A DNA stretch of 42,825 nucleotides from Acetofilamentum sp. (lineage in GTDB: Bacteria; Bacteroidota; Bacteroidia; Bacteroidales; DYOH01). Numbering within the stretch: position 1 is the first letter of the stretch; the number at the start of each line of letters is the position of its first letter. The notes under the pieces were generated by a model. It had not been told where the DNA came from, made no database searches, and saw nothing but the letters and a program-made list of their open reading frames with translations. A program made the translations under genes and the position numbers. The stretch covers positions 1 to 42,825 of the forward strand of contig DYOH01000025.1 in assembly GCA_020720625.1 (NCBI GenBank), given 5' to 3'. Below are positions 1-42,825 of this stretch, one piece after another.

Positions 1-12
1 AAAATTGATAAT

Positions 13-40
13 GGCTGTTGTCTTTTCAGCAGCCTTTTTT
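13..40 (+). terminator. Rho-independent terminator of a gene left of the window
   Basis: An 8-bp stem (GGCTGTTG with CAGCAGCC, one G-U pair) and a 6-nt loop are followed by six T residues. It lies before the first gene and points rightward, so it probably ends transcription of something outside the window. Confidence 0.7.
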
Positions 41-62
41 GTTAAACTGTTTACAAAAAAAA

Positions 63-419
63 ATGGATATCGAATTTTTCAGAGATTTTTGCTTATCAAA
101 AAAAGGAGTCGAAGAATCTTTTCCTTTTGGCGACGATACCCTGGTAATGAAACTTATGGGTAAAATATTTGCCTTGGCTAATCTGGATGGCGATTTAAAA
201 CTAAACCTAAAATGCAATCCAGAATATGCCATTGAACTCAGAGAAAAATTTGCGGCGGTTTCTGCAGGATACCACATGAACAAAAAACACTGGAACACCA
301 TTTCTATAGACGGAAGCATAAGCGACCAGAAAATCTGCTCTTGGATTAATCACTCTTACTCTCTAATATACAACAATTTAACCAAGAAAGAGAAAGACAT
401 ATTAGAACAAATGCCATGA
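63..419 (+). CDS. MmcQ/YjbR family protein
   Basis: This is a small cytosolic protein of about 118 residues, the usual size for the MmcQ/YjbR (CyaY-like fold) family. Visible family features are the N-terminal KGVEESFPFG segment, a central FALANLDG strand followed by LNLKCNP, and the later GYHMNKKHWNTI block. The family fold resembles DNA-binding or frataxin-like proteins, but its biochemical role is not established. I chose the ATG at 63 because the longer frame from 18 runs through the upstream terminator hairpin, and the family begins near MDIEFFRDFC. Its stop codon overlaps the start of the acyltransferase by 4 nt (ATGA), which suggests coupled translation. Confidence 0.82.
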   Translation: MDIEFFRDFCLSKKGVEESFPFGDDTLVMKLMGKIFALANLDGDLKLNLKCNPEYAIELREKFAAVSAGYHMNKKHWNTISIDGSISDQKICSWINHSYSLIYNNLTKKEKDILEQMP

Positions 420-1288
420 TAAAATACCTAAATTACTTGCTTTTCAGAAGTACAAGCATCATTTTTAGTATTGTGCCTTTCAAAATTTTGTACCTATTTT
501 CCGACATTGTTTATTTTTTGTTATACTACGTAGTTTCATACCGAAAAAAGGTAGTTTTGGCCAACCTAAAAAATGCCTTCCCCGAAAAAAGCAATCAGGA
601 AATTAGCATAATTGCCAAAAATTTTTATAAAAATCTGGCCGACATCACATTGGAAAGCATTAAAGGAATTAGCCTAAATAATAAAAACTTACTGAAAAGA
701 TATAAAGTAACAAATCCAGAAATAATGGAAGAATTATTTCTGCAAAATAAATCGGTAATAGGAATTGGGAGTCATTATGCTAATTGGGAATGGGGGGTAC
801 TATCATTTAGTCTGCAATTTCCGCATATTTGCTACGGATTATATAAACCAATCAAAAACAAATACATAAACCAGTATTTTAAAAGGTCGCGGGCGCAAAA
901 CAATATGCATCTTCATTCGATAAAAGAAACCAAAACTTTGTTTGAAATCCCAAACGAAAAACCAGCACTTTATTTTATGATTTCGGACCAATCTCCTTCT
1001 AACTTAAATAGTGCAGTTTGGGTAAATTTTCTGAATCAACAAACGGCATGCCTTCATGGACCGGGATTTTATGCCCGAAAATATAATCTTCCGATTGTAT
1101 ATGGCGATGTGCAACGAATTAAGAGAGGATATTACGAAATTAGCCTTTCGCAAATTACCGAAAATAGTCAAAATTTTAGCACAGAAGAGATTACTCAGTT
1201 AATAATGAAACAATTAGAAAATATTATTCGTAAGAATCCTGCTTGTTGGCTTTGGTCGCATAAACGATGGAAACATAAAAAAATTTAA
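416..1288 (+). CDS. Lipid A biosynthesis acyltransferase (LpxL/HtrB-like)
   Basis: This 290-residue protein belongs to the LpxL/LpxM (HtrB) family, which transfers acyl chains from acyl-ACP to a lipid A precursor at the inner membrane. An N-terminal hydrophobic anchor covers roughly residues 5-40. The catalytic H-x4-E motif is seen as HYANWE (H120, E125), and the family SDQSP block lies further on. The C-terminal PACWLWSHKRWKH is the classical end of the family. It overlaps the preceding gene by 4 nt and abuts the next with no gap, so the three form one transcription unit. In Bacteroidota such single-copy homologues may act on lipid A or another lipid; the exact acceptor is not visible. Confidence 0.88.
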   Translation: MIKYLNYLLFRSTSIIFSIVPFKILYLFSDIVYFLLYYVVSYRKKVVLANLKNAFPEKSNQEISIIAKNFYKNLADITLESIKGISLNNKNLLKRYKVTNPEIMEELFLQNKSVIGIGSHYANWEWGVLSFSLQFPHICYGLYKPIKNKYINQYFKRSRAQNNMHLHSIKETKTLFEIPNEKPALYFMISDQSPSNLNSAVWVNFLNQQTACLHGPGFYARKYNLPIVYGDVQRIKRGYYEISLSQITENSQNFSTEEITQLIMKQLENIIRKNPACWLWSHKRWKHKKI

Positions 1289-3796
1289 ATGAAACATACG
1301 ACCATCATATTATTGCTATTTCTTAATTATTTTTCGTTAAACCTTAGTGCTCAAAACTATAACCCCAAATGGAATTGTGCGAATACGGATGCTGAGATTA
1401 TTATCAATGAATTCCGGAGTAATGTAACGGTTTACAATATAAAAATTCTCACCGACTCCTTGAAGCCATTGCTGATAAATATTAGCGACAGCCTTTGCAA
1501 GAGCAAAATACTTTTCGAAGTGGCCTTAACTTTTAATAGCTATGATCTAAACGCAGATGCTCTAAATCTTTTTCAGGAAGCAAAAAAGTTTAGCTTAAAC
1601 CAGATAGATTCTTTAAACTTAATTATTTTAGATTTAGCTATTGCACGAGAATTATACTTTAATGGTAAACTTAACGAAGCTCAAAATATTTTTTATACAA
1701 TTCTTCAAACTACAATCAATAACGAACAGGTAAAATTATGGATTCATGCGGAGTCTTTTTTTTATTTGGCCCAGATTTTTCAGCAAACTAAAATATTCGA
1801 TAAAGCAATGCAATATTATGATGTTAGTCATAATAACTATCTAGAATTAAACTATATAGATGGGATTATTGAAACAATCATTGCTGTCGGATTTATGCAT
1901 ATATCAACTGGCAATAACGATTCGGCATTCTATTTATTCGAAAAAGCTTTAAAGCTATCAATAGAAAATAAATTAGAGCTAAAAAAAGGTATTAGCCTGA
2001 GCAACAGAGCTATTTGCTTTTACAATCAAGGAAAGAAAACCGAGTGCTTAAATGATTTAACCAAAGCGCTCGAAATTGTACAAAAATATGGTAAAACCAG
2101 AACAGAAGCAGTTTTGCTTAACAATATTGCTTATTTTCATGTGGTTAATGGAAAACCTGAATTAAGCATTAATCTGCTCGAAAAATCAGAAGAAAAGGCC
2201 ATTTTAAGCGGCAGCAAAAGACAATTGGAAACAACATACGAAACTTTTTTCCAAGCCTACGAAAGTTTAAAGAATTACGAAAAAGCTTTCTATTACAGCA
2301 AAAAATATAATCAGATAAAAGATGCCCTTTTAACACAACAGCTAGAAAATTCGCTTTCTGTGATGAGCGCATCCTACGAATCTGAAAAAAAAGACAAAGA
2401 GATTGAGATGCTCAAAATCTCGAAACAACTGAATGAATCCAATCTTCAAAAGCAAGAATTAATAATCTTAGGAATCAGTATTTTACTTTTTCTCGGCACT
2501 TTCTTCTTATGGCTGTTTTACCATAAACAGAAAATAGAGCAGATTATTAACCATGAGCTTAACCAAAAAAACGAAGAAATAAAGCAACAAAGAGAAGAAA
2601 TTCTAGTTCAAAAAAATATACTGGAAGTGCAAAACAAATATTTAGAAGAACTAAGCACGGCCATAAAGCATACCGACAATGTAATAATGATTTTTTCGCC
2701 CGATTTAAACCTGATCTATGCAAACGAAGCATTTGAAAAAACCTATGGATTCTCTCTCAAAAATTTTGAAGGAACTCAAAATTTGTTTCAAATCATAAAG
2801 CGTTTCGAAATTCCAAACATTCACGATTTTATTCATCAGGCAAAATCTTCAAAAACATCCATCATTTTTGCCAACTTACGCAGAGATAGAAACAAAAATG
2901 CAATCTGGATACAATCAAATATTACACCCTTATTCAATGAATTAGACGAACTCGAAAAATTTATCATTGTTGAATCAGATATAAGCAATGTAAAAAAAGC
3001 AGAAGGCGAAATTCTAAAACAAAACATTTATATCAACGAAAGTATTCATTACGCCAAAAATATTCAGCAAACAATTTTGCCCGAAAAAGCTTTTCTAAGC
3101 CAATTCTTCGATTTTTACATCATTTATAAACCAAAAGAGACTGTTTCTGGCGATTTTTACTGGTTCTATAGCATGTCGGCACCTCACGAAAACTGGTCAT
3201 CATTGGCTGCCATTGTAGATTGCACCGGACATGGTGTGCCAGGAGCATTTATGTCGCTTATTGCAAATGCCATGTTACAGGATGTGGTTAAATACCGTCA
3301 GATTTACCAGCCTGAAACTATTTTGAAAACCCTTAAAGAGATGATAAAATTGGTTTTTCCGAATAACGATGGTTCCGAAGGTTTTGAAATTGCTATCTGC
3401 AGAATCGACCGTATAGACACTTTGAATTACCTGATTACCTACAGCGGAGCAAAAATTCCTCTGTATTATAAACATATCTACAAAAATAGTTTTGAAAGAA
3501 TAAAAGGAACAAACGAATCTATCAATGTTGAAAAAAACAAAGTATTAAGTTTTGAATCACATACACTTAAGCTTCAATCGGGAGATCAATTGGTTTTGGC
3601 ATCTGACGGAATTATAGATATCGCCGATGAAAACAGAAAAAGACTTGGTACTTTTCAATTTATGGAAATACTGAATCAATCGGCTAATTTGAACCGTGAA
3701 ATTGCGTGCCAATATACGAATGATTTTATTAGCTCTTGGCTAAAAAACAGCTCTCAACGCGACGATATTGCAATTTGGAATATAGCGCTTAAATAA
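1289..3796 (+). CDS. TPR-PAS-SpoIIE membrane-bound protein phosphatase
   Basis: This 835-residue signalling protein starts with a signal peptide (ending near LNLSAQN). About 340 residues of TPR-like helical repeats follow, probably periplasmic. One membrane helix lies at about 390-412 (LIILGISILLFLG), then a Glu/Lys/Gln coiled coil, a PAS domain at about 455-565, and a C-terminal PP2C/SpoIIE phosphatase domain. Metal-binding acidic residues are visible as SGDFYW (D622), DCTGHGVPGAFMS (D644) and SDGIID (D773). Such proteins dephosphorylate anti-sigma-factor antagonists in partner-switching systems. No anti-sigma or STAS gene is next to it, so its substrate is unknown. It follows the acyltransferase stop directly and overlaps the convergent glycosyltransferase by 8 nt. 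Confidence 0.88.
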   Translation: MKHTTIILLLFLNYFSLNLSAQNYNPKWNCANTDAEIIINEFRSNVTVYNIKILTDSLKPLLINISDSLCKSKILFEVALTFNSYDLNADALNLFQEAKKFSLNQIDSLNLIILDLAIARELYFNGKLNEAQNIFYTILQTTINNEQVKLWIHAESFFYLAQIFQQTKIFDKAMQYYDVSHNNYLELNYIDGIIETIIAVGFMHISTGNNDSAFYLFEKALKLSIENKLELKKGISLSNRAICFYNQGKKTECLNDLTKALEIVQKYGKTRTEAVLLNNIAYFHVVNGKPELSINLLEKSEEKAILSGSKRQLETTYETFFQAYESLKNYEKAFYYSKKYNQIKDALLTQQLENSLSVMSASYESEKKDKEIEMLKISKQLNESNLQKQELIILGISILLFLGTFFLWLFYHKQKIEQIINHELNQKNEEIKQQREEILVQKNILEVQNKYLEELSTAIKHTDNVIMIFSPDLNLIYANEAFEKTYGFSLKNFEGTQNLFQIIKRFEIPNIHDFIHQAKSSKTSIIFANLRRDRNKNAIWIQSNITPLFNELDELEKFIIVESDISNVKKAEGEILKQNIYINESIHYAKNIQQTILPEKAFLSQFFDFYIIYKPKETVSGDFYWFYSMSAPHENWSSLAAIVDCTGHGVPGAFMSLIANAMLQDVVKYRQIYQPETILKTLKEMIKLVFPNNDGSEGFEIAICRIDRIDTLNYLITYSGAKIPLYYKHIYKNSFERIKGTNESINVEKNKVLSFESHTLKLQSGDQLVLASDGIIDIADENRKRLGTFQFMEILNQSANLNREIACQYTNDFISSWLKNSSQRDDIAIWNIALK

Positions 3797-4799
3797 AAAT
3801 ATGCCTTGAAAGTAATGGCAAGCTTTCACATTTTAACAATTCATCTTCGCTTAGTGTCCTAAAAAAATGCTTCTTATCAAGATAATCTGCCAAATATTGT
3901 TGTTCGCTTTGGTGTGGGGTTGGAATAAGCAATGCCATGCGGTTTAATACGGCCAAATCCAAAATGGTACTGTATCCGGCACGAGCAATAATATAGGGAA
4001 TAGAAACTACTGCCGATGCAAACTCAATATCGGGCAAATGTGCCTGGTAATCTGCATAAGGATTTTTTGTAAAAAGGCTCTTTTGAGTAAATCCACCCAA
4101 AATAAGACTCTTCATACGCAACTTTGTCATCAAATTCACCAGTTTTTGCTCTAAATAACTTCTCGAAGGCTCAGGGCCTGATAGTATAATAAGTACATCA
4201 TAATGCTTGTATTTAATATCTTCACAGGCATTTATATTATAAAACCTACTTAAATATTCAACATAATGGATCTTTAGTGATTTATTGGTCTGCGAAAGTT
4301 TTCCGGCCAGACTTTTTTCACCAAATTTATCGGGAACAATAATACGCTTATAGGATTGCAGAATTTTTCGGCTTACCAAATTCAAAACCGGTGAAAAAAG
4401 ACCGAATCCGCCGGGCGGAATAATATTTAGTTGATGCGTAATAAAATGACTTTCTGTTACTTTAGAGAAGAAGCCATATCGGCTGTCCGAAATAATAATA
4501 TCATATTCATTTTCATGGCTTTTAACAAATCTTCGATCGCTATAATATTGGCCCCATACTTTATAGCTGATTCTCCACCAGTTAAAATAATGAAAATGCT
4601 TAGCATAAGTAAGATTTAAGCCTCCTAATTCGATAAAAAGAATATTAGGATAATAGTTTTTTAAAAATTCTAAAGCTTTACCCGAAGATGCAATAGTAAC
4701 TGAATTACCATCAGCTATTTGCTTATTCACCAAAGCAATACTTCGGGTAGCATGTCCGATACCCCAATCGAGCACCCCGAAAAGCACTTTTTTGTCCAT
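3789..4799 (-). CDS. GT-B fold glycosyltransferase, MurG-like
   Basis: This 336-residue protein resembles the MurG/UDP-GlcNAc-transferase-like group. The N-terminal Rossmann half opens with VLFGVLDWGIGHATRS, which carries the GxGH-type acceptor-side motif. The C-terminal half has the nucleotide-sugar site: ILSGPEPSR, then an ARAGYSTILDLAVL segment and PTPHQSEQQYLADYL, equivalent to MurG's SRAGA and PxxxxxxxxQxxNA regions. The acceptor is unknown; it is not MurG itself, which should lie in the dcw cluster. It follows the radical SAM gene by 5 nt and was probably co-transcribed with it. Confidence 0.8.
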   Translation of the reverse strand: MDKKVLFGVLDWGIGHATRSIALVNKQIADGNSVTIASSGKALEFLKNYYPNILFIELGGLNLTYAKHFHYFNWWRISYKVWGQYYSDRRFVKSHENEYDIIISDSRYGFFSKVTESHFITHQLNIIPPGGFGLFSPVLNLVSRKILQSYKRIIVPDKFGEKSLAGKLSQTNKSLKIHYVEYLSRFYNINACEDIKYKHYDVLIILSGPEPSRSYLEQKLVNLMTKLRMKSLILGGFTQKSLFTKNPYADYQAHLPDIEFASAVVSIPYIIARAGYSTILDLAVLNRMALLIPTPHQSEQQYLADYLDKKHFFRTLSEDELLKCESLPLLSRHIFI

Positions 4800-4804
4800 T
4801 TTTT

Positions 4805-5581
4805 TTATGATGATACCTGTGTTTTTATTCCCAATTCTTGAACACTTGCGGCAATTTGATTCAATTTCTCGATACTAACTTTTCTGAGTGTTTCCACTGG
4901 TGTATCGCGGGCAATCGTATATATCATTACCTCCGAAGGTGCCACATCTTGTACAATTTTCAACCAGGCAAGAATATGCTCATCGCTAGTATTATCAATA
5001 CTTTCACCAAGATATTCGCCTTCTAAAAACATGGTCTGAAGAATTACATTTCCACGAAATCTCTTCAAATTTTCGACTAATCCGGACAAGGAAAAATCCG
5101 CCTTAGGTTGATTTATTCTATGAATGGTGTATTCGTAGGCAGCATCAATTTTCTGAATATTATAATCCACTTTTAACAATGCTTCAAAAACTGAAACTAT
5201 GTGAAGCCTCGATGCATTAGATAGTACCGCAATTTTGGTATTCGGAAAATATTTATCTCTCAGTTCTATGGTATCATCAATTATTGCAGCAAAATGTGGA
5301 TGTAAAGTAGGTTCACCGTTTCCGGCAAAGGTAAGAACATCGGGCGGAGTTAGCATTTCACTCATTTCCAGCAATTTAGCATCAAGTGCCTCGTAGATTT
5401 TTTCGCGGGAATGAAAACTAACTTTCCCGGCAGATTTATTGGGAGTCCAGCCACATTCGCAATATATACAATTAAAATTGCAGTATTTTGAGTTTTCGGG
5501 CAATAGATTTATACCCAAAGAAACTCCAAGTCTACGGCTACTTACCGGGCCAAAAATTATTTTATCAAATAAAAATGTCAT
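4805..5581 (-). CDS. Radical SAM protein, COG0731 (TYW1-like) family
   Basis: This 258-residue radical SAM enzyme has its [4Fe-4S] ligands in the motif CNFNCIYC (C34, C38, C41). It is preceded by the family hallmark FGPVSSRRLGVSLGINLLP and followed by ECGW. A TFAGNGEPTLHP segment is the GGE-like SAM-binding motif of COG0731. The family is related to the wyosine-base enzyme TYW1, but most bacterial members have no assigned reaction. It is probably the first gene of a two-gene unit with the glycosyltransferase. Confidence 0.85.
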   Translation of the reverse strand: MTFLFDKIIFGPVSSRRLGVSLGINLLPENSKYCNFNCIYCECGWTPNKSAGKVSFHSREKIYEALDAKLLEMSEMLTPPDVLTFAGNGEPTLHPHFAAIIDDTIELRDKYFPNTKIAVLSNASRLHIVSVFEALLKVDYNIQKIDAAYEYTIHRINQPKADFSLSGLVENLKRFRGNVILQTMFLEGEYLGESIDNTSDEHILAWLKIVQDVAPSEVMIYTIARDTPVETLRKVSIEKLNQIAASVQELGIKTQVSS

Positions 5582-5632
5582 TATTTCTAAAAATTTAAGG
5601 CTGCAAAGTTAATCATTTTGGTGGAGAATAGC

Positions 5633-7099
5633 CTATTTCCAGAAAGCCGGATCGTAAGTTCCCTCTTCTTTCTGCTTTTTAATCTTTAAATCTCTGATAA
5701 AATCGTAATATTTTGAAGCAAATCCTTCGTTGGGCGACGGAGCAGGTGCCCACATCAAATTGCCATCCGGGTCTATTAAAAAATAGCTGGGATAGGCTTT
5801 AATTTCGTATTTTTCTATTACATCGGGTTGGCGTTGAAAAGATAATAATTCCCACCGATATTTGTTTTTCACAAAATGCTCGTAGGTTTTCGCAAAATCT
5901 TCATCCGCCGCAATGGTAATTATTTTTAAAGAATCGAGATAATTCTCGTCTACAGCCTGAAGCAAGCCATATTGTTGCAAACATCCAAAACTACTTGTTG
6001 TACAAAAATTTAAGTAAACATAATACCCACGAAAATCATATAGACTATAAGATAAACTATCGGGTCCGTAGAGCTTAAAATCGGGTGCCGGACTGCCTAC
6101 CCGCAATTTGGTAATTTTTGCCAACACATTTTCAGCAATTCTCCTTAAACCTTCGTCTTGCTGCTCATTTATGTAATTTGTTAGTAGTAAAAAAATTGCA
6201 TCGCTAGCATATAATTTCTCGTAAAATGCGTCGTAAGAGCCTTTAAGAAAGCCCAATTGCAACATTTTTTCATTTTCAATCCACCCTTTGCTCCTAATTA
6301 TTTCGAATACTCTTTGAACATTTCCGCTGGTAATTGCATCCGAAAATCCACTTATTTCAGTGAAATACTCAAAAAAATTCTTATAATTTTGTTGAAAAAA
6401 ATCATAAAATGCCGGATTCTGAAAATCATCGTAATTCTTTTGAAACAATATTTTAAATATTGTTTCAGGTGTTTTCGAATAGGCTGCCGACTGAATGCCG
6501 GCAATATTGTAATGTATGTATTGTCGAAAAAAAAATGATTTTGTAAGAATAAATTTATTCTGATAATAAATTTCCACTGTATCCAAACGTGCTTTGGGGC
6601 CTTGCATATTTATAAGCGGAAATTTTGCATCCAGAAAATCAGAAAACTCAAAATCAAATAAATGCACTGCATTATTGAGCTCATTAGTTTCGGCATTTAA
6701 AATTTTTACGTAAAACTCGTAATACTCAAAATATGGATTTATTAAATCCTCGGGTGCTTTAGGTGCATATTGTGGCAAAGTTATTTCATATTTTCCTCCC
6801 GGCTCCAAAAATATATAAGCTTTCAATTTGCCTATTTCTATTGTGCCATAATATACTTTATCTGATGAAAATTTAATTTTGAAAAAACCACTCGAATCGG
6901 CCTTTGCAGAACCTAATTCTTCGCTAAGCTCGCATACTGGATCGTATACATATTTAATAGACAAAACCCTATTTGCATAGCTTGGTATTGTGCCATAAAC
7001 AGTGGTAGTATCAGCTTCTAAATCCAAAGTTAAAAAGCTGATAATCGATATCAAAAAGCACATTTTTCGGATACTAATCGAGCATATATTGTTCATCAA
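5633..7099 (-). CDS. Secreted thioredoxin-fold (TlpA/AhpC-like) protein with an altered active site
   Basis: This 488-residue protein has an N-terminal signal sequence (MCFLISIISFLTLDLEA) and a DUF4369-like beta-rich domain over about residues 30-110. A long helical middle follows, and a C-terminal thioredoxin-fold domain begins near APDFKLYGPDSLSYSL. That layout is common in Bacteroidota thiol-disulfide proteins of the periplasm. The redox site is unusual: where TlpA has NFWATWCxxC, this protein reads NFCTTSSFGC, so the first catalytic Cys is S370, C373 is kept and an extra Cys sits at 366. It may be redox-inactive or work as a one-Cys enzyme. The start could be at the internal Met of MCFLIS rather than the first Met. 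Confidence 0.78.
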   Translation of the reverse strand: MMNNICSISIRKMCFLISIISFLTLDLEADTTTVYGTIPSYANRVLSIKYVYDPVCELSEELGSAKADSSGFFKIKFSSDKVYYGTIEIGKLKAYIFLEPGGKYEITLPQYAPKAPEDLINPYFEYYEFYVKILNAETNELNNAVHLFDFEFSDFLDAKFPLINMQGPKARLDTVEIYYQNKFILTKSFFFRQYIHYNIAGIQSAAYSKTPETIFKILFQKNYDDFQNPAFYDFFQQNYKNFFEYFTEISGFSDAITSGNVQRVFEIIRSKGWIENEKMLQLGFLKGSYDAFYEKLYASDAIFLLLTNYINEQQDEGLRRIAENVLAKITKLRVGSPAPDFKLYGPDSLSYSLYDFRGYYVYLNFCTTSSFGCLQQYGLLQAVDENYLDSLKIITIAADEDFAKTYEHFVKNKYRWELLSFQRQPDVIEKYEIKAYPSYFLIDPDGNLMWAPAPSPNEGFASKYYDFIRDLKIKKQKEEGTYDPAFWK

Positions 7100-7137
7100 A
7101 ATTTATTTTTTTACTAGAAGAAACGTATTATTTAACC

Positions 7138-7145
7138 TATATTTG
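7138..7145 (+). promoter_or_regulatory. Bacteroidota -7 promoter element (TATATTTG)
   Basis: This exact match to TAnnTTTG lies about 50 nt before the metal-receptor gene. No clear -33 TTTG is seen at the expected distance. Confidence 0.5.
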
Positions 7146-7195
7146 TATAAAAGCAATATTTTTTTTGCTGATTTCTCATAAATTTATTTTTAAAA

Positions 7196-7984
7196 ATGCA
7201 ATTTTCAGACCAAGATAATTCTTTTAAAGCATTTGTTTGGCATCCAAAGGCAAGAATAATTTCATTAGTACCTTCTATCACCGAATTATTATTCGATTTA
7301 GGACTTGGCCCAAACCTAATTGCCCGGACAAAATACTGCGTACATCCGGCAAAGAAAATAGATTCGCTGCCTATTATTGGAGGAACCAAAAACATTGATA
7401 TTGAAAAAATTCTGGAACTAAAACCGGATTTGATCATTGCCAACAAAGAGGAAAATACCAAAAATCAAATTTTATCGCTCAGTAAATTAGTAAATACAGT
7501 GCTCAGCGATATACCAAGTTTCTCTCATGCAATACATTTTATTCAATTTTGCGGCCAACTATTTCAGCAACAACAATTGGCAAGCAATATTGTTCAAAAC
7601 ATACATCTTGGATTTAAACAAATACATCAATTGCCGGTAAAAAAAGTATTATACCTTATCTGGAGAAATCCTTTTATGTCTGTTACCCAAAACACCTTTA
7701 TTCACTCCATGTTGCAACAAATTGGGTTTGAAAACTGTGTCGCCAATTTTCCGGGGAATTATCCTGTACTCCAAAAAAATGTTCTTCAAAGTCAGCATCC
7801 CGAAATAATTTTTCTACCATCTGAACCATATCATTTTCAAGAAGAACACATCCATGAGTTAAAAGAGATTTTTCCCAATGCCCGATTCTTTTTTGTGGAT
7901 GGAGAAATGTTTTCATGGTATGGTAGCCGAATGATTAAAGCCGCACAATATTTTTATAAATTCATTCCATTATGGAAATCATAG
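7196..7984 (+). CDS. Helical-backbone metal receptor (BtuF/FepB-like), no signal peptide
   Basis: This 262-residue protein matches the BtuF-type periplasmic binding fold: ARIISLVPSITELLFDLGLG near the N-terminus, then YCVHPAKK and the ILELKPDLIIANKEEN block. The C-terminal half contains FLPSEPYHF and a W-Y-G-S-R-M segment. The family binds cobalamin or chelated iron for ABC importers. This copy has no signal peptide or lipobox: the frame is closed by a TGA 27 nt before the ATG. It is therefore probably cytosolic and no transporter genes flank it. It overlaps the GT2 gene by 13 nt. Its ligand is unknown. Confidence 0.8.
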   Translation: MQFSDQDNSFKAFVWHPKARIISLVPSITELLFDLGLGPNLIARTKYCVHPAKKIDSLPIIGGTKNIDIEKILELKPDLIIANKEENTKNQILSLSKLVNTVLSDIPSFSHAIHFIQFCGQLFQQQQLASNIVQNIHLGFKQIHQLPVKKVLYLIWRNPFMSVTQNTFIHSMLQQIGFENCVANFPGNYPVLQKNVLQSQHPEIIFLPSEPYHFQEEHIHELKEIFPNARFFFVDGEMFSWYGSRMIKAAQYFYKFIPLWKS

Positions 7985-9081
7985 CAATATTTGTTTCTTT
8001 ACTAATTCTTTCAACTTACTTGTATAAAATTTTCTCGTTCGAAAATGCCTGGACAAATAAAATGAAAGAACCGAAAGTCTCTGAGCAGCATAAAACGCTC
8101 TGCTTTAGCGTAATAATTGCTTTTCGCGACGAACAAAATAATCTACCAAGCTTAATATCAGCATTAAAAAAACAAAAATACAATCATTTTGAGGTAATTC
8201 TCATTAACGACCATTCAAACGATAGTAGTGCTCAAATATGTCTCGATGAAATAAAAAATGATGCTCGTTTTACTTGTCTGAATCTACCTGCCAAAAGCCA
8301 TGGGAAGAAAAAAGCCATTGCTTATGGAGTTCAACAATCAAATTATCATTATATTATTACAACCGATGCCGATTGCCTTATGTCAGACAATTGGATTTCA
8401 GCTTATCACCATGCTTTTCTGCAACAACAAGCAGATATGGTATTATCGCCAGTTTTTTTGACAGCAAAAAATTTCTTTCAACAATTGCAACTGATTGAAT
8501 TTTTTAGCCTGATGGCATCTACCGCAGCAGCAGCATTTTTAGATAAACCGATTATGGCGAATGCCGCAAACATGGCTTTCAAAAAAGAGCTATACCTTCA
8601 ACAAAGTGATATCCAAGATCAAAAATTTTTATCAGGCGATGATATGATGCTTTTACTTGATGCAAAAAAAAGGCAAGAAAAAATTGTTTTTTGTACCAAC
8701 GCAGAAGCAATTATTTATACGCCTGCCATTGAAAGTATTTCAGATTTCCTTTTTCAAAGAATGCGTTGGACATCTAAAAGCCAATTTTACCGCGATTTCG
8801 ACGTTATTTATACCGCTCTATTAATTTTTAGTACCAATTTTATGTTACTTTTCGCAGCAATAAGTGCATTGTTTTCCACAAAATTTATCATCGTTTGGCT
8901 TGCGGCATTTTCTATAAAATCTTACGCCGATATTCATTTCTTGCGAAAAATAGCCAAACAATTTTATATCAGTATTCCTATTAAGCACTTTTTGCTCATT
9001 CAGTTGTTTTATCCAATATATATCCTTATCTCTTCTTTCGGCATATTTTTTAAGCCAAAATGGAAAGGCAGAAAAGTATAA
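7972..9081 (+). CDS. Membrane-anchored family 2 glycosyltransferase
   Basis: This 369-residue GT2 enzyme has one N-terminal membrane helix and a GT-A catalytic domain. It shows SVIIAFRDEQNNLPSLI, the nucleotide-binding INDHSNDSS, the metal-binding TTDADC (DxD-like), SGDDMML and the processive-type QRMRW. Two or three C-terminal membrane helices follow. The arrangement resembles synthases that lengthen or decorate lipid-linked or polysaccharide substrates from the cytoplasmic face of the membrane. Its 5' end overlaps the metal-receptor gene, so translation is probably coupled. Donor and acceptor cannot be read from sequence. Confidence 0.87.
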   Translation: MEIIAIFVSLLILSTYLYKIFSFENAWTNKMKEPKVSEQHKTLCFSVIIAFRDEQNNLPSLISALKKQKYNHFEVILINDHSNDSSAQICLDEIKNDARFTCLNLPAKSHGKKKAIAYGVQQSNYHYIITTDADCLMSDNWISAYHHAFLQQQADMVLSPVFLTAKNFFQQLQLIEFFSLMASTAAAAFLDKPIMANAANMAFKKELYLQQSDIQDQKFLSGDDMMLLLDAKKRQEKIVFCTNAEAIIYTPAIESISDFLFQRMRWTSKSQFYRDFDVIYTALLIFSTNFMLLFAAISALFSTKFIIVWLAAFSIKSYADIHFLRKIAKQFYISIPIKHFLLIQLFYPIYILISSFGIFFKPKWKGRKV

Positions 9082-9170
9082 GATTGCGCAAGTTAAAATA
9101 TGTTTAATACTGATTAGTGTCATTTAGAAAAAAGAAAAAAATCTCGTAACTTCGAACAATAATACTTAAA

Positions 9171-10403
9171 ATGAGCACAAAAAAAGGCAAAGAACTTAAA
9201 CCACATATTGGCATTTTTGGCAAACGAAATGCCGGCAAAAGTTCCCTCATAAATTTTTTGGTAGGGCAGCAACTTGCCATTGTTTCTACCATAGCCGGAA
9301 CCACAACCGATCCTGTAAAAAAATCGACCGAAATAACCGGATTCGGACCTGTGGTTATTATCGATACCGCCGGAATAGACGATATTGGCGAACTGGGCAT
9401 TATGCGTATTCAAAAAACCATTGAGGTAATTAAACTAGTTGATTTAGCAATAGTTGTGATTACTGATAATCGTTTTGATGATTTCGAAGAAAATCTGGTA
9501 AACGAATTTAATCGTTATAAAACGCCATTTTTCATTGTCCACAACAAATCAGATTTGGTTTCGCCAAATGCTGAATTTATCCAAAATATCAGTTTAAAAT
9601 ATCAAACAAAAGTAATTACTGCAAGTGCAATAACACAAACAGATAATACATTACTACTTAATACTATAGCGACATTTCTACCAGAAGATTCCTACAAACA
9701 ACCCAGTATGCTGGGAGATTTAATCTCGTATGGCGATGTGGTTTTATTTATCACACCTATAGATGTGGAAGCTCCTGCCGGAAGACTAATCCTTCCTCAA
9801 ATTCAGGCCATTAGAGATACACTCGATAATGATGCAGTGGCAATTGTGCTAAAAGAACGCGAAGTAGACGCTTTTTTGCGCAAAACCGCAATAAAACCAA
9901 AATTAGCAGTTACTGATAGCCAAATATTTCTTAAAGCAAGCGCTTCTGTTCCTAAAGACATCCCGCTCACAAGTTTTAGCATTTTATTGGCAAGGTTAAA
10001 AGGTGAGTTTCAACACTATTTAAATGGTACACCTGCCATCGAAAACCTGAAAAACGGGGATAAAGTTTTGCTTCTTGAGTCGTGCACCCATCATGTAAGT
10101 TGCGATGATATTGGCAGGGTAAAAATTCCCAGATGGATGAGTCAATTTACTGGAAAAAATATTGATTACGAAGTAGTTTCGGGCCTCGATTCGCTTACCA
10201 AACCGATTACCGAATATTCTTTGGTGATACAATGCGGTGGATGCATGATTACTGGTAAACAATTAAAAAATAGACTATTACCCGCTATTGAGGCTGGCGT
10301 TCCGGTAAGTAATTATGGAATGACCATCGCATATCTTCAGGGCGTTTTCAAACGTGCAGTGGAAATTTTTCAGGCTAAAACAGACCACATTAATTACCTG
10401 TAA
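9171..10403 (+). CDS. hydF: [FeFe]-hydrogenase maturation GTPase HydF
   Basis: HydF is the GTPase scaffold on which HydE and HydG build the 2Fe subcluster of the [FeFe]-hydrogenase H-cluster. The 410-residue protein has an Era-like GTPase domain (P-loop GKRNAGKS at 17-24, DTAG and HNKSD motifs), a dimerisation domain, and the C-terminal cluster domain. The cluster ligands are visible as C305-x-H307 and C355-GG-C358. The residue before C355, often His in HydF, is Gln here. hydE, hydG and the hydrogenase are not in the window. A TAACTTCG sequence at 9147-9154 could be a weak -7 element. Confidence 0.95.
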   Translation: MSTKKGKELKPHIGIFGKRNAGKSSLINFLVGQQLAIVSTIAGTTTDPVKKSTEITGFGPVVIIDTAGIDDIGELGIMRIQKTIEVIKLVDLAIVVITDNRFDDFEENLVNEFNRYKTPFFIVHNKSDLVSPNAEFIQNISLKYQTKVITASAITQTDNTLLLNTIATFLPEDSYKQPSMLGDLISYGDVVLFITPIDVEAPAGRLILPQIQAIRDTLDNDAVAIVLKEREVDAFLRKTAIKPKLAVTDSQIFLKASASVPKDIPLTSFSILLARLKGEFQHYLNGTPAIENLKNGDKVLLLESCTHHVSCDDIGRVKIPRWMSQFTGKNIDYEVVSGLDSLTKPITEYSLVIQCGGCMITGKQLKNRLLPAIEAGVPVSNYGMTIAYLQGVFKRAVEIFQAKTDHINYL

Positions 10404-10416
10404 ATAATATACTTAC

Positions 10417-11214
10417 ATGAACGAACGAGAATATTTTGAGCTAAACAAAAAACTCTGGAACGATAAGGTTGATTATCATTTCAAATCGCAGTTTTACGGA
10501 GTGGAGCAGTTTCTTAAAGGAGAATCTACGCTAAACGAAATTGAACTTAATTTACTCGGCGAAATTAAGCAAAAATCACTACTGCACTTGCAATGTCACT
10601 TTGGTTTAGACAGCCTTTCGCTGGCTCGACTGGGCGCCCAAATTACAGGAGTAGATTTTTCAGAAAAAGCCATTGAAAAAGCCAACGAACTAAAATATCT
10701 CACAAATTTAAATGCCGAATTTGTGCTGAGCAATATTTACGAATTACCCGAAAAACTAAATCATACTTTCGATTTGGTCTTTAGTTCTTATGGAACAATT
10801 GGCTGGTTGCCCGATATAAATAGATGGGCCAAAATTGTGGCGCATTTTTTAAAACCCGGAGGCAAGTTTATTTTTGTTGAGTTTCATCCGGTGAGATGGA
10901 TGTTCAGCGATGATTTTGCTTCAGTACAGTACGGATATTTTCATGGCGGAGCCATTGTAGAAGAAGAATCGGGTACTTATGCAGATGCAAATGCTCCATT
11001 AAAAAATATTTCTGTGGGATGGAATCATACGCTAAGCGATGTTATTCAGGCACTTATAAATGAAGGTTTAGGTATAGAAAACTTTCAGGAATTTAATTTT
11101 TCGCCATACCCCATTTTTATCGAAAACGCAAAAATTGATGAAAATAAATTTGCCCCAAAGGGTCTTGAAAACAAACTACCTTTGGTTTATGCACTTAAAG
11201 CTATTAAACATTAA
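10417..11214 (+). CDS. Class I SAM-dependent methyltransferase
   Basis: This 265-residue protein has a Rossmann-type methyltransferase core: motif I as LLHLQCHFGLDSLSLARLGA, the acidic post-I VDFSEKAIEKA, and FDLVFSSYGTIGWLPD followed by LKPGGKFIFVEFHP. The motif I form LQCHFGLD in place of E/DxGxGxG is typical of a subgroup of uncharacterised UbiE/COQ5-like enzymes. It follows hydF by 13 nt and precedes the SIMPL-like gene by 12 nt, so the three may be one operon. There is no reason to link it to hydrogenase maturation. The substrate is unknown. Confidence 0.87.
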   Translation: MNEREYFELNKKLWNDKVDYHFKSQFYGVEQFLKGESTLNEIELNLLGEIKQKSLLHLQCHFGLDSLSLARLGAQITGVDFSEKAIEKANELKYLTNLNAEFVLSNIYELPEKLNHTFDLVFSSYGTIGWLPDINRWAKIVAHFLKPGGKFIFVEFHPVRWMFSDDFASVQYGYFHGGAIVEEESGTYADANAPLKNISVGWNHTLSDVIQALINEGLGIENFQEFNFSPYPIFIENAKIDENKFAPKGLENKLPLVYALKAIKH

Positions 11215-11226
11215 AACTAACAAATT

Positions 11227-12168
11227 ATGAAAACAATAGGCTTATTCTTGTTTCTGTACTTTTTTGCACTAAGCAGTTTTGCACAGGTTTCCGGAAATAT
11301 TAACTATCAGCAATATTCTCACCTGCCGGAAAATGATATCAATGCATTATTTTCAAGTAATTCTGGCTTTTTATTCAGCATTAAAGGCTTAGCCAACATT
11401 AAAGCAGACGAATATGTAGCTATTTTTAGCGTTACTCAAGGCGGCAAAACTGCCCGTGAAGTAAACGAAATTATCAACAAAAGAATTTCTGTTTCTATGG
11501 ATAGTTTAAAAAAAATGAACGAAATAGATGTTTACGTTGATATGATAACTTTTGTGCCTGTGTATGAATTTGATCTCGAAAAAAAAGTCTTCAGCAAAAA
11601 AACTTATAACGAAATTCCTTCGGGATTTCAATTGAAAAAAAACCTGCATATCAAATTCAAAAATCCGGATCAACTAAATCAGATAATTACTATTCTGGCC
11701 GAAAACGAAATCTACGATTTGGTTAAGGTAGATTATTTTTCTACTGATTTGGAGAAAATAAAAAAACAAATGAACGAAAAAGCACTTGCTTTAGGGCTTG
11801 AAAAAATGGCCATGTTCGAAAAATTAAGTGGAAGCTCTTTTGCAAATTCGGAAAAAAGAGCCACTGATATGTATAAAGTATTTTTGCCTTTGGAAATGTA
11901 CCAATCTTACGAGGCATACAGCAGTTCTGAAATTATGCAGAAAAAACAATCGAACTATAAACAAGCGAATAAAGAAACAACACCGTATTATCAAGCTATT
12001 CAGGAGAAAGAATTTGATTTTGTGATTAATCCGGTAATCTTAGAGCCTGTTATTCAAGTACTTTACGAATTAAAAATTAGCATTGATTTAAAATCAAAAG
12101 ATCTGGAAAGAATATATATGCTTATTACTCCACAAGGTGAGCTTAAAACACTAAATATAAACAAATAG
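11227..12168 (+). CDS. Secreted SIMPL (DUF541)-like protein
   Basis: This 313-residue protein has a clear signal peptide (MKTIGLFLFLYFFALSSFAQ). The mature part resembles the SIMPL/DUF541 fold: FSIKGLANIKADEYVAIFSVTQ, then GKTAREVNEIINKRI, match the opening strand and helix of the family. Next come a strand with YEFDLEKK and a helix ending in MNEKALALGLEKM. SIMPL proteins occur in the periplasm or outer membrane of many Gram-negatives and have no agreed function. It ends 5 nt from the convergent SDR gene. The family call is by pattern and is moderate. Confidence 0.6.
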   Translation: MKTIGLFLFLYFFALSSFAQVSGNINYQQYSHLPENDINALFSSNSGFLFSIKGLANIKADEYVAIFSVTQGGKTAREVNEIINKRISVSMDSLKKMNEIDVYVDMITFVPVYEFDLEKKVFSKKTYNEIPSGFQLKKNLHIKFKNPDQLNQIITILAENEIYDLVKVDYFSTDLEKIKKQMNEKALALGLEKMAMFEKLSGSSFANSEKRATDMYKVFLPLEMYQSYEAYSSSEIMQKKQSNYKQANKETTPYYQAIQEKEFDFVINPVILEPVIQVLYELKISIDLKSKDLERIYMLITPQGELKTLNINK

Positions 12169-12173
12169 ACCAT

Positions 12174-12995
12174 TTACAGGCCGGGTTGCTTATTTTCTGT
12201 TGATGAAAAATAATCTGCGGGAGAAAATACAGCTCTGGCTAGCTTTTCTAAAATACGTAAAGTTGTAAGATAGCGAATATGACAATTTTGCTTTGTGGGT
12301 TTTAGCAATTGTTTATAAAAAAACAGAGCTACTGTATCTGCATCGCTCCCCAAAAGATTATATATTTTCCTAATCGTTTGCTTTTCTTTAGCGTTGGCAG
12401 TTTGATAGGGAAGTTTTAAAAAATCTGTAGCAACCATACCCGGACTTAATCGTCCGATTTTTACCGGAGAAAATTGGTTTTCCATGGCATAAGATTCTGT
12501 AAAATAGCTCAAGGCAATTTTACTTGTGCCATAAATACCCATCTTATCGCCTTTTCGTCCATCGCTGCCAAAACCTTCCATTGAATAAATACTTCCAAAA
12601 CCTTGTTGATTCATTTTCTTAAAAACCTGCTTACTTATTTGCATGGTAGCCATCAAATTTACAAACATAATTTGCTTAATTTCAGAAAATTCAATATCCG
12701 CAATGGATTTATAATCTTGCGGAATTCCAGCATTATTAATCCATATATCAACTTTCTTAAAACTACTTATTGCTTTATCGAAAACATAATCTCCAAAATC
12801 TTCATCCCGAACGTCTTTTACAATAAACAAACAGTGCTTTTGAAATGCTGAAAATTTTGAAATAGCCACATCCATGGAACTTTGCATCGATGCGTTTATG
12901 ATTACCTGATGCCCATTTTCCAAAAATATTTTTGCCAATGCAAATCCAATACCTTTTGAACTGCCAGTGATGACTATAGTTAAGGAATCGCTCAT
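12174..12995 (-). CDS. Short-chain dehydrogenase/reductase (SDR)
   Basis: This 273-residue NAD(P)-dependent oxidoreductase of the classical SDR family has the dinucleotide motif TGSSKGIG at 10-17, INNAG in the middle, and the catalytic YGTSK pair preceded by a Ser-containing strand. SPGMVATDF follows the active site, as is usual. It lies 3 nt downstream of the acyl-ACP thioesterase, which lies directly downstream of the response regulator, so the three are probably co-transcribed. A role in lipid or fatty-acid metabolism is plausible from the neighbour but the substrate is not known. Confidence 0.87.
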   Translation of the reverse strand: MSDSLTIVITGSSKGIGFALAKIFLENGHQVIINASMQSSMDVAISKFSAFQKHCLFIVKDVRDEDFGDYVFDKAISSFKKVDIWINNAGIPQDYKSIADIEFSEIKQIMFVNLMATMQISKQVFKKMNQQGFGSIYSMEGFGSDGRKGDKMGIYGTSKIALSYFTESYAMENQFSPVKIGRLSPGMVATDFLKLPYQTANAKEKQTIRKIYNLLGSDADTVALFFYKQLLKPTKQNCHIRYLTTLRILEKLARAVFSPADYFSSTENKQPGL

Positions 12996-12998
12996 AGA

Positions 12999-13742
12999 TT
13001 ATTTATTTCCGTTTTTCCAAATCAGTTTTACGGTAAGAAAAACTTGATCATTATTCTGCAAACTCAAAATATGCTCTTTTGAATTTAAGGGAGAATGCAA
13101 AAATGTGGAAAGTTTTTGACCAAAGTGTGCTTCTTTCAAAAAATTTATTTCTATAGATGCAGGTTTATTCACTTTCAGAAAATCAATAGGATAACTATCT
13201 AATACCTTTCTAATATAACTTACATTATTGGCATGCAAATTCATATCTAAATCTGAATACAAAATCTCGGAATGATGCATTAAATCTGATTCTTGTGGTA
13301 AAATTACCTTTGCAGGCTTTTCTTCAATAGCCACTCTATTGCTTGTGTGCTCCAGCGAAGATAAAACATTCGACATTCTTACTGGTCTGTGGGTTTCGGC
13401 ATCTAAAACCAACCACATACTGGTAGCCTTTACCATCATGTTTGAATCGGCATCGGTCACAAGAAAATCGCGATAAGCGGCCAAGGCATCGGCAGTTTTT
13501 GGCCAGGTTTCCAATTGCAACTGCTGTTTCCACACCGGAATTTGGTTTATTTGCACCAAAAAACGCAATAAAACCCAAAACTGCTTTTTCTGCTGCATAT
13601 TTTGCCAACCAAAGCCGAGTGTTTCTGCATGTCGAGAAGCTGCATCCTGTAGGCGATTCAGCAAATGAACCAGGTCGAGCTCCTGAAATAAGTTTACTTC
13701 GTAAGTTCTTACTGTAAACTTATCTGTCCATATTTTTTGCAT
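12999..13742 (-). CDS. Acyl-[acyl-carrier-protein] thioesterase (FatA/FatB-like)
   Basis: This 247-residue double-hotdog protein of the acyl-ACP thioesterase family releases free fatty acids from ACP. It shows RTYEVNLFQELDLVHLLNRLQDAASRHAETLGFG, which is the first hotdog with its long helix, and then WVLLRFLVQINQIPVWKQQLQLETWP. The second hotdog carries the catalytic-type segment YSDLDMNLHANNVSYI. Length fits bacterial members. Its ATG begins immediately after the stop codon of the sigma-54 activator gene, so expression probably depends on that operon's promoter. Confidence 0.88.
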   Translation of the reverse strand: MQKIWTDKFTVRTYEVNLFQELDLVHLLNRLQDAASRHAETLGFGWQNMQQKKQFWVLLRFLVQINQIPVWKQQLQLETWPKTADALAAYRDFLVTDADSNMMVKATSMWLVLDAETHRPVRMSNVLSSLEHTSNRVAIEEKPAKVILPQESDLMHHSEILYSDLDMNLHANNVSYIRKVLDSYPIDFLKVNKPASIEINFLKEAHFGQKLSTFLHSPLNSKEHILSLQNNDQVFLTVKLIWKNGNK

Positions 13743-14927
13743 TTATTGATTAAATTTTGATTGCATTCCCAGCGGACTGGCATATAGTTTTACATCTTCG
13801 GCGGTAATGGTGTTTCCACACAAAATGGTTAATCTTTCGATTACATTCCTAAATTCGCGGATATTTCCGGTCCAGTTTATCTTTTGTAGTTCAGAGATGG
13901 CGTCTGATTGAAGCTTTGGCACAGGAGCCCCTCTTTCATCTCCAATTTGGTCCAAAAAATAATCTGCAAGCAACGGAATATCGTCTAATCGTTGATTTAA
14001 TGAAGGTACCTGGATTAATATCACGCTCAAACGGTGATACAAATCTTCGCGGAAATTGCCCCTTTTTATTTCTTCTTCCAGATTTTTATTGGTTGCGGCA
14101 ATCACACGTACATCCACCCTAATATCTTTTTCACCCCCTACGCGCGCAATTCTATTTTCTTGCAAGGCTCGTAATACTTTGGCTTGTGCCGAAAGGCTCA
14201 TATCTCCAATCTCGTCTAAAAATAGTGTGCCCAAATGAGCTTGCTCAAACTTGCCTTTCCGCTGTTTGTGCGCCGATGTAAAGGCACCTTTTTCATGTCC
14301 AAAAAGCTCACTTTCAATAAGTTCCGATGGTATGGCAGCGCAATTTACTTCTACAAAAAGAGATTGTGCTCTTTCGCTTTTTTCGTGAATCCATCTGGCC
14401 ACAATTTCTTTACCGGTTCCATTTGCTCCGGTTATCAAAACGCGGGCTTCGGTGGCGGCTATCTTGTCTATCATATTCTTTATATGCATAATAGCCGGCG
14501 ATTCGCCTATCATTTCATAGTTTTTACTTACTTTTTTGCGAAGTTTTTTTGTTTCAGCAACTAGCTGACTCTTATCCAGCGCATTACGCATTGTTATAAG
14601 TAATCGATTTAGATCCAAAGGCTTCTCAATAAAATCAAATGCACCCTTTTTTATTGCCTCTACAGCAGTATCAATGGTGGCATGTCCGCTAATCATAATC
14701 ACGGGAGCATCGTATCCGATTTCTAATAGTGCATCTAGCACTTCTAATCCATCCATCTGCGGCATTTTTATATCCAGCAGAATTGCATCATATTTTTCTT
14801 CTTTTATTTTTTCCAACCCTTGAATGCCATCCTCTGCTAAATCTATAGTATATTCCTCATATTCAAGAATATCCTTTAATGCATTTCTAATTGCTCTTTC
14901 ATCGTCGATTACTAGTACTTTTGCCAT
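13743..14927 (-). CDS. Sigma-54 response regulator (NtrC-like) lacking the HTH domain
   Basis: This 394-residue protein has a receiver domain (DD at 8-9, phosphoacceptor D52) and a sigma-54-interacting AAA+ domain with Walker A TGANGTGKE and Walker B-type FLDEIGD. The sigma-54 contact loop reads GAFTSA rather than the usual GAFTGA. The Fis-type helix-turn-helix that normally ends NtrC proteins is missing: after the WTGNIREFRNVIERL helix only about 30 residues remain. I chose the Met at 14927 (MAKVLVIDDE) because the frame upstream adds 13 residues unlike any receiver domain. No histidine kinase is adjacent. It probably activates sigma-54 promoters without binding specific enhancers. Confidence 0.88.
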   Translation of the reverse strand: MAKVLVIDDERAIRNALKDILEYEEYTIDLAEDGIQGLEKIKEEKYDAILLDIKMPQMDGLEVLDALLEIGYDAPVIMISGHATIDTAVEAIKKGAFDFIEKPLDLNRLLITMRNALDKSQLVAETKKLRKKVSKNYEMIGESPAIMHIKNMIDKIAATEARVLITGANGTGKEIVARWIHEKSERAQSLFVEVNCAAIPSELIESELFGHEKGAFTSAHKQRKGKFEQAHLGTLFLDEIGDMSLSAQAKVLRALQENRIARVGGEKDIRVDVRVIAATNKNLEEEIKRGNFREDLYHRLSVILIQVPSLNQRLDDIPLLADYFLDQIGDERGAPVPKLQSDAISELQKINWTGNIREFRNVIERLTILCGNTITAEDVKLYASPLGMQSKFNQ

Positions 14928-15159
14928 ATTGGGTATACTTTTCTTTTCAGGAAACCAAATTAACAAAATTCTGATAATATTTCAAACTTTGTATTTTTAT
15001 TATTTTCTGGCATATTTTCAAGTAAGCTTAAGGTATATAACGCTAATATATATAAAACAATCAATTACACATATTTGATATCAAATTATTAAGTGAAACC
15101 GCTAACTCAAATCGGCAGAAAAAAACAGTAAAACTAAATTTATCTATTCCACTAAATAA

Positions 15160-15190
15160 AAAAGCCTGCATCATTATGATACAGGCTTTT
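15160..15190 (-). terminator. Rho-independent terminator after clpX
   Basis: A 14-bp inverted repeat (AAAAGCCTG...CAGGCTTTT, one mismatch) with a 3-nt loop lies 23 nt past the clpX stop. On the minus strand it runs into TTTTTTATTT. Confidence 0.85.
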
Positions 15191-15213
15191 GATTATAGTT
15201 ATATTTTTATTTA

Positions 15214-16428
15214 TCAGGCAATTTTTAGGCGCTGCACATTCGCTTGTTCCATTTTTTGCTTAGCAAAATTTATGGTTACCATAAATTCCTTGTTTTTTTG
15301 AGAGGGTAAGTCAAACATTGCGTCTACCATTATTGCTTCACAAATAGATCTTAATCCACGTGCCCCAAGTTTAAATTCGATTGCTTTTTCTACAATGTAA
15401 TCAAATACTTTTTTATCGAAACTAAGTTGTATCCCATCCATTTCGAATAGTTTTTGGTATTGCTTAATTATAGAATTCTTTGGTTCGGTTAAGATATCGC
15501 GTAATGCTTTTTTATCTAAGGGATCAAGATGCGTAAGCACAGGCAATCGTCCTATAATTTCTGGTATCAAACCGAACGAACGCAAATCCTGTGGAGCAAT
15601 ATATTGCAACAAATTCTCTTTATCAATTTGTTCTACTTCTTTCGCCGCCGCATATCCAACCATCTGTGTATTAAGCCTTTGAGCTATTTTTCGTTCAATT
15701 CCTTCAAAAGCTCCACCGGCAATAAACAATATGTTTTTTGTATCTACCGGAATCATTTTTTGCTCCGGATGTTTTCTTCCGCCTTGCGGTGGAACATTCA
15801 CAATTGAGCCTTCGAGTAGTTTTAGTAAACCTTGCTGAACTCCTTCGCCCGAAACATCGCGGGTTATGCTTGGATTATCGCCTTTTCTGGCTATTTTATC
15901 CATTTCGTCTATAAATACAATTCCTCTTTCGGCGGCAGCTAAGTCGTAATCGGCAGCCTGCAAAAGTCGGGTTAGAATACTTTCTATGTCTTCGCCAACA
16001 TAACCTGCCTCGGTGAGAACTGTGGCATCAACGATAGTGAAAGGTACGTGCAATAAACGGGCAATACTTTTGGCCAGCAGTGTTTTTCCTGTCCCTGTTG
16101 GGCCAACAAGCAAAATATTTGACTTTTCTATTTCAACATCATTATTTAATGTGTTCTGAGCTAATCGCTTATAGTGATTATAAACGGCAACAGAAAGTAT
16201 TTTCTTTGCATCATTCTGACCAATTACATACTGATCCAGAAATTTTTTTATTTCCTGAGGTTTTAATAGCTTTATTTCGCTTAATTTGAATTTATCATCC
16301 CTTTTTATCTCCTCATTCACAATATCAAAAGCCTGCTTTGTGCAGCTATCACAAATATGCCCCGAAACACCGGCAATAAGTAAATTAACTTCACCCCTGC
16401 TTCTTCCGCAAAACGAACATTTATCCAT
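15214..16428 (-). CDS. clpX: ATP-dependent Clp protease ATP-binding subunit ClpX
   Basis: ClpX is the AAA+ unfoldase that feeds tagged proteins into ClpP. This 404-residue protein has the N-terminal zinc finger (C4, C7, C26, C29), Walker A GPTGTGKT, Walker B FIDEMDK and the sensor regions followed by LGARGLRSICE. Length is normal for the family. It lies 7 nt after clpP and is followed by a strong terminator, so clpP-clpX form a complete two-gene operon. Trigger factor, which often precedes clpP in other phyla, is found about 14 kb away on the other strand. Confidence 0.97.
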   Translation of the reverse strand: MDKCSFCGRSRGEVNLLIAGVSGHICDSCTKQAFDIVNEEIKRDDKFKLSEIKLLKPQEIKKFLDQYVIGQNDAKKILSVAVYNHYKRLAQNTLNNDVEIEKSNILLVGPTGTGKTLLAKSIARLLHVPFTIVDATVLTEAGYVGEDIESILTRLLQAADYDLAAAERGIVFIDEMDKIARKGDNPSITRDVSGEGVQQGLLKLLEGSIVNVPPQGGRKHPEQKMIPVDTKNILFIAGGAFEGIERKIAQRLNTQMVGYAAAKEVEQIDKENLLQYIAPQDLRSFGLIPEIIGRLPVLTHLDPLDKKALRDILTEPKNSIIKQYQKLFEMDGIQLSFDKKVFDYIVEKAIEFKLGARGLRSICEAIMVDAMFDLPSQKNKEFMVTINFAKQKMEQANVQRLKIA

Positions 16429-16435
16429 CCTTATC

Positions 16436-17125
16436 TTATCCTTTCACTAATACCTCGTCAATCATTCCATAAGCCTTAGCCTCGTCAGATGTCATCCAAT
16501 AATCTCTATCGCTGTCCATCTCAACTTTTTCTAGTGTTTGTCCGGAATGCTTTCCTATAATTGTGTAAAGCTCTTTTTTTAGCTTATTTATTTCCCGAGC
16601 CGTTATTTCGATATCTGAAGCTTGGCCTTGGGCACCTCCCATGGGTTGGTGTATCATCACTCTGGAATGCTTTAATGCAGAACGTTTGCCTGCAGTTCCG
16701 GCAGTTAAAAGAACTGCTCCCATAGATGCGGCCATTCCTGTGCAAGTAGTGGCTACATCTGCGTTTATGTATTGCATGGTATCGTAAATACCCAGGCCAG
16801 CGTATACAGAACCTCCGGGGGTATTAAAATAAATCTGAATATCTTTTGACGGATCTGTGGATTCCAGAAATAAAAGCTGCGCCTGAACGATATTGGCTAC
16901 TTCGTCGTAAATTGGCATGCCAAGAAATATGATTCTATCCATCATCAAACGAGAAAATACGTCCATTTCTGCCACATTTAATTGCCTTTCTTCTATAATT
17001 CTTGGAGTTATTGAATTATAATACTGAGCATTAAATACTGAGTTAAACTGATGCAGGGTTAAACTATTTATTCCAAGGTGTTTAACTGCGTATTTTCTAA
17101 ATTCATCCTTTGGTATCATGTTCAT
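16436..17125 (-). CDS. clpP: ATP-dependent Clp protease proteolytic subunit ClpP
   Basis: ClpP is the serine peptidase that forms the double heptameric chamber of ClpXP. Catalytic motifs are CTGMAASMGAVLLTAG (nucleophile Ser in AASMG), SRVMIHQPMGGAQGQ (His) and the Asp in the later MDSDRDYWM region. The frame is open from 17152, but a -7 promoter element lies over that upstream ATG. Translation therefore more likely begins at 17125 (229 residues) or at the second Met at 17119, both of which fit the family length. The N-terminal extension before SLTLHQFNSVF is longer than in E. coli but common in Bacteroidota. Confidence 0.95.
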   Translation of the reverse strand: MNMIPKDEFRKYAVKHLGINSLTLHQFNSVFNAQYYNSITPRIIEERQLNVAEMDVFSRLMMDRIIFLGMPIYDEVANIVQAQLLFLESTDPSKDIQIYFNTPGGSVYAGLGIYDTMQYINADVATTCTGMAASMGAVLLTAGTAGKRSALKHSRVMIHQPMGGAQGQASDIEITAREINKLKKELYTIIGKHSGQTLEKVEMDSDRDYWMTSDEAKAYGMIDEVLVKG

Positions 17126-17149
17126 TTTAGTGAATTTTTGATTAGTTGG

Positions 17150-17157
17150 CAAAGATA
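17150..17157 (-). promoter_or_regulatory. -7 element of the clpPX promoter (TATCTTTG)
   Basis: This exact TAnnTTTG match on the minus strand predicts a transcription start near 17143. That places the ATG at 17152 outside the mRNA and decides for a start at 17125 or 17119. The -33 region is not clear. Confidence 0.55.
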
Positions 17158-17229
17158 AAAAAAATATTTTATTTATGTTTTATTAATTAGTGCTTTAGGG
17201 TTATTTTCTTTCTAAATATGCAATGATTG

Positions 17230-19404
17230 TTATTCTATCAAAAGATTTGTTGCATTTTGGGTTAATTGGTAATCATAAGCTGGATATTCAAAAACTGATG
17301 CCCGCTTTTCCGTAAAACTGATGGAATAGTTCCAGATTGATTGGTATTCCAATAAATCTTCGCCCAAATTCTTTATTTGCTTTAAATATTCAAACACTGA
17401 TTTTGACTCAATGATATCTACTTTTTTCATTTTTATGATTATTGGACTATGATTTCGGGTATAATCGTGATCAAATCGCAAAATTCTTCGTCCATCGCTG
17501 GTTAGCCCTACTACTCTATATCTTAGGCTTTTGCCTACTCCTGGCAAATTCAATACGGTTTTATCTGTTGCCACAAAAGCAGATTTCATTTCGACTCTTA
17601 TTTGCTTGAGTTTTTCAACAATATTTTCGGACTCTTCGTGCAAAATATCTAATTTCGGTTCTGTTCCAAGCGCGGGAATACCTTGATATTTTTCTTCGAA
17701 CAATTCCTGTACTGCTCTTGCCGAAGGAGCAAAACTTGCTTTGTTCTCCGAGAAACCTTTCACCATAAAACTATAATATGGCACAACTCCAACATCGTTT
17801 AATACTTTTCGTAATTTTGCCATGTGTCCGCGTCGCGATGCTGCTGATGTTAATACCAATTGATTTGTTACCATCCAGCCGGACGAGATAATACCCGAAA
17901 TTGCATTTGCTGTTTCGGGTGTAATTTCTAATGCAGATTCGAAATGTGCCTGCACTACAAATTGCTTTATACCTATCTTTGTGGCTTTGGTTTTAAAATC
18001 TTTGAGTATTTTTATCAATGCGGGAGTTATTCTTTGTGGCAGATAGGCGAAAATACGTGTTCCTAATCTAACTCTTTGCATCTCGGCATATTTTTCGCCA
18101 TCCAATCGTGTTTTGTTGGCTATCTTTTTCCTGTTGGCCATATTATATACTTCATCGAGAATATAGGATAAGGAGCTGTCGCTGCTCATAAATGCATCGC
18201 CTCCGGTAATAAGAATATCGCGCAATTGGGAATCATTTTCAAAATAGTCAAGGTACCTTCTTAATCTTTTGGGCCATGTATCGTCGGGAGAGAGCTTATC
18301 CAGATTAAAATTTAAATGTCCTCGTTGAAAATCGTACATTCTCTGGCATGAAGCACATAATCCGGCACAGGCTCTGCCCATTGTTGCCGGAATTAAAATG
18401 GCCACTTCCGGATAGCGTCGGTGCACGCTGTCGTGGGATGGCAATAGCCAACCTGCGGCATTTGGTTTACCCTGCTCCACAATATCTTCCTTCTCCCAGG
18501 CCTTTATTTGCCCAAATTCGTTGACCAACTCTTTACTGTATATTACATACTGGCGCAAGGTGGCATCCCATCCATTGATTTTGGTATCTAATAAACTTAG
18601 GTAATAGGGATTTACAAAAAATGGTATTCCTTTTTCAGCCGCTTTTCGGAGATTCGCCATGGTTTCGGAATCTATTGAATTTGCAAGCAATTCGTTTAAT
18701 AATTCTGGATTCCTGACTGCAAATTGTAAATGAAATGTCTTTTCATTCCACCAATTTTCCATCAATTCTCTTTTTACATCCAAACTGGCATTTGTAGGAA
18801 AACGATATTTTGTGTGTAAAAAAATACCTTCGTCAATTTTGTTTATCAATATTCCGATAATCCTGCTTTTATTATTTTTTCTTTGCTCAATAATACTTTC
18901 ATCTAAACCAGAATAATGATTATCCATCCAGATTTTTACATGCTCAGATGTGGGACGTATTAATTTACTTTGATTTTGAAGTTGTTTAAATAAATAATAG
19001 AAATCTATCGCAAAATCAAGACTTACTGTTTGACTATTTTTTAAGTACTGAAATAGTTCGATTAAGGGTTTGCTAATAATTTTTTGCTCTTTATTATTAA
19101 GGTCAATTAGCTCTAAATAATTGTTTTCTGCATAATCTAAAAACCTTATTATTGCAATTTCGCACGAACTGAACTGTTCTAATTGGAAACTTTGAGGTAA
19201 ATCGTAAAAAAAAGCCTCTAATTTTTGATTCAAACTTAAGTCAACAAGAAATTTGTTGCGCATAAGCACTACAAACTGCTGCGGATTTTCAGATTCCGAT
19301 AACAAATATTGCAGCCAAGTATTTTGGGCAAGTATTTCTTCTTTAATTAATTTAAGTTGAAATAATTCATCAACACCGGCTGATGAAGAATATAAATCCA
19401 ACAT
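17230..19404 (-). CDS. KamA-family radical SAM protein (lysine 2,3-aminomutase-like), long form
   Basis: The radical SAM cluster motif is RACAGLCASC (C346, C350, C353) within the typical KamA context HRRYPEVAILIPATMGRACAGLC. Downstream features include LITGGDAF and KFVVQ-type aminomutase strands with HFESALEITPE. Canonical lysine 2,3-aminomutase has about 416 residues; this protein has 724, with a roughly 250-residue N-terminal extension of mostly helical sequence. Lysine aminomutases interconvert lysine and beta-lysine using PLP, for lysine fermentation or for N-acetyl-beta-lysine osmolyte. No other fermentation gene or acetyltransferase (ablB) is adjacent, so the substrate should be left open. 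A -7 element lies 63 nt upstream. Confidence 0.82.
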   Translation of the reverse strand: MLDLYSSSAGVDELFQLKLIKEEILAQNTWLQYLLSESENPQQFVVLMRNKFLVDLSLNQKLEAFFYDLPQSFQLEQFSSCEIAIIRFLDYAENNYLELIDLNNKEQKIISKPLIELFQYLKNSQTVSLDFAIDFYYLFKQLQNQSKLIRPTSEHVKIWMDNHYSGLDESIIEQRKNNKSRIIGILINKIDEGIFLHTKYRFPTNASLDVKRELMENWWNEKTFHLQFAVRNPELLNELLANSIDSETMANLRKAAEKGIPFFVNPYYLSLLDTKINGWDATLRQYVIYSKELVNEFGQIKAWEKEDIVEQGKPNAAGWLLPSHDSVHRRYPEVAILIPATMGRACAGLCASCQRMYDFQRGHLNFNLDKLSPDDTWPKRLRRYLDYFENDSQLRDILITGGDAFMSSDSSLSYILDEVYNMANRKKIANKTRLDGEKYAEMQRVRLGTRIFAYLPQRITPALIKILKDFKTKATKIGIKQFVVQAHFESALEITPETANAISGIISSGWMVTNQLVLTSAASRRGHMAKLRKVLNDVGVVPYYSFMVKGFSENKASFAPSARAVQELFEEKYQGIPALGTEPKLDILHEESENIVEKLKQIRVEMKSAFVATDKTVLNLPGVGKSLRYRVVGLTSDGRRILRFDHDYTRNHSPIIIKMKKVDIIESKSVFEYLKQIKNLGEDLLEYQSIWNYSISFTEKRASVFEYPAYDYQLTQNATNLLIE

Positions 19405-19467
19405 CTTATTTTAATTTTGATTTAATTGTTTTGGTCTTCTCTTCTCAAAGAACTTATAAAGTTAAAG

Positions 19468-19475
19468 CAAAAGTA
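19468..19475 (-). promoter_or_regulatory. -7 promoter element before the KamA-family gene (TACTTTTG)
   Basis: This TAnnTTTG match lies in the short gap between rodA and the KamA-family gene on their common strand. It would give the latter its own promoter with a leader of about 55 nt. Confidence 0.45.
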
Positions 19476-19501
19476 TGTGGTAAAAAAATTTTAACGATAA
19501 C

Positions 19502-20923
19502 TTATAAAATATTCTGTCGGGATGAATCTAATTTGATAAAAATAAATAATAATATGGTAAAAGACCATAAAGAAGAGCCTCCGTAGCTAAAAAAAGGAAG
19601 TGGAATTCCCACAACCGGAGCCAAATCTATTGTCATTCCTATATTGATTGCAAAATGAAAAAATATAATTCCTGTTACACCATAGCCATAAAGCATACTA
19701 AATGGTGTCTTTTGCCTTTCTGCCATCACTAATAGTCGCCAAAAGAGAGCTATAAAAAGTAAAATTACTGAAGTTGTGCCCAAAAATCCCCATTCTTCGC
19801 CAACTGTACAAAAAATAAAATCGGTACTTTGCTCGGGTACGAATTTATATTTGGTTTGAGTACCTTGTAAAAATCCTTTACCTGTTAGACCTCCAGAACC
19901 AATGGCAATTTTCGACTGATTCACGTTGTACTCAATCCCCTTCGGATCATCTTTTTCGCCTAGCAAAACCAGAATTCTGTTTTGCTGATGCTCTCCCATG
20001 ATATTATTAAATATATACTCTACAGAGAACAAGAATATTAGCGACATAAAAACAAAACCGAGCATCAATAATACAAAGCCTAGTTTTTTGCTATAAATCC
20101 AATAACCATAGATGATGGATGAAAATACAAAAGACAATGCCACAAGGTAATAAAGTTCTATCTTGATATCTACAAGTTTTATCATCACCCAGCTTAGTAT
20201 TAATACAAGGGTAAATACCCCTAGAGCAATTGAAACTTCGGTAACTCTTCGAAAATTTATGGCACTTAATACTGATGCCAAAAATATTACAAAAAATGTT
20301 AGGGTAAGCGTACTAATTTTAAAGCTTGCCACAAATAATCCAACAAAAAAGATACCTAACAACAATATCCAACCCGGAAATCCATATCGGTATAATACTA
20401 TCAATAAGGAAAAATAAACCAATGCCGAACCTAAATCATTTTGCATTATTATCAAAACAACTGGCAAAAACATAATTACCATCACCTTTAGCAAATCTTT
20501 TCTATCCGAAATATCAAAATTATAGGTACTCATTAATCTTGCCATTGCCAAGGCAGTGGCAAATTTGGCGAATTCGCCCGGCTGTATGCGAAAAGAACCT
20601 ATTTCGAGCCATGCATTTGCTCCATTTATATCTCTGGCTATAAAAATTACTACAAATAGAATAATAATAAATATGCTATAAAAAACATAAGCAAAATAAT
20701 AGTAGAATTTTGTTTCGATTAATAAAATAATAAAGGCAATAAGAATGGCTGCCATAATCCAAATTAACTGTTTACCATGCCTTAGGCTAAAATCAATTAA
20801 TCCGGGCTGATCTTCAGTATATACAGCTGCATAAATATTTATCCAACCTAAAAATATCATCAAAACATAGATTAGTATTGTAATCCAGTCTAAATTTGCA
20901 ATCCAGTTTCTGCTTTTTGCCAA
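19502..20923 (-). CDS. rodA: Peptidoglycan polymerase RodA (SEDS family)
   Basis: RodA polymerises lipid II glycan strands for lateral wall growth with PBP2. This 473-residue protein has about ten to twelve membrane helices and SEDS hallmarks: NGANAWLEIGSFRIQPGEFAKFATAL, then IIMQNDLGSALVY, and near the end SGGLTGKGFLQGTQ, FVPEQSTDFIFCTVGEEWGFLG and PLPFFSYGGSS. It is longer than E. coli RodA because of extra helices in the middle. It lies 2 nt after mrdA and is the last gene of the valS-to-rodA run. Confidence 0.95.
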   Translation of the reverse strand: MAKSRNWIANLDWITILIYVLMIFLGWINIYAAVYTEDQPGLIDFSLRHGKQLIWIMAAILIAFIILLIETKFYYYFAYVFYSIFIIILFVVIFIARDINGANAWLEIGSFRIQPGEFAKFATALAMARLMSTYNFDISDRKDLLKVMVIMFLPVVLIIMQNDLGSALVYFSLLIVLYRYGFPGWILLLGIFFVGLFVASFKISTLTLTFFVIFLASVLSAINFRRVTEVSIALGVFTLVLILSWVMIKLVDIKIELYYLVALSFVFSSIIYGYWIYSKKLGFVLLMLGFVFMSLIFLFSVEYIFNNIMGEHQQNRILVLLGEKDDPKGIEYNVNQSKIAIGSGGLTGKGFLQGTQTKYKFVPEQSTDFIFCTVGEEWGFLGTTSVILLFIALFWRLLVMAERQKTPFSMLYGYGVTGIIFFHFAINIGMTIDLAPVVGIPLPFFSYGGSSLWSFTILLFIFIKLDSSRQNIL

Positions 20924-20925
20924 TT

Positions 20926-22737
20926 TTATTTTGTTTTATAGTTTATACTGGTATTTAATAACATAGTTTCCCATTGAGGAACTGAAATTGAATCTCTTAG
21001 GTATTTTTCAATCAATAAAGATGCCAATGGAGCCGCAAAAGTAGAGCCAAATCCTGCATTCTCGATATACACAGAAATAGCAATTTTTGGGTTATCTTTT
21101 GGAGCAAAAGCAACAAAAATGGAATGATCTTTTCCATGGGGGTTTTCTGCCGTTCCTGTTTTCCCGCAAATATCCAGCCCTTGAACGTATGCATTTGCCG
21201 CCGTTCCTGCTTTCATAACCATTTCCATTCCTTTTATTATTTCCTCGAAATAAGCAGAATCAATGTCTATCGTATGCTTTTGTTTAAATTTTGAAGGAAT
21301 CGTATCAAGGTCTTCTATATTTTTTATTAGATGAGGGGTATAATAATACCCTCGGTTTGCAATGGCCGCCGTCATGTTTACCATCTGTAATGGACTAAAA
21401 CCTAATTCCCCTTGCCCTATGGACATAGAAATCAGTCTCAGTGGGGTCCATTTATCTTTACCGTAATATTTATCAAAATGAGATGCTTCAGGAATATATC
21501 CTCGTAGCTCCTGAGCTAAATCGGTACCCAAACGTTTCCCTAAGCCAAACTGCATCACATAATTTCGCCATTCGGTATACGATTCACCGATTGTCTGAAA
21601 TTCCTTGTTTCTCAATATTCTGTCAAAAACATGGCAATAATATGCGTTACATGAGCCTTGTATGGAGTAGTAGAATTCAATGGAACCGTTATGGTGGCAT
21701 CCCAAATGAAAACTTCCGACATTATATCCTCCGGCACAAGTAAAATGAGAGTGGGTTGTGATTACGTTTTCTTGTAATCCGATTAGCGCATTTACAAGTT
21801 TAAATGTTGAACCAGGCGGATATTGAGCCATTACTGCCCGATTAAAAAGTAAATTTGCCTCATCATTTCTCAGTTGAGTATAATTTGATGCTATATTTTT
21901 TCCAACTAGCAAATTTGGGTCATAAGCCGGGGATGAAATCAGACAGAGAATTTCTCCTGTAGAAGGCTCGATTGCTACAATGCTGCCTCTTTTATTTGCC
22001 ATAAGCTGTTCGCCAAAAGTTTGCAATCGGGAGTCTATACTTAATACAATATTTTTCCCGCTAATGGCTGTTTCGTCCATTTCCCCATCTTTATAGCTAC
22101 CACGTATCCTGTTTTTTGCATCTACAAGATATAATTTTCGTCCTTTTTTTCCCCGTAAAAGTACTTCGTAGGTTTTTTCAATTCCGGTAATACCAATATA
22201 ATCGCCTTGCTTATAATATGCATCCTTTTCAATCATATTCTTATCTACCTCGCCTATATACCCCAATATATGGGCAGCACTAGAAAGCGGATAGTGCCGC
22301 AATGCACGTGTTTGAAGATAGAATCCGGGAAACATCCATTGCAATTCTTGAAATTTGGTAATTATGCTGTCCGGAATTTCTTTGTATACCATAGCCGGAA
22401 TATAGGAACGTTTTTTGGCTTTGATAAATTCTTTGATAAATTGAATAGAGTCAAGTTGCAGTATTTCAATAAAATATGATGTATCAAAAGCAGTAACGTT
22501 CTCTGGAATCACCATTAAATCAAACGATGATTTATTCTCTACCATGAGTGCGCTATCTCTTGTGAATATTAATCCTCTGGTAGGAAATTCTATCACAACC
22601 CTTGTTGAATTACTCTCGGCAGTTGCTTTATATGATGGATCTAGCGCCTGTATAGAGAACAACCTAATAATAAAGATTATAGCGACAAAAACTATTGCCG
22701 AAATTACGACATAATATCGATTTGCGTATTCATTCAT
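20926..22737 (-). CDS. mrdA: Penicillin-binding protein 2 (elongasome transpeptidase)
   Basis: PBP2 crosslinks new peptidoglycan during elongation. The 603-residue protein has one N-terminal membrane helix (YVVISAIVFVAIIFIIRLFSI), a dimerisation/pedestal region, and a transpeptidase domain. The active-site motifs are STFK (S310, K313), SCN in QGSCNAYYC, and KTGTAE. The start codon overlaps the mreD stop (TAATG), and rodA follows after 2 nt, consistent with the RodA-PBP2 pair working as one complex. Confidence 0.95.
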   Translation of the reverse strand: MNEYANRYYVVISAIVFVAIIFIIRLFSIQALDPSYKATAESNSTRVVIEFPTRGLIFTRDSALMVENKSSFDLMVIPENVTAFDTSYFIEILQLDSIQFIKEFIKAKKRSYIPAMVYKEIPDSIITKFQELQWMFPGFYLQTRALRHYPLSSAAHILGYIGEVDKNMIEKDAYYKQGDYIGITGIEKTYEVLLRGKKGRKLYLVDAKNRIRGSYKDGEMDETAISGKNIVLSIDSRLQTFGEQLMANKRGSIVAIEPSTGEILCLISSPAYDPNLLVGKNIASNYTQLRNDEANLLFNRAVMAQYPPGSTFKLVNALIGLQENVITTHSHFTCAGGYNVGSFHLGCHHNGSIEFYYSIQGSCNAYYCHVFDRILRNKEFQTIGESYTEWRNYVMQFGLGKRLGTDLAQELRGYIPEASHFDKYYGKDKWTPLRLISMSIGQGELGFSPLQMVNMTAAIANRGYYYTPHLIKNIEDLDTIPSKFKQKHTIDIDSAYFEEIIKGMEMVMKAGTAANAYVQGLDICGKTGTAENPHGKDHSIFVAFAPKDNPKIAISVYIENAGFGSTFAAPLASLLIEKYLRDSISVPQWETMLLNTSINYKTK

Positions 22738-23246
22738 TATTTCCGGAAAAAAGCAAACTGTATCAACAGAATAATTACTATAGTATAGATACTTCCAAAA
22801 AATATTTTTAGCAAATCGCTTGCAAAATAGTTGAATGAAAATGAAACCAATAAGTAAAATGCTGCAGCAAAAACAAACACATTCATACTAATGTATTTTA
22901 AATACCAAGGAGTACCATAATATCCAACCCGTGGTAAGGTACCGTTTTCATAGCCATCATAAGGTGATAATACACTTAAGGTAAACGGACGCACGTAGGC
23001 AAGCAAAGTAGCAGCAGCTGTATTTACTCCAAGGGTATCATTAAAAATATCCAATAAGAGTCCGCTGAAAAATCCGGTTAGTAACAATAACCATTTGGGT
23101 GTTTCAAAGGGAAGCATTAAAATTATTGCGACATAAACAAATGGATAAATCTGGAGACTACTCAATTTCATGTTGTCGAACATAAATGCCTGTAAAAAAA
23201 TAAAGACCAACAGGAGCGCCAAATGTATGATTAAATTTCTAAGCAT
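22737..23246 (-). CDS. mreD: Rod shape-determining protein MreD
   Basis: This 169-residue inner-membrane protein with about five helices lies directly before mrdA, the usual place of mreD. The motif GLLLDIFNDTLGVNTAAATLLAYVR is the MreD signature, with a conserved Asp in a GLLxDxx context. MreD is an elongasome component. mreB and mreC, normally upstream, are absent here and are replaced by an unknown membrane protein and valS. Confidence 0.88.
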   Translation of the reverse strand: MLRNLIIHLALLLVFIFLQAFMFDNMKLSSLQIYPFVYVAIILMLPFETPKWLLLLTGFFSGLLLDIFNDTLGVNTAAATLLAYVRPFTLSVLSPYDGYENGTLPRVGYYGTPWYLKYISMNVFVFAAAFYLLVSFSFNYFASDLLKIFFGSIYTIVIILLIQFAFFRK

Positions 23247-23251
23247 ATTTT

Positions 23252-24121
23252 CTATTCATTAACTTCATTATCAGACCCTTTATCTATATTTTTCTCGGGC
23301 TTCAAATCAAATTCTGTATCTTCTTCATTTCTTCGGTTCCTGAGCATTAATCGCAGCTTAGAAACAACACTTTCAATTTTCATTCTTGTTGCCCCCGGAG
23401 CTGCAAGCTTTGGTATATCTGAGAATAATGCCATTACGTCGCCCGAAGCATTTACAATTTTCAATTTAAATATTTCGCCTATCTTGCTTTCTTCATTATC
23501 AAACATCGATTTTTCGAATTCTTCGTAACCTGTTTTGATTGATGAAATATCGTTGTAAAAAAATTCGTTGGTCTCTTCGTAAGTTACACTGCCCGATAAC
23601 CAATCAAAAACACAACCAAATACACTTACATAATTCTTTGTAAGAATCAGCACATCCACCGACCATGAAGTATATCTATATGCTCCGTCGTTTCCCCGTT
23701 TTCTGTAAATTCGTCCAAAATATCCCGGAACTTTCCAGTATAATGGAGTTGGTAATATGAGGTAACGCTCATCATCCAGGCGTTTTTTATCTATATCAAA
23801 TCGTTCGAATGCTCTTGCTTTTACAATACTTTGCAAATCTTCTAGCAGCCAATTATCCATCTCCTGATCAGTCGGTCGGCTTTCATAACGAGCCAATTGC
23901 GCTAAGTAAGGCTTATTCCATTCTTTTAAAAAATATATACCGGCTAATATGGCAACAATGCCAAACGGAATTAATGGAAATGATAAAAAGCCGATAAGCA
24001 TACCGATAAGTAATAAAAAACTAATCCCAAACATGATGATAGCAATGTAATACAATCCTTTTTTCTCGGGCTCGGAAGGTCTTTCTAAATAGAAATAATT
24101 ATTTATCTGTATGCTTTTCAT
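23252..24121 (-). CDS. Two-helix membrane protein of unknown function
   Basis: I do not recognise a family for this 289-residue protein. After about 20 residues there are two adjacent membrane helices (IAIIMFGISFLLLIGMLIGFL, then FPLIPFGIVAILAGIYFL). A cytosolic part of about 220 residues follows with mixed alpha/beta character, including RYTSWSVDVLILTKNYVSVFGCVFDW, and a charged Glu/Asp-rich tail. The layout recalls proteins with a PH-like or bPH domain reading out after a helical hairpin, but that is only an impression. It sits 5 nt after valS and 5 nt before mreD, where mreC would be expected, so a link to envelope growth is possible. Confidence 0.6.
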   Translation of the reverse strand: MKSIQINNYFYLERPSEPEKKGLYYIAIIMFGISFLLLIGMLIGFLSFPLIPFGIVAILAGIYFLKEWNKPYLAQLARYESRPTDQEMDNWLLEDLQSIVKARAFERFDIDKKRLDDERYLILPTPLYWKVPGYFGRIYRKRGNDGAYRYTSWSVDVLILTKNYVSVFGCVFDWLSGSVTYEETNEFFYNDISSIKTGYEEFEKSMFDNEESKIGEIFKLKIVNASGDVMALFSDIPKLAAPGATRMKIESVVSKLRLMLRNRRNEEDTEFDLKPEKNIDKGSDNEVNE

Positions 24122-24126
24122 TTATC

Positions 24127-26805
24127 TTATTTATTAGCAGATCGTTGCAAAAATGCTAGTTGATACTCTATTGTCGATATTTTTGATTGTGCATCTTCCT
24201 TTTTCTTCTTCTCAATGGCCACAACGCTTTCTGGTGCATTTGAAACAAAACGTTCGTTATTCAGTTTCTTATCTACCGAAACCATAAATCCCTGATAATA
24301 GAGCAATTCTTCTTTCAGTTTAACAATCTCATCTTCTACGTTTATCAATTCATTCAATGGCACAAAATATTCGTCTGCCATTACACGAAATGATAAGGCA
24401 TTTTCAACCGATTCTGAAACCATTTCAATTGTCTCCAGATTCGACATCTTCTTTATTGAACTAATCAACTGATTTTGATAGCTTTGCTTCGCTTTCACAA
24501 ATAATTTTAGTGCTTCTTTTGCTGCAATACTTTTTTCTTTCCTGATTCGCCTTAATTCTGAAACAATCTGAGATGCAATTTCAAAATCGTCAAGTATCAA
24601 TTTATCTATTTTTCCTATTTCCGGATAATTGCTTATACTGATACTCTTTCTATTATCAGATGAATCCAATTGCCACCAAATCTCCTCGCTTATGTATGGC
24701 ATAAATGGATGCAACAACTGCACCAGGCGTTCAAAGAAGTTAATAGTTGCGCTGTAGGTTTTTGCATCTATTGATTCTCCAAAAGCAGGCTTTATCCACT
24801 CGAGATACCAACCGGAAAAATCATCCCAAAATATTTTATACAAATTCATTAATACTTCCGATAATTTGAACGAATCGTAAAGTTGATTTGTTTGAATTAT
24901 CGTTTCGTTTAGCTTAGACTCGAACCATTCAATTGCTTTTTTTGCATGCTCAGGCTGATCGAGAAGAGAATCAATATTCCAGCTTTTTGTTAAACGAAAA
25001 GCATTCCATATTTTGTTGGCAAAATTTCGCCCCTGTTCCGGAAGTGGATAGCCTTCTTCTCCGGTTTTTGAATTTACCTGAATATCAAACAATAAATCGT
25101 TTCCTGCTGGAGAACACAAAAGCATGCCTACTCTTACAGCATCAGCACCATACCTTTCTATAAGCATAAGGGGGTCGGGCGAATTACCCAAAGATTTCGA
25201 CATCTTACGCCCCGCTCCATCTCTAACTATTCCAGTAAAATATACATTTTTAAATGGCATTTTTCCTGCATACTCATATCCAGCAATTATCATTCGGGCA
25301 ACCCAAAAGAAAATTATCTCAGGAGCAGTAACCAAATCGTTTGTTGGGTAATAATAAGTATACTCTTTGTTTGCCGGATTATTAATTCCATCAAATACCG
25401 AAATTGGCCATAGCCAAGATGAAAACCATGTATCCAATACATCTTCGTCCTGATGCAGATCGTCCGATTTTAACGAATAATTGCCTGTTTTCTCCTTTGC
25501 TAATTTTAGCGCATCTTCTAATGATTCGGCAACAACAAAATCGTTGCTATGCTGAATGTAATAGGCTGGAATGCGATGCCCCCACCATAACTGACGAGAA
25601 ATATTCCAATCTTGTATATTTTCCATCCAGTGCCTGTAAATATTCTTAAATTTTGCAGGATGAAACAAAATCTCGTCATTCAATACAGCATCCAAAGCAG
25701 GTTTGGCCAATTCTTTCATATTCACAAACCACTGTACCGATAATTTGGGCTCAATTGCCACATGGGTTCGCTCGCTAAAACCAACCTTATTTAAATAATT
25801 TTCAATTTTTTCTAAATTCCCGCTATTACTTAAGTCTTCAACAATTTCATGGCGAACATCAAACCTGTCTTTTCCAATATATAACTGGGCATTTTCGTTT
25901 AATGTACCGTCGTTATTTAGTATATCAATACTCTCTAGCTGGTGCTTTTGGCCTATATGATAATCGTTGATATCGTGTGCCGGCGTTATCTTTAAACATC
26001 CTGTTCCAAATTCTATATCAACGTATTCGTCTTCGATAATCGGAATAACTCTATTAATGAGCGGAACAATAACTTTTTTTCCTTTCAGATGTTTATATCG
26101 TTCATCATTCGGATTTACACAAACAGCGGTATCACCCAGAATAGTTTCAGGCCTTGTTGTTGCAATCACAACAAATTCTGAAGCAGAACCATCCAAAAAA
26201 TACTTCAAATAGTATAGTTTTGAATTTTCTTCTCTATAAACAACCTCTTCGTCAGAAATAGCAGTTTTTGCAGAGGGATCCCAATTTACCATTTTTACTC
26301 CCCGGTAAATAAAGCCCTTTTGGTATAAATCAATAAAAACTTTGATAACACTCTGGCTAAGGTCGTTGTCCATTGTAAATTTTGTTCTGTCCCAATCGCA
26401 CGAGGCACCTAGTTTTTTTAACTGTTCCAAAATAATGCCGCCATGCTTCTCTTTCCATTGCCATGCATGCTCCAGAAACTCATTTCGAGTTAAATCCCAT
26501 TTGTTAATTCCTTCACTCTTTAATTTGGCTACTACTTTTGCCTCTGTGGCAATAGATGCATGATCTGTGCCCGGAACCCAACAGGCATTAAATCCTTTCA
26601 TTCTGGCTCTTCTAACCAAAACGTCCTGAATGGTATTATTTAGCATGTGCCCCATGTGCAAAACGCCTGTAACATTTGGTGGAGGTATTACCACAGTATA
26701 AGGTGTTCTTTCATCGGGCTCACTGTGAAAAATCTTATTTTCCAACCAATAGCTGTACCATTTATTCTCAAGAGATTGAGGATTATACTTTGCCTGAATT
26801 TCCAT
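24127..26805 (-). CDS. valS: Valyl-tRNA synthetase
   Basis: ValRS charges tRNA-Val and edits threonine. The 892-residue protein is of normal length. It has the HIGH-type motif HMGHML after [11 protein letters not shown], a CP1 editing domain with [13 protein letters not shown], and the KMSKSLGN loop. A C-terminal coiled-coil arm is visible in the Lys/Glu-rich last 60 residues ([16 protein letters not shown]...). It heads a run of five genes with gaps of 5 nt or less that ends with rodA. Confidence 0.97.
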
Positions 26806-26835
26806 ATTGTCGTGAATGAATTTTTAATTAGCTTA

Positions 26836-26866
26836 CAAAAGTAAAAATATTCTGTTTTTTTACGAA
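26836..26866 (-). promoter_or_regulatory. Promoter of the valS-mreD-mrdA-rodA operon
   Basis: On the minus strand a -7 element TACTTTTG (26836-26843) lies 19 nt from TTCG (26863-26866), near the -33 consensus TTTG. The predicted start is near 26830, giving a leader of about 25 nt. Confidence 0.45.
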
Positions 26867-26869
26867 TGT

Positions 26870-27640
26870 TTAGAAAGTGAAACTGAGAAAATTTTGAGTT
26901 GAATAAAATAATTTATTGATAAGTATATCGTTCTTGATTGGAGGCATTGCATCGTAGCTCAAATCTATTGACAAACCCAATTTCAAATTTTTTACTAATT
27001 CGTATTGTATTCCTGTTTGAGTAGATATGCGATAATCCTTCCAATAATCTATTTTTGGCTGATAATAAGTTACATGCGTTAGTGTAACTTTGGGATTTAA
27101 CAAGGTATGAAAAGAAAGAATAAAATCGCCCTTTAGTTGATCTGTTTTTGTATTTTGATCATCTGCATATATTTCGTGCTCGTACATAATTAAGGGGGCA
27201 AGATATAATTTAAATCCCGGTTTATCTATTAATCTTATTCTGGGGCCATATCCATTAATAATTCGCTTACGAAGATATTTTATATAATTAAATTGATGCT
27301 GAATAAATATTTCAAAAGTTACTGTTCCTTTTTCAGTGAAAGTATAATTATACCGAAAATGCTCAAATCCACCATTAATTAGCTTACTAAGGGTATCAAT
27401 CTTGAGCATAGAAAATCCGCCAAAGAATAAAAATGTATGACGTTTTTGTGTTCTTTGCAACGCCCAATCTCCGGATAAAGAACTTATTGTTTTTGTATTT
27501 TGGGTAAACTGAAAATTACCTGAAATGCTTCCCTGCCAGCCTTGCTTACTTTCTTTTCTTAAATTCTCAATATTAATTAGCTGAGAATAAGAAATATTAA
27601 GGTAAAAAAGAAGTATAATTATGAGTGTTATTCGGTGCAT
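26870..27640 (-). CDS. DUF481-like outer-membrane beta-barrel protein
   Basis: This protein of about 256 residues has a signal peptide (MHRITLIIILLFYLNISYSQ). The mature part consists of alternating amphipathic strands, including the GWQGSISGNFQFTQNT start typical of DUF481 (YdiY-like) proteins, and ends FLSFTF with a C-terminal aromatic as needed for outer-membrane assembly. I chose the Met at 27640 because the first six residues of the longer frame precede a perfect signal sequence. Function is not known. It follows the putative porin gene by 67 nt on the same strand. Confidence 0.75.
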   Translation of the reverse strand: MHRITLIIILLFYLNISYSQLINIENLRKESKQGWQGSISGNFQFTQNTKTISSLSGDWALQRTQKRHTFLFFGGFSMLKIDTLSKLINGGFEHFRYNYTFTEKGTVTFEIFIQHQFNYIKYLRKRIINGYGPRIRLIDKPGFKLYLAPLIMYEHEIYADDQNTKTDQLKGDFILSFHTLLNPKVTLTHVTYYQPKIDYWKDYRISTQTGIQYELVKNLKLGLSIDLSYDAMPPIKNDILINKLFYSTQNFLSFTF

Positions 27641-27707
27641 TGATACAACTTTTCTCAAAGATACGACCTAAATGCATCACAAACAAAAAATCTAACTAAA
27701 AATTAAA

Positions 27708-29597
27708 TTAATCGTAAAAACGCCAGGATACGCCAAATCGGAAATAGGTATCCGGAAGCGGATAGTCGGGCACTTGATAATAAAATTGACTAGTAACCAA
27801 ATAATTAAGGTTTATCACTTTAAAGAATATACGTGAACGTCTTAATTGGGCGTTTATAAAAAAATTAACCAAAGGTTCACCCCCAATTAAATCCCCCTTC
27901 TTTGCATAAAACATAGCGGTGGCTGGATAATAGTAAGGAGCAGCGTATTGATTCATCCAATAGGATTCAACCCCTATTTGATTTACCATTGATTTTGAAA
28001 TGGTTTTTCCTTCGTAATATATACTGGCATAGGCTATCATTTCGGGATACGAAAAATGAGTTGTATCGCTTAATTGCTGATAAGTAAATTTAGTTTTAAT
28101 TCTGAACATCCATATTTTTAGCAAGTTCTCCATCTGAACTCTACTATAATTCAATGTATCATTCAATTGTGCGGCAAGTGCATTTTCATTAAAATAGACA
28201 GGATTCAATATCATACCTTTTTCCAGAGAAACCAATAAATTTATTTTAGGTAAAGTAAGCTTAAGTATCCCATTTATTTGGGTTTCGTCCTTTGTTTCGT
28301 TCTCCCATATCACACGATTGCCATAATAGTTTTGCATCCAGTACGATGGCATTTTAACTTCATAATTAAATTCCCACCTAAGTCTAAGTGGAAATTTTTG
28401 CTGAAAAACAAAAAGTTCTCCTTCAGATTTTATAGCATAATCGCCATCTTTATAGCCCCCTTTATATGTTTCGTAATAGGCTTGCCAATTTAGCATTTTT
28501 CCTCGCGCGCTATATAATCCATAACGCGAGCGCTTATACACCTCGGTAGTCCCATTCTCCAAACGAACATACTCCTTAAAGTTATAATATTCACTTCTTT
28601 GCCACAAATACTCTCCAAAGGCTCCAATTTTTATTATTGGCAAAATTTCATCGCCGGTTCTAAATTTAACTCTTATGCTAATGTCTTGCTGAAAAATTGA
28701 ATCAAAAGACTCTTTTGCATCATAATAAGAAATACCTCCATACATCAACGAATCTGTGAGATTATCCCGATAAACCTTATATTGCTGATTTGAAGAGAAA
28801 TGTTGCCAAATACTAAATAATTCCTTTTTCACAATTCGCTCCACTATTGTATCTTTACCATCAATGCTTTCAATTATGTTTCTACGAAAATTGATTGGAA
28901 AAGTATATACTAAATTTTGATTGAATTGCTTTTGCCCTAGCAAATTACTTGCATCATCCATTTTCACAGGAATCTGATTTCCGATAATTTCTACAGAATC
29001 ATTTATTCCACCGTTTTCAAAGGCGGTAATTTTGTTAAAAAGAAAATGAGAGAATATCCTAAGGTTTTCTTTCTGATAATTTGTTGATGCATAAACAGAA
29101 CTACTTCGTGCATTCTGATAATTAAAGGCACCTTCGGCTATATTGAAACTTCCATATAAAGTTACATTCCAAAACTGATTAATATTACGACTGTGCATCA
29201 GGCGTATTAAATTCTCCTTCTCCCTGCGGGGGCCTGTAAACAAATACATGTGGGTATAGGGCTTTGTCGTATTCAAATATTGCACAGTACTGTCAGCAAT
29301 CCAATAATTCTCAACAGACCTATAAAACAAAAAATCCTTGAACAAATCAGGCCTAAAAATAGCAGTTGAGTAAGGCAGTCCCAAATTTCCTAAAAAAACG
29401 GATGAATAATCCTTTTCTAAAAAAGGATAATAATATTGAAAATTTGTAAGGGAAGTATCGTCAGGAAAAACATTGAAACCAAGATTTTCGAAATTCAGCT
29501 TATAAACATCTAATTTTGCAGGAACTATAGTATCTTGCCCAAAAACTCTTAAATGATAAGCAATTATAGCAAAAAGCACAAATATGATTTTCCTCAT
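27708..29597 (-). CDS. Putative porin of the PF14121 type
   Basis: This large outer-membrane beta-barrel of about 629 residues has a signal peptide (MRKIIFVLFAIIAYHLRVFGQ). Its family-like features are the early YYPFLEKDYSSVFLGNLG segment, RSVENYWIADSTVQYLNTTKPYT, the TGPRREKENLIRLMHSRNIN region, and a C-terminal strand RFGVSWRFYD ending close to an aromatic residue. This 'putative porin' group is widespread in Bacteroidota but its substrates are unknown. The Met at 29597 gives the better signal peptide than the Met at 29615. Confidence 0.78.
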   Translation of the reverse strand: MRKIIFVLFAIIAYHLRVFGQDTIVPAKLDVYKLNFENLGFNVFPDDTSLTNFQYYYPFLEKDYSSVFLGNLGLPYSTAIFRPDLFKDFLFYRSVENYWIADSTVQYLNTTKPYTHMYLFTGPRREKENLIRLMHSRNINQFWNVTLYGSFNIAEGAFNYQNARSSSVYASTNYQKENLRIFSHFLFNKITAFENGGINDSVEIIGNQIPVKMDDASNLLGQKQFNQNLVYTFPINFRRNIIESIDGKDTIVERIVKKELFSIWQHFSSNQQYKVYRDNLTDSLMYGGISYYDAKESFDSIFQQDISIRVKFRTGDEILPIIKIGAFGEYLWQRSEYYNFKEYVRLENGTTEVYKRSRYGLYSARGKMLNWQAYYETYKGGYKDGDYAIKSEGELFVFQQKFPLRLRWEFNYEVKMPSYWMQNYYGNRVIWENETKDETQINGILKLTLPKINLLVSLEKGMILNPVYFNENALAAQLNDTLNYSRVQMENLLKIWMFRIKTKFTYQQLSDTTHFSYPEMIAYASIYYEGKTISKSMVNQIGVESYWMNQYAAPYYYPATAMFYAKKGDLIGGEPLVNFFINAQLRRSRIFFKVINLNYLVTSQFYYQVPDYPLPDTYFRFGVSWRFYD

Positions 29598-29797
29598 TCC
29601 GTTTCTTATTATCAATTTTGATTTTTTTGACTTAAAATTTGATGCGCTAAAATGCTATTTCGTAAATAGACAAATATGGCTGCTACTAAATCAATTTTTT
29701 CAGTCTGCAAACTTAGTTCAAATCAAATGGAATTAAAAATTTAAAGCTTTAAATTAATTATACACACTGATTATGTTTTGTTCTTGGGCCACAAAAT

Positions 29798-30286
29798 CTA
29801 TTCAGTTTCAATGGATATCGGAATATTATATTTGGCTAACTCTCCGGTATTCTCATCAATTTTCTCTATAGTAGTATATTTTATCCTGAATTTCTTCCCT
29901 ATAAGCTGCTTATTAACCATTAAATCGGCACCCATAAACTGAATACTTGTTGTAAAGCTTCCTTCACCAGGATGATGATAAAAACCTAACTCTTTACCAT
30001 TTTTATCTTTAAAAAAATAGAAATAACTCATATCCAACACTGAAGCATCCACGAAAGTACCAACAAAAACGGCCACATTTTTATTAGTTTCTTCTTTATT
30101 TTCAATATCTTCGGCAATATCTTCTGCTTGGTTGAGCGTATTGGTATAATCATTAGATTCATTTATCTCAACAATCTTCTTTTGATTACCGTTTTCGTCA
30201 GATTTTTCTTCGGCTCCACCACAAGAGACCAAAAATAAACCTAAGGAAAACGACACTAATAAAAATAATATCAGATTCTTTTTCAT
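29798..30286 (-). CDS. Small lipoprotein of unknown function
   Basis: This 162-residue protein has a lipoprotein signal sequence with the lipobox LVSC (MKKNLILFLLVSFSLGLFLVSCGGAEEK). An acidic Asn/Glu-rich linker follows, then a compact C-terminal domain containing VGTFVDASVLDMSYFYFF and GKKFRIKYTTIE, which looks like a small beta-barrel. I know no family for it. The start at 30286 is preferred because a -7 element TATTTTTG lies at 30327-30334 and the earlier ATG at 30325 would lie at or before the predicted transcription start. Confidence 0.7.
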   Translation of the reverse strand: MKKNLILFLLVSFSLGLFLVSCGGAEEKSDENGNQKKIVEINESNDYTNTLNQAEDIAEDIENKEETNKNVAVFVGTFVDASVLDMSYFYFFKDKNGKELGFYHHPGEGSFTTSIQFMGADLMVNKQLIGKKFRIKYTTIEKIDENTGELAKYNIPISIETE

Positions 30287-30326
30287 AATTTTTATATTTT
30301 TAGATACAACGCATACTTTCAGCAAT

Positions 30327-30334
30327 CAAAAATA
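30327..30334 (-). promoter_or_regulatory. -7 promoter element of the small lipoprotein gene (TATTTTTG)
   Basis: This minus-strand TAnnTTTG match lies 41 nt before the chosen ATG. The upstream -33 element is not evident. Confidence 0.4.
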
Positions 30335-30365
30335 ATAATTATCGATATAAAAAAAACATTTTTAT

Positions 30366-31034
30366 TTACTTAATGCATAAATTTTTCAAAGCATTTTTAT
30401 CCCCATCAAAATAATTTAAATCAACAGAATGATCAATTCCCTTCACCTTACCTTTATCTGTATACTGCCAAATTGTCCAAGCCAAACCGTCCGCTAACTC
30501 AGGTGGTTTTTTGCCATAAGAAGCAATCCAAAGCGGATAACCCGGAAAATATCCCGACAAATAATCATCGTAAAAACTTCTACCGGTGTAAATAATTGGC
30601 TTTACTTTATATTTCTTCTCAGCTAAACGCAGCCAAATACGCACATTCTCTCTTATTTTTTCTTTCGAAGGCATTTTTTTTGCATGCTCCACATCCAAAA
30701 CCGGAGGCAAATCACCTTTTTTCAAATGTACATGTTTAGCAAAATTCTCGAATTGCTGCTCTGGAGAACTGTAAAAATTAAAAAAATGATAAGCTCCACG
30801 AACAATTCCGGCCTGTTCTATCAATTTCCAATTATACTCAAAATAGCGGTCGTGCCAATTTGTTCCCTCAGTGGCCTTAACTATGGCAAAACTAATACGG
30901 GTATCCCTAATCCCTCGCCAATCAACATCATCCTGATAATGAGAAACATCAATCCCTATAATATAGTCATTTGTGTTGTAATCGGAACACGAAACAACAA
31001 AAATCAAAGCAAAAAAAACAATAGAATATTTCAT
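30366..31034 (-). CDS. Glycoside hydrolase family 25 lysozyme, lipoprotein
   Basis: GH25 enzymes cut the beta-1,4 bond between MurNAc and GlcNAc. This 222-residue protein begins with a lipobox signal (MKYSIVFFALIFVVSC), so it is probably anchored in the envelope. The domain shows the family start IGIDVSHYQDDVDW, the FAIVKATEG strand, GAYHFFNF, the catalytic pair in PPVLDVEHAK (D and E), PIIYTGRSFYDDYL and TIWQYTDKG near the end. Length fits a single GH25 barrel without binding domains. It may serve wall turnover or attack on neighbours. Confidence 0.92.
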   Translation of the reverse strand: MKYSIVFFALIFVVSCSDYNTNDYIIGIDVSHYQDDVDWRGIRDTRISFAIVKATEGTNWHDRYFEYNWKLIEQAGIVRGAYHFFNFYSSPEQQFENFAKHVHLKKGDLPPVLDVEHAKKMPSKEKIRENVRIWLRLAEKKYKVKPIIYTGRSFYDDYLSGYFPGYPLWIASYGKKPPELADGLAWTIWQYTDKGKVKGIDHSVDLNYFDGDKNALKNLCIK

Positions 31035-31113
31035 TCATTTAAGTAAAAGTAAAATTCCTTGCAAAAGAATAATTTTTTTTACAAAAGATGAAACAGATTA
31101 AAAAAATTATATC

Positions 31114-31121
31114 TATATTTG
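31114..31121 (+). promoter_or_regulatory. -7 element before tRNA-Leu (TATATTTG)
   Basis: This exact TAnnTTTG match lies 15 nt before the mature tRNA 5' end. No TTTG is seen at -33. Confidence 0.5.
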
Positions 31122-31136
31122 CATCGCAAAATAAAA

Positions 31137-31218
31137 GCGGATGTGGCGTAATTGGTAGCCGCGCTAGACTTAGGATCTAGTGCCTCACGGCGTGGGGGTT
31201 CGAGTCCCTTCATCCGCA
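31137..31218 (+). tRNA. tRNA-Leu (anticodon UAG)
   Basis: The acceptor stem GCGGATG pairs perfectly with CATCCGC. The anticodon arm CTAGA-CTTAGGA-TCTAG gives anticodon TAG at 31171-31173, and a long variable arm with GGGGTTCGAGTCCC as T arm follows. The long variable region is typical of class II tRNA-Leu. The 3' CCA is not encoded. Confidence 0.97.
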
Positions 31219-31226
31219 CAAAAGAT

Positions 31227-31267
31227 ACCGCCTCTCTTTCCAAATTTGGATAAAGTAGGCGGTTTTT
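31227..31267 (+). terminator. Terminator of tRNA-Leu
   Basis: A stem ACCGCCT/AGGCGGT with a 22-nt loop is followed by TTTTT. It lies 8 nt after the tRNA. The loop contains the TTTG that looks like the -33 element of the tig promoter. Confidence 0.85.
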
Positions 31268-31274
31268 AAATTTG
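31245..31274 (+). promoter_or_regulatory. Promoter of tig, inside the tRNA-Leu terminator
   Basis: TTTG (31245-31248) and TAAATTTG (31267-31274) are 18 nt apart, close to the Bacteroidota -33/-7 layout. The predicted start near 31281 gives a leader of about 17 nt for the ATG at 31298. The promoter overlaps the terminator hairpin. Confidence 0.6.
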
Positions 31275-31297
31275 TAAAATCTAAAATTTTTATATTA

Positions 31298-32686
31298 ATG
31301 AATATTTCCAGAGAAAGTATTGGCGAACTAAACGACCTTATCAAAATTAAGTTAGAAGAAAGCGATTATGCTCAAAAAATTGAGATGGCGCTAAAAGAAT
31401 ATCGCAAAAAAGCAAATATTCCAGGTTTTCGTCCCGGTCATGTTCCCATGGGATACATCGTTAAAGCCTATGGTAGAGCTGCCAAAGCTGATGAAATTAA
31501 TAAACTCCTTAACGATTCACTTTTCCAGTATTTAAAAGAAAATGAGTTAAAATATCTCGGAGAACCAATGCCTTATGATATGGAAAACGACAATATTGTT
31601 GACTTTGAAAACGATAAAGAATTTGAATTTGCCTTTGAAATTGGTCGCATTCCTGAAATTAATTTTGAAGTAAACAAAGAATTAGAAGTTTATTTATACA
31701 AGGTAGAGCCCGAAGAAAAATACGTACTTTCGACCATCGAGAATAACCAAAAAAGATTTTCTAGGGAAACTGATGTTGATGCGGTCGAAGAAAACGATGA
31801 TATGATAAGAGTTAAGCTTGAGCAAGTTGACAACAGCGAACAAGTAATAGCCGACGGAATTATTGCCGAAGATGTACTGATTGCAATTAACATGATTAAA
31901 AACGAAGAACTTAAATCAATATTCAATGGTCTTAAAACTAACGAATCTTTGATTTTTAATCCTATGCAAGCTTTCCAAAACGAAACAGAGGTTGCTGCCA
32001 TTTTAAAAATTGAAAAAGATAATATTGAAGGATTAAATGCCAGCTATAAAACTACTATTAATCAAATTTTCAGATATTTACCATCTGAATTAGACATTGA
32101 GTTCTACAAAAAACTTTTTGGATCTGAGACAACGGTTAATTCAGAAGAAGACTTAAAAACTGAAATTAAAAAACGCATTGCCGAAGAATTCGAAAATGAA
32201 ACTTATTATAGATTCTCTATAGATGCTAAAGAAATAATTTCTAATAAATTAAATTTAGCACTGCCTGATACTTTCTTAAAAAAATGGTTGATAGCATCTT
32301 CCAAAGAAAATCAGAAATTTGATGATGATACTTTTGAAAAAGAATACACAACATTTGCCGAAGACCTAAAATGGCAATTGATATCCGCTAATATTTTCAA
32401 AAAAAATAATTTGCATGTTACAGAAAAGGATATTCACGACGCTGCAGAAGAATTGGTTATTAGCGACTTAAAGCGTTATGGCATTCCGGCTGAATCTATT
32501 AGCCACGACTTAGCACATCAGTTTGTGCATAGCATGCTCGACAAGAAAGAAGATAGAGAAAGGGCACAGAGATTTGCTGAGCATAACGTGCTTTCCGAAT
32601 TCTTAAAAAATAATGTTACTTGTATCGAAAAAACGGTGAGCATTGATGAGTTCAATGAACTAGTAAAATCTGATGATAAAGAATAA
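31298..32686 (+). CDS. tig: Trigger factor (ribosome-associated chaperone)
   Basis: This 462-residue protein has the ribosome-binding N-terminal domain, with the signature IPGFRPGHVPMGYIVKAYG corresponding to the GFRxGKxP loop that docks on L23. A short middle part stands where the FKBP-type PPIase domain lies, followed by a long helical C-terminal chaperone domain. As in other Bacteroidota, the middle domain is divergent and I cannot see a confident FKBP active site. It stands alone, between tRNA-Leu and a bidirectional terminator. Confidence 0.92.
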   Translation: MNISRESIGELNDLIKIKLEESDYAQKIEMALKEYRKKANIPGFRPGHVPMGYIVKAYGRAAKADEINKLLNDSLFQYLKENELKYLGEPMPYDMENDNIVDFENDKEFEFAFEIGRIPEINFEVNKELEVYLYKVEPEEKYVLSTIENNQKRFSRETDVDAVEENDDMIRVKLEQVDNSEQVIADGIIAEDVLIAINMIKNEELKSIFNGLKTNESLIFNPMQAFQNETEVAAILKIEKDNIEGLNASYKTTINQIFRYLPSELDIEFYKKLFGSETTVNSEEDLKTEIKKRIAEEFENETYYRFSIDAKEIISNKLNLALPDTFLKKWLIASSKENQKFDDDTFEKEYTTFAEDLKWQLISANIFKKNNLHVTEKDIHDAAEELVISDLKRYGIPAESISHDLAHQFVHSMLDKKEDRERAQRFAEHNVLSEFLKNNVTCIEKTVSIDEFNELVKSDDKE

Positions 32687-32700
32687 AAAAAATCTTATAA

Positions 32701-32737
32701 AAAAAGGGAGAACAAATCTTTGTTCTCCCTTTTTTTT
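32701..32737. terminator. Bidirectional terminator after tig
   Basis: A perfect 9-bp stem (GGGAGAACA with TGTTCTCCC) and a 6-nt loop lie between A and T tracts. It serves tig on the plus strand and the end of the convergent helical protein gene on the minus strand. Confidence 0.92.
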
Positions 32738-33419
32738 ATCCAATATCAACATCAGCTGCACGGTATATAAAATTTGGAATTCTGTAACTATTCCACCTTT
32801 CAATATCTTTTCTTGCCCAAATAGAGCGTCCAATTCTTGCAAAAAATTTTGTTTGTTCAACTAATTCTATTGCCAGACCTTTTATTTTAGCCTTTCGCAA
32901 TACTAATTCAATTTTGTAAACTTCGATTTCGGCATTCAAAACGGTAATATTCATTATAGCTTGCGATAAATCAAACAAATTCTCGTCGCTTAATCCGAAA
33001 GCACGAAGTTCATTCTTATGATTATGAGCAAATAGTAAAACTATTCTTCCAATATTTGCCAATTCAGTGTTTGAAACAAGATTTCCCTTGCTTAAGTAAT
33101 TTAATTTAATCAGGCTTTGCTCCTTATTACAAACAGCAGTAATCATAGATGAAAGCAATTGAATTCGTTGAAGTAAATCTTTTCGCTGATTTCGAAGTAG
33201 AATTCTTTTTTCTTTCAATAATTCATTTAGTCCATCATCCTTAAGTAAAGCATCAAATTTTCTTACCCTGGATTCATAAAAATTAATTTTATCGACTTCG
33301 ACACCAAAACTCTGAAATAGTTTTCGATCTGTAACCACAAGTTCTTTATATCTTTTTAAAGATTTAATCAATCTCTCAGATACTTGAACATTTTTGTTTT
33401 TAATTGATTTTGTTTTCAT
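32736..33419 (-). CDS. Helical protein of unknown function
   Basis: This 227-residue basic protein is predicted almost entirely helical, with many Leu/Ile and Lys/Glu heptad-like segments such as LLKEKRILLRNQRKDLLQRIQLL. A C-terminal stretch rich in aromatic residues follows (ARIGRSIWARKDIERWNSYRIPNF). It has no signal peptide or membrane helix. I recognise no family. It is isolated: its upstream gap holds the terminator of the cco operon, and it ends in the terminator shared with tig. It could be a structural or nucleic-acid-associated protein, but nothing in the sequence proves it. Confidence 0.55.
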   Translation of the reverse strand: MKTKSIKNKNVQVSERLIKSLKRYKELVVTDRKLFQSFGVEVDKINFYESRVRKFDALLKDDGLNELLKEKRILLRNQRKDLLQRIQLLSSMITAVCNKEQSLIKLNYLSKGNLVSNTELANIGRIVLLFAHNHKNELRAFGLSDENLFDLSQAIMNITVLNAEIEVYKIELVLRKAKIKGLAIELVEQTKFFARIGRSIWARKDIERWNSYRIPNFIYRAADVDIG

Positions 33420-33444
33420 AATAAAAATATTTTAGTTAATAATC

Positions 33445-33482
33445 TGCAAATAAATATATTAATTATAATAAATGCAAATAAA
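33445..33482. repeat. Short direct repeat TGCAAATAAA (two copies)
   Basis: Two identical 10-nt copies (33445-33454 and 33473-33482) start 28 nt apart in the AT-rich upstream region of the helical protein gene. They could be regulator sites or simple low-complexity sequence. Confidence 0.3.
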
Positions 33483-33538
33483 CTTGATAAAATATTTTTA
33501 CACATTAATTTTATCGATAAATAAAAAATATCATCAAG

Positions 33539-33580
33539 AAAGCCATGAAGTCCTTTATAATTAAGGGTTTCATGGCTTTT
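33539..33580 (-). terminator. Terminator of the cco operon
   Basis: A perfect 11-bp stem AAAGCCATGAA/TTCATGGCTTT with a 19-nt loop lies 75 nt past the ccoP stop. T residues flank both ends, so it may act in both directions. Confidence 0.7.
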
Positions 33581-33654
33581 GGAACTTATATTTCGAATAC
33601 TAACCCTAAGTTAAAACATGCTGTCAAACATATAATTTCAGGAGTAAAACTTGA

Positions 33655-34227
33655 TTATTCTATCATCTCTCCCTCTGATAGCTTAGCATTTGGAGGGTTT
33701 GAACCATAAAGTTCATTCTTGATGTAATAAGCTATTGCCTCTATTTTATCATCACTTAATTGATCAGAGTACGGAATCATGCCTTTAGTAGGAAATCCAA
33801 ATTTTATTGATTTTACAATATCGGCTTCGCCATTTCCATGTAACCAATATTTATCTGTAAGATTTGGGCCAACTGCGTTTCCTTCGCCTAAGCTTCCATG
33901 GCAAGCACTGCAAGCCTTCTGAACATAAAGCTCTTTCCCGAGTGCAATTTTTTCATCAGCTTTTAATACAACTGAGGGTGTTTTCTGAGCTTCGGCATTT
34001 CTTTGTGCCAAAAGAGCATCTGCTTCGGCCACCTCGTTTACATATTCCTGTTCCTGCAAATCGCCTTGCTTAAATACGTGGTAATGTACCATATACAGAG
34101 CCGACCAGAATATGGTGAGATATAGAACCCACATAATCCAAGGTGGAGGTGGATTATCTAACTCACGGATTCCATCAAAATCATGTCCTTCTACAAAATT
34201 GGTGTCTTTTATTTCATTTTCTGCCAT
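33655..34227 (-). CDS. ccoP: cbb3 oxidase cytochrome c subunit CcoP, single-heme form
   Basis: This subunit passes electrons from soluble donors to the cbb3 oxidase. The 190-residue protein has an N-terminal cytosolic segment with NPPPPWIMWVLYLTIF, a typical CcoP start, and one membrane helix. A single periplasmic cytochrome c domain follows with CSACH at 106-110 and an axial Met in GMIPYSDQL. Canonical CcoP carries two heme c groups; one is missing here. A closely similar heme module is fused to the end of the CcoNO protein, so the second heme may have moved there. It is the last gene of the operon. Confidence 0.88.
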   Translation of the reverse strand: MAENEIKDTNFVEGHDFDGIRELDNPPPPWIMWVLYLTIFWSALYMVHYHVFKQGDLQEQEYVNEVAEADALLAQRNAEAQKTPSVVLKADEKIALGKELYVQKACSACHGSLGEGNAVGPNLTDKYWLHGNGEADIVKSIKFGFPTKGMIPYSDQLSDDKIEAIAYYIKNELYGSNPPNAKLSEGEMIE

Positions 34228-34239
34228 AGCAAATGGTAT

Positions 34240-34428
34240 TTAAATGTTTATTTTATCCGTATCGTTACCTTCTAAAGGCATATTGCCATATTCTTTCATT
34301 AATCCTGGATTCTCTCGAATAACAATGTACACAATGCCGAGAAATAAAGTAAGGAAGAGAATCAAGGTAATGATTGAAAAATTTTCTATTCCTGAAATTT
34401 GTTCAAAATAATGTGAAACCAGTTTCAT
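34240..34428 (-). CDS. ccoQ: CcoQ-like small membrane subunit of cbb3 oxidase
   Basis: This 62-residue protein has one membrane helix (FSIITLILFLTLFLGIVYIVI) and a polar C-terminal tail. It lies between the CcoNO and CcoP genes, exactly where CcoQ is found. CcoQ proteins are small and poorly conserved, and are thought to stabilise the complex. The call rests on size, topology and position. Confidence 0.75.
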   Translation of the reverse strand: MKLVSHYFEQISGIENFSIITLILFLTLFLGIVYIVIRENPGLMKEYGNMPLEGNDTDKINI

Positions 34429-34434
34429 AGTATA

Positions 34435-36921
34435 TTAATTTTCGGTTAGTTCTTTTCCTTGTGGCGCTTTTGCATTGGCAGGATTTGTTCCCTGCAAACT
34501 TAAAACAAAGCTGCTCACTTGAATAATTTGCTTATCGCTAATTAGGCCTTTATATGAAAGCATGCCATTTTGCGGAATTCCAACATATACAGATTTATAC
34601 ACATCTGCAAAGCCTCCGCCGTGCAGCCAAAATTTGTCTGTAAGATTTGGGCCAATGGCATTTCCTTCACCACTTAATCCATGGCAAGCAGCACAATTCT
34701 TGGAAAATACTTCTTTAGCTTCTGCCATGTCCTGACTTGTATTCAAAGCTTGCGGAATTACAAGTTCTTCCTGTGCTTTAATTTCTGTTTCATTGCTTTC
34801 ATATAAATCTTTTCCTAAACGATGCAAATAAGCAATTAAAGCCACAATATGTTTTGTAGGCAGGGTTTCGATACCGGCAATTTTTAAATCATCTACAATT
34901 TTATTTGCCTGCAACATAAAATTAAAATTTGCATTGCGATACTCTTCATCAGAATAAGGAACTCCTAATCTGGTCATGGCTTTAACTTTGGCAGCAGTCA
35001 TAGTAGTATCAATATCTTTTTCGAGCAACCATGGATAGGCCGGCATAACAGATTCTTCGTTTACATCCTTTGGCTGGTTCATGTGCTTGAAATGCCATGC
35101 TGCCGATTTATACATTTTCCCGCCCACAACTCCAGTTCTGGCTAAATCTGGTCCGGTTCTTCTTGAGCCCCATAAGAAGGGGTGATCATAAACAAATTCG
35201 CCTGATTTGGAATAATCGCCATAACGTTCTGTTTCAGAACGGAATGGTCGAACCTGCTGGGAATGGCAGTTATTACATCCTTCGGCAATATAAACATCCC
35301 TACCTTGCAGTTCAAGCGGGGTGTATGGTTTTACACTTTCTATTGTTGGTACATTAGATTTTATTGCAATAAGTGGAACAATTTCGAGTAATCCACCAAT
35401 AAGTACGGCAAGGCCTGTAAGTACATAAAACTCAACAGGTCTTCTTTCCAGCCATGAGTGAGCTCTCTCGCCACTCTGACGTTTGGCATCCATCTTCTCT
35501 AATGCTGGTGCAGATGATTCTTCGTTGTTGACGATATAGCCGACTTGAATGGTTTTAATAAGATTGTAGAGCATTATCAAAGCACCTACTAAATATAATG
35601 TACCACCAACGGCACGAGTAATATACATAGGAATAATTTCTGTAACGGTTTCCATGAAATTTGGATAGGCAAGAAAACCATCCTGATTAAACTCTTTCCA
35701 CATGAGAGTTTGAGTAAAGGCTCCCCAATACAATGGAACAGCATAAAGTAGAATACCTAAAGTACCGATCCAAAAATGGAAATTTGCCAGTTTATTGGAA
35801 TACAAATTGGTATTAAAAATCTTTGGTACAAGCCAATAAAGCATACCGAAAGTTAAGAATCCGTTCCATCCGAGTGCTCCAATATGCACATGTGCAATAA
35901 TCCAATCGGTAAAATGCCCCAAAGCATTTACAGCTTTAATAGAAAGCATAGGGCCTTCGAGAGTAGACATACCATAAGCAGTAACGGCAACAGCCATAAA
36001 TTTGAGAATTGCATCTTCCCTTACTTTATCCCATACTCCCCGCAAGGTAAGTAAACCATTAAGCATACCTCCCCAAGAAGGTGCAATTAGCATAATAGAA
36101 AAAACTACACCTAAAGACTGTGCCCAATCTGGCAGTGCATTATATAATAAATGGTGAGGCCCGGCCCATATATAAATAAAAATCAGTGTCCAAAAGTGAA
36201 TGATTGACAATTTATAGCTATAAACCGGCCTGTTTGCGGCCTTTGGCAAAAAATAGTACATTACCCCAAGATAGGGAGTTGTAAGATAAAATGCCACAGC
36301 GTTATGACCATACCACCATTGAACCAGAGCGTCTTGCACACCGGCGAACACAGAATAACTTTTCAAAAAAGAGACAGGAAGTTCGAGTGAGTTAACCACA
36401 TGCAGCAATGCAACGGCAATAAATGAAGCAATGTAAAACCAAATTGCCACATATATATGTTTCACTCTTCTGCGGGCAATTGTACCAAACATGTTCCAAC
36501 CAAAACCAATCCAAACTATGGCAATCAGGATATCTATTGGCCATTCGAGTTCGGCGTATTCTTTACTGGTTGAAATACCCATTGCAAGTGAAACAGCTGC
36601 CAAAGCAATTATCAATTGCCAGCCCCACATATTAATTTTAGAAAGAAAATCGCTATACATGCGGGTTTTAAGTAATCTCTGCATTGAGTAATAAGCACCT
36701 GCAAAAATTCCGTTTCCAACAAAAGCAAAAATGGCGGCATTTGTATGCACCGGTCTTAGTCGTCCGAATGTAATATACTCAATTCCAAAATTCAAAGCCG
36801 GGAAAGCAAGCTCAAGAGCAATATACAGTCCGACAATAAATGCAACAATTCCCCAGAAAATTGTAGCATAAACAAATTGTTTTACGATCTTATTATCGTA
36901 ATAAAATGTTTGAACTTCCAT
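34435..36921 (-). CDS. ccoNO: cbb3 oxidase fusion: CcoN + CcoO + extra cytochrome c domain
   Basis: This 828-residue protein joins the catalytic heme-copper subunit CcoN (about 1-480) and the mono-heme CcoO (about 490-710). A further cytochrome c domain follows (about 725-815). CcoN shows heme and copper ligands in VHTNAAIFAFVGNG, YGHNAVAFY, AGPHHLLYN and HVHIGALGWNG. The CcoO heme site is CNNCH at 549-553 and the third-domain site is CAACH at 743-747. The third domain matches CcoP closely (GEGNAIGPNLTDKFWLHG against GEGNAVGPNLTDKYWLHG). CcoNO fusions are known in Bacteroidota; the extra heme domain makes this a larger, triple fusion. The enzyme reduces oxygen with high affinity. Confidence 0.93.
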   Translation of the reverse strand: MEVQTFYYDNKIVKQFVYATIFWGIVAFIVGLYIALELAFPALNFGIEYITFGRLRPVHTNAAIFAFVGNGIFAGAYYSMQRLLKTRMYSDFLSKINMWGWQLIIALAAVSLAMGISTSKEYAELEWPIDILIAIVWIGFGWNMFGTIARRRVKHIYVAIWFYIASFIAVALLHVVNSLELPVSFLKSYSVFAGVQDALVQWWYGHNAVAFYLTTPYLGVMYYFLPKAANRPVYSYKLSIIHFWTLIFIYIWAGPHHLLYNALPDWAQSLGVVFSIMLIAPSWGGMLNGLLTLRGVWDKVREDAILKFMAVAVTAYGMSTLEGPMLSIKAVNALGHFTDWIIAHVHIGALGWNGFLTFGMLYWLVPKIFNTNLYSNKLANFHFWIGTLGILLYAVPLYWGAFTQTLMWKEFNQDGFLAYPNFMETVTEIIPMYITRAVGGTLYLVGALIMLYNLIKTIQVGYIVNNEESSAPALEKMDAKRQSGERAHSWLERRPVEFYVLTGLAVLIGGLLEIVPLIAIKSNVPTIESVKPYTPLELQGRDVYIAEGCNNCHSQQVRPFRSETERYGDYSKSGEFVYDHPFLWGSRRTGPDLARTGVVGGKMYKSAAWHFKHMNQPKDVNEESVMPAYPWLLEKDIDTTMTAAKVKAMTRLGVPYSDEEYRNANFNFMLQANKIVDDLKIAGIETLPTKHIVALIAYLHRLGKDLYESNETEIKAQEELVIPQALNTSQDMAEAKEVFSKNCAACHGLSGEGNAIGPNLTDKFWLHGGGFADVYKSVYVGIPQNGMLSYKGLISDKQIIQVSSFVLSLQGTNPANAKAPQGKELTEN

Positions 36922-36932
36922 AAAATATTGAT

Positions 36933-37109
36933 TTATTTATTTTTCGATTTGTTTTCTTTTTTGGGCAGATCGTTATCTTCAAATAATATCCGCACAGATG
37001 GTGTATAATCATCATCAAACTGGCCATTTTTTACAGATAATAAGAAAGCGACAAGAAATCCCATCGCAATAATAAGGCTTATTCCAATCAAAATAAATAA
37101 TGCTGACAT
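36933..37109 (-). CDS. ccoS: cbb3 oxidase maturation protein CcoS
   Basis: This 58-residue protein begins MSALFILIGISLIIAMGF, has one membrane helix, and continues VKNGQFDDDYTPSVRILF, the recognisable CcoS pattern (a membrane helix, then GQFDD and a Pro residue). CcoS is needed for cofactor insertion into CcoN. It sits 11 nt upstream of the CcoNO gene, as first gene of the operon. The ccoG, ccoH and ccoI genes that often accompany it lie outside the operon as seen here. Confidence 0.85.
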   Translation of the reverse strand: MSALFILIGISLIIAMGFLVAFLLSVKNGQFDDDYTPSVRILFEDNDLPKKENKSKNK

Positions 37110-37134
37110 GATTTTTTAGTTTTAATGATGCAAA

Positions 37135-37142
37135 CAAATATA
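37135..37142 (-). promoter_or_regulatory. -7 promoter element of the cco operon (TATATTTG)
   Basis: This exact TAnnTTTG match on the minus strand lies 25 nt before the ccoS ATG. A -33 element is not clear, which may mean activator-dependent expression; I see no obvious FNR palindrome. Confidence 0.45.
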
Positions 37143-37320
37143 AATGAATATTTTTTTTAAATACTATTTAAGCATATTTTTATCCTTAATTTAAAATCAT
37201 TTTAAACAAGAATGTATTTAAACTGCGCCTGATTATTAAAAAAACCTAATTCCTGACTATTCTAAATGAAAATCGAATTATTTGAAGCAAAATAATTTTA
37301 CTATTATTTATGGAAACAAT

Positions 37321-37328
37321 TATTTTTG
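37321..37328 (+). promoter_or_regulatory. -7 promoter element of nspC (TATTTTTG)
   Basis: This TAnnTTTG match predicts transcription from about 37335. That excludes the upstream in-frame ATG at 37282 and supports the start at 37351. Confidence 0.45.
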
Positions 37329-37350
37329 CGTCAAACAAAAAAAAGACAAA

Positions 37351-38472
37351 ATGAATATCATAGTTTCCCCAAGTTTTGTATTAGAAGAAAAATTGCTTAA
37401 AAGAAATCTGGACTTAATTGGATATGTAGCTCATAAAGCCGAAATTGAAATTATTATGGCGCTAAAGGCATTTGGTATGTGGAAAATATTTCCCTTGATT
37501 GGAAAACATGTAAATGGTGCATCGGCAAGCTCATTGAATGAAGCCAAACTAATTTTTGAAGAAATGGGTGTTTGGGCGCATACATATTCTCCAGCCTTTA
37601 AAACAAATGAATTTGATGAAATTTTAGACTATTCAAATCACATTATCTTTAATTCGTTTAATCAATTTCATCAGTTTAAGGATAAAGTAAAAAGCCGGCA
37701 AAAAGAAATTGGCATTAGAATAAATCCGGAGTATTCGCCTGTAAGCACATCGCTATATAATGCCTGTACACCAGGCAGCCGGTTTGGAGTTTCGGTAGAT
37801 CAATTTCCAGAGCAACTACCGGTGGAGATAGATGGATTTCATTTTCACGCCTTATGCGAATCTGATAGTTATGCACTTGCAGATGTTTTAGAAGTTATCG
37901 AAGAAAAATTTGGGAGATACTTTAAAAAAATCAAATGGCTAAATTTGGGTGGTGGCCATTTAATGACAAGAAAAGACTATGATATTGAGCACCTTATAAG
38001 AACATTAAGCGATTTTCGAAAAAAACATCAAATAAAGATTATTCTTGAACCAGGGAGCGCATTTACCTGGCAAACCGGATTTCTGCAATCTACCATTATC
38101 GATATTGTAGAAAACAAAAACATAAAAACGGCCATTTTAGATGTGTCGTTTACCGCCCACATGCCCGATTGCTTAGAAATGCCCTATAAACCTGAAATAA
38201 GGGGCGCTAAGGAACCGAATTATTCGCTGCCAACCTACAGAATGGGCGGAAATAGTTGTTTGAGTGGAGATTTTATAGGAGATTGGTCGTTTGAAAAAGA
38301 ATTAAAAATTGGTGATACAATCATTTTTGAAGATATGATACATTATACCATGGTAAAAACAACCACATTTAATGGGGTGCAGCATCCAACTATAGGTATA
38401 TTGAAAGAAAACGGAGTTTTTGAAGTTTTTAAAACTTTTGTGCACGAGGATTATAAAAACAGGTTATCGTAA
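37351..38472 (+). CDS. nspC: Carboxynorspermidine/carboxyspermidine decarboxylase
   Basis: This PLP enzyme of the alanine-racemase fold makes norspermidine or spermidine from the carboxylated precursor, in the pathway that does not use decarboxylated SAM. The 373-residue protein has the PLP-binding lysine in EIIMALKAFGMW (K39) and the family block HVNGASASSLNEAKLIFEE. It also shows HFHALCESDSYALADVL, WLNLGGGH and the C-terminal GNSCLSGDFIGDW. I chose the Met at 37351 because family members start near IVSPSFVL. The partner carboxynorspermidine synthase is not in the window. It ends in a strong shared terminator. Confidence 0.93.
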   Translation: MNIIVSPSFVLEEKLLKRNLDLIGYVAHKAEIEIIMALKAFGMWKIFPLIGKHVNGASASSLNEAKLIFEEMGVWAHTYSPAFKTNEFDEILDYSNHIIFNSFNQFHQFKDKVKSRQKEIGIRINPEYSPVSTSLYNACTPGSRFGVSVDQFPEQLPVEIDGFHFHALCESDSYALADVLEVIEEKFGRYFKKIKWLNLGGGHLMTRKDYDIEHLIRTLSDFRKKHQIKIILEPGSAFTWQTGFLQSTIIDIVENKNIKTAILDVSFTAHMPDCLEMPYKPEIRGAKEPNYSLPTYRMGGNSCLSGDFIGDWSFEKELKIGDTIIFEDMIHYTMVKTTTFNGVQHPTIGILKENGVFEVFKTFVHEDYKNRLS

Positions 38473-38477
38473 TAAAT

Positions 38478-38506
38478 AATAAAGCCGGAAAATATCCGGC
38501 TTTATT
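38478..38506. terminator. Bidirectional terminator between nspC and the Bax inhibitor-1 gene
   Basis: A perfect 12-bp stem (AATAAAGCCGGA/TCCGGCTTTATT) with a 5-nt loop lies between two convergent genes. Confidence 0.92.
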
Positions 38507-38516
38507 ATTTATTTAT

Positions 38517-39257
38517 TTATTCTCTGGAGAGCATAGAAATTAATCTGAGTATTTCTAAATATAACCAGATAATTGTTACCAGCAATGTAAAACCACCATA
38601 CCACTCCATGTATTTGGGCATTCCGGCAGCGGCCATTTTATCAATGGTATCAAAATCCCAGATAAGTGTGAGAGAAGCTACAACAACGATAAACAAGCTA
38701 ATTCCTATACCAAGTAATCCGCCATTTATAAGCGATAAATTTACACCAAACATCGACATAATCCATGTGGCAATGTAGAATAAGAATATTCCGCCCATGG
38801 CGATAGTAAGGAATGATTTAAACTTCTCTGTTACTTTTATTAAACCAGTTCTGTAAACAAAAAGCATGGTAAACAGAATGGTAAATGTAAGCAATGCAGC
38901 TTTCATAACCACACCATCGAGTAAAGACGCATACATGGCAGATGCTCCGCCAATTACAAAACCTTCGAGCACAGCATATATGGGAGCGCTGTAGGCCACA
39001 TATTGTGGTTTAAACATGGTAAAAAAGGCCACAATTAATCCGCCAATGCCACCAATTAGGATATAAGGCATTACGTTAGCACCTGCAAAAGCATTTTTCC
39101 AAACCCAAGCCGCAGAAAGTACTGCAAAAAGCAACAAAATTCCTGTTTTTGTTAAAGCCCCTTCGGTAGTCATTACACCGGCATTTACATCTGCCCTGTC
39201 GAAATTTTTCAAACGGGCATCTGAGATTAACGGGTTACTAGTTCTTCCAAATTTCAT
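38517..39257 (-). CDS. Bax inhibitor-1/YccA family membrane protein
   Basis: This 246-residue protein has about seven membrane helices and an N-terminal SNPLISDARLKNF segment typical of the YccA-like branch of the BI-1 (TMBIM) family. The C-terminal part holds the conserved acidic residues in the helix region LIWDFDTIDKMAA and GGFTLLVTIIWLYLEILRLIS. Members are calcium-leak or stress-related membrane proteins; the bacterial role is not settled. It lies 11 nt after the AlkD-like gene, in one run with that gene and the pseudo-P-type ATPase. Confidence 0.88.
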   Translation of the reverse strand: MKFGRTSNPLISDARLKNFDRADVNAGVMTTEGALTKTGILLLFAVLSAAWVWKNAFAGANVMPYILIGGIGGLIVAFFTMFKPQYVAYSAPIYAVLEGFVIGGASAMYASLLDGVVMKAALLTFTILFTMLFVYRTGLIKVTEKFKSFLTIAMGGIFLFYIATWIMSMFGVNLSLINGGLLGIGISLFIVVVASLTLIWDFDTIDKMAAAGMPKYMEWYGGFTLLVTIIWLYLEILRLISMLSRE

Positions 39258-39268
39258 AGTTTTCCTCC

Positions 39269-39949
39269 TTATTCATTTTTTAATTTTTCCTTTGCAAATT
39301 CAATATTCCACTTTACTTCCTGAACAATCCATTTTACTGGTTTTTTATCAGATAATTCCAATCCGGACAATAGTTTTTCTAATTCATCATTCAAAAATAA
39401 GCTTTTTGAAGCCAGTACGTTTATTAATCTGGCGGTTGCTCTTTGTATGTGCAGATTTTCAATATTTGCCCAGGATTCTATTTCTGCTAAAAATGGCAGA
39501 AAATAATCGTCAGAAATTTCGGTGAATATCTGTGCAATTCTAGCAGCTAATATTATACCTGTTTGAGAAATATACAAGTGCGAAGATTTAGCCCATTCGT
39601 AGGCTTTAGCCTTAGCAAACTGAGTACTAGGGAGAAAACTCATACAAGCCTGCTCAGGAAATTCAGAAGAATTAAAATTTTTTAACCAAATCTCAAAAAC
39701 ATCCAAAGTCATTTTGTCAGGGTCGGCAACCAAAAGTGCCAAAATTTTGACTTCTCTGGTAGAGTTTTGCCATAATCTTTCGGCAAGCTCCTGATTAGGA
39801 TAGTATTCTTTCGCAATTTGGCGTAATTCCGGAATTGAGATACCCCGTATTTTGTCATAAGGCATCCCTTTCTCCCTAAGACTATCCATAACGGTAGCGT
39901 CGTCGTGTAATCTAATTTTTTTTAAAACATCTATAACGATTCTTTCCAT
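39269..39949 (-). CDS. DNA alkylation repair protein, AlkD-like
   Basis: This 226-residue protein is built of HEAT-like helical repeats, of the AlkD/AlkC group of DNA glycosylases that remove alkylated purines. Family features are GISIPELRQIAKEYYPNQELAERLW, then TREVKILALLVADPDKM, and the C-terminal PVKWIVQEVKWNI. I cannot confirm all catalytic residues by eye, and some members are non-enzymatic. Its start overlaps the end of the pseudo-P-type ATPase gene by 19 nt, so the two are co-transcribed. Confidence 0.8.
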   Translation of the reverse strand: MERIVIDVLKKIRLHDDATVMDSLREKGMPYDKIRGISIPELRQIAKEYYPNQELAERLWQNSTREVKILALLVADPDKMTLDVFEIWLKNFNSSEFPEQACMSFLPSTQFAKAKAYEWAKSSHLYISQTGIILAARIAQIFTEISDDYFLPFLAEIESWANIENLHIQRATARLINVLASKSLFLNDELEKLLSGLELSDKKPVKWIVQEVKWNIEFAKEKLKNE

Positions 39950-41238
39950 TTAAGTTTATATTTTTGAATATAAAAAATGCCAAGATATATAATTACAGTA
40001 TAAATAAATATTATTACTCCTGCTTTTACCACGGAAAATAGCCACAAAAGCATAAATGCAAGCTGTATAAATCTAAAGATCCACACCATTTTACGAAGCA
40101 TTAATTTCATTTTATTGGCAAAATCCATCAGGAGTGAAATTTCTTTCAGGGAATCGAAACCAAAAGCTAAATCAAAAGCTTTAAGCATAAATCGATTATT
40201 TCCGTTAGAATAAATTAATGCTGTAGGTGCTTTTTTATTTAAATCCGAATAAAGAATTTCTTTAGAATCTTCATTAACCTGATATATCTTATCGAAAATT
40301 TGGTAATCATCGTGCATATCGGCATTATGCATCAGAGCGTTGTTAAATAAAACCGTATTGTATTCGTTATGATTTGCCCAAAGAATAAATTGATGCGCCT
40401 CCTCCGATATTTTGTCGGAAATGGAAACAGATGCTGTCAAATCGCCGTTTTTCAATAAAAAATAATTAAATACAGCATTTACGTCGTGCGTCACAAATTC
40501 GCGTGTAACTAACTCATAAACAACTCCATTCACGTCTTCGGCTTTAATATACTGGTTTTCTCTAATATCAATAATTTGAAAAGAATCTTTATTGTCATAG
40601 TCGAAACACTTGTCGGGCTTGAACGGAAAATGGCTGAAAAGAATACCTAAAACATTCAATATTTTAGGTTTAGAAAGATTTTGCCGATGAGTAAAATTAT
40701 TTAGCTCATAATCGGCTTTTGAAGCCGCAAATACTTTTAATAGCACAATAGTTCTGATATAAGTGGTATTAAAAGTATTACAAAAAGCATGACGTCCAAC
40801 AATTTTTTTACATCCAAACCTGTACACAATATGCTCCATTGAAACCGGCAAAGCCAGCATAAAAACGTGCAAAACAGCCATAAGTGCAAGTTCAATATTA
40901 AGTTCAGACTTGGTCCATTGCAAAAATAAATATATAGCAATAAAAGCAAAAGCAATCAAAACAGAAAAATAATCGCTGTGTGGAATTTTATTGAGCTTAT
41001 GTGTGGCTTTTGCAATGCTCTGAAGCATAAAAAAACCTTGAGCTACAGCCGCCAGAAAAATGAGAAAGGCACCCTCAATCTCAAAAGAAAAAAGCAGGAG
41101 AAAAAAAAGAGCCAAAATTGCGGTTAATAATCCGAAAGCATGAAATATAAGCTTATATTTGAATGAATAGATGATAACCGGAATTAAAAACATGAGTAGA
41201 ATTCCGGTGAAGAATAATATAGTTTCCATTTTTTGCAT
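39931..41238 (-). CDS. Membrane protein resembling a catalytically dead P-type ATPase
   Basis: This 435-residue protein has five N-terminal membrane helices to about residue 140, a soluble region, and two C-terminal helices. The soluble part follows the order of a P1B-ATPase P domain, but the key residues are lost. Where DKTGTLTEGKPK is expected it reads NFTHRQNLSKPK; ALADxxxxEAxxAI aligns with SISDKISEEAHQFI; the TGDN site reads FNNA; GDGINDAPAL reads SNGNNRFMLKAFDLAFGF. The next segment, LMDFANKMKLMLRKMVWIF, matches the helix that enters the membrane in ATPases (SKMTIRNIKQNLFW). The protein is shorter than a P1B-ATPase and has no clear actuator TGE. It probably cannot hydrolyse ATP. The start may be the fourth residue (41229). 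Confidence 0.65.
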   Translation of the reverse strand: MQKMETILFFTGILLMFLIPVIIYSFKYKLIFHAFGLLTAILALFFLLLFSFEIEGAFLIFLAAVAQGFFMLQSIAKATHKLNKIPHSDYFSVLIAFAFIAIYLFLQWTKSELNIELALMAVLHVFMLALPVSMEHIVYRFGCKKIVGRHAFCNTFNTTYIRTIVLLKVFAASKADYELNNFTHRQNLSKPKILNVLGILFSHFPFKPDKCFDYDNKDSFQIIDIRENQYIKAEDVNGVVYELVTREFVTHDVNAVFNYFLLKNGDLTASVSISDKISEEAHQFILWANHNEYNTVLFNNALMHNADMHDDYQIFDKIYQVNEDSKEILYSDLNKKAPTALIYSNGNNRFMLKAFDLAFGFDSLKEISLLMDFANKMKLMLRKMVWIFRFIQLAFMLLWLFSVVKAGVIIFIYTVIIYLGIFYIQKYKLKWKESL

Positions 41239-41249
41239 TAAAGAACATG

Positions 41250-41257
41250 CAAATATA
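41250..41257 (-). promoter_or_regulatory. -7 promoter element of the pseudo-ATPase/alkD/BI-1 unit (TATATTTG)
   Basis: This exact TAnnTTTG match lies 12 nt before the first ATG. It predicts a very short leader and slightly favours the Met at 41229. Confidence 0.45.
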
Positions 41258-41321
41258 AAACAATTTGCATATATAAGCCCGAAAAAGAGTTGAAAATTGC
41301 ATTGATTATTTTAAAAAAACT

Positions 41322-41353
41322 ATTGCTTCAAATAAAAAATATATTTACCTTTG
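41322..41353 (+). promoter_or_regulatory. Promoter of tRNA-His
   Basis: ATTG (41322-41325) and TACCTTTG (41346-41353) are 20 nt apart, matching the -33/-7 layout. The -7 element ends 12 nt before the tRNA. Confidence 0.6.
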
Positions 41354-41365
41354 TCGCGCAAAAAT

Positions 41366-41440
41366 GGTGAATGTAGCTCAGTAGGTTAGAGCATCGGATT
41401 GTGGTTCCGAGGGTCGTGGGTTCGAACCCCATCTTTCACC
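41366..41440 (+). tRNA. tRNA-His (anticodon GUG)
   Basis: The anticodon arm TCGGA-TTGTGGT-TCCGA gives GTG at 41401-41403. G at 41366 pairs with the discriminator C at 41440, the G-1:C73 pair that identifies tRNA-His. The T arm is GTGGG-TTCGAAC-CCCAT. There is one T-T mismatch in the acceptor stem. The full CCA is not encoded. Confidence 0.96.
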
Positions 41441-41445
41441 CAAAC

Positions 41446-41478
41446 AAAGCACTAATTCATAAAGAATTAGTGCTTTTT
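41446..41478 (+). terminator. Terminator of tRNA-His
   Basis: A perfect 13-bp stem (AAAGCACTAATTC/GAATTAGTGCTTT) with a 5-nt loop is followed by TT and TTT. It ends only 15 nt before the transporter start codon. Confidence 0.88.
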
Positions 41479-41492
41479 GTTTATCAATAATT

Positions 41493-42419
41493 ATGGAAAA
41501 CACTACAAAGGCAGCAATAAATTGGAAAGTATACAGCGCCATGGCTGTATCTGTATTTTTTTGGGGATTTTCGTTTGTTTGGTCAAAGCAAGCATTATCC
41601 TTTTATCCACCAATTACTGTAATTTATTTTAGATTAATAGTATCAGTAGTTTTACTTTTTACGATAGGGAAAATATTTAGAAAACTGCAGAAGGTAAAAA
41701 TTGCCGACCTAAAAAACATATTACTGATAGCCTTTTTCGAGCCTTTCCTATATTTCATTGGGGAAAATTTTGGACTAACAAGAGTATCTTCCACAGTAGC
41801 TTCAGTACTCATAGCCACAATACCTCTATTTAGCCCAATAGCCACATTCCTTTTTTTTAAGGAAAGAGTTAGCTGGCAAAATTTTGTTGGCATACTATTG
41901 TCTATCGTTGGTGTAATCATGGTATTACTGACCGATGATTTTTCGCTTGACGCTGATTTTATTGGCATCTTATTCATGTTTCTAGCTGTATTTTCGGCTT
42001 TAGGATATAGCCTGGTAGTTTTAAGGGTAGCATCAAAATATTCTGTTTATACAATTATCAGTTACCAAAATCTAATGGGCGTAATCTTGTTTACACCGGT
42101 ATTTTTTATCTTTGAATTTAAAGACGTTCAGAACATTGGATTGCAAACAGAGGCTATTGTCCCTATCTTGCAATTAGGTATTTTTGCATCCACCATTGCA
42201 TTTATGTTTTTCACCTATGGAATTAAGCACTTGGGAGTTATCAAAGCCAATACTTTATCGAACGCTATTCCAATAGTTACGGCAATGTTATCGTTTTTTA
42301 TGTTGGGCGAGAAGCTCAATTCTTATAATTTTATTGGCATTTTTATAGTAGTATCGGGATTAGTGCTTTCGCAAATGAAAAGGCAAAAGATAAATTTACG
42401 AAGATTTAAACGTGGATAA
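41493..42419 (+). CDS. EamA/DMT family membrane transporter
   Basis: This 308-residue protein of the drug/metabolite transporter superfamily has ten membrane helices in two homologous EamA repeats. Family features are WGFSFVWSKQALSFYPPITVIYFRL at the start of repeat one, and PLFSPIATFLFFKERVSWQNFVGILLSIVGV at its end. In repeat two, STIAFMFFTYGIKHLGVIKAN and MLSFFMLGEKLNSYNFIGIF stand in the same places. Substrates vary widely (amino acids, metabolites) and cannot be predicted. It begins just after the tRNA-His terminator, so it may depend on read-through or an unrecognised promoter. Confidence 0.9.
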   Translation: MENTTKAAINWKVYSAMAVSVFFWGFSFVWSKQALSFYPPITVIYFRLIVSVVLLFTIGKIFRKLQKVKIADLKNILLIAFFEPFLYFIGENFGLTRVSSTVASVLIATIPLFSPIATFLFFKERVSWQNFVGILLSIVGVIMVLLTDDFSLDADFIGILFMFLAVFSALGYSLVVLRVASKYSVYTIISYQNLMGVILFTPVFFIFEFKDVQNIGLQTEAIVPILQLGIFASTIAFMFFTYGIKHLGVIKANTLSNAIPIVTAMLSFFMLGEKLNSYNFIGIFIVVSGLVLSQMKRQKINLRRFKRG

Positions 42420-42509
42420 TCTCCAATTGCATTAAACCGAAAATTTTGCTTCCGGAATTATTTAACTAATAATTATTCTGATTTAAGAATATATTAGAAT
42501 TTAATCGTC

Positions 42510-42517
42510 TACCTTTG
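42510..42517 (+). promoter_or_regulatory. -7 promoter element of the BLUF gene (TACCTTTG)
   Basis: This exact TAnnTTTG match, identical to that of tRNA-His, lies 24 nt before the ATG at 42542. No -33 element is clear. Confidence 0.45.
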
Positions 42518-42541
42518 ATTAAACCAAATTAGTATAGAAAT

Positions 42542-42825
42542 ATGTTATCGCAAATAATTTATGTAAGCGTAAGAAATGCAAACTGTTCCGACGAAGAAAT
42601 ACAAAAAATACTTGAATCGAGCAACAGAAATAATGGAAAATTGGACATCACTGGCGTATTGCTTTACTCACGAAATAAATTTTTACAAGTTTTAGAAGGC
42701 GAAAAGACCTGATTCTGGAATTATATAACAAAATTAAGCTTGACGAAAGGCACAAAAATGTAATAATGATTTCAGTCTAAAAAGATTGAAAAAATGATTA
42801 TACCCCTGCCAGCGTTTTCTTAATT
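42542..42825 (+). pseudogene. BLUF-domain blue-light sensor, frameshifted and cut by the window end
   Basis: The first frame encodes MLSQIIYVSVRNANCSDEEI, then ILESSNRNNG, KLDITGVLLYSRNKF and LQVLEGE. This is a typical BLUF flavin-binding domain, with the photoactive Tyr7 and the Gln of FLQVLEG. It stops at 42710, but the reading continues one frame away as LILELYNKIKLDERHKNVIM. A second shift near 42778 leads to KKIEK, and a third may precede LYPCQRF. One missing A in the A4 run at 42702-42705 would repair the first break. Either the gene is decaying or these are sequencing errors at a contig end. Confidence 0.75.

Follow-up and report, generated by a model that had tools for sequence, protein, structure and literature searches.

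The cbb3 operon of the window (the whole stretch of DNA analysed, 42,825 nucleotides) was found to encode ccoNO-c, a catalytic chain in which CcoN, CcoO and a further cytochrome c domain are fused. Computational analysis of its architecture, heme ligands, relatedness and distribution revealed that ccoNO-c, though patchy in its occurrence, is a genuine lineage-specific form of an enzyme already known, and that the added domain is related to the CcoP domains of Bacteroidota. On balance, we consider it somewhat probable that this third, CcoP-related heme-c domain, flexibly tethered to the C-terminus of CcoO, provides the cbb3 oxidase with an additional electron-entry or relay point on its periplasmic face.

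The operon occupies positions 33655-37109 of the minus strand in the order ccoS, ccoNO-c, ccoQ-like and ccoP. The ccoNO-c gene (34435..36921) is a single uninterrupted frame of 828 codons, and Pfam matches above the gathering scores were obtained for all of its parts: the CcoN catalytic domain COX1 (residues 11-442, 35596..36891; PF00115, 382.8 bits), the CcoO domain FixO (residues 488-705, 34807..35460; PF02433, 297.5 bits) and a class I cytochrome c domain (residues 733-809, 34495..34725; PF00034, Cytochrom_C, 46.5 bits), the last of which was also matched by PF13442. The 828-residue protein contains CXXCH at residues 549 and 743 only, namely the CcoO heme c site CNNCH (residues 549-553, 35263..35277), whose C549, C552 and H553 were invariant in 33 sequences, and the CAACH site of the fused domain (residues 743-747, 34681..34695), of which Met 787 is the other invariant heme-site residue. 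The frame, Pfam matches and motifs thus bore out the composition that an earlier note had read from this DNA, and its description of a CcoP with one heme c also held: the 190-residue CcoP (33655..34227), consisting of FixP_N (PF14715, 62.1 bits) and one cytochrome c domain (PF13442, 48.7 bits), has a single CXXCH, at residue 106 (33898-33912). The remaining genes encode the cbb3 assembly protein CcoS (36933..37109, 58 residues; TIGR00847, 52 bits against a cut-off of 28.35) and a small membrane protein of 62 residues (34240..34428), called ccoQ-like from its operon position and from a weak FixQ hit, whose 17.4 bits fall short of the gathering score of 29.

As judged from sequence models, the window encodes a predicted oxygen reductase of the C-type (cbb3) in its Bacteroidota form, with a fused CcoNO and a one-heme CcoP. 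The CcoN part scored 654.9 bits with TIGR00780, above the cut-off of 583.15, and 588.9 bits with 3mk7_A. When aligned to 3mk7_A, H59, H206, Y250, H256, H257, E322, H344 and H346 were invariant in the 33 sequences, and we take these to be the heme and CuB ligands, the cross-linked Tyr and the active-site Glu. The CcoO part corresponded to a one-heme CcoO, reaching 237.2 bits with TIGR00781 (cut-off 200.65) in addition to its PF02433 match and CNNCH site. Fusion of CcoN and CcoO in a single chain, as in PRK14485, was evident from 1231.4 bits with NF011053 (against 1080); chains of that form, however, end soon after CcoO, whereas the present one continues into the added domain. The CcoP, with its single CXXCH, differed from the di-heme CcoP of canonical CcoNOQP (TIGR00782, 91.5 bits against a cut-off of 179.95). 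Neither did the protein fall within the CcoO-cytochrome c fusions of PRK14486 (258.4 bits, cut-off 447), nor the operon within the Neisseria tri-heme CcoP type, the extra domain lying here on CcoNO beside a one-heme CcoP.

The long form occurred in 19 of the 82 genomes examined, including that of the window, while the short form, of 703-763 residues, occurred in the other 63. Since the same architecture recurred in 18 of the 81 other genomes and also in two Maribellus isolates, and the frame is single, an assembly or frame artefact was ruled out; the earlier note would have withdrawn its reading had all Bacteroidota cbb3 oxidases shared this layout, which is not the case. The long form spans 12 GTDB-family codes, five of which contain both forms, and the window's family-mate G002 (75% identical) carries the short form alongside the same gene trio, encoding an Fe-S protein, NrfD and a cytochrome c, as the window's genome. 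The presence of both forms within these five codes, and of the short form in G002, shows that the added domain is evolutionarily dispensable, a point against the electron-entry role favored here. On a quick tree of CcoNO, eight changes between long and short were counted, at least four of them forced by starred branches. For the CcoNO body, examined on a quick tree of 61 rows from which L107 and most class rows had been dropped, the AU test rejected a scenario in which the long form arose once and was never lost (p 3e-97). Meanwhile, a one-heme CcoP proved to be the usual state of the sampled Bacteroidota with or without the fusion (78/78 in one sample and 80/83 in another), as opposed to the canonical two hemes. 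With one heme c each in CcoO and CcoP as the starting point, the fusion adds a third, contrary to the earlier view that three hemes c had been kept by a transfer, and nothing need have left CcoP.

With regard to ancestry, the 19 fused domains scored a mean of 109.7 bits with a model of the Bacteroidota CcoP domain, compared with 5-48 bits for 14 of 15 other cytochrome domains at the fetched cbb3 loci (the fifteenth gave 108.9). In the domain tree, the fused and Bacteroidota CcoP domains shared a supported branch (99/87), so that the fused domain did not group with unrelated cytochromes, the outcome that would have spoken against the original proposal. The fused domain and its own CcoP domain had been called near copies; their alignment score of 249 was indeed far above chance (500 shuffles: mean 12.5, sd 5.7, maximum 42), but at 47% identity the term overstates the likeness of the two domains as a whole. 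The stretch GEGNA-GPNLTDK-WLHG is a conserved motif of the family, found in many of 38 aligned CcoP and fused domains, and is thus no sign of a recent copy. For 18 of the 19 fused domains, the closest sequence by score was another fused domain rather than any of 78 CcoP domains. Among the 18 with their own CcoP in hand, that CcoP ranked first of the 78 only once (G022), and 29th for the window; being so rarely nearest, it led us to reject recent local duplication of each genome's own ccoP. A single origin of the fused domain was not rejected by the AU test (p 0.475 with 97 rows, p 0.268 with 81 rows). The free domain trees, built on about 101 columns and having many weak forks, placed the fused domains in three to four groups, with three changes in one tree and four in two others, and united them in 0% of 200 bootstrap trees. 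The added domain was probably copied from a Bacteroidota CcoP domain.

Both an AlphaFold2 single-chain model and a Foldseek search were consistent with the folds of CcoN and CcoO and with a flexible tether. Residues 705-718 (34768..34809), which link CcoO to the added domain, had pLDDT below 50, and ten-residue means were 58-89 over residues 721-828. In the alignment of the 19 long forms, variability and gaps set in at about residue 706. The model was of poor quality near the CcoO heme, where residues 551-600 had ten-residue means of 35-52. In the arrangement that we infer, the third heme-c domain would hang on the flexible linker, take electrons on the periplasmic face from a membrane-anchored cytochrome c, and pass them by way of the CcoO and CcoP hemes to heme b and the b3-CuB site. 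The changed electron path through the oxidase postulated in the earlier note is plausible.

As to the donor, no markers of ACIII or bc1 were found in the window's genome (no ActD, no PF00033 match), and the cytochrome c of the Fe-S/NrfD/cytochrome c trio is a plausible electron donor to ccoNO-c there. This trio, which looks like a menaquinol dehydrogenase, was present in that genome and in all six others whose stretch was read. A close homologue of its NrfD marker occurred in 18/19 long and 21/36 short genomes, raw counts that are not independent of kinship, and in 9 of the 39 genomes having it, seven of them long, the gene was situated no more than 5 kb upstream of ccoNO. ActD/ACIII was detected in 4/19 long and 18/36 short genomes (Fisher p 0.047), a link that was not significant once kinship was respected, which left only 5 independent pairs and a median p of 0.5. 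More tentatively, and with a probability well below even, one may envisage that in a set of Bacteroidota devoid of ACIII and bc1, CcoNO-c and a minimal Fe-S/NrfD/monoheme-cytochrome-c complex make up a direct, "wired" menaquinol-to-oxygen chain in which the membrane-anchored cytochrome serves as the docking partner of the tethered domain. If true, this chain would stand in for complex III in supplying cbb3, an arrangement not described so far.

The earlier note had the CcoP domain moved or duplicated onto the CcoO end. The CcoP-type nature of the added domain and its position stood, while a move out of CcoP found no support; specifically, it now appears very improbable that a di-heme ancestor of CcoP passed its second heme domain to the CcoO end. 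Single-sequence PDB searches did favor this origin, matching the fused domain of the window best to the second domain in 5 of 6 CcoP chains and its CcoP to the N-terminal region, which includes the first domain. With domain models, however, the lean was slight (second domain better for 12/19 fused domains, first for 7/19; median difference 1.7 bits) and was shared by the Bacteroidota CcoP domains (53/78), and TIGR00782 placed 8/19 fused domains on the first domain and 11/19 on the second. A clade of the fused domains with the first or the second proteobacterial CcoP domain was not formally rejected (AU p 0.10 and 0.08, respectively), but the supported branch noted above lies apart from both, and a one-heme CcoP is present without any fusion in the 60 short genomes for which CcoP was available.

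Regarding function, the added heme might instead form a side exit that hands electrons from the oxidase to a different reductase in the periplasm, for which the third heme of the gonococcal tri-heme CcoP, proposed to feed NirK (PMC2924362), offers a precedent. We regard such an outlet as improbable, given that frames and Pfam matches revealed no reductase gene between ccoS and ccoP, and that NosZ was not a partner in the sample (0/19 long against 12/36 short genomes, Fisher p 0.0045, not significant once kinship was respected). Slightly less improbable, though still unlikely, is that the domain binds heme yet contributes little, being freely gained and lost. The interspersed forms, with their eight changes, and the fast evolution of the fused domain, which was less identical than the CcoP domain in 134 of 153 pairs, fit weak constraint of this kind. 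Against it stand the spread over 12 family codes and the retention of C743, C746, H747 and M787 in all 19 long forms despite a mean identity of only 0.42, which indicates that the domain is maintained as a cytochrome c.

The preferred reading, an extra entry or relay heme, may bear on how these bacteria feed cbb3, an enzyme using scarce oxygen, and CcoNO-c points to a testable answer for Bacteroidota without complex III. The findings suggest that the electron-input side of cbb3 is modular in Bacteroidota, a heme domain having been added to or removed from the catalytic chain several times with the rest of the operon unchanged.

Full-text literature searches, judged by titles and abstract openings and conducted mostly outside subscription journals, returned no description of a CcoN-CcoO-cytochrome c fusion. 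Among the closest known systems is the Bacteroidota CcoNO fusion NF011053/PRK14485: of the 716 positions of this model, 3-714 are matched by residues 1-717 of ccoNO-c (1231 bits), the model stopping before the added domain, and the examined short forms share the order ccoS-ccoNO-(ccoQ)-ccoP with the window wherever the stretch covers the operon. NF011054/PRK14486, by name and length a CcoO with fused cytochrome c, matches residues 489-810, but its 294 positions leave no room for CcoN. The caa3 oxidases are A-type enzymes with CuA whose subunit II carries a fused cytochrome c at its C-terminus, whereas the window enzyme is C-type and has heme c in CcoO. The Rhodobacter capsulatus CcoP-cytochrome cy chain (PDB molecule name; 6xkx, 6xkz), reportedly from engineered bc1-cbb3 supercomplexes (PMC7876108), likewise bears an extra cytochrome c on a cbb3 subunit, but is engineered, with the cytochrome on CcoP and bc1 as partner. 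Finally, the Neisseria tri-heme CcoP also equips cbb3 with an extra tethered heme-c domain by domain fusion; there the domain is attached to a di-heme CcoP and has a proposed origin in cytochrome c5, whereas that of the window is attached to CcoNO and is CcoP-like (PMC2924362).

A cbb3 operon was located on the minus strand of the window, comprising ccoS (36933-37109), the fusion gene ccoNO-c (34435-36921), a ccoQ-like gene (34240-34428; a weak assignment, 17.4 bits vs 29) and ccoP (33655-34227). The 828-residue ccoNO-c product was shown to consist of COX1 (11-442), FixO (488-705) and cytochrome c (733-809) domains with CXXCH motifs at residues 549 and 743, which bore out the triple CcoN-CcoO-cytochrome c fusion described in the earlier note. 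Its CcoN part strongly matched TIGR00780 and solved CcoN chains, and the ligand roles of CcoN residues are those generally ascribed to them. The 190-residue CcoP, composed of FixP_N and one cytochrome c domain, carries a single CXXCH at residue 106 and hence one heme c, again as originally read. The operon is flanked by the divergent nspC for carboxynorspermidine decarboxylase (37282-38472, plus strand; TIGR01047, 508 bits), and near it lie genes for trigger factor (31298-32686), a GH25 lysozyme-like protein (30366-31034) and a putative porin of the Porin_10 type (27708-29615). A search of the window's whole genome (G000) yielded no CcoG marker (PF11614), while the CcoI-type N-terminal domain (PF12156) is encoded on its contig C139, which also carries Fe-S/NrfD/cytochrome c genes.

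Canonical cbb3 oxidases contain one heme c in CcoO and two in CcoP. The operon was examined in 82 Bacteroidota genomes, a non-random set of all 53 genomes of the window's order with a near full-length CcoNO plus the 29 best-scoring loci of a class-wide search. CcoP was located in 78 of them, the remaining four having none on the stretch in hand, and all 78 proteins had one CXXCH. A further 88 loci (80 named-genome and eight phylum loci), which overlap in part with this set, yielded 83 CcoP, of which 80 carry one CXXCH and three carry two. Since one CXXCH is thus usual in the sampled Bacteroidota CcoP, a CcoP with two hemes is not the state to compare with here. The proposal that a CcoP heme was moved, with three hemes c kept, was replaced: as judged from sequence, the ccoNO-c fusion raises an oxidase with two hemes c to three. 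The three two-CXXCH proteins (398-409 aa) carry the extra motif near the N-terminus in L140 and L161 (residues 41 and 44) and on the C-terminal side in L204 (330), and are possibly further heme-domain additions to the cbb3 oxidase.

The added domain itself proved to be CcoP-like. In G000, CcoP was the only other match of the 828-residue protein at E 0.001 or better, and a Bacteroidota CcoP-domain profile scored the 19 fused domains found at a mean of 109.7 bits, as compared with 53.8 and 56.2 for the first and second heme domains of proteobacterial di-heme CcoP (FixP). With one exception, the 15 other cytochrome domains of the fetched loci scored 5-48 bits. The exception is a free-standing 157-aa cytochrome of G199 (L099, 6075-6548), which at 108.9 bits scored as high as the fused domains and could be related to the added domain in unfused form. 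A careful tree was built from 81 domains, comprising every fused domain (19), 48 of the 78 CcoP domains and seven of each canonical domain. In it, fused and Bacteroidota CcoP domains grouped apart from both canonical domains (99/87; bootstrap not settled). Of the earlier idea that a CcoP domain was placed on the CcoO end, the likeness to CcoP stood, while its removal from CcoP did not. As for kinship with one particular canonical domain, models built from seven plasmid-borne proteobacterial FixP gave a near tie (first better for seven fused domains, second for 12; median difference 1.7 bits), and Bacteroidota CcoP domains likewise leaned to the second (53/78). Forcing the fused domains together with the second or the first canonical domain cost 23.8 (p 0.08) and 20.6 log units (p 0.10), respectively. 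Single-sequence PDB searches favoured the second domain in five of six CcoP chains, which counts against our reading.

A match of some kind was obtained in 97 of the 295 genomes of the window's order, and 18 of the 53 near full-length CcoNO were long, that is, had the added domain. Of 395 genomes in the class sample, 360 had a match, and among those listed G431 was the only long form besides the window's own. The overlapping phylum sample, also of 395 genomes, gave matches in 326, and the window's own was the sole long form among those listed. Altogether, the 82 genomes comprised 19 long (807-864 aa, two CXXCH) and 63 short forms (703-763 aa, one CXXCH). Four of the best 80 named-genome loci, from at least 590 stretches, were long: L123 and L124 from Maribellus sp. 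YY47 and CM-23 (Prolixibacteraceae, Marinilabiliales), and the metagenome-assembled L121 and L122, whose contigs match those of the already counted G022 and G129 in length. The eight new phylum loci (L201-L208) were all short. Both forms occur within each of the GTDB families coded f1, f32, f54, f119 and f180; in f32 and f119 they are distant genes.

A quick tree of the CcoNO body, with the added domain cut off, required eight long/short changes, at least four of them forced by starred branches. A single clade of long forms on this body was rejected (p 3e-97). The nearest relative of the window's protein is the short form of G002, from its own family (99% SH-aLRT, 75% identity), where the ccoNO stop codon overlaps the ccoQ start and thus leaves no room for a domain remnant. 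For the fused domain itself, a single origin was not rejected by topology tests, and 18 of the 19 were closer by score to another fused domain than to any of the 78 CcoP domains; one gain with several losses is the simplest reading. Free domain trees placed the fused domains in three to four groups, united in 0% of 200 bootstrap trees, and several gains from CcoP-type domains may have occurred instead.

Pairwise comparison of long forms gave the highest mean identity in CcoN (0.76), followed by CcoO (0.65), the CcoP domain (0.53) and the fused domain (0.42). Despite its low identity, the last has an invariant CXXCH and Met. In an AlphaFold2 model of ccoNO-c (33 sequences; mean pLDDT 73.8), the linker at 705-718 falls below 50. 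Averaged over ten residues, pLDDT is 58-89 in the terminal domain and a poor 35-52 at 551-600, in the surroundings of the CcoO heme. The top Foldseek match of the model was 3mk7_A (TM 0.92 of the target), with separate matches to CcoO chains, among them 8smr_F and 3mk7_B.

Candidate electron donors were sought in 55 cbb3 genomes (those 53 from the window's order together with G431 and G462), including all 19 long forms; the long/short associations are raw counts that ignore kinship, and a kinship-corrected test of the ActD and NosZ associations was without power. ActD, a marker of ACIII, occurred in 22 genomes (4/19 long, 18/36 short), and cytochrome b (PF00033) in 17; neither was found in G000 (98.5% complete). 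In 12 of these 17, including G022, G231 and G217, a frame of ~900-920 aa matched cytochrome b weakly (35-59 bits), three of the 12 also having an ordinary cytochrome b. G000 encodes a trio (L247 6986-10393, corresponding to C139:20985-24392) of a TAT-type, DsrO/QrcC-like Fe-S protein, a DsrP/QrcD-like NrfD protein (its NCBIfam matches fall short of their cut-offs) and a ~303-aa one-heme cytochrome c with an apparent C-terminal membrane anchor, judged by eye on homologues. The trio was present in all seven genomes whose stretch was inspected (G000, G022, G231, G135, G217, G002 and G240); elsewhere the NrfD protein alone served as its marker (close homologues over 400 bits, next group under 293). 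This marker was detected in 39 genomes (18/19 long, 21/36 short) and appeared complementary to ActD: both occurred in seven, the marker only in 32, ActD only in 15 and neither in G012, so that 54 of 55 had one or the other. Seven long (G022, G231, G135, G217, G176, G073, G267) and two short forms (G162, G238) have the marker no more than 5 kb upstream of ccoNO, the order in G022 being Fe-S, NrfD, a 129-aa frame lacking a heme motif, cytochrome c, CcoI-like ATPase, ccoS and ccoNO-c. This distribution and nearness to cbb3 suggest the trio as a candidate menaquinol-cytochrome c oxidoreductase for the oxidase. Since short forms also go with it, the trio does not depend on the fused domain.

Taken together, ccoNO-c is, on the genomic evidence, a genuine variant of a known enzyme with a patchy distribution among lineages, and its added domain retains its heme ligands. 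The caa3 oxidases offer a comparison for such a fusion. Among described systems, the parts of the literature consulted cover the tri-heme CcoP of Neisseria (PMC2924362), the CcoNO of Melioribacter (PMC5492636), the ACIII of F. johnsoniae (PMC8552683) and NrfD-like complexes (PMC8076601), an Fe-S/NrfD/monoheme cytochrome complex not being among those named in the consulted part of the last.
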